From: Pseudomonadota bacterium
GTDB lineage: Bacteria > Pseudomonadota > Alphaproteobacteria > Rhizobiales > Beijerinckiaceae
Length of the DNA: 64,000 bases
Assembly: GCA_020161575.1 (NCBI GenBank)
Contig: JAIUNR010000009.1
Coordinates: 1 to 64,000, forward strand
Direction of reading: 5' to 3'
Part shown: positions 1 through 64,000 of the stretch, one piece after another
How the letters are laid out: every line of letters begins with the position of its first letter
Position numbering within the stretch: the stretch's first letter is position 1
The notes under the pieces: model-generated
Told to the model about the DNA's origin: nothing
Databases searched by the model: none
What the model saw: only the letters and a program-made list of their open reading frames with translations
Translations under genes and position numbers: made by a program

Positions 1-335
1 TCAATTGCCAAACAGCGGGAAAACTCATCCATCCGGCCAGGCCGGTTCCGAACTCAACTCGCGAATTCAGAGAACAGTCTTCGGTGCGCCGCGAAGTGCG
101 TCGCCAGTGACGTCGGTATAGGCCCTCCAATCCCGGTATGTCAACAGGGCAAAAAAGATTCTCGAAAAAAAATTCGTCGGGCCCTCCCAGCCTACTCTTC
201 CGGCATAAAAAGTAGATGACGCGCGCGTAAGGCGGCGCGCAAGGCGGGATGAATTGGCTTTTTCCACTTCCTGCCATAGAAAGGGCACGGAATCGGGTTC
301 GAGAAGCAGAGCACGACTAGAAACTCCACCGGAGC
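1..335. other. Left-edge non-coding stretch
   Basis: No reading frame here has a convincing start, composition or family resemblance. The reverse frame ending at base 1 is interrupted by a second stop within the first 30 bases, so it is not the tail of a gene. The stretch around 155-175 is A-rich, and the last 80 bases should hold the promoter of the downstream M23 peptidase gene. I see no repeat or RNA gene. Confidence 0.5.
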
Positions 336-2333
336 ATGATGCAGCTTTCCTACCGGCACATCCCCGCCGATCTGGGTCTTGAACCGCCAATCACCGCGGA
401 GGGCGCCGCTTTTCAGGCGCCTGTGCAGGGGCGGATCAATCTGCGCTGGCTGATCGGCGTCGTTCTGGTTGGCTTCACCGGCGCCGGATTGATGTATCTT
501 TCTGTCGAGGGCGCGCTGGCGCCGCTCAAGAACGCTGTCGCGCTGCCGCAGTTTTCCAAGGGGACAGGCCGCGATGACAGGGCTGGAACCAGCGGCGCCG
601 TGATTGCCGCCGCGCGTGGCGAAAAGCTGATTCGTCGCATCAATCTCGTTGCCGCCAGACAGGATTACCGGGCACCGGTACTTGTGCGTGTCGGCGATGC
701 CGAGGTGACCCGGCAGGCCGCCTTCACGCGTCTTGCTTCCCCTCTAACCCTCGAATCGCTGGGCTATTCGGACTCCATTCCCGCCTTCAATCTCGCCAAG
801 CTCGTCTCGCTCGCGAGCGAGGATAGGGCCGCGCTCGACGCTGGCGAAAGCGGCCCGGCTGTTGACGCGGAAGTCGCGCTTGCGATGCGCGATATCGGCA
901 ATGCCCGCCATCTCGGCGACAGCGGTATCCTGCTGCGCGAGGAGGATGCCTATTCGCAGGTCGTGGATACATTGTCCGAGCGCCGCCGCGAGCCCTCCCC
1001 TTCGCGTGATGCCGCGCAGATGCGTCTCGCCAAGGTGATGCGCGCGCCCAGCGAGGGCGCGACCACGCTCTCCGCCTTCGGTGCCGGAGTGGGGGACCCG
1101 TTTTCGAAGCTTGTCGTGCGCATGGTGCCGGAGAATGTCTCGGTCCTCCCGCGCCGCGACGCCGTGCTGACCCCGCTGCCTGTTGAAGAGAAGCTTGTCC
1201 TTTCCAAGAGCGAGGCAGCAACCGCGCAGACGCTCAAATCGCATGGTGCGTCACCCCAGCAGATCCGCGACATCGTCGGCGCGCTCACACGCGGCGGCAA
1301 GGCCGCCAATCTCGATGGCAACCGGGTGATGAAGCTCACGCTCCAGCCCACGGAGCCGGGCGCGGCCAAGGAGATCATGCGGGTCGAGCTTTTCGCGGAC
1401 GAGCAGCTTGTCGCCTCGACCGGCCGCCGCGATGACGGCACCTTCCTTGCGATTGAATCGCGCGAGTTGCCCGCCCGCAAGGCGGAACCGGCCGGCGAGG
1501 AGGATGACGAAGGCAACGAAACCAATTCGACGCGCCTTACCCTCTATTCCTCGATCCATGAAACAGCCCGCCGACATGACATCGCGCCGGCGATCATCGA
1601 TGAAGCGATCCGTACCGTTTTCTTCGACGTCGATCTCCAGCGCCGTGTCGGCACGGGTGATTCAATCGAGTTCCTGATCGCCAATGGCGAAGCGGAAGCC
1701 GCGCGGCCTGAACTGCTGCTCGTGTCGCTGACCACCGGCGGCATCAAGCGCCGCTATTATCGTTTCAAGCTGCCGGACGAGGAGATCGTCGATTATTTCG
1801 ATGATCAGGGCCGCTCCGTGAAACAATTCCTCCTGCGCAAACCGATGGATGGCGGCGAGCTGCGTTCGACCTTCGGCATGCGCCGCCATCCGATCCTGCG
1901 TTACTACCGCCTGCATTCCGGCGTGGACTGGGCGGGGCCGGTCGGAACGCCCATCCGCGCCGCCGGCAACGGCACCGTACGCCTGGCCGAATGGGATTCC
2001 GGTTATGGCCGTCGTGTCGAGATCGAGCACAATCACGGCTATGTCACCACCTACAGCCATATGTCCGCATTCGGAACGGGCATCGCTGCAGGCGTGAAGG
2101 TGCGGCAGGGGCAGATTATCGGACGCCTTGGTTCCTCGGGCCTCTCAACGGGTCCGCATCTCCATTACGAGGTGATGATCAAGGAACAGTTCGTCGATCC
2201 GCTAGCGATCAAGCTGCCGAAGGGGCGCGAACTTGCCGGTCCGCAGCTCGCGCGGTTCAAGCGCGAACGCGACCATATCGAGACCGTGCTCAAGCTCGCG
2301 CCAGGCGGGACGTCTCTGGTGGCTCAGAACTGA
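336..2333 (+). CDS. M23 family metallopeptidase, membrane anchored
   Basis: This 665-residue protein is predicted to cut peptidoglycan cross-links in the periplasm. It has a short cytoplasmic N-terminus, one membrane segment at about residues 38-57, a long periplasmic linker with helical character, and a C-terminal LytM/M23 domain from about residue 505. The zinc motif HxxxD is seen at H527-D531 and the HxH motif at H608 and H610, so the site looks catalytically complete. GGAG at 331-334 sits very close to the first ATG, and the ATG at 339 is an equally possible start. The 3' end overlaps the convergent kinase gene by 44 bases. The family is common in alphaproteobacteria, where such proteins serve cell separation or wall remodelling. 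The exact role here is not shown. Confidence 0.88.
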   Translation: MMQLSYRHIPADLGLEPPITAEGAAFQAPVQGRINLRWLIGVVLVGFTGAGLMYLSVEGALAPLKNAVALPQFSKGTGRDDRAGTSGAVIAAARGEKLIRRINLVAARQDYRAPVLVRVGDAEVTRQAAFTRLASPLTLESLGYSDSIPAFNLAKLVSLASEDRAALDAGESGPAVDAEVALAMRDIGNARHLGDSGILLREEDAYSQVVDTLSERRREPSPSRDAAQMRLAKVMRAPSEGATTLSAFGAGVGDPFSKLVVRMVPENVSVLPRRDAVLTPLPVEEKLVLSKSEAATAQTLKSHGASPQQIRDIVGALTRGGKAANLDGNRVMKLTLQPTEPGAAKEIMRVELFADEQLVASTGRRDDGTFLAIESRELPARKAEPAGEEDDEGNETNSTRLTLYSSIHETARRHDIAPAIIDEAIRTVFFDVDLQRRVGTGDSIEFLIANGEAEAARPELLLVSLTTGGIKRRYYRFKLPDEEIVDYFDDQGRSVKQFLLRKPMDGGELRSTFGMRRHPILRYYRLHSGVDWAGPVGTPIRAAGNGTVRLAEWDSGYGRRVEIEHNHGYVTTYSHMSAFGTGIAAGVKVRQGQIIGRLGSSGLSTGPHLHYEVMIKEQFVDPLAIKLPKGRELAGPQLARFKRERDHIETVLKLAPGGTSLVAQN

Positions 2334-3351
2334 GCGCCGGATCGGCGGCATCCACCGCTTCGAGCACGCGCCGCACCGTGATCGGCTTCGGCACGATCCG
2401 ATCCACCAGCGCACGCACAGGATCCGCCTTTTCCAAAGCTTCGCCGCTGACGATGATCAGCCGCGGGCGATGGGGCATCGCGGCGATCTTTGCGATGAAG
2501 GCGCGGGCATCGCCATCGGGCAGGTTGAGATCGCAGAGCACGATATCCGGTGCATCCGAGCGGATAAGACAATCCGCCGCATCGAGCGTCTCCGCTTCCA
2601 GGCAGACAAAGCCAGCAGCGGCGAGAATCGCCCGCAGCACCGCCCGCGCGGCGGGGTGATCGTCAACGACCAGGCACCGGCGAGAACGTTTCGCGCGCTC
2701 GACAGGCCAATCGAAGACGAAGCACGCACCCTTGCCACCTGGCGCAGGCCCGCCACTAAGGAGCCCGCCCTTTTCGGCAACAAGCCGCCCCGCGATGCTG
2801 AGGCCGATCCCCGCGCCGCCCTTCCGCCCTGCAATAGCGCCACCCTCGCGGATGAGGCGTGCTGCCTGCTCCGCCGACAATCCAGGCCCGGTATCGACAA
2901 GGCTGATCCGCGCACGATCGGGTGACAGTGCTTCGATCGCGAGCACGACTTCGCCGCCAGCAGCGAAGCGGAAGGCATTGTCGACCAGATTCTCCAGAAC
3001 CTGTCGCAAAGCACCGGGCGAATGAGGGCGGAAAGCGGTTTGCGCGTGCTCCAGCCTGAAAACAGCACCGACACGGGCGGCGCGCGCAGAACAGGCCACG
3101 GCGAAGTCTTCGAGCGAGAATGCCCCGACGGGGCCCGGAACCTCCGGGTTTTCCGGCTGAAGCACGGCATCCGTGATCGCGCGCAGATGCGCGGCGGATC
3201 CCGCCAGCGCGGCGACAATCCGGCGCTGCTCGTCATCAAGCGCGGTCTTGCCCAGCATCTCGATCATGGCATCAATGCCGCCCAGGGGAGAGCGTAGTTC
3301 ATGGGCGATTTCACGCCATCGCTTCTGCGTCAGCGGCACGGTGGAAGACAT
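2290..3351 (-). CDS. Small soluble hybrid histidine kinase/response regulator
   Basis: The protein has 353 residues and begins directly at the kinase core. The H-box HELRSPLGG has its phospho-histidine at H17. The N-box ENLVDNAFRF is at about 120-129, the G1 box DTGPGL at 153-158 and the G2 box GGAGIGL at 178-184. A receiver domain follows from about residue 225, with acidic residues D230/D231, phospho-acceptor D274 and conserved K322. There is no membrane segment, PAS, GAF or other sensor domain. It probably works in the cytoplasm and relays phosphate through a partner. The protein is complete for kinase and receiver but has no visible input and no HPt domain. It overlaps the end of the M23 gene on the other strand. 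Confidence 0.85.
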   Translation of the reverse strand: MSSTVPLTQKRWREIAHELRSPLGGIDAMIEMLGKTALDDEQRRIVAALAGSAAHLRAITDAVLQPENPEVPGPVGAFSLEDFAVACSARAARVGAVFRLEHAQTAFRPHSPGALRQVLENLVDNAFRFAAGGEVVLAIEALSPDRARISLVDTGPGLSAEQAARLIREGGAIAGRKGGAGIGLSIAGRLVAEKGGLLSGGPAPGGKGACFVFDWPVERAKRSRRCLVVDDHPAARAVLRAILAAAGFVCLEAETLDAADCLIRSDAPDIVLCDLNLPDGDARAFIAKIAAMPHRPRLIIVSGEALEKADPVRALVDRIVPKPITVRRVLEAVDAADPALSSEPPETSRLARA

Positions 3352-3510
3352 CGCGCAATTCCGGGTCCCGCCGGGCTTCTGCCCGGTCCATGCGCCGCCG
3401 GGGCGGCCCTGACACCAAAACTAGCCCGGCCCTCTTAAATGATGGCTAATGGCGGGTTGAAGGCGGCACCATTTGCCCCGATAAAGGATCTTCAAACTGG
3501 GAATTAGGCC

Positions 3511-4440
3511 TTGCTCCTCACCTCCTTCGCCATCGTGGCGCCGATCTTCGCGCTGGTCGCCATCGGCTATGGTGCTGCGCGCCTGCGTCTCGTCGGGCCG
3601 GAAGCAGGCAACGGTGTCTCCGAATTCGTCTTCGCGCTGGCAATTCCCGCCCTGCTGTTCCGCACGGTGGCGGGGAGTTCGTTTCCACAGCTCGATCCCC
3701 TGCCCTATTGGGCGGCCTATTTCCTCGGTCTTGGCGTCGTCTGGCTGCTGGCGGATGTCGCCGCGAGGCGCCTTGGGAAATCCGCGCGCGAGGCCGCCGT
3801 CGCCGGCTTTTCAGCCGCGCAGTCGAACACGGTGCTTGTCGGCATCCCGCTGATTCTCGGGACGATGGGCGAACAAGGCACGGTGCCGATCATCCTGCTG
3901 CTTGTGGTCCACCTGCCTGTCACGATGAGTGTGGTGACGCTGCTTATCGCGCGGGGCGAGGGCAACGGCGCATGGCGCAAGCTTCTCGTCTCGCTCGCCA
4001 CGCATCCCATCCTGCTGGCCATCGGCGCCGGCGTCGCCTGGCGGGCCACCGGCCTCGCCATGCCGGAGATCCTCAAGACCGTGCTCAAATATCTGGGCGA
4101 TGCCGCCGCGCCCTCGGCCCTGATCGCGATGGGCATGTCGATGGTCAAGGTCAGCCTGGCAGGCTCGCGGAGCCTGATCGGCATCATCGCCTTCCTCAAG
4201 CTGATTGTGCATCCCGTTCTGGTTTATGTGCTGGCGGTGAAGGTTTTCGCCCTGCCCCCGGTTTTCGCCGCCTGCGCCGTGCTGTTCGCTGCCTGCCCAT
4301 CCGGCATAAACGCTTTCCTCGTGGCCGAGCGTTACCGCGCCGGGCCGGCCATCGCTTCGGGCGCCATTACCCTCACGACGCTTCTCGCGATTTTCTCGAC
4401 CACCCTTGCGGTCGGTTTCGCGAGCGCGCTTCTGCGCTGA
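3511..4440 (+). CDS. AEC family permease (auxin efflux carrier type)
   Basis: The 309-residue protein consists almost wholly of hydrophobic helices, about ten of them, in the two-bundle arrangement of the AEC/PIN-like family. These are inner-membrane carriers of small organic acids such as malate or malonate. Family-typical features are the N-terminal helix beginning PIFALVAIGYGAAR and the conserved region around ACPSGINAFLVAERY near the C-terminus. The frame opens with TTG at 3511, and no ATG nearby gives a better start. The stop abuts the stop of the convergent gluQ gene with no spacer. The substrate cannot be read from sequence. Confidence 0.85.
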   Translation: MLLTSFAIVAPIFALVAIGYGAARLRLVGPEAGNGVSEFVFALAIPALLFRTVAGSSFPQLDPLPYWAAYFLGLGVVWLLADVAARRLGKSAREAAVAGFSAAQSNTVLVGIPLILGTMGEQGTVPIILLLVVHLPVTMSVVTLLIARGEGNGAWRKLLVSLATHPILLAIGAGVAWRATGLAMPEILKTVLKYLGDAAAPSALIAMGMSMVKVSLAGSRSLIGIIAFLKLIVHPVLVYVLAVKVFALPPVFAACAVLFAACPSGINAFLVAERYRAGPAIASGAITLTTLLAIFSTTLAVGFASALLR

Positions 4441-5298
4441 TCAGCCGAAGCCGAGACGCGCGCGGATTTCCGCCGCGTCGGCACCCTCCGCCCGCCAGGC
4501 GCGCAGCGGTTTCGACAGCGCCGATTTCGCAAGCTTCCGCCCTCCCTCATCCGTCACGAGGGCGTGGTGATGGTAGCGAGGCTCGGGCAAGCCGAGCAAT
4601 TGCTGGATCACCCGGTGGATCGCACTCGCGGCGTAAAGGTCGGTGCCGCGCACCACATGCGTGACGCCCTGAAAGGCATCATCGACGACAACGGCGAGGT
4701 GGTAGCTTGTCGGACAATCCTTACGCACGAGCACCACATCGCCCCAGTTTTCCGGCTTCGCCTCGATGAGGCGCAAATCCTCCAGCCCCTCCCCGGCGGC
4801 TTCACGCCAGGTGAGCGGCCCGGTCGCTGCCATGGCCGCGCCCATATCGAACCGCAGGGCGAAAGCCGCGCCTGAATCAAGGCGATGCCGGCGTTCCGCG
4901 CGACCAAGTTGACGGCACGTGCCGGGATAGACGGGCGCGCCATCAGGATCGACGGGGTGATTCGCCCCCATCGCCCGCAAAATATCGCCGCGCGTGCAAA
5001 AGCAGGGATAGAGCAATCCACGAGATTCAAGATCGGATGCAACGGCGCGGTAGGCGTCGAACCGCGAGCTCTGGCGCAGGACCGGCTCTTCCCATTCAAG
5101 ACCCAGCCAGGCGAGATCCTCCAGGCAGGCTTCCACCAGTTCCGGCCGGCAGCGCCGCGTATCGATATCCTCGATCCGCACGAGAAACCGCCCGCCGTGC
5201 CGCGCCGCAAGAGCCGCGTTCAGCAACGCGGAATAGGCATGGCCGAGATGGAGAAATCCGTTCGGGCTCGGTGCGAATCTGAAAACGGGTTGCATCAT
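4441..5298 (-). CDS. gluQ: Glutamyl-Q tRNA(Asp) synthetase
   Basis: GluQ-RS is a truncated paralogue of glutamyl-tRNA synthetase. It activates glutamate and attaches it to queuosine in the anticodon of tRNA(Asp) rather than to the acceptor end. The 285-residue length fits a catalytic domain without the anticodon-binding half. The class I signature appears as APSPNGFLHLGH (residues 9-20), and the KMSKS equivalent as GRKLAKS near the C-terminus. The zinc site CFC...TCR, absent from many full-length enzymes, is present around residues 98-128. The start is one of two adjacent ATG codons. It is convergent with the AEC gene and lies back to back with the DNA glycosylase gene. Confidence 0.93.
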   Translation of the reverse strand: MMQPVFRFAPSPNGFLHLGHAYSALLNAALAARHGGRFLVRIEDIDTRRCRPELVEACLEDLAWLGLEWEEPVLRQSSRFDAYRAVASDLESRGLLYPCFCTRGDILRAMGANHPVDPDGAPVYPGTCRQLGRAERRHRLDSGAAFALRFDMGAAMAATGPLTWREAAGEGLEDLRLIEAKPENWGDVVLVRKDCPTSYHLAVVVDDAFQGVTHVVRGTDLYAASAIHRVIQQLLGLPEPRYHHHALVTDEGGRKLAKSALSKPLRAWRAEGADAAEIRARLGFG

Positions 5299-5358
5299 CC
5301 ACGAAATCGGGTTGCGGGAAGCCCGAGTTTACGCTTGGCTTCCACCAGAGGGGATTGC

Positions 5359-6003
5359 ATGACCATCATCGCCAATGACGCCGATATCAAGCGCGGTGTC
5401 GATCATCTCGCCGCTTCCTGCCCGCATATGCGGATGATCGCGGAGCTTTGCGGCCCTCCGCCGCTGCGCTGGCGCGAGCCGGGCTTTGCCGGGCTCGTGA
5501 CAATGATCACCGCACAGCAGCTCTCTGTCGCCTCCGCCAGCGCGATCCGCGCGAAAATGGATGACAGGCTCGGCGAGATCAGCGCGGCCCGGCTGCTGGC
5601 CGCCAGCGAGGAGGAACTACGCGCCTGCGGGCTTTCCGGGCCCAAGATCCGCACCTTGCGCGCGCTCTCGGAAGCGGTGGAAAGCGGCGCACTTCCCTTC
5701 GAACGCCTCGACGAGATGCCGGTGGCGGATGCCCATGCCGCGATGGTCAGGGTCCATGGCATCGGCCCCTGGACGGCGGAAGTCTATCTCATGTTCTGCC
5801 TCGGCGTGCAGGATATCTTCGCTCCCGCCGATCTCGCGCTTCAGGAAGCGGCGAAACTTGCGATGGGGCTGGAGGCGCGCCCCACGACCAAGCAGATGGC
5901 GGAAATCGCGACACGGTGGGAGCCGTGGCGCGCGGTGGCCGCGCGGATGCTCTGGGCCTATTATGCCCATGCCAAGCGCCGGCAAGGCGTGGTGGGCGCG
6001 TAG
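5359..6003 (+). CDS. DNA-3-methyladenine glycosylase II (AlkA-like, HhH-GPD)
   Basis: This base-excision enzyme is expected to release alkylated purines from DNA. The helix-hairpin-helix is seen as VHGIGPWTAEVYL at about residues 130-142. The catalytic aspartate follows in APADLAL, the canonical HhH-GPD spacing. The product has 214 residues, shorter than E. coli AlkA because the N-terminal TBP-like domain is absent. This short form is usual in alphaproteobacteria. The ATG at 5359 was chosen because AGAGGGG lies just before it at 5347-5353. The frame is open much further upstream, but that part runs opposite gluQ and has no protein character. Confidence 0.88.
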   Translation: MTIIANDADIKRGVDHLAASCPHMRMIAELCGPPPLRWREPGFAGLVTMITAQQLSVASASAIRAKMDDRLGEISAARLLAASEEELRACGLSGPKIRTLRALSEAVESGALPFERLDEMPVADAHAAMVRVHGIGPWTAEVYLMFCLGVQDIFAPADLALQEAAKLAMGLEARPTTKQMAEIATRWEPWRAVAARMLWAYYAHAKRRQGVVGA

Positions 6004-6014
6004 GCGCCCGCTTC

Positions 6015-6626
6015 TCAATTGCCCGATACGCAGACACCACCACAGCTCTGCGAGCAGGTGGAGCCCGGCGCGCATTGATTGTTGTTTTGGCAGGTGAATG
6101 TATTCGTCGGGCACCAGGTGGCATCCGGCAGCAGGCCCTGCGCCGGATGCACCGCGATAATGGTCAGGTGGGCTTTGACCGTGCGGCCTCGTGAAGCCAC
6201 GAGGCGAGCACGCGTTTCCAGCAGAGCTTGACCCTGCCGAGGCAGCCGGAGCCATTCCACCCGCGTATGCGACTTGCGCCCCCAGGCAAACGTGCGCACC
6301 TCCGCAACCTTCCAATCGCCTAACAACCTGGCTCCGATGAAGCTATCAAAGACAACCTTGCCGCCTGTCGGCCGCCCTTCGCAATTGATCTCCATATTCA
6401 CCGAAACCCGCTGACCACCTGCATCGTGATCGATCACTTCCCGGTCGTGCCGGATATGGCAGAGCGACGGGGATCCCTCGCGTCGCCGCTTGAACTGGGT
6501 TTCAGAGCCTGCCCCCGGCGACCAGCCGACCACTTTTGTCACCTGCGCCATCGTCACATGCCCGACACCCAGCTGGCCCAGAATGATCAGCGCCAGACAT
6601 ACAAGCAACCGAATGCCGCGTTCCAT
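6015..6626 (-). CDS. Secreted cysteine-rich protein of unknown function
   Basis: The product of 203 residues starts with a clear signal peptide: MERGIRLL, then a hydrophobic stretch, with a likely cut after TMA at about residue 28. The ATG at 6626 has GGGAGGT at ideal spacing, so the longer open frame upstream is not used. The mature part is rich in arginine and beta-forming residues. It ends in a tail of about 32 residues with six cysteines, in the order CPTNTFTC, CAPGSTC and CGGVC, which looks like a small disulfide knot. I recognise no family. It faces the glycosylase gene tail to tail, 11 bases apart. It is likely periplasmic or extracellular. Confidence 0.7.
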   Translation of the reverse strand: MERGIRLLVCLALIILGQLGVGHVTMAQVTKVVGWSPGAGSETQFKRRREGSPSLCHIRHDREVIDHDAGGQRVSVNMEINCEGRPTGGKVVFDSFIGARLLGDWKVAEVRTFAWGRKSHTRVEWLRLPRQGQALLETRARLVASRGRTVKAHLTIIAVHPAQGLLPDATWCPTNTFTCQNNNQCAPGSTCSQSCGGVCVSGN

Positions 6627-6756
6627 CCCAACCTCCCGATCGACTTCCGTCTTGCAGTCCGAAATCACACAGACAATTTCGTTATCGGGCCAGCATGCCG
6701 GTTTTCAGCGCCCGGATACATGATAAACATTATTATCCAAACGGATGGAGAGAACA

Positions 6757-6972
6757 ATGACCACGAATGTCGGCTCTATTGATCGTATCCTGCGCATCAT
6801 CGCGGGCCTCGCACTCATCGCCTTCGCGCTGGGCTATATCATGCCTGGTACCGGCTATAATTATCTGGGCTGGATCGGCGTCGTGCCGATTCTCACCGCC
6901 ATACTCGGCTTCTGCCCGGCCTATACGCTTCTCGGCCTCTCGACCTGCCCGATCAGTGGGAAAAAGAGCTAA
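6757..6972 (+). CDS. DUF2892 (YgaP-like) small membrane protein
   Basis: This 71-residue protein matches the DUF2892 pattern: NVGSIDRILRIIAGLALI, a second hydrophobic helix, and a C-terminal cysteine pair in GFCPAYTLLGLSTC. The domain occurs alone or fused to rhodanese, as in YgaP, where it forms the two-helix membrane anchor. The ATG at 6757 is preferred because GGAGAGA lies just upstream. An in-frame ATG at 6745 overlaps that site and is unlikely. A role in sulfur or sulfide handling is suggested by the family but not shown here. Confidence 0.85.
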   Translation: MTTNVGSIDRILRIIAGLALIAFALGYIMPGTGYNYLGWIGVVPILTAILGFCPAYTLLGLSTCPISGKKS

Positions 6973-7053
6973 GGGGAGGCGGCGGGGAACACCGAAAGAT
7001 TCAAAGGCAATCCGATCCGCCATATGCTGGGACTAAACACCCAGTCCTGCGTC

Positions 7054-8841
7054 TTACGCCGCCCGCACGATTGCGAGGAACTTCTGCATCTCCTCGCTCA
7101 AAACCGTCGATTGGCGTGTTAAATCAGTTGCGGATTCAAGCATTGTCCCAGACGCTGCCCCCGTCGCCCCAACAGCCTCCGTCACCTTGCCAATATTGCT
7201 AGAGACATCTTCGGTTCCCCGTGCAGCTTGCTGAACATTCTGGGCAATCTCTGCAGTTGCCCTGCTTTGCTCCTCCATCGCCAGGGTAATCGATTTCGAA
7301 TTTGATTCAATGCGACTGATTGTTTCGCCAATCGTCTTGACGGAATCGATTGTTTCCACCGTGATAGCCTGAATATTCGCAATTGTCTCAGTAATCTCGC
7401 TGGTTGCTCGCGTTGTCTGGGACGCTAGTTCTTTGACCTCCGATGCAACAACGGCAAACCCACGTCCTGCTTCGCCAGCGCGTGCAGCCTCAATTGTAGC
7501 GTTAAGTGCTAGCAGGTTGGTCTGCGACGCGATCGAGTTGATTAGCCCGACGACTGTGCCGATTTTCTCCATGGCATTGGCGAGCTGTTGAACCTTCGTA
7601 TCGGTGACTTCAGCAACACGAACCGCGTTTTCAGCAATCTCACTGGATTCTCGCGCCTGGCTACTGATATCGTCAACCGAAGCGGAGAGTTCCTCGCCTG
7701 CGGCCGCAACGCCCTGAACGTTGGTTGAAGCTTCATAAGCAGCGCTTGCGATGGTGCTGGTCTGCAATGAAGCCTGCTGTGCGACCATGGCCAGATCTTG
7801 TGCGGACAACTGCATCTTTCCGGTGGCGGCGCTGACGGAGGCAACAATACCGCCGACCGTCGCCTCGAACTGCTCTGCAAGCCTTTCCAGTTCAGCGCGA
7901 CGGCGCTCTTCCACTGCTGCTTTCTGGACTTCTTGCTCAGCTTCGAGCTTGCGCTTCGCCAACGCGTCCTGTTGAAACTGTTCCAGTGCACGCGCGATAT
8001 CACCAAATTCGCCCTTGCTGTCAGCCCCATCCACAACCTTTTCCTCGAGATCGCCAGCTGCGATCCTGCGCATTGCCTGGGTCATACGATAAAGCCCCCC
8101 AAGAACGTTGCGCATGAGGAAAACGAGGGTTGCAACGACTGAAATCGCAAGAATGGCGCTGGATATATGGACACCAAGATTGGCATTTTCGGAGCGCGTC
8201 TGAGCGAGAGCCACGCGACTTGAGGTCCTCGCATCCAGCAGGACGAAAAAGTCGTCGACCGGACGCATAATGGTGGCCTTGAAGCTGTGGTATTCTGGCG
8301 AATGCAACATCTTCACGGCACGCGCCCAATCGGGCTCTATTTTGATTTTACCCGTCTTGTCCAGCCCCTTGACGAGGTTCATGGCTTCGACCTCGAGCCC
8401 GACAAGGCCATCAGAGTTCGCCTTGGCCTCATTCAGTTTGGTGAACTCACTGGCGGTGAATCCGGCTTCCTTCATCATATCCAGAAGCGCCACAGTCTTT
8501 TCTGACGGTCGAGGGGCGCTTACGCCAGCTGCAACGAAGTCCCAGTAGATTCGATGATACTGCTCCGGACGTGGCTTTTTGCCATTCCGGATATCAATAA
8601 TATCATTGTATTGGGCTTCAAATGCGGCATCTCCGGTCACCACATAGGTCCTGGCAAGACGTGTGAGGTCATCCGAGCTCTGCCGGAGTTCATCAGCGAG
8701 CAAATATGACCGAAACCGATCCTCGCGCGCCAAGCCGAGCTCCCGATAGGCATCGATGCTGTTAATCTGGCTGAAGATCAATGCGACAAACGCAAGAATG
8801 TTCAAGCCCAGAATGCCAAAAGCACCATGTCTCAGTCTCAT
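7054..8841 (-). CDS. Methyl-accepting chemotaxis protein
   Basis: This 595-residue transducer has a membrane helix at about 7-27 and an all-helical periplasmic domain of about 195 residues without a recognisable PAS or Cache fold. A second membrane helix lies at about 228-250, followed by a HAMP domain and a signalling coiled coil. The hairpin tip [20 protein letters not shown] and the following [15 protein letters not shown] are almost canonical, so it should couple to CheW and CheA. GGAGG precedes the ATG. The base composition is clearly less GC-rich than its neighbours: three 60-base lines counted by hand gave 62, 53 and 47% GC. Together with the transposase remnant beside it, this suggests recent acquisition. 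The ligand is unknown. The che genes of this window lie 35 kb away. Confidence 0.92.
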
Positions 8842-9021
8842 CCGCAGCCTCCGGCACCTTCAAGCACCACAACCCTGGGTACACTATAGCCACTCTATTA
8901 GCCGAGGCGATTAAAATCCTCTTAAGCGGACTCGATACCTGCGGAGATATAGGATTCCCCTTTGCCCTGGAGTTGGAGCCCCTTCCGTTGACACCTTTGA
9001 AGTCATTTTCTGGAGTGTCCC

Positions 9022-9121
9022 ATGCCTGGCTTCCGAAGTGCTTATCCGCCGGAGTTCCGGCGGCAGATGGCCGAACTTGTCCGATCCGACGAACGCCTGA
9101 AGAACTCTCGCGCAGTTTCTG
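9022..9121 (+). pseudogene. Remnant of an IS3-family transposase OrfA
   Basis: Translation from the ATG at 9022 gives MPGFRSAYPPEFRRQMAELV, the characteristic start of an OrfA protein of IS3-type elements common in rhizobia. After about 22 codons the frame shifts. The expected RTPEELSRSF is found one frame over, so a base has been lost near 9085. The coding sequence then stops after about 33 codons, and no OrfB follows before purL. Only a decayed fragment is left. I could not identify the terminal inverted repeats. Confidence 0.72.
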
Positions 9122-9184
9122 AAAAACCGTAGGCCACTATTTTTAAGTGATATCAGTTCCAGTTTTTCCGACATACCGCTATAC

Positions 9185-9202
9185 GGCACCCCACGAGGTG
9201 CC
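9185..9202 (+). promoter_or_regulatory. Hairpin overlapping the purL ribosome-binding site
   Basis: GGCACC at 9185-9190 is complementary to GGTGCC at 9197-9202, with the six-base loop CCACGA. The ribosome-binding sequence GAGGTG (9195-9200) lies partly in the loop and mostly in the 3' arm. The ATG of purL is at 9205. Folding of this stem would reduce ribosome access. Whether it regulates anything is not known. Confidence 0.45.
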
Positions 9203-9204
9203 CC

Positions 9205-11418
<2,214 letters not shown>

Positions 11419-11422
11419 TGTT

Positions 11423-11513
11423 CCGGCGTCATGCCCGGCCTTGTGCCGGGTATCCACGCCTTGATTGCGACATGAAGTCGTGGATGGCCGGACCAAGCCC
11501 GGCCATGACGGCG
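11423..11513. repeat. Dispersed palindromic repeat between purL and bolA
   Basis: The left arm includes GTCATGCCCGGC and GGGTATCCACG. The right arm includes CGTGGATGGCCGG and GCCCGGCCATGACGG. The two arms are near-perfect inverted copies around a loop of about 20 bases. On the reverse strand the element reads in the well-known form that encodes fragments such as GHPRLHVAIKAWIPG. Repeats of this type are scattered between genes in many rhizobial genomes. I found only this copy in the window. It could form a strong stem in the purL-bolA transcript. Confidence 0.75.
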
Positions 11514-11550
11514 AGAGAAGCCGCGCTGAAGGCGCGAAAGGAAACGAGAC

Positions 11551-11781
11551 ATGCCCATGCAGGCTGCCGATATCGAGCGCATGATCAAGGACGCGCTCCC
11601 GGATGCGAAGGTGGAAATCCGCGATCTCGCCGGTGACGGCGACCATTATGCCGCGACCGTGATTTCCTCCGCCTTCCGGGGCTTGCCCAAGGTCAAGCAG
11701 CATCAACTCGTCTATGCCGCCCTCAAGGGCAATATGGGCGGGGTTCTTCACGCACTGGCGCTGACGACCAGCCCGGAATAA
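11551..11781 (+). CDS. bolA: BolA family protein
   Basis: The small protein of 76 residues has the BolA fold pattern: an N-terminal helix with IERMIKDALPDA, a beta strand EIRDLAGDGDHY, and the conserved region FRGLPKVKQHQLVYAALKG with the histidine that helps hold a shared 2Fe-2S cluster. Proteins of this class pair with a CGFS-type monothiol glutaredoxin, and exactly such a gene follows 98 bases downstream. It probably works in iron-sulfur sensing or delivery in the cytoplasm. GGAAACGAG precedes the ATG. Confidence 0.92.
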   Translation: MPMQAADIERMIKDALPDAKVEIRDLAGDGDHYAATVISSAFRGLPKVKQHQLVYAALKGNMGGVLHALALTTSPE

Positions 11782-11879
11782 CATCGAATACCCCACCGCC
11801 GGCCTTGCCCCGGCAGCACAGCATCCTCCGGCGAACGCAACCCGGCTCGCCTCGGCAGAATGCGAAGAGGAAGAAAGAC

Positions 11880-12215
11880 ATGACCGATATCAACGCCTTC
11901 ATCGACAACGAAGTCAAAACCAACGACGTGGTGCTCTTCATGAAGGGCACGCCGCAATTCCCGATGTGCGGCTTTTCCGGACAGGTCATCCAGATTCTCG
12001 ATTATGTCGGCGCGCCCTACAAGGCGCATAACGTGCTCGACAACGCGGATCTGCGACAGGGCATCAAGGATTACGCCAACTGGCCGACCATTCCGCAGCT
12101 CTATATCAAGGGCGAGTTCATCGGCGGCTGCGATATCGTGCGCGAGATGTTCCAGTCCGGCGAGCTGGCGCAGACGCTGGCCGATAGCGGGATCGAAGTG
12201 AAGAAGGCGGGTTGA
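11880..12215 (+). CDS. grxD: Monothiol glutaredoxin, CGFS type
   Basis: The product of 111 residues carries the CGFS active site (C30), preceded by the glutathione-binding MKGTPQFP and followed by the WPTIPQLYIKGEFIGG block. Glutaredoxins of this group bind a 2Fe-2S cluster as homodimers or as heterodimers with BolA and pass it to apo-proteins. They have little classical reductase activity. The start at 11880 was chosen because GAGGAAGAAAG lies directly upstream. The open frame continues further 5' but without protein-like composition. It is probably co-transcribed with bolA. Confidence 0.95.
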   Translation: MTDINAFIDNEVKTNDVVLFMKGTPQFPMCGFSGQVIQILDYVGAPYKAHNVLDNADLRQGIKDYANWPTIPQLYIKGEFIGGCDIVREMFQSGELAQTLADSGIEVKKAG

Positions 12216-12262
12216 GGGCGAGGCCCGCGGCCTGAACGCCACAAGCAGGGAAGCGCGGGTAC

Positions 12263-12550
12263 GTGATCCTCACCTTCACCGCGCCGCTCTGGCTGTGGAA
12301 CGGCAAGGGATCATGGCATTTCGTCACCCTGCCGGAAGGCGAGGCTATGATGATCCGCATGGCGGTGCCGCGGCGCGGCTTCGGTTCCGTGCGGGTAAAG
12401 GCGCGGGTTGGCGATACGGCTTTCGCCACCTCGCTGTTCCCGGATTCGAAATCCGCCTCCTATCTGCTCCCGGTGAAGGCGGATGTGCGCAAGAGCGAGA
12501 GGCTCGTGCCTGGCGATGCTGTGACGGTCACGCTTTCGCTTGATCTCTAG
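12263..12550 (+). CDS. DUF1905 domain protein
   Basis: The protein has 95 residues and matches DUF1905: FTAPLWLWNGKGSWHFVTLP at the N-terminus, a central basic strand region RRGFGSVRVKARVG, and the block FPDSKSASYLLPVKADVRK. The fold is a small beta barrel without catalytic residues. The domain is sometimes joined to a YdeI-type domain, but here it stands alone. The frame opens with GTG at 12263, 47 bases after grxD, so it may be read from the same transcript. Its function is unknown. Confidence 0.82.
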   Translation: MILTFTAPLWLWNGKGSWHFVTLPEGEAMMIRMAVPRRGFGSVRVKARVGDTAFATSLFPDSKSASYLLPVKADVRKSERLVPGDAVTVTLSLDL

Positions 12551-12584
12551 GGCACCCTAGGCGGCACGCCGAAAAGCCGCCCCC

Positions 12585-13046
12585 CTATCGCGCGGCAGGC
12601 GGCGTGAAACGATAGGTAACGCCGATGCGGTTCCAGGTGTTGATGATCCCGATCGCGCCAAGCAGGGCGGCGAGTTCCTTTTCTGAAAATTCGGCGCGGG
12701 CGAAAGCGAATTCGGTGTCGTCCACCTCATGGCCGGCGATCTGGGTCAACCGCTCCGTGAGCATGAGGGCCGCGCGCTCGCGCTGGGAATAGACCGGCGC
12801 CTCACGCCAGGCCGGCAGCAGGTCGAGCTTGGCCATGCCGACCCCGACAGAGCGCGCAAGGTTGAGATGGTACTGGATGCAATAGGCGCAGCCATTGATC
12901 TGCGAGGCGCGGATCTTGACCAATTCGACAAGCTCCTTTGAAAGCCCCGCCTCCTCGGCGGTTTTCGATACCGCAGCCAGCGCATCGTAAAGTCCGGGCA
13001 GCAGAGTAATGAAATCGCGGATCTCGAGGCGAGCTGAGGCGGTCAT
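12585..13046 (-). CDS. Carboxymuconolactone decarboxylase/AhpD-like protein
   Basis: The 153-residue protein has the CMD/AhpD helical fold with the redox motif CAYCIQYH (C53, C56, H60) in the correct context IRASQINGCAYC. This identifies the AhpD-like peroxidase-associated branch and not the true decarboxylase branch, which lacks the paired cysteines. A role in alkylhydroperoxide reduction or general thiol redox work is likely. It lies downstream of tlpA on the same strand with 35 bases between the genes, which joins two thiol-redox genes in one likely operon. Confidence 0.85.
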   Translation of the reverse strand: MTASARLEIRDFITLLPGLYDALAAVSKTAEEAGLSKELVELVKIRASQINGCAYCIQYHLNLARSVGVGMAKLDLLPAWREAPVYSQRERAALMLTERLTQIAGHEVDDTEFAFARAEFSEKELAALLGAIGIINTWNRIGVTYRFTPPAAR

Positions 13047-13081
13047 GTCTTTCTCCTGCTCTGATCGAAGCTTTTCACCGA

Positions 13082-13744
13082 TTATCTGGTGGCGGCACGG
13101 ATGAATTCCAAGGCTTCAGCACCCGCCCATTCGGCGGGACCGGCGAGCCAGGCAAGTTCGCACCCTTCCGGGTCGATCAGGAGTGTGGTCGGCATACCGA
13201 AGGCACGGCCGGCGACCTTCAGGTCCTGGAAGATCCGCGCCGAGACATCGGAATAATAGGCAAGTCTCGTAACCCTCACCTCTTCAAGGAAAGCCCTGGG
13301 CTTGTCGAGATTGCGCTGGTCGATATTGACGGCGACCACCTCGAAACCGGCGCCGCCGGCCTTTTCCTGCAGCGTATCGAGTGCCGGCATCTCGTGGCGG
13401 CACGGCGCGCACCACGTCGCCCAGAGATTGAGCAGGATCGTGCGGCCCCGGAAATGCGCGAGCGTCACCGCCTCGCCCTTGCCGTCCTGGAAGGCGAGCG
13501 GCACCACGGGGCGCGAGACATCCGGCACCTGAAGCGCGGCGATCTCGCCCTTGACCAGTGGGCGAAGCGTCGCGAGGCGCGCATTCGCCCCCTTGCATTG
13601 CCCGCCGCTCGCGATGGTACCACCGGGAAGGTTGCCGCGCGGGAAAAAGGCATATAGCGAAGCAACAACAAGAATGGTTGCGAGCAGAAGCGGTCCTGCA
13701 AGGCGGAGATTGTTCCGGCGGGGGGCTTCTGGCGCGTTCGACAT
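13082..13744 (-). CDS. tlpA: TlpA/ResA-like membrane-anchored thioredoxin
   Basis: The 220-residue protein has one N-terminal membrane helix (about 15-34) and a periplasmic thioredoxin domain with WCAPC near residue 110, inside LLNLWATWCAPCRHEMPAL. A cis-proline loop follows in AFGMPTTLLID. TlpA-type reductases keep cysteines of cytochrome c or cytochrome oxidase copper-site proteins reduced outside the membrane. The gene is divergent from argH with only 14 bases between the two start codons, an arrangement widely kept in alphaproteobacteria. Confidence 0.88.
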   Translation of the reverse strand: MSNAPEAPRRNNLRLAGPLLLATILVVASLYAFFPRGNLPGGTIASGGQCKGANARLATLRPLVKGEIAALQVPDVSRPVVPLAFQDGKGEAVTLAHFRGRTILLNLWATWCAPCRHEMPALDTLQEKAGGAGFEVVAVNIDQRNLDKPRAFLEEVRVTRLAYYSDVSARIFQDLKVAGRAFGMPTTLLIDPEGCELAWLAGPAEWAGAEALEFIRAATR

Positions 13745-13758
13745 CGAGGAGATGACCC

Positions 13759-15162
13759 TTGGCTAACGAAATGTGGGGCGGCCGCTTCGCCGAAGGCCCG
13801 GCCGCCGTGATGGAAGCGATCAACGTCTCGATCGACTTCGACAAGCGCCTCGCGACGCAGGATATACAAGGTTCGATCGCCCATGCCGAGATGCTGGCGA
13901 AGCAGGGCATCATCGACGGACAATCCGCCGAAGCGATCATCCAGGGGCTGAAGGAGGTCAAGTCGGAAATCGATGCCGGCACCTTCACATTCAAGCGATC
14001 CCTCGAAGACATCCAGATGAACATCGAAGGGCGGCTCTCCGAGATCATCGGCAAGCCGGCGGGAAGGCTGCACACCGCACGCTCCCGCAACGATCAGGCC
14101 GTGACCGGCTTTCGTCTCTTCGTGCGCGATACGCTCGACGCCGTTGACGAGGCCCTGCACGATCTTCAGCAGGCGCTGGCGGAAAAGGCGCTCGCGCACG
14201 CCGCCACCGTGATGCCCGGCTTCACGCATCTGCAAAGCGCTCAGCCCGTGACCTTCGGCCATCACATGATGGCCTATGTCGAGATGATCGGGCGCGACCG
14301 CTCCCGCTTCCGCGATTGCCGCAAGCGCATGAACGAATGCCCGCTCGGCGCGGCGGCACTCGCCGGGACCTCCTTCCCGATCGACCGCTTCGCGACCGCC
14401 GGAGCACTCGGCTTCGATCGGCCGACGGCCAACTCGCTTGATTCGGTCTCGGATCGCGACTTCGCCATCGAAGCGCTCTCGGCTGCCTCGATCCTCGCGA
14501 TGCATCTGAGCCGCCTGGCGGAGGAAATCGTCGTCTGGACCAGCGCGCAATTCGCCTTCGTGACGCTTTCGGACAAATTCACCAGCGGCTCCTCGATCAT
14601 GCCGCAGAAGCGCAACCCGGACGCCGCGGAGCTGGTGCGCGCGAAAACCGGGCGCATCTACGGCGCCACGATCGCCCTGCTGACGATGATGAAGGGCCTC
14701 GCCCTCGCCTATGCGAAGGACATGCAGGAAGACAAGGAGCCGACCTTCGACGCCTTCGATTCGCTGTTCCTCGCCATCGCGGCGAGCGCGGGGATGATCC
14801 GTGACATGGAGCCGCAGGCGAAAAGGCTGAAAAAGGCCGCAGCCGCCGGCTACGCCACCGCGACCGACCTCGCCGATTGGCTGGTCCGTGTGCTGGGCAT
14901 GCCGTTCCGCGAGGCGCATCACGCCACCGCCCGCATCGTCGGGCTGGCCTCCGTAAAGGGCGTCGATCTCGAAAAGCTCACCCTGGCCGAGATGCAATCG
15001 GTCGAGCCGCGCATTACGCAGGACATCTATGGCGTGCTCGGTGTGGTCAATTCGGTCAAGAGCCGCATCTCCTATGGCGGCACCGCGCCCGACAATGTGC
15101 GCAAGCAGGCGCGGCGCTGGCTCGCCCAGCTCAAGCGCGAGAAGGCCCCTCGCCGCGCGTGA
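13759..15162 (+). CDS. argH: Argininosuccinate lyase
   Basis: ArgH splits argininosuccinate to arginine and fumarate, the last step of arginine synthesis. The 467-residue length is normal. The superfamily signature [12 protein letters not shown] is at about residues 277-288 and contains the catalytic serine. The TARSRNDQ block near residue 112 and [13 protein letters not shown] near 158 are also present. The start codon is TTG at 13759, giving [19 protein letters not shown] at 13746-13751 gives it good spacing, and the MWGGRF motif of the family supports an N-terminus just before that point. The tlpA start codon lies next to its ribosome-binding site. Confidence 0.97.
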
Positions 15163-15207
15163 GCCTTCATGCTAGCCCTGTTGCCGATGGAAACCCGGAA
15201 CCGCCCC

Positions 15208-15429
15208 ATGCCTCGCCTCCTCCGCATCGCCTTCGTGACGTTTCTCGCCACCGGCGCGCTGACCGCTTGCGGCAAGCGCGGACATCTTGAACCACCGCCG
15301 GCGCAGAAGGCCGACAGCGGCGAAGCGAATGCGGGCGATCGTCCCGCCCAGACAAAACTCGGCGGCGCCAAACGCACGCCGATCACGCCGCCCAAGCGTG
15401 ACCTCATCATCGACGGCATTCTCGAGTAA
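15208..15429 (+). CDS. lptM: LptM-type lipoprotein
   Basis: This small lipoprotein has a hydrophobic signal LRIAFVTFLATG ending in the lipobox LTAC, followed by GKRGHLEPPP, which is diagnostic for the LptM/YifL family. LptM helps the outer-membrane LPS translocon LptD mature. The gene sits between argH and lysA, its standard position in proteobacteria, 8 bases before lysA. The ATG at 15208 places the signal peptide at the very N-terminus. Earlier in-frame starts at 15169 and 15187 add residues with no signal character. The product is 73 residues. Confidence 0.85.
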   Translation: MPRLLRIAFVTFLATGALTACGKRGHLEPPPAQKADSGEANAGDRPAQTKLGGAKRTPITPPKRDLIIDGILE

Positions 15430-15437
15430 ACAATCCG

Positions 15438-16712
15438 ATGCACCACTTCGATTACCGCAACGGCAGCCTCTTCGCGGAAGACGTTCCACTTTCGCGTATC
15501 GCGCAAGAGGTAGGCACGCCGGTCTATGTCTATTCGAGCGCGACGCTCGAACGCCATTTCCGCGTGTTCTGCGAGGCGACCGGCGCCAAGCCGAACCACG
15601 TGTTCTATGCCGTCAAGGCCAATGGCAATCTCGGCGTGCTGATGACGCTGGCAAAGCTCGGCGCGGGCGCCGATACGGTTTCCGAAGGCGAGATCCGCAA
15701 GGCGATCGCCGCCGGCATACCGCCAGAGAGAATCGTGTTTTCCGGTGTCGGCAAGACCGAGGCGGAACTCGCCTATGCGGTGGAGACCGGCATCTACCAG
15801 GTGAATATCGAGACCGAGAGCGAACTCGACATGCTCTCGGCGATCGCCTCGGCACGTGGCAAAAGGCAGGCCGCCGTGTTCCGCGTCAACCCGGAAGTCG
15901 GGTCCGGCGGGCATGCCAAGATCACCACGGGCGATTCCGCGAACAAATTCGGCGTTTCCTTCCAGGAGGCGGAACGGCTCTATCATCGCGCGGCGAATAT
16001 GCCGGGTATCTCCATCCAGGGGATCGCGGCGCATATCGGCTCGCAGATCACCGAATTCTCGGCCTATCGCGCGGCCTTCACCAAACTGCGCGGCATTGTC
16101 GAAAATCTGCGGCGGATGGGCCTGCCGGTCTCGCGGCTCGATCTCGGCGGCGGAGTCGGCGTGCCCTATGAAATGAGCTACCCCTACCGCCATGGCCCGG
16201 ACACCGTTCAAGCCTATGGCGACATGGTGCGCGAGGTGACAGCTGGCCTTGATATCGAGCTTGGCTTCGAACCGGGCCGGGTGATTGTCGGCAATGCCGG
16301 CGTTCTTCTGACCCGCATCGTGCATACCAACCACCGCGCCGACCGCACCTTCCTCATCGTGGATTCGGGCATGAACGATCTCGTTCGCCCCGCCATGTAC
16401 GAGGCCTATCACGAGATCTGGCCGGTAACGGAACCTTCCGCGGACGCAAAGCCTACCCCCTTCGATATTGTCGGACCGATCTGCGAATCGAGCGATGTCT
16501 TCGCGACCGGGCGCATGATGGCGCCGGCAAAACCGGGCGATCTCATCGTCTTCAAGACCGCGGGCGCCTATGGCGCCTCTATGTCCTCGACCTATAACCA
16601 GCGCCTGCTGGTGCCGGAAGTGCTGGTGAACGGCGCGGAATACGCCGTCACCCGGCCTCGCCAGACCTATGAGGAATTGCTCGGAACGGATCGCAAGCCG
16701 CCCTGGTTGTGA
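15438..16712 (+). CDS. lysA: Diaminopimelate decarboxylase
   Basis: LysA removes carbon dioxide from meso-diaminopimelate to give lysine, using PLP. The 424-residue protein carries the PLP lysine in HVFYAVKANGN (near residue 60), the phosphate-binding GGGVGVPY region near 240, EPGRVIVGNAG, and GPICESSDVF with the cysteine that completes the site from the partner subunit. All family landmarks are intact. It follows lptM by 8 bases and is probably co-transcribed with argH. Confidence 0.97.
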   Translation: MHHFDYRNGSLFAEDVPLSRIAQEVGTPVYVYSSATLERHFRVFCEATGAKPNHVFYAVKANGNLGVLMTLAKLGAGADTVSEGEIRKAIAAGIPPERIVFSGVGKTEAELAYAVETGIYQVNIETESELDMLSAIASARGKRQAAVFRVNPEVGSGGHAKITTGDSANKFGVSFQEAERLYHRAANMPGISIQGIAAHIGSQITEFSAYRAAFTKLRGIVENLRRMGLPVSRLDLGGGVGVPYEMSYPYRHGPDTVQAYGDMVREVTAGLDIELGFEPGRVIVGNAGVLLTRIVHTNHRADRTFLIVDSGMNDLVRPAMYEAYHEIWPVTEPSADAKPTPFDIVGPICESSDVFATGRMMAPAKPGDLIVFKTAGAYGASMSSTYNQRLLVPEVLVNGAEYAVTRPRQTYEELLGTDRKPPWL

Positions 16713-16932
16713 GCGCCCTTCGCCACGACTAGCGCCCGCCGGAACGCCTCAACTCACCGCAATGTGAATCATCCGCCCCCTTTTCGGGCGGGAAACAGGC
16801 GCATGCCCGCGTCATCGCAACTGGCGCGTCAGGATTTCCGTGCTACCCTGCATTCCGTGGGTGTTCGCGCGGACGTATTGACGCCATATCCGCGTGGCAG
16901 GTTTCGCCAGATGGACACCGGCAATGGGAGCC

Positions 16933-19554
16933 ATGACCAGCGAAAAAGCGCGCACCCTTCCCGAGCCTGCCACCCCTGCCCCGGCGGACGCATTGTTCTC
17001 GCGCCGCGTCGCGGCGGGCGCCGGACTTCTGTTCGAGGATATCGCCCCGCGCCTGCTGGCCCCGGCGCTCGTGGCCGCCACCTTTCTCGTCCTCGCCCTC
17101 GGCGGCGTCTTCGCCATGCTCGAACCATGGATGCGCGGCGCCCTGACCGGGGCCTTCGCCATCGCGTTCCTGTACCAAGCCCGCCCTCTCGCGGCGCTGC
17201 GCTGGCCAAGCCGCGCGGCGATCGAGCGCCGGCTCGACGCCTCGCGACCGGATTTCCACCGCCCCCTCGCCACCCTGGCCGATCGGCCCGCCGCGCAGGA
17301 CCCTGTCTCGCTGGCGATCTGGGCGGAACATCGCACACGCGCCGAAGCGGCGAGCCGCGCCTTGCGTGCGCCGGCGGCGGATGCCCGCCTCGCGGAACGC
17401 GACCGCCTTGCCCTGCGCGGCGCCGCGCTGGTCGCGCTGATCGCCGCCGGCTTCGTGGCCGGAGACGAGAAAAGCGCCCGCCTCGCGCTCGCCTTCGACT
17501 GGACCACGCCGCGCGCGGCGCCGGTGCCCCCGCGCCTCGACGCCTGGATCGATCCGCCAGCCTATACCGGCAAACCGCCGATCTTCCTCGCCAATATCGC
17601 GCCGGACGATCTCATCCGCGCGCCGGTCGGTTCCATCCTGACGGTGCGTGTCGTCGCCGCGGCCAGTGAAGGCGCGGCAGGAGCGCCCCCCGCCCTGGCG
17701 CTCGATCACGATCCCGGCCTCGAAGCCTTCCGCGCGGAAGACAAACCCGATGCGCCCGAGGCAAAGCTCCAACCCGGTGTGATGATGGAACGCCGTATCC
17801 TGCGCGCGGATTCCCGCGTGCGGATCGGTCTGCCGGGCAGCGCGCCCCGCGCCTATGCGCTGGCGGCCATCCCGGATCTGCCTCCCCGCGCGATCCTCAA
17901 AGAGGTGAAGGCGGAATCCGCCTCGCCGCAGCTCCACAACAAGGCGGGGCTCCGCCTGCTCTTCACCCTCGAAGACGATTACGGGATCGCCAAGGCGGAA
18001 CTCGCGATGGAGCGGGTTGGCGCTACGGCCAAGACCGGGCGCACCTTGTTCCCGCCGCCGCAGATCTCCATTCCCCTGCGCATTGGCGACGGGCAGGCTT
18101 TCGCCGAAACCGAGGAGCATATCTGGGCCGGCGAGAGCGTGCGCGTGAGGCTGCTGGTCGAGGATGATCTCGGCCAGAAGGCGCAGAGCGAACCTATCGA
18201 GGTCACGTTGCCGCAAAAGCCTTTCACGCAGGCGCTGGCACGTGTGCTGATCGAGCAAAGACGCGAACTCAACACCTCGCCGGACGATCGCAAGCGCCTC
18301 GCCCTCGCCTTCGATGCGCTACTCTTCGAGCCGGAGCGCTACACCGCCCCGATCGTCGATTTCCTCGCCCTCGACATGTTGCGCACCGCCATTCGCAATG
18401 CCCGGAAGGACGAGCGCCTCAGGGAAATCGCCGAGGATATGTACCAGACCGCGCTCGCCATTGAGAATGGCGACATGACCGAGGCCGAGAAGCGCCTGCG
18501 CGAGGCCGAGGCACGTTTGCGCGACGCGATCGAGCGCGGCGCCTCGCCGGATGAGATCAAGAAACTCGCTGAAGAACTGCGCCGCGCGATGGACCAGTTC
18601 CTGCGCGAATTCGCCGAACGCGCCCTGCGCGAGCGTGACCGGAACGCACAGGACCGTGCCCCCGCCAACCCCGAACGGATGTTGAGTCAGCGCGATCTCA
18701 ACCAGATGCTCCGTAAAATCGAGGAAATGGCGCGCTCCGGCAACATGGAGGAAGCCCAGCGCCTGCTGAACGAGCTGAAGCAATTGCTCGACAATCTCCG
18801 CACAGCCGAGCGCCGCAATGTCGATCCGCGCATGCGCGAACTCGGCGAGCAGATCCAGGAACTCGACAAGCTCCAGCGCGAGCAGCGCGATTTGCGCGAC
18901 CGTACCTTCCGCGACGGCCAACAGGGACAGAACCGCCAGAGCCGCCGCCAGCGCGGCCAGCAACAGCAAGGCCAGCAGGGACAACAGGGCCAGCAGGGGC
19001 AGCAGGGTGACGGCGGCGACGAGGAAATGAGCCTAGAGGAACAGCAGCAGGCACTGCGCGAACGCCTCAAGCAGCTTCGCGAGCGCCTCAAGCAGCGCGG
19101 CATGCAGGAAGGCGAAGGATTCGGCGAGGCCGAGGACGGCATGGGCGAGGCGGAAGGCCAGCTTGGCCAGGGTAATTCCGGTGGCGCGACCGAAGGGCAG
19201 CAGCGCGCGCTCGATGGGCTGGGCCGCGCCGCCGAAGGCATGGCGCGCGATCTGGAGCGTCAGATGGGCCAGGGCGAGGGTGAAGGCGAGGATGGCCCCG
19301 CCTTCGGGCAACCGGGCCGTTCGCAGCGCGGGCGCGCGGATAACCGCACCGATCCGCTCGGGCGGCCACAACCCAATATGCGCCGCGATTTCGAGGACAA
19401 TACGCGTGGCCTCGAGGATGGGCGCGGCAATACCCAGGGCACGATCAGCGAGCGGGCCGACAAGGTGCTCCGAGAACTCCGGCGGCGGCTCGGCGAATTC
19501 GAGCGCCCGCGCGAGGAACTCGAATATCTCGATCGGCTGCTGCGTCAGCGCTGA
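16933..19554 (+). CDS. TIGR02302/DUF4175 family membrane protein
   Basis: This large protein (873 residues from the ATG at 16933, or 886 from a GTG at 16894) has two or three N-terminal membrane helices. A proline-rich, probably periplasmic beta region follows, with VPPRLDAWIDPPAYTGKPP. Then comes a long, highly charged helical part rich in Glu, Arg and Gln. It matches the alphaproteobacterial DUF4175 family, whose function is unknown. Residues about 680-705 form a Gln/Gly tandem stretch. The start is uncertain: GGGAG is very close to the ATG at 16933, and the GTG has no visible ribosome site. Confidence 0.85.
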   Translation: MTSEKARTLPEPATPAPADALFSRRVAAGAGLLFEDIAPRLLAPALVAATFLVLALGGVFAMLEPWMRGALTGAFAIAFLYQARPLAALRWPSRAAIERRLDASRPDFHRPLATLADRPAAQDPVSLAIWAEHRTRAEAASRALRAPAADARLAERDRLALRGAALVALIAAGFVAGDEKSARLALAFDWTTPRAAPVPPRLDAWIDPPAYTGKPPIFLANIAPDDLIRAPVGSILTVRVVAAASEGAAGAPPALALDHDPGLEAFRAEDKPDAPEAKLQPGVMMERRILRADSRVRIGLPGSAPRAYALAAIPDLPPRAILKEVKAESASPQLHNKAGLRLLFTLEDDYGIAKAELAMERVGATAKTGRTLFPPPQISIPLRIGDGQAFAETEEHIWAGESVRVRLLVEDDLGQKAQSEPIEVTLPQKPFTQALARVLIEQRRELNTSPDDRKRLALAFDALLFEPERYTAPIVDFLALDMLRTAIRNARKDERLREIAEDMYQTALAIENGDMTEAEKRLREAEARLRDAIERGASPDEIKKLAEELRRAMDQFLREFAERALRERDRNAQDRAPANPERMLSQRDLNQMLRKIEEMARSGNMEEAQRLLNELKQLLDNLRTAERRNVDPRMRELGEQIQELDKLQREQRDLRDRTFRDGQQGQNRQSRRQRGQQQQGQQGQQGQQGQQGDGGDEEMSLEEQQQALRERLKQLRERLKQRGMQEGEGFGEAEDGMGEAEGQLGQGNSGGATEGQQRALDGLGRAAEGMARDLERQMGQGEGEGEDGPAFGQPGRSQRGRADNRTDPLGRPQPNMRRDFEDNTRGLEDGRGNTQGTISERADKVLRELRRRLGEFERPREELEYLDRLLRQR
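18970..19005 (+). repeat. In-frame nine-base tandem repeat coding Gly-Gln-Gln
   Basis: Four copies of a nine-base unit, GGN-CAR-CAG, run in frame inside the DUF4175 gene. They encode four Gly-Gln-Gln units, flanked by further glutamines. Because the unit is a multiple of three, slippage would change length without a frameshift. It is probably an unstructured linker of variable length between strains. Confidence 0.7.
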
Positions 19555-19647
19555 TCACGCCGATTTTCCTGTTTTCAACCGGCCCGCACGCGCTATGTGA
19601 TGCCTTTGGCGCGGCCCGGCCGCCGCGCCACGATGGAGGGTTCCGAC

Positions 19648-19830
19648 ATGGGTTCGAATGCGTTGGTTGGGGTTGCCGTCGGCGCGGTGGCATTGGTGCT
19701 TCTCTTCGGGCTGATCAATATGCTCAAGGGTGACAACCCCAACCGCTCGCAGCAATTGATGCGCTGGCGCGTGGTGCTCCAGCTCGTCGCGATCATCATC
19801 ATCATGGGCGTGATCTGGTATCGCAGCTGA
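19648..19830 (+). CDS. HIG1-domain twin transmembrane protein
   Basis: The 60-residue protein has two membrane helices joined by the short loop MLKGDNPNRSQQLMRWRV, the hallmark of HIG1 (hypoxia-induced gene) domain proteins. In alphaproteobacteria and mitochondria such proteins associate with cytochrome c oxidase or respiratory supercomplexes. The ATG at 19648 has GGAGGG at 19636-19640 and gives the normal length. The gene heads a conserved series with the cobalamin adenosyltransferase and the electron transfer flavoprotein genes, which suggests a link to respiration. Confidence 0.88.
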   Translation: MGSNALVGVAVGAVALVLLFGLINMLKGDNPNRSQQLMRWRVVLQLVAIIIIMGVIWYRS

Positions 19831-19839
19831 GAAGAAGTG

Positions 19840-20421
19840 ATGGTCAAGCTCAACCGCATCTACACGAAGACCGGCGACAACGGCACGACAGGCCTCGGCG
19901 ACGGCGCGCGCGTGGCAAAAAATGACGCACGCGTCGAAGCTTTCGGCACGATCGACGAGGCCAACAGCGCCATTGGAATCGCGCGGCTGCATACCGGCGC
20001 GATGCCGGAGCTCGACGCGATCCTCGCGCGGATTCAAAATGATCTCTTCGATCTCGGCGCGGATCTGTGCACCCCGGACCGCGGGCAGAAGTTCGAATGG
20101 GAACCCTTGCGTATTCTCGATAAGCAGGTGGAGCGGCTCGAAAGCGAGATCGACGCGCTCAACGCGCGGCTCAAGCCGTTGAAATCCTTCATCCTGCCCG
20201 GCGGATCGGCGGCGGCGGCGCATCTTCACCTCGCGCGTACCATTGCCCGACGCGCCGAGCGGCTGATGGTCGCGCTCGCCGCGATACCCGGCGAGCCGGT
20301 CGGCACGCCGGCGCTGAAATACATCAACCGGCTGTCGGATCTCCTGTTCGTGGCCGCTCGGATCGCCAATGCGGACGGCGCCGAGGATGTACTCTGGGTG
20401 CCGGGGCTGACGCGCGGCTAG
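19840..20421 (+). CDS. ATP:cob(I)alamin adenosyltransferase, PduO type
   Basis: The enzyme adds the adenosyl group of ATP to cob(I)alamin, forming the cofactor for methylmalonyl-CoA mutase and similar enzymes. The 193-residue protein shows the PduO/MMAB ATP-binding N-terminus YTKTGDNGTTGLGDGARVAK, the block FGTIDEANSAIG, and near the C-terminus RRAERLMVAL and YINRLSDLLFVAAR. All are family-diagnostic. The ATG at 19840 follows GAAGAAG. A GTG one codon earlier is less likely. The gene begins 9 bases after the HIG1 gene and probably shares its transcript. Confidence 0.94.
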   Translation: MVKLNRIYTKTGDNGTTGLGDGARVAKNDARVEAFGTIDEANSAIGIARLHTGAMPELDAILARIQNDLFDLGADLCTPDRGQKFEWEPLRILDKQVERLESEIDALNARLKPLKSFILPGGSAAAAHLHLARTIARRAERLMVALAAIPGEPVGTPALKYINRLSDLLFVAARIANADGAEDVLWVPGLTRG

Positions 20422-20575
20422 ATAGGCATAAGAAAAATGCTGTTCCTGCGTCGTAAAAACGACATGGGGGACTACAAAGCCGCGTTAATCCGATGCTAGT
20501 GTGCAATGCAAGATAAGAAGCACGCCGTCGGGCGGTACATGCCGCCCGCTTGAGGAAAACGGATAGGAAGCCGCG

Positions 20576-21325
20576 ATGAAAATCCTCGTCCCCGTCAAAC
20601 GGGTTGTCGATTACAATGTGAAGATCCGCGTCAAGGCGGATGGCTCGGGCGTCGAGCTGGCCAATGTGAAGATGAGCATGAACCCCTTCGACGAGATCGC
20701 CGTCGAGGAAGCCCTGCGGCTCAAGGAAGCCGGCAAGGCGGCGGAAGTCGTCGTCGTCTCCATCGGTCCGGCGCAGGCGCAGGAAACGATCCGCACCGGC
20801 CTCGCCATGGGCGCCGATCGCGGCATCCATGTGAAGACCGATGCAATCGTCGAACCCCTCGCGGTGGCGAAGCTGCTTAAGGCCGTGATCGCCAACGAGG
20901 CGCCTGGTCTTGTCATCCTCGGCAAGCAGGCGATCGACGATGACATGAACGCCACCGGCCAGATGCTGGCGGCGCTGCTTGGCTGGGGCCAGGGTACCTT
21001 TGCTTCGAAAGTCGTGGTGGATGGCGCGAAGGTCGATGTCACCCGCGAGGTGGATGGCGGATTGCAGACTGTCTCGCTCAAGCTCCCCGCGATCGTGACG
21101 ACCGATCTGCGCCTCAACGAGCCGCGCTACGCCTCGCTGCCCAACATCATGAAGGCGAAGAAGAAACCGCTCGACGAAACCTCCCCGGAGACGCTCGGCG
21201 TCGATATCGCGCCGCGCCTCGAAGTGCTGAAGACCGCGGAACCCGCGAGCCGCAAGGCCGGCATCAAGGTCGGCTCGGTAGATGAGCTGGTGACGAAACT
21301 CAAGACCGAAGCGGGAGTGCTGTGA
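20576..21325 (+). CDS. etfB: Electron transfer flavoprotein beta subunit
   Basis: EtfB binds AMP and forms the ETF heterodimer with EtfA. The dimer carries electrons from acyl-CoA and other dehydrogenases to ETF-ubiquinone oxidoreductase. The 249-residue product begins [18 protein letters not shown]. It shows the beta-subunit signature near residues 120-150 with [19 protein letters not shown], and the conserved loop [20 protein letters not shown]. The stop overlaps the etfA start in TGATG. A 150-base gap upstream with an AT-rich part suggests it has its own promoter. Confidence 0.97.
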
Positions 21326-22254
21326 TGGCTGTTCTGGTTCTTGGCGAGCATTCCAACGCTGCCCTCAACGAAGCGACGGCGAAAGCCGTTTCCGCCGCCG
21401 CCGCGCTGGGCGGGGATATCCATGTTCTGATCGCCGGCTCGGGCGCGAAGGCGGCTGCCGAAGCTGCCGCGAAGCTCGACGGCGTGAAGAAGGTGCTGCT
21501 GGCTGATGCGCCGCACCTCGCCAACGGCCTTGCCGAGCCGGTCTCGGACCTGCTGGTGAGCCTCGCCGGCGGCTATGACGCGATCGTCGCGCCGGCCACC
21601 GCCAATGGCAAGAACACGCTTCCCCGTGCCGCCGCCCTGCTCGATGTGCAGGTAATCTCGGCGGTCACCAAGGTGATTTCGGCGGATACGTTCGAACGGC
21701 CGATCTATGCCGGCAACGCCATCCAGACCGTGAAATCCAGGGACGCGAAAAAGCTGCTCTCGATCCAGCCGGCAAGCTTCCCTGCTGCCGGCACGGGCGG
21801 TTCCGCGGCGGTCGAAACCATCCCCGCGCCGGCGGATGCGGGTGTTTCGGCGTTCATTTCCGAGGAGGTCTCGAAATCGAGCCGCCCCGAACTTGCCTCA
21901 GCAAAGATCATCGTGTCTGGCGGCCGTGCCATGGGCTCGGCGGAGAAATTCCGGGAAGTGATCGAACCGCTGGCGGACAAGCTCGGCGCGGCCATCGGCG
22001 CCTCCCGCGCCGCGGTCGATGCCGGCTATGCGCCGAACGATCTCCAGGTCGGTCAGACCGGCAAGGTGGTGGCGCCGGCGCTCTATATCGCCTGCGGCAT
22101 CTCGGGCGCGATCCAGCATCTCGCGGGGATGAAGGATTCCAAGGTGATCGTCGCGATCAACAAGGACCCCGAGGCGCCGATCTTCCAGGTGGCGGATTAC
22201 GGGCTGGTGGCCGATCTCTTCGAGGCCGTGCCGGAGCTTGCCGCCAAGATTTGA
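21325..22254 (+). CDS. etfA: Electron transfer flavoprotein alpha subunit
   Basis: EtfA holds the FAD of the ETF heterodimer. The 309-residue protein has the N-terminal nucleotide-fold domain and, in its C-terminal half, the FAD site: [13 protein letters not shown] near residue 195 and [20 protein letters not shown] near 238. The start is the ATG at 21325, which overlaps the etfB stop. GGGAG lies at the usual distance. Coupled translation with etfB suits an obligate dimer. A strong stem follows the stop codon. Confidence 0.97.
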
Positions 22255-22257
22255 ACC

Positions 22258-22284
22258 TTTCCGGCCGCTTCCGGCGGCCGGAAA
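22258..22284 (+). terminator. Stem-loop after etfA
   Basis: An 11-base perfect stem, TTTCCGGCCGC with GCGGCCGGAAA, encloses a five-base loop just after the etfA stop. No T-run follows, so it may act as an RNA 3' end stabiliser or a weak terminator. The hbd gene begins about 107 bases later. Confidence 0.5.
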
Positions 22285-22391
22285 TACGTTTGTGACAGCA
22301 TTTTGCTGCCGATCGGCCCTGCCGGCGCTTGAGGCTTTCTCCGCGCCAGCATAGCCTGTCGGAAGGTAGAAAACCGAAGCGGGCAGGGACA

Positions 22392-23273
22392 ATGCAAGGC
22401 GAAATCCGAAAAGTCGGGGTTATCGGCGCAGGCCAGATGGGTGGGGGCATCGCGCATGTCGCGGCGCTTGCCGGCTGCGAGGTGGTGATCAACGATATCA
22501 GCGACGAGCGCGTGCAATCCGGCCTCGCGACGATAAACGGCAATCTCGCCCGGCAGGTCCAGAAGGGCACGATCACCGAAGAGGCGCGACAGAAAGCCCT
22601 GACGTTGATCAGCGGCGGCGCCGACATGGCGATACTCTCCGAGTGCGATCTCGTGATCGAGGCCGCGACGGAGAACGAGGAGATCAAGCGCAAGATCTTC
22701 CAGCAGGCAACGCGCAACCTCAAACCCTCGGCGATTGTCGCATCGAACACCTCCTCGATCTCGATCACGCGCCTCGGCGCGGCGACGGACAGGCCGGAGC
22801 AGTTCATCGGCATCCATTTCATGAACCCGGTGCCGGTAATGCAGCTCGTGGAGATCATCCGCGGCATCGCGACCGACGACAAGACCTATGCCCTCGCGCG
22901 CGATTTCGTCACGAGGCTCGGCAAGACCGTGACGATGAGCGAGGATTTCCCCGCCTTCATCGTCAACCGCATCCTGCTGCCGATGATCAACGAGGCGATC
23001 TACACGCTCTATGAGGGCGTGGGTTCGGTGGAAGCCATCGATACCGCGATGAAGCTTGGCGCCAACCACCCGATGGGGCCGCTGCAACTCGCGGATTTCA
23101 TCGGGCTCGATACCTGCCTCTCGATCATGCAGGTGCTGCATGATGGCTTGGCCGACAGCAAATACCGCCCCTGCCCGCTGCTGGTGAAATATGTCGAGGC
23201 CGGCTGGCTCGGTCGCAAGACCAAGCGCGGCTTTTATGATTATCGCGGCGAAAAGCCGGTGCCGACAAGGTAA
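22392..23273 (+). CDS. hbdA: 3-hydroxybutyryl-CoA dehydrogenase
   Basis: The enzyme oxidises or reduces 3-hydroxyacyl-CoA with NAD(P) in butyrate or polyhydroxybutyrate metabolism. The 293-residue product has the Rossmann motif GAGQMGGGIA at residues 12-21, the catalytic region GIHFMNPVPVMQLVEII near 137, and the C-terminal domain with GPLQLADFIGLD and GWLGRKTKRGFYDY. The start at 22392 gives the normal length. The frame is open upstream but without the family N-terminus. Its place after etfBA is conserved in alphaproteobacteria. Confidence 0.95.
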   Translation: MQGEIRKVGVIGAGQMGGGIAHVAALAGCEVVINDISDERVQSGLATINGNLARQVQKGTITEEARQKALTLISGGADMAILSECDLVIEAATENEEIKRKIFQQATRNLKPSAIVASNTSSISITRLGAATDRPEQFIGIHFMNPVPVMQLVEIIRGIATDDKTYALARDFVTRLGKTVTMSEDFPAFIVNRILLPMINEAIYTLYEGVGSVEAIDTAMKLGANHPMGPLQLADFIGLDTCLSIMQVLHDGLADSKYRPCPLLVKYVEAGWLGRKTKRGFYDYRGEKPVPTR

Positions 23274-23276
23274 GCG

Positions 23277-25055
23277 TCATACCCCACTCTTCGCCTTGAT
23301 GGCATGTGTCGCCTCGCGGCCGGCGGCCTCGCGCAATTCGTCGCGGAATTCGTCGCGCTTCTCGTGGATAGAGGCGATGATCTTGCCCATGGGCACGCGC
23401 AGGTTCACGAGCGCGGCCTCGGAGAGCTGGAGCGAGGCCTCGATCGTCTCGGGCACGGCTTCCGTTACGCCGATCTGATAGAGATGGCGCGCATGTGCCG
23501 CATCCATCGCGCGTGCGATGATCGGCAGATCCGGTCGCGCCGCGCGCACCAGCGCCACCACCTTGTCCGTGGCCGCACGGGTACGCACCGTGATGATCAC
23601 GGCGGATGCCTCCCCGAGACCGCAATGGGCGAGAAAGGCAGCATCGCCCGCATTGCCGTAATAGACCGGGTGGCCAGCGCGGCGGTCCGCCGCCACCGAA
23701 GCGGGGTCGAGATCGGTGGCGATATGGGCAAGCTTGTGGCGCGCCAGGAGCGCGCAGACGACCTTGCCGACACGGCCATAGCCCACCACGATGGCATGAC
23801 CCTGCTGCGCTTCCGGCTTTGCCAACAGCGCCGGATCGACAGGTTTTTGGGCCGCGATCCGCGCCTGGAACCGCTGGAACAGCCCATCGAGCAGGGGAAT
23901 CAGCGCCATCGAGAGCGCCGTGACCGCGAGCACGAAGCTCGCCGTCTTCGCGGGGATAAGCCCCAGCGTCAGCGCGGCGCCGATGCCGACGAAGGCGAAT
24001 TCGCCCGCCGGCCCGAGCAGCATCGCGGTTTCGAGTGCCGCCATGCGCGGGACGGCGAAAAGCCGCGCCAGCCCGAAAAGGAGCGCGCCCTTGAGCGCCA
24101 CCAGCGCGGCAACACTCGCCGCGATCGCACCGGGATCGCGCATGATCTCGCGATAATCGATCCCCATGCCGATCGTGAAGAAGAACATGCCGAGCAGAAG
24201 CCCCTTGAAGGGATTGATGATGGTCTCCACCGCCTTGCGATACTCGGTTTCCGCCAGCATCAGGCCGGCAACGAAGGCGCCCAGCGCCATCGACATGCCC
24301 GCGAGCGCAGCGGCAAGGCTTGTTCCCACGATCACGAACAGAACCGCGGCAAGGAACAGCTCCTCCGAGCGGGTGCCTGCCACCAGGCGGAGGATCGGGC
24401 GCAGCGCGATCCTCCCGAACAGCACGATCGCCGCCAGCGCGATGCCGGCCTGCATGAGTGCGCTCGCCAGCCCGGCGGCCAGCGAGCCTTCCTTGGTACC
24501 CAGAACGGTGATCATGAACAGGAGCGGTACCACCGCGAGATCCTGCGCCAGCAGCACCGAAAAGCTGGTGCGCCCGGCATGGCTCGTCATCTTGCCGCGC
24601 GCGGAAAGAAGCTCGATCACGATGGCGGTGGAGGACAGGGCAAGGCAGGCACCAATCACCAGAGCCGGTGCGGCGCCAAGCCCGGCATAATGGACGCCGG
24701 CACCGATCACCAGAGCCGAGAGGACCACCTGCGCGAAGCCGAGGCCAAAAACCATGCGCCGCAAGGTCATGAGGCGCGCGAAAGACAGTTCCAGCCCGAT
24801 AAGGAAGAGCAGGAAGACGATACCGAATTCCGCAATGCCCGCGACATTGCCGGCATCGGTGACGGTGACCCAGTAGAGCGGGGGAATAACCTGTGAAAAA
24901 GAGCCCAGACCGAGCGGTCCGAGCACGGCGCCGGCGACGAGATAGCCCAGAACGGGATTGAGGCCCCAGCGGCGCACCAGTGGCACCACGATTCCGGCGG
25001 TCGCGAGCACGACCAGCGCATCGCTATAGACCGTCACATTGATCGGTGCCGCCAT
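23277..25055 (-). CDS. Monovalent cation:proton antiporter-2 (CPA2, KefB/YbaL type)
   Basis: The 592-residue protein has about twelve membrane helices with the CPA2 core signatures, for example EFGIVFLLFLIGLELS near 75-90 and ALSSTAIVIELLS near 140. A cytoplasmic RCK/TrkA-N domain begins near residue 420 with VVGYGRVGKVV. It should exchange K+ or Na+ for protons and be gated by nucleotide or glutathione adducts. It lacks a C-terminal TrkA-C domain, like YbaL/RosB. It is convergent with hbd, with 3 bases between their stops. Confidence 0.9.
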   Translation of the reverse strand: MAAPINVTVYSDALVVLATAGIVVPLVRRWGLNPVLGYLVAGAVLGPLGLGSFSQVIPPLYWVTVTDAGNVAGIAEFGIVFLLFLIGLELSFARLMTLRRMVFGLGFAQVVLSALVIGAGVHYAGLGAAPALVIGACLALSSTAIVIELLSARGKMTSHAGRTSFSVLLAQDLAVVPLLFMITVLGTKEGSLAAGLASALMQAGIALAAIVLFGRIALRPILRLVAGTRSEELFLAAVLFVIVGTSLAAALAGMSMALGAFVAGLMLAETEYRKAVETIINPFKGLLLGMFFFTIGMGIDYREIMRDPGAIAASVAALVALKGALLFGLARLFAVPRMAALETAMLLGPAGEFAFVGIGAALTLGLIPAKTASFVLAVTALSMALIPLLDGLFQRFQARIAAQKPVDPALLAKPEAQQGHAIVVGYGRVGKVVCALLARHKLAHIATDLDPASVAADRRAGHPVYYGNAGDAAFLAHCGLGEASAVIITVRTRAATDKVVALVRAARPDLPIIARAMDAAHARHLYQIGVTEAVPETIEASLQLSEAALVNLRVPMGKIIASIHEKRDEFRDELREAAGREATHAIKAKSGV

Positions 25056-25245
25056 TCCGCCCCCTTTTTGTGGCCCCCTTCACAGGAATGTCAAATCCGC
25101 CCTACACTGTAGGTATCAGCGGCAAAGGCCGATTCGGCGCAAGAGGATTATGCCCGAGCAGCCCGCTTCCGCAGCAATGTTTTCGAGGAAAGTGCCTATC
25201 GCCTGATTTCAACGCGGTTCCAGCGGCTCGGTATGGGGGTTTTGC

Positions 25246-25815
25246 GTGACGGTTCATGTCCACCCACTCGTTTCTCCGGAAGCCTGCCCGGCGCTCGTTC
25301 TCAACGCCGATTACAGGCCGTTGAGCTATTATCCGCTTTCGCTCTGGTCCTGGCAGGATGCGATCAAGGCCGTCTTCCTCGACAGGGTGAACATCGTCTC
25401 TGAATATGACCGGGCGGTGTCGAGCCCCTCCTTCTCGATGCGCCTGCCGAGCGTGGTCTCGCTGAAGAGCTACGTGAAGCCCACGCGCATCCCCGCCTTC
25501 ACGCGGTTCAACGTCTTCCTGCGCGATCGCTTCACCTGCCAATATTGCGGCGGCCATGAGGATCTCACCTTCGATCACGTAATCCCGCGCTCGAAAGGCG
25601 GGCTGACGACCTGGGAGAATGTCGTCGCGGCTTGCTCACCCTGCAATCTGCGCAAAGGAGACAAGCTGCCGCAGGAAATCGAGATGCTGCCGTTCCAGGC
25701 GCCCTTCGCGCCCAGCGTGCAGGATCTCCACCATAATGGCCGGCTCTTCCCGCCCAATTACCTGCATGACAGCTGGTTCGACTATCTCTACTGGGACAGC
25801 GAACTCGAACCGTAA
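25246..25815 (+). CDS. HNH endonuclease
   Basis: The 189-residue protein has a clear HNH site: CQYCGG, then DLTFDHVIPRSKGGLTTWEN, then CSPCNLRKGDK. It holds the two CxxC zinc pairs and the catalytic histidine. The N-terminal half, with ALVLNADYRPLSYYPLSLW, defines a widespread bacterial group of stand-alone HNH proteins. That group is usually chromosomal and not part of introns or phage. The start is GTG at 25246 after GGGGG. Its biological role is not established, and DNA repair or processing is possible. Confidence 0.9.
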   Translation: MTVHVHPLVSPEACPALVLNADYRPLSYYPLSLWSWQDAIKAVFLDRVNIVSEYDRAVSSPSFSMRLPSVVSLKSYVKPTRIPAFTRFNVFLRDRFTCQYCGGHEDLTFDHVIPRSKGGLTTWENVVAACSPCNLRKGDKLPQEIEMLPFQAPFAPSVQDLHHNGRLFPPNYLHDSWFDYLYWDSELEP

Positions 25816-25819
25816 GCGA

Positions 25820-26335
25820 TCAGCCGCGCTGGACGAAACCGCGCGCCGCCGAGAAGGACAGCGCAGCGACGAGCAAGGAGACCACCGCGTTCCAGCCCGC
25901 GAAGGACAAGCCTAGAATGCGCATCGGCGCCTCGTTGCACAGCACGACCTTGGCCCGCCCGAGCGCCTTGTGGAAATCCTCCAGCGAAAGCGCGTTGACC
26001 GTCACCCGGCCGCCGCAATCCGCCGGGCCGAGCCAAAGCTTCCACTCGACGCCGGCGTGATAAAGGCCGAGCCCCGCCGAAACCAGGAAGATCATCCCGA
26101 GGAAAAGCGCGATTGCCGGCAGGAACCTTCCAGCCGCGCCCCCGCGCAGCCCGATCAGCGCCAGCACCATGCCGGGCATCGCCAGATAATAAGGCCAGCG
26201 CTGCCAGAGACAGAGCTTGCAGGGCACATAGTTCAGTACCAGTTCCGAAAACCATGCACCGCTGATCGAGCCGATCGCCAGGAATATGGCCAGGAGCAGC
26301 CGGCTTTCGGGACGAGACATCAAGCCGGGCATCAT
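25820..26335 (-). CDS. DsbB family disulfide bond formation protein
   Basis: The 171-residue protein has four membrane helices. It carries the first periplasmic cysteine pair as VPCKLCLWQRWPYYLAM (C39, C42), and a second pair split between GPADCGG and VVLCNEAP. DsbB-type proteins pass electrons from a DsbA-like oxidase to quinone. Both pairs are present, so the protein looks functional. It starts 4 bases after the stop of the DedA-like gene on the same strand, which points to an operon. The start may be the ATG at 26320, giving a shorter N-terminus. Confidence 0.9.
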   Translation of the reverse strand: MMPGLMSRPESRLLLAIFLAIGSISGAWFSELVLNYVPCKLCLWQRWPYYLAMPGMVLALIGLRGGAAGRFLPAIALFLGMIFLVSAGLGLYHAGVEWKLWLGPADCGGRVTVNALSLEDFHKALGRAKVVLCNEAPMRILGLSFAGWNAVVSLLVAALSFSAARGFVQRG

Positions 26336-26339
26336 GACC

Positions 26340-26921
26340 TCACACTAGGAATTTCGCGACGGCGAAACCGCCGACCAGCGCGATGATTCCGAGAATTCCG
26401 ACCAAAGTGAGGTTGTTCTCGATGAAACGCCTGAGCGGAACGCCAAAACGGTGCATCACGCCCGCGACAAGATAGAACCGGGCGCCGCGCGTGAGCAGAC
26501 AAAGCCCGATGAACCAGACGAGATCATACCCCGCCAATCCGCTGGCGATGGTCACGAGCTTGAAGGGGATCGGCGTCAGCCCCTTGATGAGGATGATCCA
26601 GTGCCCGTGCTGCTGGTAGAGCGCGCGGAAGGCATCCATCTTGTCGCCATAGCCGTAAAGCCTCACCAGCCACGCGCCGAGCGTATCATAGAGCAGCGCG
26701 CCGATCGCATAGCCGACAAGCGCACCCAGCACCGAGGCGATGGTGCAGATCAGGGCATAGTTCCAGGCACGCTCCGGCTTCGCCATCGCCATGGGCATGA
26801 GCATCACATCGGGCGGAACGGGAAAAAAGGAGCTTTCGGCAAAGGAAATCACCGCCAGCGCACGCGGTGCGCGCGGCGAGGCGGCAAGCGAGAGGGTCCA
26901 GTCATAGAGCGCCTTGAACAT
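26340..26921 (-). CDS. DedA/YqaA family membrane protein
   Basis: The 193-residue protein belongs to the DedA/VTT (SNARE-associated) superfamily, short YqaA branch. Key features are FAESSFFPVPPDVMLMPMA near residue 27, a glycine-rich helix GALVGYAIGALLYDTLG, and KGLTPIPFKLVTIASGLAG near 118 with the conserved basic and proline residues. Members act in lipid scrambling or in proton-dependent membrane maintenance. The gene precedes dsbB with a 4-base gap and is probably translated from the same message. Confidence 0.9.
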   Translation of the reverse strand: MFKALYDWTLSLAASPRAPRALAVISFAESSFFPVPPDVMLMPMAMAKPERAWNYALICTIASVLGALVGYAIGALLYDTLGAWLVRLYGYGDKMDAFRALYQQHGHWIILIKGLTPIPFKLVTIASGLAGYDLVWFIGLCLLTRGARFYLVAGVMHRFGVPLRRFIENNLTLVGILGIIALVGGFAVAKFLV

Positions 26922-26988
26922 GCGCCGGGCTTAGCGGGAAGGGGCGGCAAAGTCCATCCGCCCTCTAAGCTGGCCAAGGCAAGGCGAC

Positions 26989-27636
26989 TCAGCCGGCATC
27001 CCCCTGCACTTCCGGGCGCGCGGAAGCGATGGCCGGGTGCTCGGCGGCGGCATCGGCCACCCGCCGCAATATCGGATAGGCATCGAGCGGGCATTCGAAA
27101 CGGCGCGCGTTGTAGACCTGCGGAACGATGAAGGCATCGGCCAGGGTCGGGGTGTCACCCAGCGCGTAGCGTCCGGTCCGGCCGGCCTGCGTCAGAAACG
27201 CCTCCAGCCCCTCGAAACCAGCGGCAACCCAGTAGCGGTACCAGGCGATCTTCTCAGCCTCGGAATGTCCCAGCGTGCCGGTAACATAATTGAGGACGCG
27301 CAGGTTGTTGATCGGATGGATCTCGCAGGCCACCGTGGCCATCACCGCGCGCACATAGGCTCGCGCGGCCAGATCCTTCGGCAGAAGCGCCGGGTCCGGG
27401 TACTTCTCCTCAATGTATTCGCAGATCGCGGTGGATTGCACGAGAGGGCCGTCTTCCTCCAGCGCCGGAACGAGCCCGAGCGGATTTATCGCCCTGTATT
27501 CGGCGCTTTTCTGCTCACCGCCGCCGCGCAGGAGATGGATATAGGCCGGCTCCCAAGCCAAGCCTTTGAGCGCCAGCGCGATGCGTACGCGATACGCCGC
27601 GGAAGAGCGGAAATAGGTGTAAAGCTTCATGATCAA
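26989..27636 (-). CDS. maiA: Maleylacetoacetate isomerase (zeta-class GST)
   Basis: MaiA converts maleylacetoacetate to fumarylacetoacetate with glutathione in tyrosine/homogentisate breakdown. The 215-residue protein has the thioredoxin-like N-domain with the zeta motif SSAAYRVRIALALKGL at residues 11-26 and NPLGLVPALEEDGPLVQSTAI with the glutathione-binding QSTA. The helical C-domain follows. No other homogentisate gene is nearby. The neighbour downstream of its promoter region is the Ggt-like gene, so a role in that catabolic cluster cannot be excluded. Confidence 0.9.
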   Translation of the reverse strand: MIMKLYTYFRSSAAYRVRIALALKGLAWEPAYIHLLRGGGEQKSAEYRAINPLGLVPALEEDGPLVQSTAICEYIEEKYPDPALLPKDLAARAYVRAVMATVACEIHPINNLRVLNYVTGTLGHSEAEKIAWYRYWVAAGFEGLEAFLTQAGRTGRYALGDTPTLADAFIVPQVYNARRFECPLDAYPILRRVADAAAEHPAIASARPEVQGDAG

Positions 27637-27689
27637 ACTCCCGTCTTCCAGGCTGCGGGCGCTGTCGCCCGCAGCCTTGCTCTAAGCCA

Positions 27690-29276
27690 TCAAAAGCCGA
27701 GCGCCATCCCATCCTTGCGCTGGTCCGAGCCCGCGACAAGCACACCGCGATCGTGATCGATCACGATCGCCTGCCCGCCGCCCATCGGCTGCGCGCGCGG
27801 CTTGAGAACATGCCCGCGTGAAGCAAGATCAGCCAGAACCGGCTCACCATGGGTCGGCTCGATTTCAAGCACGCCATCGAAGGCGAAGGCGCGCGGTGCA
27901 TCGATCGCGGCTTGAACATCAAGGCCTCGATCGATGAGGCCCGAGAGGAAGGCGGCGTGGCCGGCGGCCTGATAATGCCCGCCCATCACGCCGAACGGCG
28001 CCACGATGCGTCCGTTTTTCGCCAGCATCCCCGGAATAATCGTGTGCATGGGCCGCTTGCGCGGGCCGATCTCGTTGGGATGCCCCTCACGCAAATTGAA
28101 GGAAGAGCCGCGGCTGTGCAGCACGATCCCGGTCTCGGGCTCAAGGCGGGTCGAGCCGAAGGCGTGGAAAATGGAATTGATGAAGGAGATGGCGTTGCCA
28201 TCCCGGTCCACCACGCTGAGATAGATGGTGTCCTTGTGCTCCGGCTCGTTCCACAAGGTCGGCGGTTTCGCCCGCGCCATGTCGATGCGCGTGCGCAAAT
28301 TCGCGGCGAACTCAGCCGAGAGCAGCGTCTCGACCGGGAGCGGCAGATGCGCGGGATCGGCAACAAGCGCATCGCGCTGATGATAGGCGAGCTTCGTCGC
28401 CTCCGCATGGAGATGGACACGATCCGCCAGCGGCAATCCTTCCGACAGATCGAAGCCCGAGAGGATGTTGAGGATCATCAGCGCCGCGACCCCCTGCCCG
28501 TTGGGCGGGCATTCATACACGTCGTAGCCGCGATAAGTGCTGCGGATCGGTGTGACGTACTCGGCGCCTTCGAGCGCCTCGGCGAAATCATCGAGTGTAT
28601 GGGCCCCGCCAAGCGCATTGAGATGCGCTACCAGCTTCTGCGCCGTCTCGCCGAGGTAGAAGGCCGCAGCACCTTTTGCCGCAATGACCTTGAGCGTCGC
28701 GCCGAGCCTGGGCTGGGCGTGGCGCTCTCCGGCGCGCGGGGCACGCCCGCCCGGCAGGAACAACGCGCTGGCATGGGCGTCGCCCGCGAGGATTTCCGCT
28801 TCCGCCGCCCAATCCTGCGCGACGCGCGGCGCCACGGGGTAGCCATTCTGCGCATAATCGATGGCGCGGGCGAAGAGCCTGTCGAGCGGCATCGAGCCGT
28901 GATCACGATGAAGCCGTGTCCAGGCGGAAATGGCGCCGGGCACCGTGATCGCATGGGGCGAGGTGCGCGCGATTTCCTTCATCCCCGCTTCGCGCAGCTT
29001 CGCCGCGCTGATGCCCGCCGGCGCGCGGCCCGAGCCGTTGAGCGCAATGACCGGCCCACCCTTGGGCGCATAAAGCGCGAAGCAATCGCCCCCGATGCCG
29101 GTCATATGCGGCTCGACCACGCATTGGACCGAAACCGCCGCAAGCGCGGCATCCACCGCATTGCCGCCCGCCGCGAGAATCTCGAAGCCAGCCGCGCTGG
29201 CCAGCGGATGCGAGGTGGCGATGGCAGCCTCGCGTGCATAGAGCGGAGCCCGGCCGGGGCGAAGAAAATCGTGCAT
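27690..29276 (-). CDS. Ggt-like N-terminal-nucleophile hydrolase
   Basis: The 528-residue precursor has the gamma-glutamyltransferase fold: AGGNAVDAALAAVSVQCVVEP at the N-terminus and the self-cleavage site at KDT-IYLSVVDRDGNAISF, with the nucleophile at T350. In true Ggt the nucleophile is followed by Thr-His, whereas here it is followed by Ile-Tyr. The flanking SFINSIFHAFGS resembles the YwrD/oxamate-amidohydrolase (HpxW) branch. It may therefore hydrolyse an amide other than glutathione. The ATG at 29276 has AGAGGACAGG. It lies next to the GntR and hydantoinase genes and is read in the same direction as gntR. Confidence 0.82.
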   Translation of the reverse strand: MHDFLRPGRAPLYAREAAIATSHPLASAAGFEILAAGGNAVDAALAAVSVQCVVEPHMTGIGGDCFALYAPKGGPVIALNGSGRAPAGISAAKLREAGMKEIARTSPHAITVPGAISAWTRLHRDHGSMPLDRLFARAIDYAQNGYPVAPRVAQDWAAEAEILAGDAHASALFLPGGRAPRAGERHAQPRLGATLKVIAAKGAAAFYLGETAQKLVAHLNALGGAHTLDDFAEALEGAEYVTPIRSTYRGYDVYECPPNGQGVAALMILNILSGFDLSEGLPLADRVHLHAEATKLAYHQRDALVADPAHLPLPVETLLSAEFAANLRTRIDMARAKPPTLWNEPEHKDTIYLSVVDRDGNAISFINSIFHAFGSTRLEPETGIVLHSRGSSFNLREGHPNEIGPRKRPMHTIIPGMLAKNGRIVAPFGVMGGHYQAAGHAAFLSGLIDRGLDVQAAIDAPRAFAFDGVLEIEPTHGEPVLADLASRGHVLKPRAQPMGGGQAIVIDHDRGVLVAGSDQRKDGMALGF

Positions 29277-29409
29277 CCTGTCCTCTGATCTTATCTGGGG
29301 ACGCCGTTCGCTGAGGCGCAACCTTGCGTCCAAGCCTTGCTTTGTTGGAATTGATAAAGAATGTTACCATCTCCATGCAAGCGGTTGCCGCCGTCCCTGA
29401 CAGGTAAAA

Positions 29410-30060
29410 TCAGAACAATCGCCGCAGATGCGTGAGGACACAGGCGCGTACATTGTCGATATGCGTCCGCATGGCCGCCTCCGCCCGCCCTGGATCGCGC
29501 GCCTTGATGGCTTCGATGATCTCGATATGCTCGCGGGCGCCGGGCTCGAAACGCTCCGGCAGGCGCCCCTTGTCGAATATCCGCGTCTTCTGGCGCAGGT
29601 CTCCGATCATCCCCAGCAGCAACCGTGATCCGGCGAGACGCGCGATCCCCTCATGCAAGAGATCATCCGAGCGGACATGCTCCTCGGTGCTCGGCACATG
29701 GCCGGCGACATAGCTCTTCATCACCGCGAGAAGCTCATCCAGCGCGCCGGCATCTCCGACTTCCGCCGCCTTGCGGGCGGCCTCCACCTCCAGCAGCCGG
29801 CGCACATGCAGGATCTCGATGAAGTCATCGAGGGAGAGCTTGCGCACGACAGGCGTGAGCCCCGCGCTGCGCAGGACCAGACCTTCCATCATCAGCCGCA
29901 TGATCGCCTCGCGCACGGGCGTACGCGAGACGCCGAGCTTTTCAGCGAGTTTCTTTTCCTGAAGCGTTGTACCAACAGGCAGTTCGCCGCTGAGAATCAT
30001 GTCTCGCAGGCGGGAATAGGCCACATGGCCGAGCGTAGCGCTGTTATCTTCGTCGATCAT
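29410..30060 (-). CDS. GntR family transcriptional regulator, FCD (FadR) subfamily
   Basis: The 216-residue protein has an N-terminal winged helix-turn-helix with PVGTTLQEKKLAEKLGVSRT and PVREAIMRLMMEGLV. An all-helical FCD effector domain follows, with the metal/ligand residues expected in DLLHEGIARLAGSRLL and REHIEIIEAIKARD. It is divergent from the hydantoinase gene. The GTATAC operator-like sites in this cluster fit the published FadR-subfamily consensus, so it is probably the local repressor and senses a pathway intermediate. The ATG at 30060 follows GGGGGAGCC. Confidence 0.92.
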   Translation of the reverse strand: MIDEDNSATLGHVAYSRLRDMILSGELPVGTTLQEKKLAEKLGVSRTPVREAIMRLMMEGLVLRSAGLTPVVRKLSLDDFIEILHVRRLLEVEAARKAAEVGDAGALDELLAVMKSYVAGHVPSTEEHVRSDDLLHEGIARLAGSRLLLGMIGDLRQKTRIFDKGRLPERFEPGAREHIEIIEAIKARDPGRAEAAMRTHIDNVRACVLTHLRRLF

Positions 30061-30189
30061 CAAGGCTCCCCCGCAGCGCCTGCGCTGCTTGATACATCCA
30101 GAGTAGGGCACGCCGGCGGAAGCCAGCGCGCAGAATCGCGAAATGTTTCGGCCGGCCGGGAGCGCTGAGCCTGATGTTGTTTACATTCT

Positions 30190-30203
30190 ATGTGTATACT
30201 GAT
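30190..30203. promoter_or_regulatory. Putative GntR operator, gntR/hydantoinase divergent region (site A)
   Basis: The sequence GTGTATACTGAT carries GTATAC at 30194-30199 and matches the FadR-subfamily pattern yGTM-N0-1-KACy as TGTA-TACT. It lies 134 bases from the gntR start and 145 bases from the hydantoinase start. It could control both. Binding is inferred from pattern and position only. Confidence 0.6.
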
Positions 30204-30343
30204 TGTATTTCAAGAGCTGCGAGCCCGAAGCTCCAGATTGTGTAAAAAACCGCAGAGGCAGGAGGGTCTACCCATCCCTTGGGAAAAACCCCGCTTCGAG
30301 CACCGATATCCACGATGTTCTCATCAAAGGGAGGACAATAATC

Positions 30344-31789
30344 ATGATCGACGTGATCCGGGGCGGCACCATCGCCACTGCAACGGAGATGTTCGAAGCT
30401 GATCTCGCCATTGCCGATGGCAGGATCGTCGCCATTGGACGCAATCTCCCGGCTGGCGGGCGGGAAATCGATGCGCGAGGCAGGCTCGTCCTGCCCGGCG
30501 GGGTCGATTCCCATTGCCATATCGAGCAGCTTTCCGGCGGCGGCATCATGAACGCGGATACATTCGAGACCGCCACGCGTTCTGCCGCTTTCGGGGGGAC
30601 GACGAGTGTGATCTCCTTCGCCGCCCAGCACCGCGATATGAACCTTCGCGAGGTCGTTGCGGATTACACCGCCCGCGCCGCGCGCGGCGCGTTGATCGAC
30701 CACGCCTTCCACCTCATGGTTGCGAACCCGGACCGCCAGACGATCGATCACGACATTCCAACCCTCGTGGAAGAAGGGCATCGCTCGGTGAAGGTCTTCA
30801 TGACCTATGACCGCGTGCAGGTGAATGACGAGCAATTGCTGGAAGTGCTGCTCGCCGTCCGCCAGGTCGGCGGTCTGGTCTGCGTCCATGCCGAAAATCA
30901 CGGCATGCTCAAATGGATCGGCGAAAGATTGACCGCGCGGGGCTTCACAGCGCCGCAATTCCACGCGGTGAGCCATCCGCGCGAAGCGGAGATCGAGGCG
31001 TTTCAGCGCCTGATCACCTTTTCGCGCCTCACCGACCAGCCGGTGATGATCTTCCATGTCTCGACCAAGGAAGGCGCGGCCATTATCCGCCAGGCGCGCG
31101 GCGAGGGCGTCAAGATCTTCGCCGAGACCTGCCCCCATTATCTCTTCCAGGAAGCCGCCATACTCAAGCAGCCCGGCATCGATGGCGCAAAATACATCTG
31201 CTCCCCACCCCAGCGGGAAAGCGCAGATCAGGAGGCGCTCTGGCGCGCGCTGGAGCTTGGTGATCTGCAGGTGCTTTCCTCCGATCACGCGCCCTATCGC
31301 ATGGATGCGAGCGGGAAGCTCTCCGCGGGGCCCAACCCGCCTTTCAAGGCCATGGCCAACGGCATGCCCGGCCTCGCGATGCGTCTGCCGTTGCTTTTCG
31401 ATGCGATGGTCTCGAAAGGGCGCCTCGGCCTCGGCAAATTCGTCGAACTCACCGCGACCGCGCCGGCACGGCTCTACGACCTGCCGGGCAAAGGCGCCAT
31501 CGCCATCGGCATGGATGCCGATCTCGCTTTGTGGAACCCGGACCGGGAGGTTACCCTCGGCGAAACCCATGACAATGCCGGCTACAATCCTTTTGCCGGC
31601 CAGAAGGTGAAGGGCTGGCCGGAAACGGTACTTAGCCGCGGGAAGGTCGTCGTTCACGACGGTGATATCCTCGGCAGGCCCGGCGACGGCCGCCTGCTCT
31701 TGCGAAAGGCCGGCCCCGCGACCCGGCCTACCGGCCGCCTTTCGGAAAGTTTTGATCCCCTGCGCAATTTTGGCGCTGAACTTTATTGA
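30344..31789 (+). CDS. hydA: Dihydropyrimidinase/D-hydantoinase family cyclic amidohydrolase
   Basis: The 481-residue enzyme should open a cyclic imide or ureide such as dihydrouracil or a hydantoin. The dinuclear metal site is complete: H57 and H59 in GVDSHCHIE, the carboxylated lysine K150 in RSVKVFMTYD, then VHAEN, FHVSTKEG and the aspartate in SSDHAPYR. These positions match those of known hydantoinases. The ATG at 30344 follows AGGGAGGAC. A racemase gene begins 8 bases after its stop. No carbamoylase gene is visible nearby, so the open-chain product must be handled by another enzyme. Confidence 0.9.
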   Translation: MIDVIRGGTIATATEMFEADLAIADGRIVAIGRNLPAGGREIDARGRLVLPGGVDSHCHIEQLSGGGIMNADTFETATRSAAFGGTTSVISFAAQHRDMNLREVVADYTARAARGALIDHAFHLMVANPDRQTIDHDIPTLVEEGHRSVKVFMTYDRVQVNDEQLLEVLLAVRQVGGLVCVHAENHGMLKWIGERLTARGFTAPQFHAVSHPREAEIEAFQRLITFSRLTDQPVMIFHVSTKEGAAIIRQARGEGVKIFAETCPHYLFQEAAILKQPGIDGAKYICSPPQRESADQEALWRALELGDLQVLSSDHAPYRMDASGKLSAGPNPPFKAMANGMPGLAMRLPLLFDAMVSKGRLGLGKFVELTATAPARLYDLPGKGAIAIGMDADLALWNPDREVTLGETHDNAGYNPFAGQKVKGWPETVLSRGKVVVHDGDILGRPGDGRLLLRKAGPATRPTGRLSESFDPLRNFGAELY

Positions 31790-31797
31790 GGCTTGCG

Positions 31798-32460
31798 ATG
31801 GAACGCACCGTTTTCGTCATAAATCCGAACTCATTGGAGAAGGTCACGGCCGGCATTGATGCGGCGATCGCGCCGCTGCGCGCCGCCGATGGCCCGGCGA
31901 TCCGCTGCCTGACGTTGAAGGAAGGACCGCCAGGTATCCAGTCGCAACGCGATGTCGACAGCGTCATCCTGCCGATGCTGGCGCTGGCGAAGACGGTGGA
32001 AGCGCAAGCCGCCGCCTATGTCATCGCCTGTTTTTCCGATCCGGGTCTGCACGCGCTGCGCGAGCAGACCCGCGTGCCGGTTCTGGGTATCGCTGAATGC
32101 GGAATTCTCACGGCGATGACCATGGGGCAACGCTTCGGCATCATCGCCATCCTCCCGACATCGATCCCGCGACATCTGCGCTATGTCGGCGCGATGGGCG
32201 TGACGCAGCGCCTTGCAGGAGACCTCGCGCTCGGATTGGGCGTGGCGGAACTTTCGGACGAGACCCGCACGCTGGAGCGCATGAAGGAGGTCGGCGCCCG
32301 CCTGCGTGACAACCACGGCGCCGATGTCCTCGTGATGGGTTGCGCCGGCATGGCCCGTTATCGCGTGGCCATCGAGGACCATCTGGGCATTCCGGTGGTC
32401 GAGCCGACCCAGGCCGCGACCGCAATGGCCGTGGGCCGGGCACGGTTCGCCGGAACCTGA
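31798..32460 (+). CDS. Asp/Glu/hydantoin racemase family protein
   Basis: The 220-residue protein has the two-cysteine site of the racemase superfamily: C78 in VIACFSDPG and C182 in VMGCAGMARY. The spacing matches hydantoin racemase HyuE. It begins VFVINPNSLEKVT, also typical of HyuE-like members. Together with the hydantoinase it could invert a 5-substituted hydantoin or an amino-acid derivative, so that both enantiomers are used. It follows the hydantoinase gene by 8 bases and is convergent with the VOC gene, with no spacer. Confidence 0.88.
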   Translation: MERTVFVINPNSLEKVTAGIDAAIAPLRAADGPAIRCLTLKEGPPGIQSQRDVDSVILPMLALAKTVEAQAAAYVIACFSDPGLHALREQTRVPVLGIAECGILTAMTMGQRFGIIAILPTSIPRHLRYVGAMGVTQRLAGDLALGLGVAELSDETRTLERMKEVGARLRDNHGADVLVMGCAGMARYRVAIEDHLGIPVVEPTQAATAMAVGRARFAGT

Positions 32461-32856
32461 TCAGGTGAGCGCGGACTGGATCTCGATCTGATAGCCCTCG
32501 GGATCGTTGAAGACGAAAGCACGGATGCCAAGCTCCGCGCTCGAACGCGGCGGGCGAAGCCCATCGGGACCAACTTGCTCGATATAGGCATACCAGGCAT
32601 CAACATCCTCAACCCGGATGCAGATCTGCACCGGCTTGACCGGATGCGCGCGGTGGGAGCCGCGCGTCTCATCGACGAGTCCGACATGCGCCTCGCCTGT
32701 CACGTGATAAATCTTCGACCACCCCTGATCGATTGCGAGGGAGAGTCCCAGCACCTCTTCATAGAAGCGCATCGCCGCCGGCAGGTCCTTGTAGTAGAGA
32801 AAGGTGATCATTTTGCGGTTGGCCGACACTGGGGGGCGCTGCGGGTGCTTGTTCAT
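32461..32856 (-). CDS. VOC (glyoxalase/dioxygenase) superfamily protein
   Basis: The 131-residue protein is a single vicinal-oxygen-chelate domain: ITFLYYKDLPAAMRFYEEVL, then HVGLVDETRG, then VQICIRVEDVDAWYAYIEQ, and at the end FVFNDPEGYQIEIQS with the metal glutamate. The substrate is unknown. In this setting it may be an isomerase, a dioxygenase or a resistance-like binding protein. AAGGAGAG precedes the ATG at 32856. It is divergent from the transporter operon, so the site at 32930 could act on both. A much longer open frame through this region is an artefact of the transporter genes on the other strand. Confidence 0.85.
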   Translation of the reverse strand: MNKHPQRPPVSANRKMITFLYYKDLPAAMRFYEEVLGLSLAIDQGWSKIYHVTGEAHVGLVDETRGSHRAHPVKPVQICIRVEDVDAWYAYIEQVGPDGLRPPRSSAELGIRAFVFNDPEGYQIEIQSALT

Positions 32857-32929
32857 TTGCTCTCCTTTGCGCGCAACACTCCCCTGATTGCGAGAGAGCC
32901 CGTTGATGCGCGGATTTTTATGGTGTAGC

Positions 32930-32943
32930 GTTTGTATACCGCG
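32930..32943. promoter_or_regulatory. Putative GntR operator at the transporter promoter (site B)
   Basis: TTTGTATACCGCG has GTATAC at 32934-32939 and fits the FadR-subfamily operator as TGTA-TACC. It lies 31 bases before the ATG of the binding protein gene, a place where a bound repressor would block transcription start. It shares TGTATACCGCG with site D, an 11-base identity. Confidence 0.62.
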
Positions 32944-32973
32944 CTGAAAGACGCGACAAGGAGAGGTAATGCC

Positions 32974-34011
32974 ATGAAGAAAATCAAAGGTTTGAAATGG
33001 GTCGTGGGGCTTGGCCTCGCAGCGGGCATGGCGGCGGTGTCGGTCGCTCCGGCCAACGCGCAGGCCACGCTCGACACCGTGAAGAAGCGGGGCAAGGTGC
33101 GCTGCGGCGTGGCGCCGACCTCGCCCGGCTTCTCCTTCGCGGATGACAAGGGCGTGCGTCGCGGGTTCGATATCGACATCTGCCGCGCGGTCTCGGCGGC
33201 TGTTTTCGGTGACCCCGACAAGGTCGAGCATGTTCCGCTCAACACCAATGTGCGCTTCCAGGCGCTGCAATCGGGCGAAATCGACATTCTCTCGCGCCAG
33301 ACTACCTGGACCTTCTCGCGCGACAATTCCCTGGGCCTCGATTTCGGCCCGGTGGTCTTCTACGACGGTCAGGGCATCATGGTGACGTCCAAGCTCGGCG
33401 TGAAGAGCGCGGGCGAGCTTTCGAGCGCGGCGGTCTGCGTGCTGCCCGGCACCACGACGCAGCAGAACCTTGAGGATTATTTCCGCCCGCGGAAGATCAA
33501 GTATGAGTCCGTCGTGTTCGAGAACACGGATGAATGGCGCAACGCCTATTTCAACGGCCGTTGCGACGCGCTCACCACCGACCGTTCGGACCTGGCTTCC
33601 GTGCGTGCCATCGCCCAGGACCCGGCGGCGCATGTCATCCTGCCTGAAACGATCTCCAAGGAGCCGCTCGCGCCTGTCATCCGCCAGAATGACGCGAACT
33701 GGAAGGATATCGTGAGCTGGAGCGTCTTCGCGCTCTTCGCGGCCGAAGAAATGAAGATGACGCAGGCGAATGTCGACACCTTCCTCAAGAGCCAGGACCC
33801 TGAGATCCAGCGCATGATGGGTGTCAATGGCGATCTCGGCAAAATGCTCGGGCTCGACGCCAAATGGGCCTATAACGTGATCAAGGGCGTCGGCAACTAT
33901 GCCGAAGTGTTCGACCGGAACGTCGGCCCGAACACCAAGCTCGGCCTCTCGCGCGGGCCGAACAAGCTGTGGACCGAAGGCGGCCTGCTCTACTCCCCGC
34001 CCTTCCGCTGA
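32974..34011 (+). CDS. aapJ: Amino-acid ABC transporter substrate-binding protein (AapJ-like)
   Basis: The 345-residue periplasmic protein has a signal peptide (MKKIKGLKWVVG, cut after ANA near residue 29) and the SBP family 3 layout. Family marks are KKRGKVRCGVAPTSPGF, RRGFDIDICRAVSAAVFG and the hinge region VCVLPGTTTQQNLEDYF. It is most like AapJ of the general L-amino-acid permease of rhizobia. AGGAGAGG precedes the ATG at 32974. Site B in its promoter places it under the GntR regulator, so the ligand may be a specialised amino acid and not the broad Aap range. Confidence 0.9.
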   Translation: MKKIKGLKWVVGLGLAAGMAAVSVAPANAQATLDTVKKRGKVRCGVAPTSPGFSFADDKGVRRGFDIDICRAVSAAVFGDPDKVEHVPLNTNVRFQALQSGEIDILSRQTTWTFSRDNSLGLDFGPVVFYDGQGIMVTSKLGVKSAGELSSAAVCVLPGTTTQQNLEDYFRPRKIKYESVVFENTDEWRNAYFNGRCDALTTDRSDLASVRAIAQDPAAHVILPETISKEPLAPVIRQNDANWKDIVSWSVFALFAAEEMKMTQANVDTFLKSQDPEIQRMMGVNGDLGKMLGLDAKWAYNVIKGVGNYAEVFDRNVGPNTKLGLSRGPNKLWTEGGLLYSPPFR

Positions 34012-34022
34012 GTCCCTCCCCG

Positions 34023-34051
34023 CCGGGCGGCGAAAGCCGCCCGGTTTTCTT
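34023..34051 (+). terminator. Intercistronic stem-loop between binding protein and permease genes
   Basis: CCGGGCGGC and GCCGCCCGG form a nine-base stem with a GAAA loop, followed by TTTTCTT. It would end part of the transcription after the binding-protein gene. This commonly makes the soluble binding protein more abundant than the membrane subunits. Confidence 0.75.
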
Positions 34052-34071
34052 CCTAGGTCAGGATACTTCCC

Positions 34072-35244
34072 ATGCGCCACGTTGCCGGGCGAGCGACGCG
34101 CCTTTTCTATGATCTGCGTTTTCGCGCGATATTCTACCAGGTCTTGGCCGTTGGCGCCGTGATCCTCGTTGGCCTCTATCTCTTCTCGAACGTCTCGCGG
34201 AAGTTGGCCGAGCAGAACATCGTCACGGGGTTTGATTTCCTCTGGCGCGAGGCCGGATTCGTCATTTCCCAGACGCTGATCGACTACAAGCCCACGGACA
34301 GCTATGCTTGGGCGCTCGTCACCGGGATCATCAACACCATCTGGGTCTCGATCCTGGGCGTGATTTTCTCGACGCTGATCGGACTCGTCGTTGGCGTGGC
34401 GCGGCTCTCGAAGAACCCGCTTCTGGCCTTTCTCGCCTTCCTGTTCGTTGAGGCACTGCGCAATGTGCCGCTGCTGCTTTACCTGTTCTTCTGGTACGCA
34501 TTGATCGTCACCACCCTGCCGCCCGTGCGCGAGGCGTGGGAGATCGTGCCCAGCGTCTTCATCTCCAACAGCGGATTCACAATCCCCTCGCTGAACTGGA
34601 GTCCGGCGCATAGCGTCGTACTTGGTGCGCTGATCCTGGGCGGTTTCCTCGCGATTTTCGTGCGCCGCAAGCTGATCGCGCAGCGCGTGGAAACCGGCGT
34701 GGAGCGGGTGTTGTGGCCCTGGACCGCGCTGGCGCTTCTTGTTCCCGTCGCGCTCGCGATCCTGATCGCTCAACCCGATTTCGCCATCAATTTCCCGGAA
34801 AAGGGGCGCTTCCGCCTCACCGGCGGCGCGCATCTCAAACCGGAATTCACCGCGCTCCTGATCGGCCTCACCCTTTCCGCGGCGGCAAGCAACGCCGAGA
34901 CCATCCGCTCCGGCATCCTTTCGGTGCGCAAGGGGCAATGGGAGGCGTCACGCTCGCTCGGACTGGATGACCGTCAGGCGTTGCGTCTCGTGGTGCTGCC
35001 ACAGGCGTTGCGGGTCATCATTCCTCCGATGACAAGCGCGTATCTGAGCCTTTTCAAGAATTCGTCGCTCGCCATCGCGATCGGATACCCCGATCTGGTG
35101 ATGGTCGCGAACACCACCATGAACCAGACCGGGCAGGCGATCGAAGGCATCGCGATCTTCATGCTGGTCTATCTCGGTCTTTCGATCACCATCTCGCTGA
35201 TCATGAACTGGTATAACGGGCGCGTCGCGCTCAAGGAGCGCTGA
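34072..35244 (+). CDS. aapQ: Amino-acid ABC transporter permease (AapQ-like)
   Basis: The 390-residue inner-membrane subunit has the longer form seen in AapQ, with extra helices before the core. The EAA motif is present as EASRSLGLDDRQALRLVVLP. The core signature FVEALRNVPLLLYLFFWY lies near residue 125. It pairs with the next permease in the polar amino-acid uptake family. It begins 60 bases after the binding-protein gene and 16 bases beyond the U-tract of the stem-loop. Three bases separate it from the next gene. Confidence 0.92.
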   Translation: MRHVAGRATRLFYDLRFRAIFYQVLAVGAVILVGLYLFSNVSRKLAEQNIVTGFDFLWREAGFVISQTLIDYKPTDSYAWALVTGIINTIWVSILGVIFSTLIGLVVGVARLSKNPLLAFLAFLFVEALRNVPLLLYLFFWYALIVTTLPPVREAWEIVPSVFISNSGFTIPSLNWSPAHSVVLGALILGGFLAIFVRRKLIAQRVETGVERVLWPWTALALLVPVALAILIAQPDFAINFPEKGRFRLTGGAHLKPEFTALLIGLTLSAAASNAETIRSGILSVRKGQWEASRSLGLDDRQALRLVVLPQALRVIIPPMTSAYLSLFKNSSLAIAIGYPDLVMVANTTMNQTGQAIEGIAIFMLVYLGLSITISLIMNWYNGRVALKER

Positions 35245-35247
35245 GCC

Positions 35248-36333
35248 ATGCAGGAAGCGAGCATCATCCGCATCGCCCCGCCACCCCAGCCGGGCTATTT
35301 CAAACGCACGTTGGGCGCCCTGTTCGCGACGCCCCTCAACGCGATCGTCACCCTGATATGCCTTTGGCTGTTCTGGCTTGTCCTTAAGGGCAGCTATGGC
35401 TGGCTGATCGCGCGCATGGTCACCGAAGGCGGTTCGACAGCCTGCCGCGCGGGGAACGGCTTCTGTCTGCCCTTCTTCCAGGCCAAGCTGCGCTTCCTCA
35501 TTTTCGGGGTTTATCCCTATGAAGAGCATTGGCGCGCGGGCAGCGCGATGCTGCTCTTCCTCGCGGGGCTGGGGATCTCCATGATCCCGCGCTTCTGGGG
35601 CCGCTGGCTGCTGGTGCTGTGGACCGGCATCGTGGTCGCGAGCTTCGTGCTGATTTCCGGCGGGATCTTCGGCCTGAAGCCGATTGAGACCTCGCAGTGG
35701 AGCGGACTTCCCCTCTCGCTGATCCTCACCACCGTGGGTCTTGCGCTGGGCTTCCCGCTTGGTGTGATCCTGGCGCTGGCGCGCGCTTCGAACCTGCCGG
35801 CGATTCGTGTCCTCGCGATCGTCTTCATTGAAGTCGTGCGCGGCGTGCCGCTGATCTCGATCCTCTTCATGGCCTCGGTCATGCTGCCGCTCTTCATGCC
35901 GACCGGCCTGACGGTGGACAAGCTGCTGAGAGCGCAGATCGCGATCATCATCTTCGCCGCCGCCTATATCGCCGAAGCCGTTCGCGGCGGCCTGCAGGCG
36001 ATCCCGCGCGGCCAGCACGAGGCTGCCGGCGCGCTTGGGCTGCATTACTGGCAGGCCATGCGGCAGATCATCCTGCCGCAGGCGATCAAGATCGTCATTC
36101 CGCCGCTCGTGAACATCTCGATCGGCTTCTTCCAGGACACGACCCTGGTAACGATCATCGGCCTGCTCGACTTCCTGTCCACGATCCGCGCGGCCATGAC
36201 CGACCCGGAATGGATCGGCGCGGCGGTGCTGGAAGGCTATCTCTTCGCCGCCTTCGTCTATCTCGTGTTTTCCTATTCGATGGGCGCCTATAGCCGCTAT
36301 CTCGAGCGAAGGCTGCGCACGGGCCACGACTGA
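35248..36333 (+). CDS. aapM: Amino-acid ABC transporter permease (AapM-like)
   Basis: The 361-residue protein is the second permease of the Aap-type importer. Its EAA loop is visible as EAAGALGLHYWQAMRQIILP, and the conserved FIEVVRGVPLISILFMA lies near residue 192. The gene follows aapQ by 3 bases. In Aap systems an ATPase gene (aapP) normally comes next, but here a strong terminator and an opposed oxidoreductase gene follow. The importer must therefore use an ATPase encoded elsewhere. Confidence 0.92.
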   Translation: MQEASIIRIAPPPQPGYFKRTLGALFATPLNAIVTLICLWLFWLVLKGSYGWLIARMVTEGGSTACRAGNGFCLPFFQAKLRFLIFGVYPYEEHWRAGSAMLLFLAGLGISMIPRFWGRWLLVLWTGIVVASFVLISGGIFGLKPIETSQWSGLPLSLILTTVGLALGFPLGVILALARASNLPAIRVLAIVFIEVVRGVPLISILFMASVMLPLFMPTGLTVDKLLRAQIAIIIFAAAYIAEAVRGGLQAIPRGQHEAAGALGLHYWQAMRQIILPQAIKIVIPPLVNISIGFFQDTTLVTIIGLLDFLSTIRAAMTDPEWIGAAVLEGYLFAAFVYLVFSYSMGAYSRYLERRLRTGHD

Positions 36334-36340
36334 AACAAAA

Positions 36341-36365
36341 AAGGGCGGCCCGCGGGCCGCCCTTC
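36341..36365. terminator. Bidirectional terminator between aapM and the FAD oxidoreductase gene
   Basis: Two 12-base arms, AAGGGCGGCCCG and CGGGCCGCCCTT, form a perfect palindrome. Read on the reverse strand the stem is followed by a T-run (the AAAAAA at 36337-36342), so it should end the oxidoreductase transcript efficiently. It also ends the importer operon on the forward strand. Confidence 0.85.
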
Positions 36366-36382
36366 TTGCATGAATGCCCCAC

Positions 36383-37678
36383 TCAGCCGGCGCGGGCCGC
36401 GCGGAATTCGCGGATGTAATCAATCGCCTGATAGGTCCAGTAAGTCATCTGCGCCGTCGCTGTACCGAAAGGTCCGCCCGCCCAGTTGAGCCCGAAAGGC
36501 GCATAGAGCCGGTAGCGGTCCGAGGCACCGAGAATGCCTTCCGCCACAACGCGCCCGGCAATGGAGGTGGTGTTGAGCCCGTGGCCGCCAAAGCCGTAGC
36601 AATGCCAGATTCCCGGCTGCATCTGGCCGATCATCGGCATGAGATGGCGCGCATAGGCCATGAGGCCGGACCAGGCGACCTCGACCTTGATCCCTTCGAG
36701 CTGCGGATAGGTCGAAACCATCGTCCGCCGGAGCATGTCCGCCAGTCGGCGCGGCTCGCTGGTGCGCGTGGTGATCCGCCCGCCCCAGAGGATTCGTGAT
36801 CCGCCTTCGACCAGCCGGTAGTAATCGCCTGCGCGGCGATTGTCGCTGATCGCATAGGGCGCACGGATTGCCTCGGCGATACGCTCCGGTGCCTTCTCGG
36901 TAAGCAGCACATAGGTCGCGATGGGCAGAATGGCGCGCTGCATCTTCGGGGTCACGGGCCCCGTGTAGCCGCCGGTCGCGAAGACGACCTCCTTCGCCGA
37001 GACGCTACCGGCGGATGTCCTGAGCACTTTCTCGGCGCCGTCGAGTTCGGTGGTTATCACGGCGGAATGCTCGAAAATACGCCCGCCCAGCGCCTCAATT
37101 CCGCGCGCGAGGCCACGGGCATAGTTCAACGGGTGAAAGTGGAAAGCCTGCGGATCAAAAAGCGCCTCGTAGTATTTGCGCGAGCGCAGGACAGAGCGGA
37201 CCTCCTCCTTCGAGCGCAGCTCGAGGGAATAGCCGAAATCGCGGGCCATATCGTCGCGCCGCGCGGCAAGCCCACCCGTATCGGCATAACGCAGAACCGA
37301 GAGCTTGCCGTAAACCGGCACGTTGTCTTCCATCTTCAGCGCAGCGAGATTCTCCTCGATGATGCGCGCCCCCTCGATGGAAAGACGATAGAGCGCATGC
37401 GCCTTCTCCTTGCCCGCCATCAAGGCGATATGCCCGAGGCCGGTCGCGTAACCCGGCCCGACAAACCCGCCATTGCGACCCGAGGCCCCCCAGCCGACCT
37501 TTTGAGCTTCGAGCAAAACCACGCTCTTGCCGGCGCGCGCCAGTTCGAGCGCCGCCGTGAGCCCCGCAAGCCCGCCGCCGACAAGCGCGACATCTGCCTC
37601 GACACGGCCCGAGAGCGCGGGGCGGCTCTGCGTGTCGGTCAGGGTGCGGGCATAATAGCAATCGATGTAGGTGGACAT
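36383..37678 (-). CDS. FAD-dependent amine/amino-acid oxidoreductase (DAO family)
   Basis: The 431-residue protein has the FAD-binding VALVGGGLAGLTAALELARAG at residues 30-50 and a second family block WGASGRNGGFVGPGYATG near 63-80. At the C-terminus GFGGHGLNTTSIAGRVVAE contacts the isoalloxazine. This pattern is that of the PuuB/sarcosine-oxidase-like DAO group, which oxidises secondary or primary amines to imines with release of hydrogen peroxide or reduction of an acceptor. It is divergent from an amidohydrolase gene across a 135-base region holding an operator-like palindrome. It may oxidise an amine released by the cluster's hydrolases. Confidence 0.88.
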   Translation of the reverse strand: MSTYIDCYYARTLTDTQSRPALSGRVEADVALVGGGLAGLTAALELARAGKSVVLLEAQKVGWGASGRNGGFVGPGYATGLGHIALMAGKEKAHALYRLSIEGARIIEENLAALKMEDNVPVYGKLSVLRYADTGGLAARRDDMARDFGYSLELRSKEEVRSVLRSRKYYEALFDPQAFHFHPLNYARGLARGIEALGGRIFEHSAVITTELDGAEKVLRTSAGSVSAKEVVFATGGYTGPVTPKMQRAILPIATYVLLTEKAPERIAEAIRAPYAISDNRRAGDYYRLVEGGSRILWGGRITTRTSEPRRLADMLRRTMVSTYPQLEGIKVEVAWSGLMAYARHLMPMIGQMQPGIWHCYGFGGHGLNTTSIAGRVVAEGILGASDRYRLYAPFGLNWAGGPFGTATAQMTYWTYQAIDYIREFRAARAG

Positions 37679-37726
37679 GGCTTTATCCTAGCCTTGAAGC
37701 GTTTCCGTTGAATAGGGGATAGGCGA

Positions 37727-37748
37727 GAATACCGCTGGTATGCAATAC
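37727..37748. promoter_or_regulatory. Operator-like palindrome between oxidoreductase and amidohydrolase genes (site C)
   Basis: The sequence has two overlapping inverted repeats, ATACC-GCT-GGTAT (37729-37741) and GTAT-GCA-ATAC (37738-37748). The half-sites resemble the GTATAC sites of this cluster but with a three-base spacer, so the match to the FadR-type consensus is weaker. Its place in a divergent promoter region is the main support. Confidence 0.4.
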
Positions 37749-37813
37749 TCATGGCAACAGTGAACATGCCCGGATCATCGCGAAACCGGGCCACTCCGAA
37801 CCGGAAACGCACC

Positions 37814-39262
37814 ATGAGCACATCTGAAAGAACCACCCTCTTCCGCAACTGCGACTGGCTGGTCGCCTGGGATGCGAAGGCCAAGACGCATGTCTATCTG
37901 CGGGATGCTGACTTCGTTATCCGCGGCAAGGATATCGTGCATGTCGGCAAGAATTACGCCGGCGGAGCGGATGTCGAGGTCGATGCACGCGACATGATGA
38001 TCATGCCCGGCTTTGTCGATATCCATTCCCATCCCGGCCATGAGCCGGGCTGGAAGGGCATGCTCGAAGAGCTGGGATCGCCGCGTCTGGGGCAATCCTC
38101 GCTTTATGAATTCATGCCCGTCTTCAATATCGCGCCGGAATATGCGCGCCCCTCACTGCGCGTCGCGGCCTCGGAATTGCTCAAGAGCGGGGTCACGACC
38201 ATCTGTGATCTCGGCCGTCCGCGCGAAAGCTGGGCGGATGATTATGCCGAGACGGGTATCCGCGCCGTGCTCTGGGGCATGTTCCGCTCGGGCCCGTGGA
38301 AGACGCGCAACGGCCATACCGTCGAATACGATCTCGACCCCAAGGCGGGCGACAAGGCGCTGCTCGACGCCATCGCCATTGCCGACAAGGCATCGAAACA
38401 CCCATCAGGGCGCATCACAGGCTTCATCGGCCCCTCGCAGATCGATACCTGCACCGAAGGGCAGATCCGCGACGCCCTCGATGCCGCACGCGAGCGCGGC
38501 CAGCCGATCCAAATCCATGCCGCGCAATCGATGATCGAATTCCAGGAGATCATGAAGCGCTATGGCGCCACGCCGATCGAGTGGCTGGAAAAGATCGGTG
38601 CGCTCGGGCCGGATACGATCATCGGCCATGGCATCTTCCTCAACGACCACCCCTGGCTTCATTGGCCGCATGCCAATGATTTCGAGCGCCTGCGCGACAG
38701 CGGCGCGGGGGTCGCGCATTGCCCGGTGGTGTTCGCGCGGCGCGGCATCGCGCTCAACACGCTCTCGCGCTATATGAAGGCGGGCATCCGCTGCGGCATC
38801 GGCACGGACAGCTTCCCCCACAATATGCTCGATGAGCTGCGCATGGCCTGCTACGCCGGGCGCATCATCGCCGGCTCCTTCACGGCGGCGACCACGCGCG
38901 ACGCCTTCACCGCCGCGACATCAATGGGCGCGGACATGATCCGGCGCCCCGATCTCGGGCGCCTGGCGCCTGGCGCGAAGGCCGATTTCTCGATCGTCGA
39001 CATGCGCAACCCCTATATGCAGCCGGATTACGAGCCGATCCGCTCGCTGGTCTATTCCGCGAATGACCGCGCCATCCGCGATGTCTATGTCGACGGGCGC
39101 CAGGTCGTCCGCGATGGCAAGGTGCTCGATTTCGATATCAGCGAGGATATCGAGCTGCTGCGCCGCGCGCAGAAAGAGGCGATCGACAACGCGCCGAATG
39201 TCGATTGGGCCGGGCGGCGGATGGACCAGCTCTCGCCGCGCGTCTTCGATATCCAGCCTTGA
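37814..39262 (+). CDS. Metal-dependent amidohydrolase/deaminase, SsnA/AtzB-like (copy 1)
   Basis: The 482-residue protein belongs to the amidohydrolase superfamily branch that includes chlorohydrolases and aminohydrolases. The metal ligands are seen as HSH in GFVDIHSHPG, histidine in IQIHAAQS, histidine in IIGHGIFL, and aspartate in CGIGTDSFP. It should attack a C-N or C-Cl bond on a ring or guanidine-like group. It is clearly paralogous to the facing gene at 39295: shared blocks include PSQI(D/E)T, HAAQ(S/T)M and GTDS(F/Y)P-NML. The ATG at 37814 follows GGAAAC and gives the same length as the paralogue. Its substrate is unknown. Confidence 0.86.
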   Translation: MSTSERTTLFRNCDWLVAWDAKAKTHVYLRDADFVIRGKDIVHVGKNYAGGADVEVDARDMMIMPGFVDIHSHPGHEPGWKGMLEELGSPRLGQSSLYEFMPVFNIAPEYARPSLRVAASELLKSGVTTICDLGRPRESWADDYAETGIRAVLWGMFRSGPWKTRNGHTVEYDLDPKAGDKALLDAIAIADKASKHPSGRITGFIGPSQIDTCTEGQIRDALDAARERGQPIQIHAAQSMIEFQEIMKRYGATPIEWLEKIGALGPDTIIGHGIFLNDHPWLHWPHANDFERLRDSGAGVAHCPVVFARRGIALNTLSRYMKAGIRCGIGTDSFPHNMLDELRMACYAGRIIAGSFTAATTRDAFTAATSMGADMIRRPDLGRLAPGAKADFSIVDMRNPYMQPDYEPIRSLVYSANDRAIRDVYVDGRQVVRDGKVLDFDISEDIELLRRAQKEAIDNAPNVDWAGRRMDQLSPRVFDIQP

Positions 39263-39267
39263 GAAAG

Positions 39268-39285
39268 GGCGGGCGCAAGCCCGCC
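39268..39285. terminator. Stem-loop between the two amidohydrolase genes
   Basis: GGCGGGC and GCCCGCC form a seven-base stem with a GCAA loop in the 32-base gap between two convergent genes. On the reverse strand it is followed by CTTTCT, so it should help end the copy 2 transcript. It lies in a position to serve both directions. Confidence 0.55.
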
Positions 39286-39294
39286 ACTTCCCGT

Positions 39295-40734
39295 TCAGAT
39301 GAGCGGCAGCGAATAGGGCGCGAGCGTCGCGATATCGCGCCCTTTCGGATCACTCTTCTCGGCGATCCGGCAGGCACGACGCTGCGCATCCTGCAACTGA
39401 CGCACCGCGCCATCGACATCGAGATGGATGGGCTTGCCGGCTTTGACGATGCGTGCGCCGTCGACAAAAACATCGCGGACAGCGCGCTCCGCCGCGCAAT
39501 GGATGAGGTTGCGCAGCGGATCATGCACCGGCTGCATCGCCGGGTGCGAGAGATCGACCAGCACGAGATCGGCACGCATACCGGGCGCCAGACGGCCCAG
39601 ATCCTTGCGTCCCAGCGCCTTCGCGCCGCCGACGGTCGCGATATCGAACATCGTGCCGCTATCGAGATCGAAGACATTGCCGCTCGAAACCCGCGAGCAG
39701 ATCAGCGCCTCACGCATCTCCTCAAGCATGTTGAACGGGTAGCTGTCCGTGCCGAGACCGACATTCACGCCCGCGCGGCGATAGGCGCCCAGACTTTGCA
39801 GGGTCATGCCCGAACGCGCGAAGGTTACCGGGCAATGCGCGACATGCGTACCCGAGCGCGCGAGACGACCGAGATCCTCGCGCACGCGCTGGCGCGTCCA
39901 GCTATGGTGATCGAGGAAGATGCAATGGCCGAGAATGAGGTCCTCGCCAAGCAGGCCGAGGCGCTCCAGCATCCGGGGAGCGGTCTCGCCGGTGCGGCGC
40001 AGCAACTCCTCGTGCTCGGCCATGGTCTGCGCCGCATGGATGGTGATGCGGAAGCCGCGCTTGCGCGCCTCGGCCACGGATTCGCGCAGCAGGTCTTCCG
40101 ATACCGTCTCGATCTGCGAGGGCGCGATCACCCCGTCCATCCGCCCGGACGGATGCTTGCGCGCGGTCTCGACGAAGGAAAGCGCCGCTTGATACCGCTC
40201 GCGGCCACGTGCCGCGTTCCACTCAAAATCAAGCCGATGGCTGTCCACGACCTTCCAGGCCGCCTCGCGAAAACCAGGCGCGAGATAGGCGCGCATGCCG
40301 CTTTGCGCGGCGAGCGGCAGCCATTGATCATAAACGCCGGCGATATCGAGATGGGTGGTGACCCCCGAACGCATCAGGTCCGCCATCATCACGACCTGGC
40401 AGGCCGCCTTGGCATCGGCGTCTGAATCGATCAGCGCCGAATACTCGTAAAGGGAATTGCCCCAGAGCGCGGCGGTTCCGGTATCGTCGAAAAGTCCCTT
40501 GGCGATCGGCTCGTCGCCGGAATGACAATGCACATTCACGAAGCCGGGCATGACCATCAGCCCCTCGCCTCGGATTTCCTCCGCTACCGGCCCGACATAA
40601 TCGGGACCGACATGCACGATCCCCTCGGCGGAAAAGGCAATATCGATGCCTTGACGGTATTGGTGCTGCTGATCGGCAGCGTCACGGGCGATCGCCCAGG
40701 CGGCTTTTCGGATAACGGTAATCGGATAGGACAT
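39295..40734 (-). CDS. Metal-dependent amidohydrolase/deaminase, SsnA/AtzB-like (copy 2)
   Basis: This 479-residue protein is the paralogue of the gene at 37814. Its metal site reads HCH in GFVNVHCHSG, histidine in ITIHAAQT, histidine in ILGHCIFL, and aspartate in VGLGTDSYP. Differences near the first metal motif (GDEPIAKG instead of GHEPGWKG) suggest a different substrate pocket. The ATG at 40734 was preferred over a GTG three codons earlier. The GTATAC site D lies 71 bases upstream. Like copy 1, it may be an aminohydrolase acting on a nitrogen-rich ring. A more exact call is not justified. Confidence 0.86.
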   Translation of the reverse strand: MSYPITVIRKAAWAIARDAADQQHQYRQGIDIAFSAEGIVHVGPDYVGPVAEEIRGEGLMVMPGFVNVHCHSGDEPIAKGLFDDTGTAALWGNSLYEYSALIDSDADAKAACQVVMMADLMRSGVTTHLDIAGVYDQWLPLAAQSGMRAYLAPGFREAAWKVVDSHRLDFEWNAARGRERYQAALSFVETARKHPSGRMDGVIAPSQIETVSEDLLRESVAEARKRGFRITIHAAQTMAEHEELLRRTGETAPRMLERLGLLGEDLILGHCIFLDHHSWTRQRVREDLGRLARSGTHVAHCPVTFARSGMTLQSLGAYRRAGVNVGLGTDSYPFNMLEEMREALICSRVSSGNVFDLDSGTMFDIATVGGAKALGRKDLGRLAPGMRADLVLVDLSHPAMQPVHDPLRNLIHCAAERAVRDVFVDGARIVKAGKPIHLDVDGAVRQLQDAQRRACRIAEKSDPKGRDIATLAPYSLPLI

Positions 40735-40804
40735 GAGGCTCACATTCGGCAGGATTTACTGGCCGAACTATCCCGCCAGCCCAAGCCCCAAGTCAAGCAT
40801 GCCA

Positions 40805-40817
40805 AGTGTATACCGCG
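40805..40817. promoter_or_regulatory. Putative GntR operator upstream of amidohydrolase copy 2 (site D)
   Basis: AGTGTATACCGCG has GTATAC at 40808-40813 and fits the FadR-subfamily operator as TGTA-TACC. It shares TGTATACCGCG with site B and TGTATAC with site A. It lies between the amidohydrolase start and the end of the next gene, so it can act only on the amidohydrolase. Confidence 0.6.
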
Positions 40818-40823
40818 TGAATT

Positions 40824-41510
40824 TCATCCGCTCCGGCTGAGATCCGTCGCCATGTCCGGCGCAGGACCTGATCCCGCGATGCGGCGCTCAGCCTCCTGAA
40901 GCGCTTTCGATAGCTGCTGGACTTCCAGCATGAGCGCGCCATTGCGGCGGGTTTCCTCGGCAAGCGCCTCGCGGGCACGCGTTGCGTGGGTCTCTGCCTC
41001 GTCGAGGGCAATTCGGCGCGTCTCGGCCGTGTGTGTCATGCTTTCGAAGCGGGTTCGCATGGCGTCGCGCTCGGTCTCGAGCCCGAGAATCGAAGCGCGG
41101 GCCAGGGCCGCGTCATCGGAGAGCGCGGCGATGGCAGCTTCCCGCGCAGCGATATCTGCCTGAAGCCGCGCGTTTTCCTCGCCGCGACCGGCAATCTCAA
41201 CCTCCAGCGCCGCTATGCGCTCAAGCAAGGTCGCTTCCGTCTGCAAACGCGCGCCGGCTTCCGCCTTGGCTGCGGCAGCGCTTTCATCCGCCTTGCGGGT
41301 CGCCTGGAGGGCGCGGGTCAGGACGATTGCGTGCTCGGCGCGCAATCGATCATGCTCGCCTTCGATCTCGTTGAGAGAAAGCGGAAGCTGGCGTTCAATT
41401 CGCCGGCGCGTCAACCGCACGGCGCGACGCCAGAACGCCGGCAGGGCGAGAAGCCAGAGCATTCCCGCCACCATCATTCCCAGCAAGAAAACGAGCGCCA
41501 GCTCGATCAT
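40824..41510 (-). CDS. Single-pass membrane protein with long coiled coil
   Basis: The 228-residue protein has one N-terminal membrane helix (MIELALVFLLGMMVAGMLWL) and a basic stretch FWRRAVRLTRRRIERQLPLS. A continuous coiled coil rich in Ala, Glu and Arg then runs to about residue 215. This layout occurs in conserved alphaproteobacterial proteins of unknown function. The ATG at 41510 has AGGTGGCG upstream. A GTG two codons earlier is possible. It is probably a scaffold or envelope-associated protein. Nothing links it to the catabolic cluster except position. Confidence 0.7.
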   Translation of the reverse strand: MIELALVFLLGMMVAGMLWLLALPAFWRRAVRLTRRRIERQLPLSLNEIEGEHDRLRAEHAIVLTRALQATRKADESAAAAKAEAGARLQTEATLLERIAALEVEIAGRGEENARLQADIAAREAAIAALSDDAALARASILGLETERDAMRTRFESMTHTAETRRIALDEAETHATRAREALAEETRRNGALMLEVQQLSKALQEAERRIAGSGPAPDMATDLSRSG

Positions 41511-41567
41511 CGCCACCTACCCCACGATCCGAGCATCACCATGAAACGGGGGCGCGGTCAAAGGGGC

Positions 41568-42179
41568 TCAGAACGGATTCCAGGTCGATTTGTCGGTAAA
41601 CTTGAGATAGCCGATATTGATGCCCAGCCGCGCACCCACACCGGAGCGGATGGGAACGATGATGATGTTATCTGCCGTCAGGGCCGTCATGCCGAAACCG
41701 CCGACCAGGTAAGCCGAGCCGTCCACGCCGACAAACCGCTGGTAGATCGAGGCCACGCGCGGCAAGCGGTAGACGAGCATCATCGTGCGGTCACCGTCTC
41801 CACCCCAGTCGAATCCGACCGAAGGCCCCTGCCAGAACACCTTACGGTCACCCGCATTGCGGGTGTAGAGCACACCCTCGCCGTAACGAAGGCCGCCGAT
41901 GAAAGCACCGGAAGCCTCCTGCCCGAGAATATAACCGTTCGGCTCGCCCCAGCGGCGGGTTGCCTCCTCGATCGTCAAGGCAAGCCCTCGGGATACCGTA
42001 CCGAAGAATTTATGGCCTGAGGTAACCAGCTCCCGCCCCGAGAAAGTTCCGCCAGCACGCTGCTGTGCAACGGCTCCGAAAGGAAATGCTGCGACAACAA
42101 GCAGGAGCAGGAGGGCAATCCCCGCATTCAGGCCATGTGTCACCATGCGCTGATGGAAGAAGCGAGGAATTGCCATCAT
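41568..42179 (-). CDS. eipA: Envelope integrity protein A (DUF1134)
   Basis: The 203-residue protein has a signal peptide ending near GAVAQQ (about residue 39) and the highly conserved DUF1134 domain: SGHKFFGTVSRGLALTIEEA, then EPNGYILGQEASGAFIGGLRYGEG, and WQGPSVGFDWGG-GDRTMMLVY. In Brucella, EipA is periplasmic and needed for envelope integrity, and its gene is controlled by CtrA and CcrM in that lineage. No clear CtrA box was seen directly upstream here. It stands divergent from a YHS-domain gene. Confidence 0.9.
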   Translation of the reverse strand: MMAIPRFFHQRMVTHGLNAGIALLLLLVVAAFPFGAVAQQRAGGTFSGRELVTSGHKFFGTVSRGLALTIEEATRRWGEPNGYILGQEASGAFIGGLRYGEGVLYTRNAGDRKVFWQGPSVGFDWGGDGDRTMMLVYRLPRVASIYQRFVGVDGSAYLVGGFGMTALTADNIIIVPIRSGVGARLGINIGYLKFTDKSTWNPF

Positions 42180-42249
42180 GAGAACCTCTTATTGGCTGTC
42201 TTGCGCCCGGAAGGGGCAAGCCCGGTGATCGATCAGCGAGCGATTCGCG

Positions 42250-42771
42250 ATGAATAACAGAGTTTACAGACAAAACGGCGTTCTCAAGGCACAATTTGCA
42301 TATGCCATGCATGCCTTCGTGCTGTCGCTGGGGCTTGCAATGTCCTTTTCCGCGCCCGTAGCCGCCCAGGGCATACGCATGAACGAGGATATCATTTCCG
42401 ATCCCCTGACCGGGGCGGCAATCCTCGGTTACGATCCGGTGGCGTTTTTCATCGAGGGTTATGCGGTTGTCGGCAATCCCGCCAATCAATTCATTCATGC
42501 CGGAAAGGTGTGGTATTTCACCTCTGCCGCCAACAAGCGCGCCTTCGAAGCCGATCCCGACGCCTATGTGCCTGCCTATGGCGGTCACGATGCTGTCGGC
42601 ATCGCGACGGGCGCCGCGATCCACGGCAGCCCGAACTACTTCACCATCTCGGGCGGCAAGGTCTTCCTGTTCCGCCACGCGGAAACGCGGGAGCTCTTCC
42701 TCAAGGACCCCGCCATCGCCTCGGCGGCCGAAAAGCACTGGCCCGAAGTCAAGCGCCTGCTGGTGCCATAA
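42250..42771 (+). CDS. YHS domain secreted protein
   Basis: The 173-residue protein has a signal peptide ending near APVAAQ (residue 40) and one YHS-type domain. Its blocks are AILGYDPVAFFIEG, VWYFTSAANKRAFEADPDAYVPAYGGH, and a C-terminal block with GKVFLFRHAETRELFLKDP. YHS domains are thought to bind metals and often occur in copper- or heavy-metal-related proteins. The cysteine of some YHS members is absent, so metal binding is unproven. Its 3' end overlaps the convergent cysQ-like gene by 23 bases. Confidence 0.8.
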   Translation: MNNRVYRQNGVLKAQFAYAMHAFVLSLGLAMSFSAPVAAQGIRMNEDIISDPLTGAAILGYDPVAFFIEGYAVVGNPANQFIHAGKVWYFTSAANKRAFEADPDAYVPAYGGHDAVGIATGAAIHGSPNYFTISGGKVFLFRHAETRELFLKDPAIASAAEKHWPEVKRLLVP

Positions 42772-43567
42772 GGCTGTCCGCCGGGCGATCCTGCACGCAG
42801 CGGAAAGCGACAAAATCCGGGTTCGCCCATCCCGCCGACCTCGGGCCGTAGCGCAGGGCATTTCCCGCGAGATCGTAGATACCGCCCCCGAGCGAGCGCA
42901 AAAGTGCATCACCCGCCGCGATATCCCATTGCATCGTCCTGCCAAGCCTGGGGTACAGATCGGCCTCGTCCTGTGCGAGCCGGACGAATTTCAGCGCCGA
43001 ATTCTCATGCCTTACACTCCCGATGCCCAGACGCGCGCAGAAATCCAGGCTGGCGCCCTCCGCATGGTGCCGTGACACCACCGCACGGCGCAAACCCGGT
43101 CGGAGAGGCGCGGGCTTCAAAGTCTCGACACCCGCGAAAGCACGGTCCCGGCTGCGCCAAGCGGAGGCGCCCGCCCACCAGCTTGCGCCTTCCGCCGGCG
43201 CGTGAATCGCGCCGGCAACCGGAACGGCATTCTCGATCAGGGCGACGAGAATACAAAAGTCCTTCCCGCCATCGAGGAAGGAGCGGGTCCCATCGAGCGG
43301 ATCGACCAGCAGAAAACCGGCGCCGGGCGCAAGATCATGGCTGGCGGTATTTTCTTCCGAGATGATCGGCAGATCGGGAAAAGCCGCAGAAAGCAGGCGC
43401 TTCAGCTCGGCCTCGGCGGCAAGATCGGCCTCGCTCACGGGCGAGCCATCCGCCTTCATCTCGCGGCGGCATTGATCGGAGCGGAAACAATTGAGGACAT
43501 CACCCGCTGCAGCGGCGATTTCGGCAATCTGCCGCGCGATCCGATCGCGCTGAGCACCCGAGAGCAC
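42749..43567 (-). CDS. Inositol monophosphatase family, CysQ-like 3'(2'),5'-bisphosphate nucleotidase
   Basis: The 272-residue enzyme shows the lithium-sensitive phosphatase signatures: ISEEN with the metal glutamates near residue 70, DPLDGTRSFLDGG near 90, and WDIAAGDALLRSLGG near the C-terminus. The DPLDGT-(R/K)-xF form points to CysQ, which removes 3'-phosphoadenosine phosphate from sulfate assimilation and coenzyme A metabolism. An inositol or histidinol phosphatase role cannot be fully excluded from sequence. It overlaps the YHS gene on the other strand. Confidence 0.87.
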   Translation of the reverse strand: MLSGAQRDRIARQIAEIAAAAGDVLNCFRSDQCRREMKADGSPVSEADLAAEAELKRLLSAAFPDLPIISEENTASHDLAPGAGFLLVDPLDGTRSFLDGGKDFCILVALIENAVPVAGAIHAPAEGASWWAGASAWRSRDRAFAGVETLKPAPLRPGLRRAVVSRHHAEGASLDFCARLGIGSVRHENSALKFVRLAQDEADLYPRLGRTMQWDIAAGDALLRSLGGGIYDLAGNALRYGPRSAGWANPDFVAFRCVQDRPADSLMAPAGA

Positions 43568-43772
43568 GGCGATTCCCTTCCTACGAAACCGTGGCGATGA
43601 AGGCCTCCAGCATAGGCGCTTCTTTTCGCGGATGAAAGCTTGATGACGGGTTGGCGGGATGGCGCTTGTTTTGTATCACCCATGACATGTTCCGCGTGAT
43701 TCTCGCGATGCGCAGCATCCCGGCCAGAGCAGCCCACAGATCCCGCGCCGGGAATACCATGCAGGAGACACC

Positions 43773-44429
43773 ATGACCGAGCCGATGAAGAAGATCGACC
43801 TCGCCGCGCTCGACCTTGCCGCCCTGCTGTGCTCTCGCGTGTGTCATGACGCGGTGGGTCCCGTGGGCGCGATCGTCAACGGGCTCGAACTGCTCGATGA
43901 GGATGACAGCCCGGAAACGCAGGCACTCTCGCTAGAGCTGATCCGCAAGAGCGCGCGTCAGGCCTCGGCCCGGCTGCAATTCGCGCGCATCGCCTTCGGT
44001 GCCGCCGGATCGGCGGGGAGCGCGGTCGATCTGGGCTATGCCCAGCAATTGACGCAGCAATTCATGCAGGACGAGAAGGTGAGCCTCAACTGGCAGACCC
44101 CTCGCCTCTTCGTGGAAAAGAATCGCGTCAAGCTGCTGATGAACCTCGTCGTCATCGCGCTGGCCGCCATTCCGCTCGGCGGCACGATCGACGTGACGAT
44201 GGACGGTGATGCGGACAATCCGCTCTTCAACGTCATCGCGAAAGGACCGAAACCCCGCCTTGGCCAGCATGTCCTGGACCTCCTCGCCGGCAAGAGCGAG
44301 ACGGGCGCAGTCGATGCGCACGGGTTCCAGGTTTTCTACACCGGCGAGATCGCCAGGGCTTCGGCGATGGAGATCAACGTCGCGCTTGACGAGGCCGGTG
44401 TGACGCTGACGGCAAGGCCGCAAGGGTAA
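43773..44429 (+). CDS. chpT: Histidine phosphotransferase ChpT
   Basis: ChpT carries phosphate from the hybrid kinase CckA to CtrA and CpdR. The 218-residue protein starts its dimerisation helices with LAALLCSRVCHDAVGPVGAI, with the phospho-histidine at H25. A degenerate GHKL-like C-domain follows that no longer binds ATP. The gene lies directly before cheA, and CtrA, the phosphorelay target, is encoded 6 kb downstream. The 131-base gap to cheA may hold a separate che promoter. Confidence 0.92.
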   Translation: MTEPMKKIDLAALDLAALLCSRVCHDAVGPVGAIVNGLELLDEDDSPETQALSLELIRKSARQASARLQFARIAFGAAGSAGSAVDLGYAQQLTQQFMQDEKVSLNWQTPRLFVEKNRVKLLMNLVVIALAAIPLGGTIDVTMDGDADNPLFNVIAKGPKPRLGQHVLDLLAGKSETGAVDAHGFQVFYTGEIARASAMEINVALDEAGVTLTARPQG

Positions 44430-44560
44430 AATACAACCTAGAGTAAAAAAAATTCGGTGCTTGCGCTTGAAAGGCCCTAAAGCAAACCAATCATAAACCC
44501 TTTTCAGGGCAACGTCTGACCCTATTGAGCGCGTTGATACGCACAAGCAGGTCAAACGGC

Positions 44561-47305
44561 ATGGACGATCTCCTGAAAGATTTCGTGGTCGAAACCTCGG
44601 AGCATCTCGACATAGTCGATGCCGAGCTGGTTCGGTTCGAGCGCGATCCGAACAACAGCGCCACTCTTGCACTGATTTTTCGGCTGGTTCACACGATCAA
44701 GGGCACTTGCGGCTTTCTCGGCCTGCCGAGGCTTGAGCATCTTGCCCATGCCGCCGAGGATGTGATCAGCCAGTTCCGCGACGGCAAGCCGGTGACGGCG
44801 CCGGCGGTGACGATGATCCTCAAGACCATCGACCGGATCAAGGGCATCGTGGGTGACCTTGAGCGCGACGGCACCGAGCCTGAGGGAGACGACGAGGATC
44901 TGGTCGAATCCCTGCGTGCACTGGCCAATGACACAACCGCCAAGCTCGCAACAGCGGCGGTCGAGGCCCCCCTCGCCACCGAGGCTGTCGGCAAGGAGAG
45001 TTTCCAGGTTCTCGAGCGCCCCTTGCGCGATGACGAGGTGGAACTCGACGAACTCGAGCGCGCCTTCCGCGACGCGCCGGGGCCGGAAGCCGTCCATTTC
45101 ACGGAAGAGCCGGCGGCAACAATGGTCGCTCCTCCTGCCCCCGTGGCGCCGCCGCCCGTTGCGGCTGCTCCCGCTGCGGTCGAAAAGAAGACACCGCGCA
45201 AGGCCGAGGCCAAATCCGAAAACGAGGGCGAAGGCAACGATCACGGCAACGCCAATTCGGTTTCGAAACAAACCGTGCGCGTCGCCGTCGGGACGCTCGA
45301 CCGGCTGATGACCATGGTTTCCGAGCTGGTGCTGACACGCAACCAGCTGCTCGAGATCGCCCGGCAACGCGATGATGGCGACTTCAAGAGCCCGCTCCAG
45401 CGCCTTTCGCACATCACCGCCGAGCTTCAGGACGGCGTGATGCAGACGCGCATGCAGCCGATCGGCAGCGCCTGGACCAAGCTCAGCCGCGTCGTGCGCG
45501 ACCTGACCGAGGAACTCGGCAAGAAGATCGAGCTGGTGCAGACCGGCGCGGAAACGGAAATCGACCGTCAGCTCCTCGAGATGATCAAGGACCCGTTGCT
45601 GCATATGGTGCGCAATGCGGCTGATCACGGGCTCGAAATGCCGGACGAGCGCATCGCCGCCGGCAAGCCCGCGCACGGCACCATCAACCTGCGCGCGGCG
45701 CAGGAAAGCGGCTACATCATCGTCGAGGTCTCGGATGACGGGCGCGGCATCGATGTGGAGCGCGTCAAGGCCAAGGCGATCCGCAACGGATTGACCACCG
45801 AGCAGGATATCGCCCGCATGTCGGACGAGCAGGTCCTGCGCTTCGTCATGGAGCCAGGCTTTTCGACAGCGGCTGCGGTCACGAACATTTCCGGGCGCGG
45901 CGTGGGGCTTGATGTCGTACGCTCGCATGTCGAGCAGGTTGGCGGTGTCGTCGATCTCCGCTCGCGCGCCGGCAAGGGGCTTTCTGTCTCGATCAAGCTG
46001 CCGCTCACGCTCGCCATCGCTTCCGCGCTCATCGTCGAAGCTGCGGGCCAGCGCTTCGCGATCCCGCAGATCGCGGTGGCGGAGTTGGTGCGTACACATG
46101 AGACGGGGGAAGTGCGCATCGAGAAGCTCAACGGTCAGGCGACACTGCGCCTGCGCCAGAAGCTGCTCCCGGTTGTCGATGTTGCGGATGTCCTCACGCT
46201 TGAGCGCCAGCCGGAGAAGAGCCCGGCCAGCGACGACCAGCTCGTGGTGGTCTGCCACGTTGGCGGGCACCGCTTTGGCATCATCGTCGATTCCATCCTT
46301 CACACCGAGGAAATCGTCGTCAAACCGATTTCCTCCAAGCTCCGTCACATGTCCGTCTATTCCGGGGCGACAATCCTCGGCGACGGTTCCGTCATTCTCA
46401 TCCTGGAGCCTTCGGGCGTCGCCCGCTCCGTGATGGAAAACGGCGGCCGCGAGGCTGCGGCCGCGAGCGAGGCGGAAATCGCGGCGGAAATCTATGCCAG
46501 CGGTGAGCGCTCGTTGCTGCTGCTTTTCCGGGCCGGCGGCGCGAATCTCAAGGCGATCCCGCTTTCCTTCATCGGCCGTCTCGAGGAATTCGAGCGTTCG
46601 AAGATCGAGGATACCGGCGGCAAGGCCGTGGTCCAGTATCAGGGCCGTCTCATGCCGATCCTCGGCTATATGGACCACGGTGGGTTCGACGTGGATTCAC
46701 GTCAGCCGGTGCTGGTCTTCCATCAGCATGACCGCGAGATCGGCATGGCCGTGGACGAGATCGTCGACGTGGTCGAGGTGGCAATCCAGATCGACACCAC
46801 CCATGCGACGCCGGGCACGATCGGCGCCACCATCATCGATGGCAAGGCGGTCGAAATCGTCGATGTCTCGGAACTGGTCGCACCACCGGGGAGCGAAGCC
46901 GTCGCCGCAGCACCGGAAGACGTGGATGTGCTGGTCGTCGAAGGCTCGGAGTTCTTCCGCGCTTTGTTCGCGCCATTGCTCCAGAACGCCGGCTACCGCA
47001 TCGCGGTGGTTCCCTCGCTCCAGGCCGCGCGCAGCGCGATCGGCCGCCAGCGCCCTTCCACCATCGTGCTCGATCTCGATCAATCTGGAGACGAAGGCCT
47101 TGCCTTCGTCCGGGAGATTGCGGATGGCGGAACACCGCCTCCGGTGATCGGCCTCATTTCGAAAGGCGGCCCCAAGCTCATCGAAAAGGGCAAGGCGGCG
47201 GGCCTCTATGATCTTGTCGGCAAGTTTGATCGCCAGGGGCTTCTCAGCTCGATCGGCGAGGTTCTTGGCGGCTATTCGGCGAACCAGTGGGGAGCTGCCG
47301 CATGA
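44561..47305 (+). CDS. cheA: Chemotaxis histidine kinase CheA with extra CheW-like and receiver domains
   Basis: The 914-residue kinase has an HPt domain (phospho-histidine H44 in LVHTIKGTCGFLG), an Ala/Pro linker, and a dimer domain near 245-305. The ATPase domain has its N-box at about 346, DDGRGID near 390 and GRGVGLDVV near 445. A CheW domain at about 476-620 is followed by a second CheW-like domain at about 640-775 and a receiver domain from 786. The receiver has the aspartate in IVLDLDQSG and the lysine in LVGKFD. Its acidic pair is reduced to VVEGSE, where VVDDS is usual. The ATG at 44561 gives the family N-terminus MDDLLKDFV. The stop overlaps cheW in ATGA. Confidence 0.95.
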   Translation: MDDLLKDFVVETSEHLDIVDAELVRFERDPNNSATLALIFRLVHTIKGTCGFLGLPRLEHLAHAAEDVISQFRDGKPVTAPAVTMILKTIDRIKGIVGDLERDGTEPEGDDEDLVESLRALANDTTAKLATAAVEAPLATEAVGKESFQVLERPLRDDEVELDELERAFRDAPGPEAVHFTEEPAATMVAPPAPVAPPPVAAAPAAVEKKTPRKAEAKSENEGEGNDHGNANSVSKQTVRVAVGTLDRLMTMVSELVLTRNQLLEIARQRDDGDFKSPLQRLSHITAELQDGVMQTRMQPIGSAWTKLSRVVRDLTEELGKKIELVQTGAETEIDRQLLEMIKDPLLHMVRNAADHGLEMPDERIAAGKPAHGTINLRAAQESGYIIVEVSDDGRGIDVERVKAKAIRNGLTTEQDIARMSDEQVLRFVMEPGFSTAAAVTNISGRGVGLDVVRSHVEQVGGVVDLRSRAGKGLSVSIKLPLTLAIASALIVEAAGQRFAIPQIAVAELVRTHETGEVRIEKLNGQATLRLRQKLLPVVDVADVLTLERQPEKSPASDDQLVVVCHVGGHRFGIIVDSILHTEEIVVKPISSKLRHMSVYSGATILGDGSVILILEPSGVARSVMENGGREAAAASEAEIAAEIYASGERSLLLLFRAGGANLKAIPLSFIGRLEEFERSKIEDTGGKAVVQYQGRLMPILGYMDHGGFDVDSRQPVLVFHQHDREIGMAVDEIVDVVEVAIQIDTTHATPGTIGATIIDGKAVEIVDVSELVAPPGSEAVAAAPEDVDVLVVEGSEFFRALFAPLLQNAGYRIAVVPSLQAARSAIGRQRPSTIVLDLDQSGDEGLAFVREIADGGTPPPVIGLISKGGPKLIEKGKAAGLYDLVGKFDRQGLLSSIGEVLGGYSANQWGAAA

Positions 47306-47787
47306 GCACCGAGCAACGCACCCGTCGCGACATTGCCGTCGCCGACGAAATCCAGCTCGTTTCCGTCCGCATCAGCGGCCAGTTGATCGGTCTGCCGATC
47401 ACCTCGGTGCGCGATGTCTTCTCCATTCACGCGATGACGCCGGTTCCGAAAGCCGACCGCGCCGTCGCGGGTCTTGTGAACCTGCGCGGCCATATCGTCA
47501 CGATCCTTGATCTCGGCTCGCTGCTCAATTCGCGCCGCAGCGAGCGCGCGGAAGGCGTCGAGCCGATGGCTGTGGGCGTGGAATGGCAGGGCGAGGTCTT
47601 CGGCCTCGTCGTCGATGAAATCGGCGACGTGCTCTCGCTTGCCGCCGATACTTCCGAAATTATGCCCGCGAATATGAGCCCCCATTGGGCACGCTTCACG
47701 CGGCGGGTGCATAAACTCGAACGAGAATTGATGATCGAGATCGACCTGCACGCCTTGCTTGAATCCATGTCGTTGCAGGCTGCCTGA
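47302..47787 (+). CDS. cheW: Chemotaxis coupling protein CheW
   Basis: CheW links chemoreceptors to CheA. The 161-residue protein has the two-lobe beta fold with ISGQLIGLPITSVRDVFSIH, VAGLVNLRGHIVTILDLGS and FGLVVDEIGDVL, all family-typical. Its ATG overlaps the cheA stop codon (ATGA), so translation is coupled. It precedes cheY by 13 bases in the same operon. Confidence 0.96.
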   Translation: MSTEQRTRRDIAVADEIQLVSVRISGQLIGLPITSVRDVFSIHAMTPVPKADRAVAGLVNLRGHIVTILDLGSLLNSRRSERAEGVEPMAVGVEWQGEVFGLVVDEIGDVLSLAADTSEIMPANMSPHWARFTRRVHKLERELMIEIDLHALLESMSLQAA

Positions 47788-47800
47788 AGAGGACTAACCG

Positions 47801-48166
47801 ATGAAGTATTGTCTTGTTGTCGACGATTCCAGCGTCATCCGGAAGGTCGCGCGGCGCATTCTCGAAGGGCTCGATTTCGAGATCGCGGAAGCTGAGGATG
47901 GCAAGCAGGCCATAGCCAGCTGCACTTCCCGGATGCCCGACGCAATCCTGCTCGACTGGAACATGCCGAACATGGATGGCTACGAGTTCCTCACCCATCT
48001 GCGCAAGATGAACGGGGGTGACAGGCCGAAAGTCGTGTTCTGCACCACCGAGAACGATGTCGGGCATATCGCCAAGGCAATGGGCTCGGGCGCGGACGAA
48101 TACGTCATGAAGCCTTTCGACAAGGAAATCCTGAGTTCAAAGCTCGGCGAGGTCGGCTTGGTCTGA
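47801..48166 (+). CDS. cheY: Single-domain response regulator (CheY)
   Basis: The 121-residue receiver has the acidic pair D8/D9, phospho-acceptor D52 in LLDWNMPNMDG, the switch threonine in FCTTEND, and the lysine in VMKPFDK. All sites needed for phosphorylation are present. Lying between cheW and cheB, it is the likely motor-binding or phosphate-sink CheY of this pathway. A 72-base gap with two small hairpins separates it from cheB. Confidence 0.95.
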   Translation: MKYCLVVDDSSVIRKVARRILEGLDFEIAEAEDGKQAIASCTSRMPDAILLDWNMPNMDGYEFLTHLRKMNGGDRPKVVFCTTENDVGHIAKAMGSGADEYVMKPFDKEILSSKLGEVGLV

Positions 48167-48238
48167 TCTTGTACCGCCACTGCCCAGAAAGGGCAGGCCA
48201 CAACCGATTGCCGGGATGACATCCCGCGGAGACAAATA

Positions 48239-49513
48239 ATGGTGGCCGTGCCTCACCGACAGCCCTTGGGACAGAGCGCCGCCGGCGTTCGCGTCGCCGT
48301 GGTCGATGACAGCGTGGTCGTACGCGGCCTGCTCTCTCGCTGGCTGTCGGAAACCAGCGGGATCGAGGTTGTCGGCACCTACCGCTCGGGCAAGGAAATC
48401 ATCGACGCCCTGCCCGGCGTCAATCCGCGGATCATCCTGCTCGATCTCGACATGCCCGACATGGACGGGCTGACGGCGCTGCCGCTCATCCTCTCCAAAT
48501 CGCCTTCCTCGCGCGTGATCGTGGTCTCCTCGCTCTCGGTGCATGGCGCCGAACTGACGATGCGCTCGCTGATGAAGGGCGCGACCGATTACCTGCCCAA
48601 GCCCTCCAATCATCGCGAGGTTTCGACCTCCGCCGATTTCCGCCAGGCACTGATCGCCAAGGTGCTCGCCGTCGGCGGCGTCCGCGCCGCGATGCGTGCG
48701 CCGGCAGCGCGTGCTCCGACGGCTCCGGCAAGCCCCGCACCGATCGGCCGCTCCCCTGCGCAGCCCCTGGACCCGCTGCGCCGCAATGCACCGCCGCCTG
48801 CCGCAGCGCCCGCGCAGCCCGCCTCGCCCGTTGCCCCGTTCCGCCCGGCGCCCGCACGCCCGCACACCCCGCAAGGCGTGGTAGAGAAGGGTGGGCAGCC
48901 TCATCTGCGTGCGCTGGAGCGCATAAGGCCCAAGATCGTCGTCATCGGCGCCTCCACGGGTGGACCGCAGGCCCTCCTCGCGATGCTCACGAAAATGCGT
49001 GGCTCGATCTCGCGCGTGCCGGTGGTCATCGCCCAGCACATGCCGCCGATTTTCGGCGCGATCTTCGCCTCGCATCTCAAGCAGCATGGCGGATTGCCCG
49101 CCGAAGAAGCCGCCGAGGGCAAGGTTCTGATGCCCGGTACGATTTACCTCGCGCCCGGTGGCAGTCACACTGTCATCAAGCGCAAGGCGGATGGGAGCCA
49201 TGTGATTAGCATGCTGCCCCCCGAAGCACGCGGTCCCTGGCGTCCGTCAATCGATCTTCTATTCACCAGCGCGGCCGAAACCTTCGGCAATGAAGCGCTC
49301 GCGATCGCCCTCACAGGAATGGGGCGGGACGGCACAGAAGGCGCGACCCACCTCGCGCGACGCGGTGCCAACGTCGCGGTTCAGGATGAAGCCTCAAGCG
49401 TGGTCTGGGGAATTCCCGGCTCCATCGCCGAAGCCGGCCTCGCTTCTGCCCTGCACCCCCCGGAAAAACTAGGCGAGCTCGCCGTCGCGCTGCTCGAAGG
49501 ACACGCCCCATGA
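48239..49513 (+). CDS. cheB: Protein-glutamate methylesterase/glutaminase CheB
   Basis: CheB removes methyl groups from chemoreceptors. The 424-residue protein has an N-terminal receiver with VVDDSVVVR and LLDLDMPDMDG. A long Ala/Pro-rich linker at about 150-220 joins it to the esterase domain. The catalytic serine is in GASTGGP near residue 240, histidine in AQHMPP near 266, and aspartate in GMGRDGTEG near 362. The linker is longer than in enteric CheB. GCGGAGAC precedes the ATG. The stop overlaps the cheR start. Confidence 0.96.
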   Translation: MVAVPHRQPLGQSAAGVRVAVVDDSVVVRGLLSRWLSETSGIEVVGTYRSGKEIIDALPGVNPRIILLDLDMPDMDGLTALPLILSKSPSSRVIVVSSLSVHGAELTMRSLMKGATDYLPKPSNHREVSTSADFRQALIAKVLAVGGVRAAMRAPAARAPTAPASPAPIGRSPAQPLDPLRRNAPPPAAAPAQPASPVAPFRPAPARPHTPQGVVEKGGQPHLRALERIRPKIVVIGASTGGPQALLAMLTKMRGSISRVPVVIAQHMPPIFGAIFASHLKQHGGLPAEEAAEGKVLMPGTIYLAPGGSHTVIKRKADGSHVISMLPPEARGPWRPSIDLLFTSAAETFGNEALAIALTGMGRDGTEGATHLARRGANVAVQDEASSVVWGIPGSIAEAGLASALHPPEKLGELAVALLEGHAP

Positions 49514-50358
49514 GCGCAAATGTAATTCTTCGCGTCATCGACTTCATCAACAAGGCGGCAGGTATCGTCCTGACGACCGAGAAGGCCTATTTCATCGAGG
49601 CCCGCCTGTCCCCTCTCCTGCGGGAGGAGAATCTCGGTTCACTCGACGATCTTCTCAGCCGCGCCGAGAAGGGCGACCGCCGCCTCGCGCAGCGCCTGGT
49701 CGATGCGCTGACTACGAACGAGACCTTCTTCTTCCGGGACAAGGCGCCGTTCGACCATTTCCGTAACATCATCATTCCCGAGCTCATCGCCCGCCGACCA
49801 CCCGGCAAGACGCTGAGAATCTGGTGTGCCGCCTGTTCGAGCGGGCAGGAACCCTTCTCGCTGGTGATGCTGCTCGACGAGCTCAAGCCGGTCCTGGCCG
49901 GGCGCAATGTCGAGATCCATGCCTCGGATATTTCCGAAGGTATCCTCGCCAAAGCCAAATCAGGAATTTTCAACCAGTTCGAGGTTCAGCGCGGCCTGCC
50001 GACGAAGCTCCTGCTGCAATATTTCACCAAAGTGGGTGAGAACTGGCAGATTTCGCCCGATGTCGTGCGTCGGGTGAATTTCTTCAAGTTCAACCTCCTT
50101 GAGGATTCACGCAATCTCGGCCAGTTCGACGTGATCTTCTGCCGTAACGTGCTGATCTACTTCGATCGCCCGACACGCGCGCAGATCTTCGACCGGATGG
50201 CGGACCGTCTGCCCAGCGACGGCTTCCTCCTGCTCGGCGGCGCGGAAAGCACATTCGGGGTGACCAACCGCTTCACCACGCATCCCAAGGAGCGGATGCT
50301 CCAGATCCCGCTCGCCCGCAAGGCCGAGCCCTCGCTTGCGCGCAGCGCCATCGCCTGA
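49510..50358 (+). CDS. cheR: Chemotaxis methyltransferase CheR
   Basis: CheR methylates receptor glutamates with S-adenosylmethionine. The 282-residue protein has the N-terminal helical domain with DALTTNETFFFRD, the SAM-binding IWCAACSSGQEPFSLVM near residue 103, ASDIS near 138, and the catalytic-domain block FDVIFCRNVLIYF near 207. It starts inside the cheB stop (ATGA) and ends the operon before a strong terminator. It lacks the C-terminal pentapeptide-binding extensions of some CheR proteins. Confidence 0.96.
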   Translation: MSANVILRVIDFINKAAGIVLTTEKAYFIEARLSPLLREENLGSLDDLLSRAEKGDRRLAQRLVDALTTNETFFFRDKAPFDHFRNIIIPELIARRPPGKTLRIWCAACSSGQEPFSLVMLLDELKPVLAGRNVEIHASDISEGILAKAKSGIFNQFEVQRGLPTKLLLQYFTKVGENWQISPDVVRRVNFFKFNLLEDSRNLGQFDVIFCRNVLIYFDRPTRAQIFDRMADRLPSDGFLLLGGAESTFGVTNRFTTHPKERMLQIPLARKAEPSLARSAIA

Positions 50359-50396
50359 ACAAGGCGCTGGTTCACACGGAAACGAAAACGTGACTA

Positions 50397-50423
50397 GGGC
50401 CGGGAAACCGGCCCTTTTGTTTT
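50397..50423 (+). terminator. Rho-independent terminator of the che operon
   Basis: GGGCCGG and CCGGCCC form a seven-base stem with a GAAA loop, followed by TTTTGTTTT. It lies 39 bases after the cheR stop and has all the parts of a classical terminator on the forward strand. Confidence 0.88.
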
Positions 50424-50454
50424 GCTGCTCCCGCGCGGGGCGCAGGCAATAAAA

Positions 50455-50476
50455 AAACCCGCATTGCTGCGGGTTT
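50455..50476 (-). terminator. Terminator of ctrA
   Basis: AAACCCGCA and TGCGGGTTT form a nine-base stem with a four-base loop. On the reverse strand the stem runs into a T-run (AAAAAAA at 50451-50457 on the forward strand). It lies 23 bases beyond the ctrA stop codon, back to back with the che operon terminator. Confidence 0.85.
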
Positions 50477-50499
50477 CTGATCGTTGATCCTTGCCGCCC

Positions 50500-51201
50500 T
50501 CAGGCGGGGATGCGCTCATCCTGATCGGTCGGCTCGCGCAGGACATAGCCACGCCCCCACACCGTCTCGATGTAGTTGCGCCCTTCCGAAGCATTGGCGA
50601 GCTTCTTGCGCAGCTTGCAGATGAACACGTCGATGATCTTGAGTTCCGGCTCGTCCATGCCGCCATAGAGATGATTGAGGAACATCTCCTTGGTCAGCGT
50701 CGTGCCCCGGCGCAGCGAGAGCAGTTCGAGCATCTGGTATTCCTTGCCCGTGAGGTGCACGCGGTGACCGCCCACCTCGACCGTCTTCTGGTCGAGATTG
50801 ACGAGCAGGTCGCCGGTCTGGATGACCGACTGGGCATGCCCCTTCGAGCGGCGGACGATCGCGTGGATGCGGGCGACCAGCTCATCCTTGTGGAACGGCT
50901 TGGTGAGGTAGTCATCGGCGCCGAAGCCGAGGCCCTTCACCTTGTCGTCGATGCCAGCCATGCCGGAGAGGATCAGGATCGGCGTCTTCACCTTGGCGAC
51001 GCGCAAGGAGCGCAGAACCTCGTAACCCGACATATCGGGAAGGTTCAGGTCGAGCAGGATGATGTCGTAATCATAGAGTTTGCCGAGATCGATCCCTTCC
51101 TCACCGAGATCGGTGAGGTAGATGTTGAAATTCTCGCTTTTCAGCATCAGCTCGATGCTCTTGGCGGTTGCATTGTCGTCTTCAATCAGGAGAACGCGCA
51201 T
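50500..51201 (-). CDS. ctrA: Cell-cycle master regulator CtrA
   Basis: CtrA is the OmpR-type regulator of cell division, flagellar and DNA-methylation genes in alphaproteobacteria. The 233-residue protein begins [20 protein letters not shown], with phospho-acceptor D51 in [14 protein letters not shown] and K in [11 protein letters not shown]. The winged-helix domain carries [18 protein letters not shown] and RGYVLREP. The ATG at 51201 gives the universal CtrA N-terminus. An open frame upstream of it has no conserved sequence. The C-terminus (RIPA) is short, and the Ala-Ala degradation tail of Caulobacter is not obvious. Confidence 0.97.
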
Positions 51202-51665
51202 CCGATGGTCCCCAGCCCTTTTGTTGCCTGCAACCGCATCTGGTGGCGCGTCTGCGCCATGAACACCCCGAGCGGACGATGTCTTAAAACTTCCGTCACA
51301 AATTACGCCGGAAGAGTTAACAAACCGTAATTCGTTAAGGCAAGTTTGCGCCTCAAAAAATGTCAATTTTTCTTGCCTGATTGGCGATTGACGAGGAACG
51401 AATTCAATCAAGCGAGCGGAATCAACTCTTAAGAAAACACTAACAACCGATTCTATTGACTCATTATTTTTACAATTGGCCCCTGGCGATTTTGAAATCC
51501 CGCGAAAGCCGAGCCAGGTGCATTTCCCTCCCCCTTGCCTCCCTCCCGTTGTTCCCACTCGCCCCATCCCCGCGTTCTGAGCTAGGATTCGCGGGTGATT
51601 CGGCGGCGAATCACGGCTGAAGACGACGGGGCCCTGCCTCGGTCGGCGCAGACCAGGAGGGCCCC
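51202..51665. promoter_or_regulatory. ctrA/fliI divergent intergenic region
   Basis: This 464-base AT-rich gap holds the promoters of ctrA (reverse) and fliI (forward). TTAA half-sites occur at 51317-51320, 51335-51338 and 51429-51432. GGCAA-GT-TTGCG at 51339-51350 is a degenerate form of the repeat found before fliF and flhA. AGGAGGG at 51655-51661 is the fliI ribosome-binding site. I see no gene in it. Confidence 0.6.
51429..51443. promoter_or_regulatory. Candidate CtrA box upstream of ctrA
   Basis: TTAA-GAAAACA-CTAA matches the CtrA consensus TTAA-N7-TTAA with one mismatch. It lies 228 bases upstream of the ctrA start, which would fit positive or negative autoregulation as known in Caulobacter. 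It could equally serve fliI on the other side. Confidence 0.45.
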
Positions 51666-53000
51666 GTGTCGATCCAAGCCTTGGAAAGCCTCATCGAGGA
51701 CATCCCGGACCATGAGGTCTTCGGGCGCGTTGGCGCCGTGCGCGGCCTGATGATCGAGATCGTGGGCCCGCTCAGCCATATGGAATTGGGTGGTCTGATC
51801 GCGATCGAGGCGCAAGGCGGCGAGCGCATCCTGTGCGAGGTTGTGGGCTTCGATGCCGGCAAGGCGCTTGTCATGCCCTTCGCGAATATCGATGGCCTGC
51901 GCCGCGGTTGCCCCGCGCATGTCGTCTCGCGCCGCGCGACGATCCGCCCGGGCCCGGCCTGGCTGGGCCGCGTGGTGGATGCCTTCGGTCGTCCGATCGA
52001 CGGCAAGGGGCCGATCCAGATGGGGCCGCGCCCCTATCCGTTCCGCAACGAACCACCCGCGGCGCATAAGCGCCAGCGCGTCGGTGAGCCTCTCGATCTC
52101 GGCGTGCGGGCGCTCAATTCGTTCCTCACCACCTGCCGCGGTCAGCGCATGGGCATTTTCGCGGGTTCGGGCGTTGGAAAGTCAGTACTGCTCTCGATGC
52201 TCGCGCGTAATTCCGCCTCGGACGTCGCGGTGGTGGGCCTTGTCGGCGAACGCGGCCGCGAGGTGCAGGAATTTCTCCAGGACGATCTGGGCGAGGAAGG
52301 GCTCGCGCGCTCGGTCGTGGTGGTCGCGACCTCGGACGAGCCCGCGCTGATGCGCCGGCAAGCCGCCTATCTCACACTCGCGATCTCCGAATATTTCCGC
52401 GACGAAGGGCTCGATGTGCTGTGCATGATCGACAGTATCACCCGCTTCGCGATGGCCCAGCGCGATATCGGCCTCGGAGTCGGCGAGCCGCCCACCACCA
52501 AGGGCTATACGCCGTCCGTTTTCGCAGAACTGCCCAAACTGCTCGAGCGTGCAGGCCCGGGTGAGATCGGCTCGGGCTCGATCACCGGCATTTTCACGGT
52601 GCTTGTCGACGGGGACGACCATAACGAGCCTGTCGCGGATACCACACGCGGCATCCTCGACGGGCATATCGTGATGGAGCGCAAGATCGCCGAGCGCGGG
52701 CGCTATCCCGCGATCAACGTCCTCAAATCCGTCTCGCGGACCATGCCGCGCGCCTGCAACCCTAATTATCTGAGCACGGTGATCGCGGCGCGCAACCTCA
52801 TGTCCACCTATTCGGACATGGAGGAATTGATCCGCCTCGGGGCGTATCGCAAGGGATCATCGCCGGAAGTGGACCGCGCGATCGAAGCAAATCCGGATCT
52901 CGAAGCTTTTCTCGGGCAAGGTAAGGAAGAATCAACCTCCTTGGGCGAAAGCTATTCGCGTCTCGCGGATATTGTTAACCGCCTCGGGCAGGAAGCTTGA
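51666..53000 (+). CDS. fliI: Flagellar export ATPase FliI
   Basis: FliI is the ATPase of the flagellar type III export apparatus. The 444-residue protein has the Walker A motif in [14 protein letters not shown] near residue 163, Walker B in [20 protein letters not shown] near 252, and the F1-like block [15 protein letters not shown] near 300. The start is GTG at 51666, with AGGAGGG at 51655-51661. It is followed after 57 bases by fliJ, the usual pair. Confidence 0.96.
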
Positions 53001-53057
53001 AATTCCTGGCCGGGCACCCGGGCGTAATTCCGGGCACGGTCGAGGAGTAGAAGGGCC

Positions 53058-53477
53058 ATGAAATCGCGCGATACGCTGATCCGCCTCAAGCGGTTTCACG
53101 TTGACGAGAAGCGCCGCCGCGTTGCGCAGATCGAAACCATGATTGCCGAATTCCAGCGCATGGCCACCGAGCTTGATCGAGAGATCGAGAACGAGGAACG
53201 CCGGGCCGGCATTTCGGATACGGCGCATTTCGCCTATCCGACCTACGCGAAAGCCGCGCGCACCCGTCGCGACAATCTCCAGAATTCCGCCGCCGAACTC
53301 GCCGGCCAGCTGGATGAGGCCAAGGCGCAGCTCAACGAAGCCTTCGAAGAGCTGAAGAAGGTCGAGATCCTCGATGACCGCGAGAAGGCCGCCGAGCGCG
53401 CCGAAATGGCGTTGCGCGACCAGATGGAAACCGATCGGGTCGCCGCGCGCATGCGTTACGCCGCCGGTCGTCTCTGA
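53058..53477 (+). CDS. fliJ: Flagellar export chaperone/escort FliJ
   Basis: The 139-residue protein is a single long helical hairpin, beginning MKSRDTLIRLKRFHVDEKRRRVAQIE. It matches the alphaproteobacterial FliJ pattern, including FAYPTYAKAARTRRDNL at the turn. FliJ sits in the centre of the FliI hexamer and contacts FlhA. Identification rests on the helical pattern and on position after fliI. Confidence 0.9.
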   Translation: MKSRDTLIRLKRFHVDEKRRRVAQIETMIAEFQRMATELDREIENEERRAGISDTAHFAYPTYAKAARTRRDNLQNSAAELAGQLDEAKAQLNEAFEELKKVEILDDREKAAERAEMALRDQMETDRVAARMRYAAGRL

Positions 53478-53601
53478 GGCCAAACTCCACTGGTTTTCGC
53501 CTTTCAACTGTCGCTTTTTCCAAAGATGACATGAACTTCGCTTGCATGCCGCGCGTCGCTCGGGCAGTGACGGGCGGCATTCTGTTTGGCTGGGGAAAGA
53601 C

Positions 53602-54627
53602 ATGAAGCGTATCAAGGACCTATTCTGGCCGCTTGTCGGTATCATCGCCGTCGGCTGGTCCTTGAAGATCCTCTATTCCAAGCTCCGCATCGAGGCGGCG
53701 GGCGAGGCGGGCAGCGCGAGCTGGAAGGCGCTGGAAAATGCCGGCCTGCTCGAAAGCCTCGGCATCATCGCCGCGCAGATCGGCCAGAAACTGGGCGCGA
53801 TCCCGCTCTCGGGCTACCTGCTCGCCGTCGGCGCCACGCTTTTCGCCTATTGGGCGCTCGCCTGGTACGACCGGATCGCGCTGATCCATCTCAACCGCAC
53901 CAAGGGCATCTCGTGGCTTTTCATCACGGTCTGCTCCTTCGTCACCTATGCGATCTCGCATAATATCGGCGGCTCTGTCTTCTCGGGCGGCATGGTGCGC
54001 TATCGCGCCTACACCTCGAAGGGCCTCTCTCCGGCCGAAGTCGCGGTGCTGGTGGCCTTGTGCTCCTTCACCTTCGGCTTCGGCACGATCCTGCTCGGCG
54101 GCGTGGTGCTGGTCTATGAGCCGGAGATCGTGCAGCCGCTCGCGCCCTGGATGAGCCTTGCCATGACGCGGCTGATCGGGTTCGGCATGATTGCCTTCTG
54201 CGTGATCTACACGCTCGGCTCGTGGCTCCAGTTCAAGCCGATGGTGATCCGCAATTTCAAGCTCGAATATCCGCGCCTCAACGTCGTCTGGCGGCAGTGG
54301 ATCGCGGCACCAATGGAATTGCTGGGCGCGGCGGGCATCATCTATTTCGTGCTGCCCGATGCCGGCAATCCCGGCTTCATGGTCGTTCTCGGCGCCTTCC
54401 TGCTTTCGTTTTCAGCCGGGCTGCTGTTCCAGGTTCCCGGCGGCATCGGCGTGATGGAGGCGGTGTTCCTCAAGGTCATGCCGGGCATGCCGGCGACCGA
54501 GGTTTTCGCGGCGCTGCTTGTCTGGCGCCTGTGCTATCTCATCATCCCGCTGGCGGTGTCGCTGCCGATCGTGCTCGCCTTCGAGAAAGCGCAGCTCAGG
54601 CTCAAAAAGGAACAAGGCGGGCAATAG
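53602..54627 (+). CDS. UPF0104/lysylphosphatidylglycerol synthase-like membrane protein
   Basis: The 341-residue protein has about seven or eight membrane helices. Its UPF0104 blocks are SHNIGGSVFSGGMVRYRAY near residue 125, LCSFTFGFGTILLGG near 155, and FQVPGGIGVMEAVFLKVMPG near 275. The fold is that of the flippase part of MprF, without the synthase domain. Related proteins move lipids or steroid-like compounds. The ATG at 53602 follows GGGGAAAG. It has no known flagellar role and ends in a good terminator. Confidence 0.85.
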   Translation: MKRIKDLFWPLVGIIAVGWSLKILYSKLRIEAAGEAGSASWKALENAGLLESLGIIAAQIGQKLGAIPLSGYLLAVGATLFAYWALAWYDRIALIHLNRTKGISWLFITVCSFVTYAISHNIGGSVFSGGMVRYRAYTSKGLSPAEVAVLVALCSFTFGFGTILLGGVVLVYEPEIVQPLAPWMSLAMTRLIGFGMIAFCVIYTLGSWLQFKPMVIRNFKLEYPRLNVVWRQWIAAPMELLGAAGIIYFVLPDAGNPGFMVVLGAFLLSFSAGLLFQVPGGIGVMEAVFLKVMPGMPATEVFAALLVWRLCYLIIPLAVSLPIVLAFEKAQLRLKKEQGGQ

Positions 54628-54637
54628 CCCGCCTTTT
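54614..54637 (+). terminator. Rho-independent terminator after the UPF0104 gene
   Basis: AAGGCGGGC and GCCCGCCTT form a nine-base stem with an AATA loop followed by TTTTCTTCTT. The stem includes the stop codon region of the gene. Confidence 0.8.
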
Positions 54638-54670
54638 CTTCTTCATGGATCGGAGACCGGAGGCCCCGCC

Positions 54671-56809
54671 TCAGATCGAGCCCACCGTCCTGAGCCGCGC
54701 GCTCGGATGGATCTCGCCCTGCGCGATGACCGCCGTCTGCGGGCGGAAGCGCTCGATGATCATCCGCACGTAAGGCCGGACAGCGTTCGACGTGACCAGC
54801 ACCGGCAATTCGCCAAGCTTCGCCGCTTCCTCGAAGCGATCGCGCAGGGCGATCACGAAATCATGCAGGCGCGAGGGCTGCATTGCGAGATGCTTCACCT
54901 CGCCGTCGCCGATGAGCGAGGACGAGAAGGCATCCTCCCATTGCGGCGAGAGCGTGATGAGCGCGAGCTGGCCGGTCGGCCCGGTATGCTGCGCGCAGAT
55001 CTGCCGGCCAAGCCGCGAGCGGATATGTTCGACGATCATGCGCGGATCGCGCAGCGCGCCGGAAATCTCCGCGATCGCCTCGAGGATCGTGCCGAGGTCG
55101 CGGATCGAGACGCGCTCCGCCAGCAGAAGCTGGAGCACGCGCTGGATGCCGGTATGCGAGATCTGGCCCGGAATCATGTCCTTCATCAGATCCTGATGTG
55201 CCTTGGGAAGATCCTTGAGCAGCTTCTGCACTTCCACGAAGGAAAGCAGCTCGGACATGTTGTTCTTGATCACTTCGGTCAGATGCGTCGCGATCACGGT
55301 GGCGGGATCGACGACCGTATAGCCGCGCAGCTGCGCCTCGTCGCGCAGGGCCTCGTCGATCCAGGTCGCCGGCAGGCCGAAGGTCGGCTCCAGCAGATGC
55401 GCGCCCGGAAGCTGGACCTGCCCGCCGGTCGGGTCCATCGCCATATACTGGTTGGGGAAGACGATGCCGTTGCCGGCGTCGATCTCCTTCATCTTGATGA
55501 CATACTGGTTCGATTCGAGCTGGACATTGTCGACGAGACGCACGGAGGGCAGAACGAAGCCCATTTCCGAAGCGAGCGTGCGGCGCAAGGCCTTGATCTG
55601 CTCGGTGATCTTGTCCTCGCCGTCCTGCCCCTGAACCAGCGGCAGCAGCGCATAGCCGATCTCGATGCGCAGTTCGTCGAGCTTGAGCGCATCCTGAACC
55701 GGCGTATCCTCCGTACGGGCCTGCGATGACGCGCTCGCCATGATCTGCTCGGCGGCGGCTTCAAGCATGGCGCGCTTGTGCTCGCGGTCGAGCTTGGCGG
55801 CAAGATAGCCGGCGATGGCGGCCAGTCCGAGGAAGGGAAGCGCCGGCATGCCCGGCAGGATCGCGATCACCACCATGACGAAAGCCGACATGCCCAGGGC
55901 CTTGGAGGAACTCGCGAGCTGCTTCGAGAGCGCCTTGTCGGCGGTTCCGGTCACGCCCGCCTTCGAAACCAGAAGACCGGCGGCGGTCGAGACGATCAGC
56001 GCCGGAATCTGGGTAACGAGGCCGTCGCCCACGGTGAGCAGCGTATAGGTGCGCGCGGCTTCCCCGAAGGTCATGCTGTTCTGCGCCACGCCGATGATGA
56101 TGCCGCCGATCACGTTGATCATCGTGATCAGAATGCCGGCAATGGCGTCACCGCGCACGAATTTGGAGGCACCGTCCATCGCGCCGTAGAACGAGCTTTC
56201 ATCCTCGAGCGCCTTGCGCCGCGCCTTCGCCTCGTCCTGGTCGATCAGGCCGGCGGAAAGATCGGCGTCGATCGCCATCTGCTTGCCCGGCATCGCATCG
56301 AGGCTGAAGCGCGCCGCGACTTCCGCGATGCGCCCCGAACCCTTGGTGATGACCACGAAGTTCACGATCATCAGGATGATGAAGACGATGACGCCGATGA
56401 CGAAATTGCCCCCCATCACGAAACCGCCGAAGGCTTCGATGACATGGCCCGCCGCACCCTGCCCGGTATGGCCGTTCTGGAGGATGAGGCGCGTGGAGGC
56501 GAGGTTCAGCGAGAGCCTCAGCATCGTCGCGATGAGCAGGATGGTGGGGAAAGCGGAGAATTCGAGCGGCGCCGCGATGAACAGCGCCGTCATCAGGATC
56601 AGGACCGAAAGGATGATCGAGAAAGCCAGGAAGAGATCCAGCAGGAAAGGCGGCAAAGGCACGATCAGAACGACCAGAATGGTCAGGACGCCAAGCGCAA
56701 GCGCGATATCACCGCGCTTGAGGAAGGCACCCAGCTCCTTCGCGTTCATCACGTTGCCGAGCGGCAGCCTGCCTGGTCCGCCGGAATTGCCCGTGGTCAC
56801 GTCACTCAT
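54671..56809 (-). CDS. flhA: Flagellar biosynthesis protein FlhA
   Basis: FlhA is the export-gate protein of the flagellar secretion system. The 712-residue protein has about eight N-terminal membrane helices and the FHIPEP-type loop with RIAEVAARFSLDAMPGKQMA near residue 160. A large cytoplasmic domain from about 340 binds FliJ and the export chaperones. All of the gate region is present. It is the last reverse-strand gene of the fliF series but has its own upstream region with a perfect CtrA box. Confidence 0.97.
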   Translation of the reverse strand: MSDVTTGNSGGPGRLPLGNVMNAKELGAFLKRGDIALALGVLTILVVLIVPLPPFLLDLFLAFSIILSVLILMTALFIAAPLEFSAFPTILLIATMLRLSLNLASTRLILQNGHTGQGAAGHVIEAFGGFVMGGNFVIGVIVFIILMIVNFVVITKGSGRIAEVAARFSLDAMPGKQMAIDADLSAGLIDQDEAKARRKALEDESSFYGAMDGASKFVRGDAIAGILITMINVIGGIIIGVAQNSMTFGEAARTYTLLTVGDGLVTQIPALIVSTAAGLLVSKAGVTGTADKALSKQLASSSKALGMSAFVMVVIAILPGMPALPFLGLAAIAGYLAAKLDREHKRAMLEAAAEQIMASASSQARTEDTPVQDALKLDELRIEIGYALLPLVQGQDGEDKITEQIKALRRTLASEMGFVLPSVRLVDNVQLESNQYVIKMKEIDAGNGIVFPNQYMAMDPTGGQVQLPGAHLLEPTFGLPATWIDEALRDEAQLRGYTVVDPATVIATHLTEVIKNNMSELLSFVEVQKLLKDLPKAHQDLMKDMIPGQISHTGIQRVLQLLLAERVSIRDLGTILEAIAEISGALRDPRMIVEHIRSRLGRQICAQHTGPTGQLALITLSPQWEDAFSSSLIGDGEVKHLAMQPSRLHDFVIALRDRFEEAAKLGELPVLVTSNAVRPYVRMIIERFRPQTAVIAQGEIHPSARLRTVGSI

Positions 56810-56879
56810 CTGCCCGCCCCTTGCAGAGCATCGCCCTCATGCCCGCCTCCTGCCGGCCGAGTCGACACTCGTGGTTCTA

Positions 56880-56892
56880 GGCAATTTTTGCC
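56880..56892. promoter_or_regulatory. Inverted repeat GGCAA-N3-TTGCC upstream of flhA
   Basis: GGCAA-TTT-TTGCC is a perfect inverted repeat 71 bases from the flhA start. The same repeat with a different spacer stands at the same distance from a CtrA box before fliF. It may be the binding site of FlbD (an ftr-like site), whose gene is in the same block. That assignment is an inference. Confidence 0.55.
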
Positions 56893-56902
56893 GAGTCCAT
56901 GG

Positions 56903-56917
56903 TTAATTCCGGGTTAA
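56903..56917. promoter_or_regulatory. CtrA box upstream of flhA
   Basis: TTAA-TTCCGGG-TTAA is an exact match to the CtrA consensus TTAA-N7-TTAA. It lies 94 bases from the flhA start, 10 bases outside the GGCAA repeat. This suggests that CtrA directly activates flhA. Confidence 0.72.
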
Positions 56918-56995
56918 GGAACAGGCACTGTTCCTAGAATCCGCGATGATTCATTCATCTGCAGCCGCAGGTCATGCAGGGCGCGGCATTTGCCC

Positions 56996-57598
56996 TCAGC
57001 GCGCCGTCGTCGCCAGCCAGGCCCGGCAACGCGCCTCGGGGTCCTGATGGCGCAGGATATCCGAGACAACCGCGACACAATCCGCCCCCGCGTCGAGACA
57101 GGCGGAAGCGGTTTCGAGCGTAATCCCGCCGATCGCGACGAGCGGGATATCGCCGATCCGGCGTTTCCAGGCACGGATCGGGGCGAGCCCCTGCGGCGCG
57201 AAGCGCATGGCCTTCACAATGGTTGGGAAAATCGGCCCGAGCGCAATGTAATCGGGCGCAAGATCGAGCGCGCGCGCCAGTTCCGCCTCGTCATGGGTCG
57301 AGATGCCGAACCGGAGTCCCGCACGGCGGATCGCGGGAAGGTCGGCCTCGTCGAGATCCTCCTGCCCGAGATGGAGCCATTCGGCCTTCTCGTCGATCGC
57401 GATACGCCAGAAATCATTGATAACGAGCACAGCGCCGTGCCGATCGCAAGCCGCACGCGCCGCGACGATAGCGGCGCGGATCTCTCCCTCGGAGCGATCC
57501 TTCATGCGCAGCTGGATGAAGCCTGCGCCGTTTCGCGCCAGCCGTTCCATCCACTCGGCCGAATCGACGACAGGGTAGAAGGGGGCGAGCGTCTTCAT
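56996..57598 (-). CDS. thiE: Thiamine phosphate synthase (ThiE-like)
   Basis: The 200-residue protein has the TIM-barrel ThiE pattern: FIQLRMKDRSEGEI, VLVINDFWRIAID, EWLHLGQEDLDE, YIALGPIFPTIVK and PLVAIGGITLETA. Residues for pyrophosphate and phosphate binding are in place, so it should join the thiazole and pyrimidine halves of thiamine. The G-P-I-F-P-T motif is followed by IVKAM, where many ThiE proteins have TKT. The gene lies between flbD and flhA on the same strand, far from any other thi gene in the window. I see no TPP riboswitch. Confidence 0.85.
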   Translation of the reverse strand: MKTLAPFYPVVDSAEWMERLARNGAGFIQLRMKDRSEGEIRAAIVAARAACDRHGAVLVINDFWRIAIDEKAEWLHLGQEDLDEADLPAIRRAGLRFGISTHDEAELARALDLAPDYIALGPIFPTIVKAMRFAPQGLAPIRAWKRRIGDIPLVAIGGITLETASACLDAGADCVAVVSDILRHQDPEARCRAWLATTAR

Positions 57599-57647
57599 GC
57601 ACGGGAACCTATGTCAGGCGCCGCGCGTAAGGCGGCGCCAAATGGAA

Positions 57648-59015
57648 TCAGGCCATCGCGATACGGCTCGCGCCGGGCTCGGGAACATCGAGACCAACCG
57701 CGACATATTCGTTGAGCTTGTTGCGCAAGGTGCGGATCGAGATGCCGAGGATCTTCGCGGCATGGGTGCGGTTGCCGAGGCAATGGTCGAGCGTATCGAG
57801 AATAAGCTCGCGCTCGACATCGGCCACCGTGCGCCCGACCAAGGCCCGCGTCGCCGCTTCGGCCGCCTCCGCGGCGCGGCGGGCGGTGCTGTCGCCGGTC
57901 TCGCGCGCGATCTCGATCCCTTCCGGCGTCATGATCGCATCGGGGCCGATCTCGATCCCCTGCGCCAGCAGAACCGCACGGTGAATCGTATTCTCCAGCT
58001 CGCGGACATTGCCGCGCCAGGGATTGGCGAGCAGCACGCGCTTGGCATCGAGGCTGATCGCGCGGAACGGCAGGCCGTTGAGTTCAGCGTAACGCTTGGC
58101 GAAATGGTTCGACAGCTCGACGATATCGTTTGCCCGTTCGCGCAGCGGCGGGATCTTCAGGTTGACGACGTTGAGGCGATAGAGAAGATCCTCGCGGAAC
58201 TCACCCGCCTTCACGCTTTCGATGAGATTGCGGTTGGAGGTCGCGATGATGCGGATATCCACCGGAACGGGCCGCGTGCCGCCCACACGGTCGATCACGC
58301 GCTCCTGAATGGCACGCAGCAGCTTGGCCTGAAGGCGCACATCCATCTCGGAGATTTCGTCGAGCAGGAGTGTGCCGCCATCGGCCTCCTCGAATTTGCC
58401 GACACGCCGGGCGATGGCGCCGGTAAACGCGCCCTTCTCATGGCCGAAAAGTTCGCTTTCGAGCAGGTTCTCGGGGATGGCGGCGCAATTCACCGAGACG
58501 AAAGGCTTGGAAGCGCGCTTCGATTTCTCGTGCAGGAAACGCGCCATCACTTCCTTGCCGACGCCCGATTCGCCGGTGATGAGGACGGAGGCATCCGAAC
58601 CCGCGATCTGCTGGGCGAGCTTCACCACCCGGCCCATCGCCTCATCACGGAAGATGATCGAGGTCTCGGTGCGGCTCACCGCCTCAAGGATCGCGGCGAT
58701 CAGCTCGGGATCAGGCGGCAGCGGGACATATTCCTTCGCGCCGGCTTCGATCGCCGCGACTGCCACGCGCTTGTCATTGCCGGTGCCACAGGCGACGATC
58801 GGCAGCGTGATGTGTTCGCCCTTGAGGCCGCCCACAAGCGCCGCGATGTCGAGATGCGCGTCGACCATGGCCAGATCGGCGCCCTTGCCCTGGCGGAGAT
58901 GGGAAAGCGCCGCTTCGATGCCGTCCACCTGCGCGACCTGCGCGCCGCGTTCGCGTGCGATCTTCGCCGCCGTGATCAATTCACCGCGCAATGTTCCGAC
59001 GATGAGAAGCCGCAT
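57648..59015 (-). CDS. flbD: Sigma-54-dependent flagellar regulator FlbD
   Basis: FlbD activates late flagellar genes with sigma-54 RNA polymerase and represses fliF in Caulobacter. The 455-residue protein has a degenerate N-terminal receiver (LIVGTLRGE in place of the acidic pair, with D in LAMVDAHLD). The AAA+ domain has ITGESGVGKEVMARFLHEKS, the sigma-54 loop GAFTGAIARR, and GGTLLLDEISEM. A Fis-type helix-turn-helix follows, with NRTHAAKILGISIRTLRNKL. The degenerate receiver is usual for FlbD, which is controlled by FliX instead of phosphorylation. It follows fliN on the same strand. Confidence 0.94.
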   Translation of the reverse strand: MRLLIVGTLRGELITAAKIARERGAQVAQVDGIEAALSHLRQGKGADLAMVDAHLDIAALVGGLKGEHITLPIVACGTGNDKRVAVAAIEAGAKEYVPLPPDPELIAAILEAVSRTETSIIFRDEAMGRVVKLAQQIAGSDASVLITGESGVGKEVMARFLHEKSKRASKPFVSVNCAAIPENLLESELFGHEKGAFTGAIARRVGKFEEADGGTLLLDEISEMDVRLQAKLLRAIQERVIDRVGGTRPVPVDIRIIATSNRNLIESVKAGEFREDLLYRLNVVNLKIPPLRERANDIVELSNHFAKRYAELNGLPFRAISLDAKRVLLANPWRGNVRELENTIHRAVLLAQGIEIGPDAIMTPEGIEIARETGDSTARRAAEAAEAATRALVGRTVADVERELILDTLDHCLGNRTHAAKILGISIRTLRNKLNEYVAVGLDVPEPGASRIAMA

Positions 59016-59090
59016 GGCTTTTCTCCTTCATTCCCAACCTGTCCGCGAGGTGCGGGCGGGTGTCTCGAAGCCGATATCGAAACGCTGCGA

Positions 59091-59438
59091 TCAGCGATCC
59101 GACTTGATGATTTCCGTCATGGTCACGCCGAGCTTGTCATCGACGAGAACAACCTCGCCGCGCGCGACCAGCCGGTCGTTGACGAAGATGTCGATCGCCT
59201 CGCCGACCCGGCGGTCAAGCTCAAGAATATGGCCGGGCGTCATGCGGAGCAGATCGCCCACCCCCATTTTCGAGCGCCCGAGCACGGCAGAGACCTGCAC
59301 CGGCACGTCAAAAACATTCTCAAGGTCCGCCGCGCTCTTGGTCGAGGGCGAAGCTTCGCCCTCGCCGCCATAGGCAGCCGCAACGAGATCGGCGGTGGAT
59401 TCGAGATCCTGGAGCTGAAAATTACCTTCGGTCGACAT
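59091..59438 (-). CDS. fliN: Flagellar motor switch protein FliN
   Basis: The 115-residue protein has a disordered N-terminus and one SpoA domain: VQVSAVLGRSKMGVGDLLRM, GHILELDRRVGEAIDIFVND and VLVDDKLGVTMTEII. FliN forms the lower part of the C-ring and docks the FliH-FliI complex. It lies between fliH and flbD, 30 and 75 bases from them. Confidence 0.94.
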   Translation of the reverse strand: MSTEGNFQLQDLESTADLVAAAYGGEGEASPSTKSAADLENVFDVPVQVSAVLGRSKMGVGDLLRMTPGHILELDRRVGEAIDIFVNDRLVARGEVVLVDDKLGVTMTEIIKSDR

Positions 59439-59468
59439 GGGTTTGTGCCTTCTGGTCTTGACGGTGTT

Positions 59469-60107
59469 TCATTCGCAATCCGGGAACAGAGCGTTCACGG
59501 CTTGATCGAGCATGGTTTCGAGTTTGGCGCGCTCGCGGACAATGCCGCCATCGGCCCACTCGATCCGGCAATCACCGGCAGGGATATCGGGGTCGGGGAA
59601 GACGAAGAGCTTCGCCTCGATCCCGTTCTCGCGCATCAGAGCGCCGATCCGCGTCTTGCAGGCATCGACGAGTGCCGGCGCGACGCGCACCGCCACATGG
59701 GGCGAGCCGCGCAGATCGCTGAAAATCGCACGCGCGGTGGCCTCAACCGCCTGAACGGGGATGACATCCATCATCCGCCCGGCGAGCTTGCGGGCGAAGA
59801 GCCGCGCGAAGGCGATCGCCTCGCTGCGGGCCTGTTCCTCGACACGCGCCATCTCTATCGCAGCCATTTCGAGGCGAGCGGCGAGGTTCTGCATCGCCTG
59901 CGCGATCTGGAGCTTTTCCTCGTCGCTCTGGAGCTGCTTGCCTTCCTCGACCCCCGCGAGCCGGCCCGCCTCGCGCGCCTCCTCGACAAGCCGCTGATGC
60001 TCGGCCTGGGGAACCGGGCCACGTCGCCCGGCATCAAGGAACGGCGAGCCGCCGCCCGATTTGGCGAAATCCCGGTCGAAGCTGAACGCGGTATGCATCT
60101 GCGCCAT
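59469..60107 (-). CDS. fliH: Flagellar assembly protein FliH
   Basis: The 212-residue protein has a disordered N-terminus, a central helix with repeated small-residue and charged positions (GRLAGVEEGKQLQSDEEKLQ), and a C-terminal V-ATPase-E-like domain ending WADGGIVRERAKLETMLDQA. FliH is the stalk that holds FliI at the C-ring. Sequence conservation in FliH is low, so position between fliG and fliN adds to the call. It begins 10 bases after fliG. Confidence 0.88.
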   Translation of the reverse strand: MAQMHTAFSFDRDFAKSGGGSPFLDAGRRGPVPQAEHQRLVEEAREAGRLAGVEEGKQLQSDEEKLQIAQAMQNLAARLEMAAIEMARVEEQARSEAIAFARLFARKLAGRMMDVIPVQAVEATARAIFSDLRGSPHVAVRVAPALVDACKTRIGALMRENGIEAKLFVFPDPDIPAGDCRIEWADGGIVRERAKLETMLDQAVNALFPDCE

Positions 60108-60117
60108 CCTGTCCGCC

Positions 60118-61182
60118 TCAGTAGATCAGTTCGTCTTCGGCGCGGTTCTTGCCGATGGTGATCTCGCCCTTGGCCGAAAGCTCCTTGGCGAGCATGACAA
60201 TCTTGCTCTGAGCCTCGTCGACTTCCTTGAGCCGCACCGGGCCGCGCCCGGCCATGAGGTCTTCCATGTTCTTCGCCGCACGGGTGGACATCTGCTGGAA
60301 GAAGAATTTCTTGATCGCCGGCGCCGCGCCCTTGAGGGCGATGGCGAGCTGATCGCGGTCGGAATAGCGGATCAGGGTCTGGACCGAGCCCGGATCGAGC
60401 TTCTGGAGATCCTCGAAGGTGAACATCAGGGAGCGGATCTTCTGCGCGGCCTCGCGGTTCCGCTCGTCGAGCGCCGAGAGGAACCAGCTTTCCGTCTGAC
60501 GGTCAAAGGAGTTGAAGATTTCAGCGATCATCTCGTGGCTGTCGCGCCGCGAGGTCTGCGAGAGGTTCGAGATGAACTCGGTACGCAAGGTGTCCTCGAT
60601 ATGGTTGAGAACCTCCTTCTGTACCGGCTCCATGTTGAGCATCCGGTTGACCACCTCCAGCGCGAATTCATGCGGCAGGAGGGAGAGAACCCGCGCGGCG
60701 TTCTCCGAATGGATCTTGGACAGGATGACGGCGACGGTCTGCGGGTATTCGCCCTTGAGATAGTTGGCGAGAACCTGATCCTGCACGTTGCCGAGCTTCT
60801 GCCACATGTTGCGGCCAGCCGGCCCGCGCAGCTCCTCCATGAGGGTATAGACCTTGTCCTTGGGCAGGATCTTGGTGAGCAGGGCCTCGGTGCGGTCGAA
60901 ATCACCCGTCACCGCGCCGCCGGCAGCCATCATGGAAAGGAATTCCGCGACCAGCGCCTCGACAGCTTCAGCGGTGACCGAACCGAGCCGGGCCATGGCA
61001 CGGGAGACGGTGCGGATCTCATCCTCGTCCAGCGCCGCCCAGATCTCGCCGCCATAGCGCTCGCCCAGCACCAGGAGGATGATCGCGGCCTTTTCCGCGC
61101 CCGAAAGGAAGCGGGTCAGTTCCGGGTTCGGCGCGCCGTTGTCGGCGTTCTGTTCGGTGGTTGCGGCTGCTGCCTTGGACAT
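60118..61182 (-). CDS. fliG: Flagellar motor switch protein FliG
   Basis: FliG is the rotor protein that meets the stator. The 354-residue protein has an N-terminal FliF-binding domain with [20 protein letters not shown] and a middle domain with [22 protein letters not shown] containing the EHPQ-like patch (here EYPQ). The C-terminal torque helix is [18 protein letters not shown]. All three domains are present. It follows fliF by 32 bases. Confidence 0.96.
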
Positions 61183-61214
61183 GTTCTCTTCCTGTCAGCT
61201 GGATTTTGTCGGGA

Positions 61215-62894
61215 TCAGCGCGTCTGCGCGATCCATTGCCGGACGATGGCGGTCGATTCGGACGGGTTCTCCTGCACGATCTTGCCGAGGCTATCGATGG
61301 CGCCCTGCTGAAGCGCGTGCTGGATGGCATGCTGGTTGATGGCGTTGGAATTGGCGGGCACGAGCGCGCCTTCCTGGCCAGGGGCGGGCAGGGCGAGCAT
61401 CTGGCCCGAACCACCCTGGTTGATCATGCCCGAAGCGTCGATCACGCTCTGGAGGCCGGAGATCTGGGGGGCGCCCGGCCCGCCCTCGCCATCCTTGCCG
61501 GCCTTGGCGCCAATGCCCATCTGGCGCATCAGCGGGCGGACAACCAAGAGCATGACCAGCAGCGTCAGGATGCCCAGCACGCCGAGTTCGATCATGCGCA
61601 GCACGTCTTCCTTGGTCAGCGCGAGAAGCTGCTCCATCAGCGTCTGGGATTTCGTGTCGACCGCCGCAACTCCTTCCGCGAAGCGCAGGTTGATCACCTC
61701 GACCTGATCGCCACGATTGCGGTCAAAGCCGACCGAGGAGCGCACCAGCGCCGCGATACGGTCGAGTTCCTCCGCCGTACGCGGCTTGTATTCCATCTGA
61801 CCGCCGGCGCCGGGCGTGTAGACGCCGTCGACCAGCACCGCCACCGAGAGGCGCTTCACGCGGCCGGCTTCGATGATCTCGGTGCGGGTCGTCTTGGAAA
61901 TCTCGTAGTTGACGGTTTCCTCGGCGCGCTGGGTCTGCTCGCGCTGTTGCGGCTGCTGACCCTGCTGCTGGTTCTGCGGCAATTCATTGGCGACGGAGAC
62001 CTGACCATCCTTCGATTCGGCGGATTGCTGGTTCTCGGTGCGGGTCTGCGTGGAGCGCACGACGCGGCTTTCAGGGTCGAAATTATCCGTCACCTGCTGG
62101 ATGCGGTTGAAATCCATCTCGGCGGCGACCTGAACACGCGCCCGGCCACGCCCGACGATGCTCGCCACGATCTCCTCGACCTGTGTACGCAGGCGGCGCT
62201 CATGCGAGGATTGCTTGTCCTGCGCCTGCATGGCGGCATCATTCTCGTTGCCCGCGCCATCGGCGAGCAGGCGGCCGGTTTCGTCAACGATCGAGACACG
62301 CTCGGGCTTCAGGCCCTGGATGGCGGTTGCGACAAGGTGACGGATCGCGCGGATCTGGCCGGCATCGAGTTCGCCGCGCACTTTCAGCACGATAGAGGCG
62401 CGCGGCTCCTGCTTCTCACGATCGAAGAGCTTCTTTTCGGGAATCGCGAGATGAACGCGCGCCTGCTGCACCCGCTCGATCCCCTTGATCGTGCGGGCAA
62501 GCTCACCTTCGAGCGCGCGCAGCTGGTTCATGCCCTGCACGAAGCTCGTGGCCGAGAAAGTATCGCTCTTGTCGAAGATTTCGTAGCCGACACTGCCACC
62601 CGCGGGCAGGCCCTTGCCGGCGAATTCCATGCGCAGACGCGTCGCCTGATCCCGCGGGACAAGGATGGTGCTGCCATCCTGCCGGATCTCGTACTTGATG
62701 CCGCGATTCTCGAGATCGCGGATGATCGTGTTCGATTCCTGAATTGGGAGGTCCGCGAAGAGCACGCCCATGCCGGGAGTCGACATCTTCGTCATGACAA
62801 AGGCAAAGAACCCGATCAGCGCGAGCGTGACAGCGCCCATCGCGACAAGGCGTTGCGGTCCGAGGCGGTTCACGATTTCCAGGATGCCGTTCAC
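61215..62894 (-). CDS. fliF: Flagellar MS-ring protein FliF
   Basis: FliF forms the membrane ring on which the flagellum is built. The 559-residue protein has a first membrane helix at about 16-36. The ring-building motifs of the YscJ/FliF domain follow, with LEGELARTIKGIERVQQARVHLA near residue 125. A Gln-rich part lies near 300-320, and a second membrane helix near 425-445 precedes the FliG-binding tail. The start is GTG at 62894. It is the first gene of the reverse-strand flagellar series and has a CtrA box and a GGCAA repeat upstream. Confidence 0.95.
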   Translation of the reverse strand: MNGILEIVNRLGPQRLVAMGAVTLALIGFFAFVMTKMSTPGMGVLFADLPIQESNTIIRDLENRGIKYEIRQDGSTILVPRDQATRLRMEFAGKGLPAGGSVGYEIFDKSDTFSATSFVQGMNQLRALEGELARTIKGIERVQQARVHLAIPEKKLFDREKQEPRASIVLKVRGELDAGQIRAIRHLVATAIQGLKPERVSIVDETGRLLADGAGNENDAAMQAQDKQSSHERRLRTQVEEIVASIVGRGRARVQVAAEMDFNRIQQVTDNFDPESRVVRSTQTRTENQQSAESKDGQVSVANELPQNQQQGQQPQQREQTQRAEETVNYEISKTTRTEIIEAGRVKRLSVAVLVDGVYTPGAGGQMEYKPRTAEELDRIAALVRSSVGFDRNRGDQVEVINLRFAEGVAAVDTKSQTLMEQLLALTKEDVLRMIELGVLGILTLLVMLLVVRPLMRQMGIGAKAGKDGEGGPGAPQISGLQSVIDASGMINQGGSGQMLALPAPGQEGALVPANSNAINQHAIQHALQQGAIDSLGKIVQENPSESTAIVRQWIAQTR

Positions 62895-62955
62895 TGCTTC
62901 ACCATCGAGCTAGCTGTGTGCCACGCGATTTGCGTGGTTTGCGTTTTCTGCGCTA

Positions 62956-62968
62956 GGCAAGATTTGCC
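62956..62968. promoter_or_regulatory. Inverted repeat GGCAA-N3-TTGCC upstream of fliF
   Basis: GGCAA-GAT-TTGCC lies 62 bases from the fliF start and is preceded by CTA, as in the flhA copy. In Caulobacter the fliF promoter has an FlbD site (ftr4) next to the CtrA site, so this is a good candidate for the equivalent element. Confidence 0.55.
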
Positions 62969-62978
62969 CGGTGGATGG

Positions 62979-62993
62979 TTACCGTGACGTTAA
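62979..62993. promoter_or_regulatory. CtrA box upstream of fliF
   Basis: TTAC-CGTGACG-TTAA matches the CtrA consensus TTAA-N7-TTAA with one mismatch. It lies 85 bases from the fliF start. CtrA activation of fliF is well known in Caulobacter. The box is also 76 bases from the divergent pdxA-family start. Confidence 0.65.
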
Positions 62994-63068
62994 CTCCGGC
63001 AATTTTTTCCGCGCCCAGCACCGAAACTTCGGAGAGGGCCTATCCGATCGAGAAGGAAGACAGGTCCC

Positions 63069-64000
63069 ATGCAACTCCCCCTGGCAATCACGATGGGCGA
63101 CGGGGCGGGAATCGGACCGGAAATCATCGCCCGCTATTTCGGCGGCAGCGCACGCGACGATCTCTTCGTCATCGGCGACCCGGATCGCATCGCTGCCCAT
63201 TCAGGCCCGCACCGCATCATGCCGCTTGCAGGCGAGGAAAGCCTGAAGGATTTGCCTCGAATTGCACGGGAAGGCATGATTCCCGTGCTGTCCGCGGGGA
63301 AACTTCCGCCCACGCTGCCCTATGGCGCCATCGATGCGCGCGCGGGAAAACTGGCCTATGATTCGATCATCCGCGCGATCGATCTCGCGCTGGCCGGCAG
63401 GATCGCGGGGCTGGTGACAGCGCCGATCCACAAGGAAGCGCTGAAAGCGGCCGGAATAACCTTTCCCGGCCATACCGAGATCCTCGCGGCACGCACCGGC
63501 ACGCAAGATTTTGGCATGATGCTGGTCGAAGGCCCGCTGCGGGTGATTCTCGTCTCCATTCATCTCTCCTTGCGCGAAGCGCTCGACAAGGTGACGGGAG
63601 AAGCGCTCGCACGCACTTTCCGCCTCGCGCAGGAGGGATGCCGCGCACTGGGCATCGCCCAACCGCGCATCGCCGTGGCCGGTCTCAACCCCCATGCGGG
63701 AGAAGGCGGGTTGTTCGGGCGCGAGGAAATCGAGACGATCGGCCCCGCCATCGCCAAAGCGCGCACGCAAGGGTTCGAGGTTTCAGGCCCTTATCCGCCG
63801 GATACGGTATTCATGCGGGCGCGGCGCGGCGAATTCGATATCGTGGTCGCGCAATATCACGATCAGGGGCTTATCCCGATCAAGCTCAACGGCATCGAGA
63901 AGGGCGTGAACATCACGGTCGGCCTGCCGATCATCCGCACCAGCGTCGATCACGGCACCGCCTTCGATATCGCGGGAAAGGGCTTCGCCGATCCTTCGAG
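63069..64000 (+). CDS. pdxA: PdxA family 4-hydroxythreonine-4-phosphate dehydrogenase, cut by window edge
   Basis: The frame is open from the ATG at 63069 to the end of the window, giving 310 residues of a family that is usually about 330 long. It begins LPLAITMGDGAGIGPEIIAR. The metal-binding histidines are seen in FPGHTE, AQYHDQGL and TSVDHGTAFDIAG. PdxA makes the amino-ketone precursor of pyridoxal phosphate. The first motif has GDG where PdxA usually has GDP, so a related dehydrogenase of the PdxA2 group is possible. AAGGAAGACAGG precedes the ATG. The gene is divergent from fliF. Confidence 0.88.
   Translation, partial: MQLPLAITMGDGAGIGPEIIARYFGGSARDDLFVIGDPDRIAAHSGPHRIMPLAGEESLKDLPRIAREGMIPVLSAGKLPPTLPYGAIDARAGKLAYDSIIRAIDLALAGRIAGLVTAPIHKEALKAAGITFPGHTEILAARTGTQDFGMMLVEGPLRVILVSIHLSLREALDKVTGEALARTFRLAQEGCRALGIAQPRIAVAGLNPHAGEGGLFGREEIETIGPAIAKARTQGFEVSGPYPPDTVFMRARRGEFDIVVAQYHDQGLIPIKLNGIEKGVNITVGLPIIRTSVDHGTAFDIAGKGFADPS

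Follow-up and report, generated by a model that had tools for sequence, protein, structure and literature searches.

Why do two flagellar promoters of a Beijerinckiaceae bacterium carry the same inverted repeat at the same distance from a CtrA box, and which protein might read this repeat? The window, the whole stretch of 64,000 nucleotides that was analysed (contig JAIUNR010000009.1 of assembly GCA_020161575.1), contains the following genes and elements.

54671..56809, minus strand: flhA (TIGR01398, 895.6 bits, cut-off 772.1)
61215..62894, minus strand: fliF (TIGR00206, 304.6 bits, cut-off 129.75)
57648..59015, minus strand: flbD, whose product is an NtrC-family regulator acting on flagellar genes (NCBIfam NF050807, 782.5 bits, cut-off 750; Pfam Sigma54_activat and HTH_8)
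50500..51201, minus strand: ctrA (NF045991, 421.8 bits, cut-off 350)
56903..56917, minus strand: CtrA box of the flhA promoter, TTAACCCGGAATTAA in the direction of transcription, an exact TTAA-N7-TTAA and part of the composite
56880..56892, minus strand: probable FlbD operator (ftr-like palindrome) of flhA, GGCAAAAATTGCC, an exact palindrome, separated from the CtrA box by 10 bp
56877..56880, minus strand: CTAG overlapping the downstream end of the flhA operator, its last base being the first base of the palindrome in forward order
62979..62993, minus strand: CtrA box of the fliF promoter, TTAACGTCACGGTAA, with one departure from TTAA-N7-TTAA (TTAA-N7-GTAA)
62956..62968, minus strand: probable FlbD operator (ftr4-like palindrome) of fliF, GGCAAATCTTGCC, part of the composite; all 31 fliF promoters read in the family of an Asticcacaulis genome have theirs at the matching position
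62953..62956, minus strand: CTAG overlapping the downstream end of the fliF operator

On the forward strand, the flhA locus reads GGCAATTTTTGCC at 56880-56892 and TTAATTCCGGGTTAA at 56903-56917, and the fliF locus reads GGCAAGATTTGCC at 62956-62968 and TTACCGTGACGTTAA at 62979-62993. All letters and coordinates given for the two loci in the initial annotation were found again on re-reading, as were the offset of 23 between palindrome and CtrA box, the CTA ahead of both palindromes, and the ATGGTTA at both CtrA boxes. Since flhA and fliF both lie on the minus strand, the CtrA box comes first in the direction of transcription and the palindrome follows 10 bp downstream. Thus, the order at both promoters is CtrA box, 10 bp, GGCAA-N3-TTGCC, and TAG. 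Both early flagellar genes have a CtrA box in the promoter, and the genome encodes CtrA, FlbD, and FliX; flbD and ctrA lie inside the window, and fliX (PF10768, 115.2 bits, cut-off 25) was found in the genome.

Might two palindromes and two CtrA boxes have met at an equal offset by chance? The counts of the single elements in this genome leave some room for this. Although GGCAA-N3-TTGCC occurs twice in the window against 0.11 expected (at least two in 1 of 100 shuffles), the 3.19 Mb genome has seven, compared with four for the reversed control, and thus the bare palindrome is only mildly enriched. Exact CtrA boxes are not enriched (12 versus 21 for the reversed pattern). Four of the seven palindromes lie at flagellar loci, namely flhA, fliF, a hook gene (assigned by its FlgE_D2 domain), and a site upstream of ORFs which, read by eye, resemble fliL and fliM. 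The other three are non-flagellar; two are inside ORFs, and one precedes an ORF that looks by eye like a glycosyltransferase gene. The refuting result named in the initial annotation, a randomly placed GGCAA repeat, holds for these three of the seven bare palindromes and does not hold for the composite. When the palindrome and the CtrA box were searched for together at this spacing in 397 genomes of the order, 95 of them had the exact composite (CtrA box, 10 bp, palindrome), with 111 sites in all, compared with none for the reversed control. Chance falls far short of explaining the full composite, and the layout has left its footprint in two groups. A mere coincidence is so improbable that it is practically negligible.

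Which genes carry the composite? Of the sites in the order, 110 were read again, and 107 of them have flgB (59), flhA (23), fliF (21), or fliO (4) as the next gene downstream. In a named genome collection, there are at least 121 matches in at least 120 loci, and all of those listed were read, with the neighbours judged against a reference set of alphaproteobacterial proteins and with species that overlap with the order set. Among these listed matches, 89 of the 95 labelled as Alphaproteobacteria (one of them labelled Proteobacteria only) directly precede flgB, fliF, flhA, or fliO, compared with none of the 26 in loci with other labels. In a class-wide draw with a free gap, 9 of 385 genomes had a match, of which two belong to the window's own genus; the other seven, from outside the order, have scattered gaps of 2, 4, 8, 9, 14, 16, and 16, against three control matches. 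Thus, it is mostly in the order that the exact form occurs, and the form of the Asticcacaulis family is too degenerate for the exact pattern.

Within the order, one spacing prevails. When gaps from 0 to 30 were allowed, 162 sites were found in the order genomes, of which 111 have a gap of 10, while the reversed control gave four. The spacers were tallied by eye (111 rows with gap 10, 49 listed rows with other gaps, and two further sites of genome G374 outside the listed rows); among the matches listed, 12 have a gap of 9, 8 a gap of 4, and 8 a gap of 5. The gap-9 sites precede flgB in all seven examined of the 12, and the flgB gene of the window's own genome also has a gap of 9, with a palindrome one mismatch off. 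Of the 19 sites with gaps of 4 to 6, 13 were examined, five by Pfam and the remainder by eye only, with no clear assignment for L345. The five lie between FliX and FlgI (L341, L343, and L346), between FliL and an FlgE/F/G-family gene (L338), or with FlgI downstream (L336). These other registers, gap 9 and gaps 4 to 6, are flagellar too.

Is the register also kept where the letters are not? The upstream regions of fliF were collected from the window and 29 relatives in its family picked by FliF homology, and a gap of 10 was found in 28 of these 30. All 31 fliF promoters read from the family of an Asticcacaulis genome also have a gap of 10, although the palindrome is degenerate: 28 of the 31 sites are two letters off the palindrome. 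These sites are best matches with up to three mismatches, a choice that favours the conserved letters. For a gap of 10 with four mismatches or fewer, dinucleotide shuffles gave 0 of 600 and 1 of 620 for the two fliF sets, and the fliF coding sequence gave 0 of 90 and 0 of 93. An FlbD-type (ftr) element has a fixed place in 28 of 30 and 31 of 31 fliF promoters.

Control of this kind was first described in the Caulobacter family. In Caulobacter, FlbD is reported to repress fliF through ftr4 (PMC3930126) and to work with FliX (PMC3930126, PMC3096577). The window shares with the Caulobacter crescentus promoter the gene, the CtrA box, an FlbD-type site in the promoter, and a genome with flbD and fliX, and the identical 10-bp register is that of the 31 Asticcacaulis-family promoters. 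In contrast, the window sites have an exact GGCAA-N3-TTGCC, and the composite also stands before flhA here and before flgB and fliO in the order. Judged by layout, the window promoters belong to the same kind as the Caulobacter fliF/ftr4 promoter.

Does FlbD itself read the palindrome? The initial annotation had proposed a CtrA box and an FlbD (ftr-like) site in fixed register. This proposal gains support from the presence of flbD, ctrA, and fliX, from the recurring register, and from the distribution of FlbD: an ortholog was found in 93 of the 95 composite genomes compared with 131 of the 302 others (Fisher p 2.6e-25, uncorrected for kinship; the lists of FlbD-positive and FlbD-negative genomes were copied by eye from the ortholog search). 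The two composite genomes lacking a detectable ortholog are G559 (87% complete) and G304 (99% complete). A further genome, G1009 of the Asticcacaulis family, carries the element at fliF (L223), but its FlbD matches are of paralog level only. Among the 224 genomes with an FlbD ortholog, 131 do without the exact composite, so that this exact consensus is not required. The recognition helix of FlbD, ISIRTLRNKL, is identical in all 12 aligned proteins (that of the window and 11 of the Asticcacaulis family), while one residue just before the helix varies, being K in the window and N or T in the others.

Another of the genome's palindromes, at C1:445382 before a hook gene, has a sigma54-like site, TGGCACG-N4-ATGCG, 98 bp downstream of it. 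This palindrome backs the FlbD reading because an FlbD enhancer is expected near a sigma54 promoter, and it resembles the FlbD/ftr enhancers at the sigma54 class III promoters of Caulobacter. In contrast to those enhancers, neither of the two window sites is a sigma54 promoter. The sigma54 consensus is TGGCAC-N5-TTGC, in which GG and GC are 12 bases apart. I considered whether GGCAA-N3-TTGCC itself is a sigma54 promoter, and this reading was rejected since its GG and GC are 10 bases apart.

The link between FlbD and the palindrome is drawn from sequence, and some NtrC-family match to FlbD exists in 395 of the 397 genomes, ortholog or not. Thus, another dimeric regulator, such as a different NtrC-family or Fis-type HTH protein, might sit on the palindrome. 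However, the composite tracks the FlbD ortholog and not the family at large, its genes are flagellar, and it sits in a promoter reportedly repressed by FlbD in Caulobacter. Another regulator is very unlikely, and the palindrome is a well-supported candidate for an FlbD (ftr-like) operator.

Where would transcription start? In the CtrA promoters of Rhodobacter sphaeroides, as described in PMC6180460, the CtrA box ends 23-24 nt before the start, and an A at -11 and a G at -4 are invariant. From this distance, the starts are predicted at an A at 62954 (fliF) and an A at 56878 (flhA) on the minus strand. At this place, the base is an A in 23 of 26 and in 30 of 30 fliF promoters. The box distance, the A, and the G of the CtrA-activated fla2 promoters line up with the window element (PMC6180460). 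In this alignment, -11 would fall on the first A of GGCAA and -4 on the G of TTGCC, so that the -10 element would lie inside the probable FlbD operator.

In another reading, the palindrome would be the core promoter and no operator, with its conserved letters forming the -10 element and the start region at which CtrA acts as activator. The -10 element predicted from R. sphaeroides falls inside the palindrome, and the invariant A and G fall on its invariant letters; moreover, the fla2 promoters depend on CtrA, while FlbD is absent from the Rhodobacteraceae shown in a figure of PMC6180460. However, dyad symmetry is not needed there, yet the exact inverted repeat recurs. A core promoter does not account for the same palindrome far upstream of the sigma54-like site of the hook gene, nor for its shorter gaps between FliX and FlgI. 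Furthermore, among the 12 exact CtrA boxes of this genome, just those of flhA and flgB have a palindrome with one mismatch or less within 30 bp on either side, and the composite co-occurs with FlbD. I consider a core promoter without an operator unlikely, and return to the operator for FlbD.

The flhA and fliF sites are very probably class II (early) flagellar promoters with a built-in switch, on by CtrA and off by FlbD; the binding of both proteins and the repression are what I infer from the architecture. CtrA on TTAA-N7-KTAA near -35 would recruit RNA polymerase to turn on fliF and flhA. An FlbD dimer on GGCAA-N3-TTGCC, exactly 10 bp downstream and over the -10/start region, would turn the same promoter off, while FlbD near sigma54 promoters, such as that of the hook gene of this genome, would turn on later genes. 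From this layout, one would expect the -10/start region to be occluded at a promoter that CtrA holds at a fixed phase. The layout offers a sharp, testable candidate operator sequence for FlbD outside Caulobacter, and repression of CtrA-type promoters by a sigma54 activator becomes directly testable. Flagellar genes put on by CtrA and off by FlbD may be readable from a genome by this signature, which marks flgB, fliO, and flhA in Hyphomicrobiales as genes with the layout of fliF.

No description of the composite in fixed register, or of FlbD operators in Hyphomicrobiales, was found in the open-licence literature. What appears new is that the register is kept rigidly in two groups, that the operator is clean and is used again before flhA, flgB, and fliO, and that it would cover the -10 region. 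I lean slightly toward a wider view, in which a rigid CtrA/-10/FlbD cassette (operator over -10, 10 bp from the box) goes back to the ancestor of Caulobacterales and Hyphomicrobiales and was reused, as a module that can be moved, at fliF, flhA, fliO, and flgB. The gaps of 4-6 would then form a second register, used at divergent promoters of the fliX/flgI and fliL/flgF type, and the rod gene flgB of Hyphomicrobiales would thereby belong to an early, self-limiting class.

A second candidate FlbD site at 62998-63010, with one mismatch and 4 bp beyond the fliF CtrA box on its other side, was rejected as a chance match; it is absent from nine other members of the genus that were read. In G304, the composite sits between a fliO-like ORF (by eye, with no Pfam match) and a PAS-domain ORF.

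As the initial annotation described, two composite elements precede flhA and fliF in the window, with exactly the letters and places given there, and the composite finding is real. In the direction of transcription, the fliF promoter reads TTAACGTCACGGTAA-CCATCCACCG-GGCAAATCTTGCC-TAG and the flhA promoter reads TTAACCCGGAATTAA-CCATGGACTC-GGCAAAAATTGCC-TAG. The layout common to both is a CtrA box (TTAA-N7-KTAA), a gap of ten bases, a GGCAA-N3-TTGCC palindrome, and TAG. The CTA said to precede both palindromes is present, but because flhA and fliF are on the minus strand, it belongs to a CTAG at the downstream edge of the palindromes. The genes concerned are as follows.

50500-51201, minus strand, ctrA
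54671-56809, minus strand, flhA
56996-57598, TMP-TENI (thiamine monophosphate synthase) gene, lying within the flagellar cluster between flbD and flhA
57648-59015, minus strand, flbD
61215-62894, minus strand, fliF

In another genome, G225, the TMP-TENI position between flbD and flhA is taken by a LysE-type gene that has a composite of its own.

The bare palindrome occurs twice in the window versus 0.11 expected, and seven times in the whole genome (four times for the reversed pattern, a control motif). Two of the seven are the window sites at flhA and fliF. Another lies ahead of a hook gene (FlgE_D2 domain), the second of a pair, with a sigma54-like TGGCACGAAATATGCG 98 bp beyond. As judged by eye, the remaining sites lie upstream of ORFs resembling fliL and fliM, before a glycosyltransferase-like ORF (L003, G000:C3:170157; GGCAAATCTTGCC letters as at fliF), and, in two cases, within ORFs. 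None of the 12 exact CtrA boxes in the genome (versus 21 for the reversed pattern) is located at the L003 palindrome. The two tandem hook genes (FlgE_D2; L199 3836-6923, G000:C1:443836-446923) each have a sigma54-like site and an upstream FlbD-type palindrome, one exact and the other with one mismatch. The genome's own flgB (Flg_bb_rod) has the CtrA box TTAACGGCCTATTAA and the palindrome GGCAAAATTTTCC with a gap of 9.

In 397 genomes of the window's order, the exact composite with a ten-base spacer was found at 111 sites in 95 genomes, and the reversed pattern at none. The 110 sites other than that of the window fliF were read again. By tblastn (-60 to 250 nt), 107 of these were assigned to flgB (59), flhA (23), fliF (21), or fliO (4); of the four flgB/fliO pairs used as reference, two derive from the same site set, so those rows match by construction. 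Of the three unmatched sites, L247 proved to precede flhA on reading a longer stretch, and the G225 site lies ahead of a gene for a LysE-type translocator (PF01810), flanked by flbD-like and flhA genes. The third, L306 (G304:C1:983024), has on one side an ORF judged fliO-like by eye, for which Pfam gave no match, and on the other a PAS-domain ORF. It may be the remnant of a flagellar locus since lost; G304 has no detectable FlbD ortholog.

When gaps of 0 to 30 were allowed, 162 sites were found in 122 of the 397 genomes (four for the reversed pattern). Tallied by eye, the gap is 10 at 111 of the 162 sites, 9 at 12, 4 at eight, and 5 at eight, while every other gap seen has one to four sites and two sites lie outside the matches listed. 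All seven of the gap-9 sites fetched lie before flgB. Thirteen loci with gaps of 4-6 were fetched from other genomes of the order (L336-L348), with Pfam run on part and the rest read by eye. According to Pfam, L341, L343, and L346 lie between FliX and FlgI, L336 before FlgI, and L338 between FliL and an FlgE/F/G-family gene. A palindrome 4-6 bp from the CtrA box is a second register.

Scanning the named genome collection gave at least 120 loci, and all 120 listed were read (121 matches). Locus names include Devosia, Roseibium, Rhodoplanes, Bosea, Rhabdaerophilum, and others, and therefore the order is Hyphomicrobiales. The collection overlaps the order set (L094 is G065 and L191 is G137, both from the window's genus). 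Among the 121 matches listed, 89 lie directly before flgB, fliF, flhA, or fliO; their loci all bear the label Alphaproteobacteria or that of one of its subgroups, apart from L119 (Proteobacteria only). Six further alphaproteobacterial matches among those listed have no direct assignment to these four genes; four of them (L109, L134, L170, and L197) lie about 150 nt or less from the locus end, L109 and L134 being beside ORFs resembling fliO and fliP (by eye). Of the other two, an exact composite in Asticcacaulis (L131 2428-2465) precedes an SLT-domain (lytic transglycosylase-like) gene, not a classical flagellar gene, and the L171 match had no flagellar hit. None of the 26 listed matches with non-alphaproteobacterial labels was assigned to the four genes.

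For fliF, upstream regions were also chosen by FliF search, independently of the element. In the window's family, the best 30 of 153 FliF-positive genomes were read, the window's own included; the gap is 10 in 28, 9 in one, and one is weak and different. Among the 123 lower-scoring genomes outside this sample, FliF identity is in many cases only around 30%. In the family of an Asticcacaulis genome, taken as Caulobacteraceae (60 genomes, 54 with FliF, 31 loci read), the gap is 10 in 31/31. The sites there, for example GGTAAATCCTGCC or GGAAATTACTGCC, differ from the palindrome at two letters in 28/31. The same procedure gave gap 10 with four or fewer mismatches in 0/600 and 1/620 trials on shuffled upstream sequence and in 0/90 and 0/93 on fliF coding sequence. 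Over 26 and 30 distinct fliF promoter sequences (identical rows entered once; L019 and L032 excluded, their gap not being 10), GG at 11-12, A at 14, and TGCC at 20-23 are invariant and position 13 is variable, in a tally of best palindrome matches that is biased toward the palindrome's letters. A at 25, in positions 24-26 where there is no such bias, is found in 23/26 and 30/30.

The window FlbD and CtrA each exceed their NCBIfam cut-offs (the equivalog cut-off for FlbD), and fliX, whose product is the partner of FlbD in Caulobacter according to PMC3096577, is encoded at C1:466092. FlbD scores are bimodal in the order, and an ortholog was defined by E <=1e-110 (weakest accepted 2.0e-121, strongest rejected 1.2e-102). 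The ortholog is found in 93/95 composite genomes versus 131/302 others (Fisher p 2.6e-25, overstated because the genomes are related); genomes without FlbD may also lack such a flagellum type. It was not found in two of the 95, G559 (87% complete) and G304. Eleven of 12 Asticcacaulis-family genomes searched have the ortholog, and the search of G1009, a member of that family with the fliF element, gave paralogs only. The window FlbD and the 11 Asticcacaulis-family FlbDs have the same HTH helix, ISIRTLRNKL; one residue ahead of it is K in the former and N or T in the latter. Together, the composite counts, the gap-10 register at fliF, the co-occurrence of FlbD, and this helix support the proposal that the palindrome is a putative FlbD (ftr-like) site. 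Judged from sequence, the element appears to belong to the known Caulobacter fliF/ftr4 promoter kind, here in a Hyphomicrobiales genome; the window's version has an unusually clean putative operator, in an architecture common to several early flagellar promoters.

According to PMC6180460, R. sphaeroides CtrA promoters start 23-24 nt past the box, and their bases at -11 (A) and -4 (G) are invariant; PMC4287350 puts the 5′ end of full Caulobacter CtrA sites near -35, e.g. -39. Counted likewise from the CtrA box, the start would fall at or next to the A of CTAG, at 62954 for fliF and 56878 for flhA. Given that start, the -11 A would be the first A of GGCAA and the -4 G that of TTGCC, and the putative FlbD operator would cover the -10 element. 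Such covering would account for the pattern in the left half-site, where one base (-12) is variable and those on either side are invariant. It would also account for how FlbD, an activator of sigma54 promoters, could silence a CtrA promoter. According to PMC3930126, FlbD in Caulobacter acts through ftr4 to repress fliF and is an activator of later sigma54 genes.

Beyond the fliF CtrA box, on its pdxA side, a palindrome with one mismatch (GGCAATTTTTTCC, window 62998-63010) lies 4 bp from the box; in nine further members of the genus that were read, none was seen. All ten sequences read from the window's genus have about six consecutive A residues (fliF strand) upstream of the fliF CtrA box (window 63003-63008, L009-L017), possibly a UP-like element.
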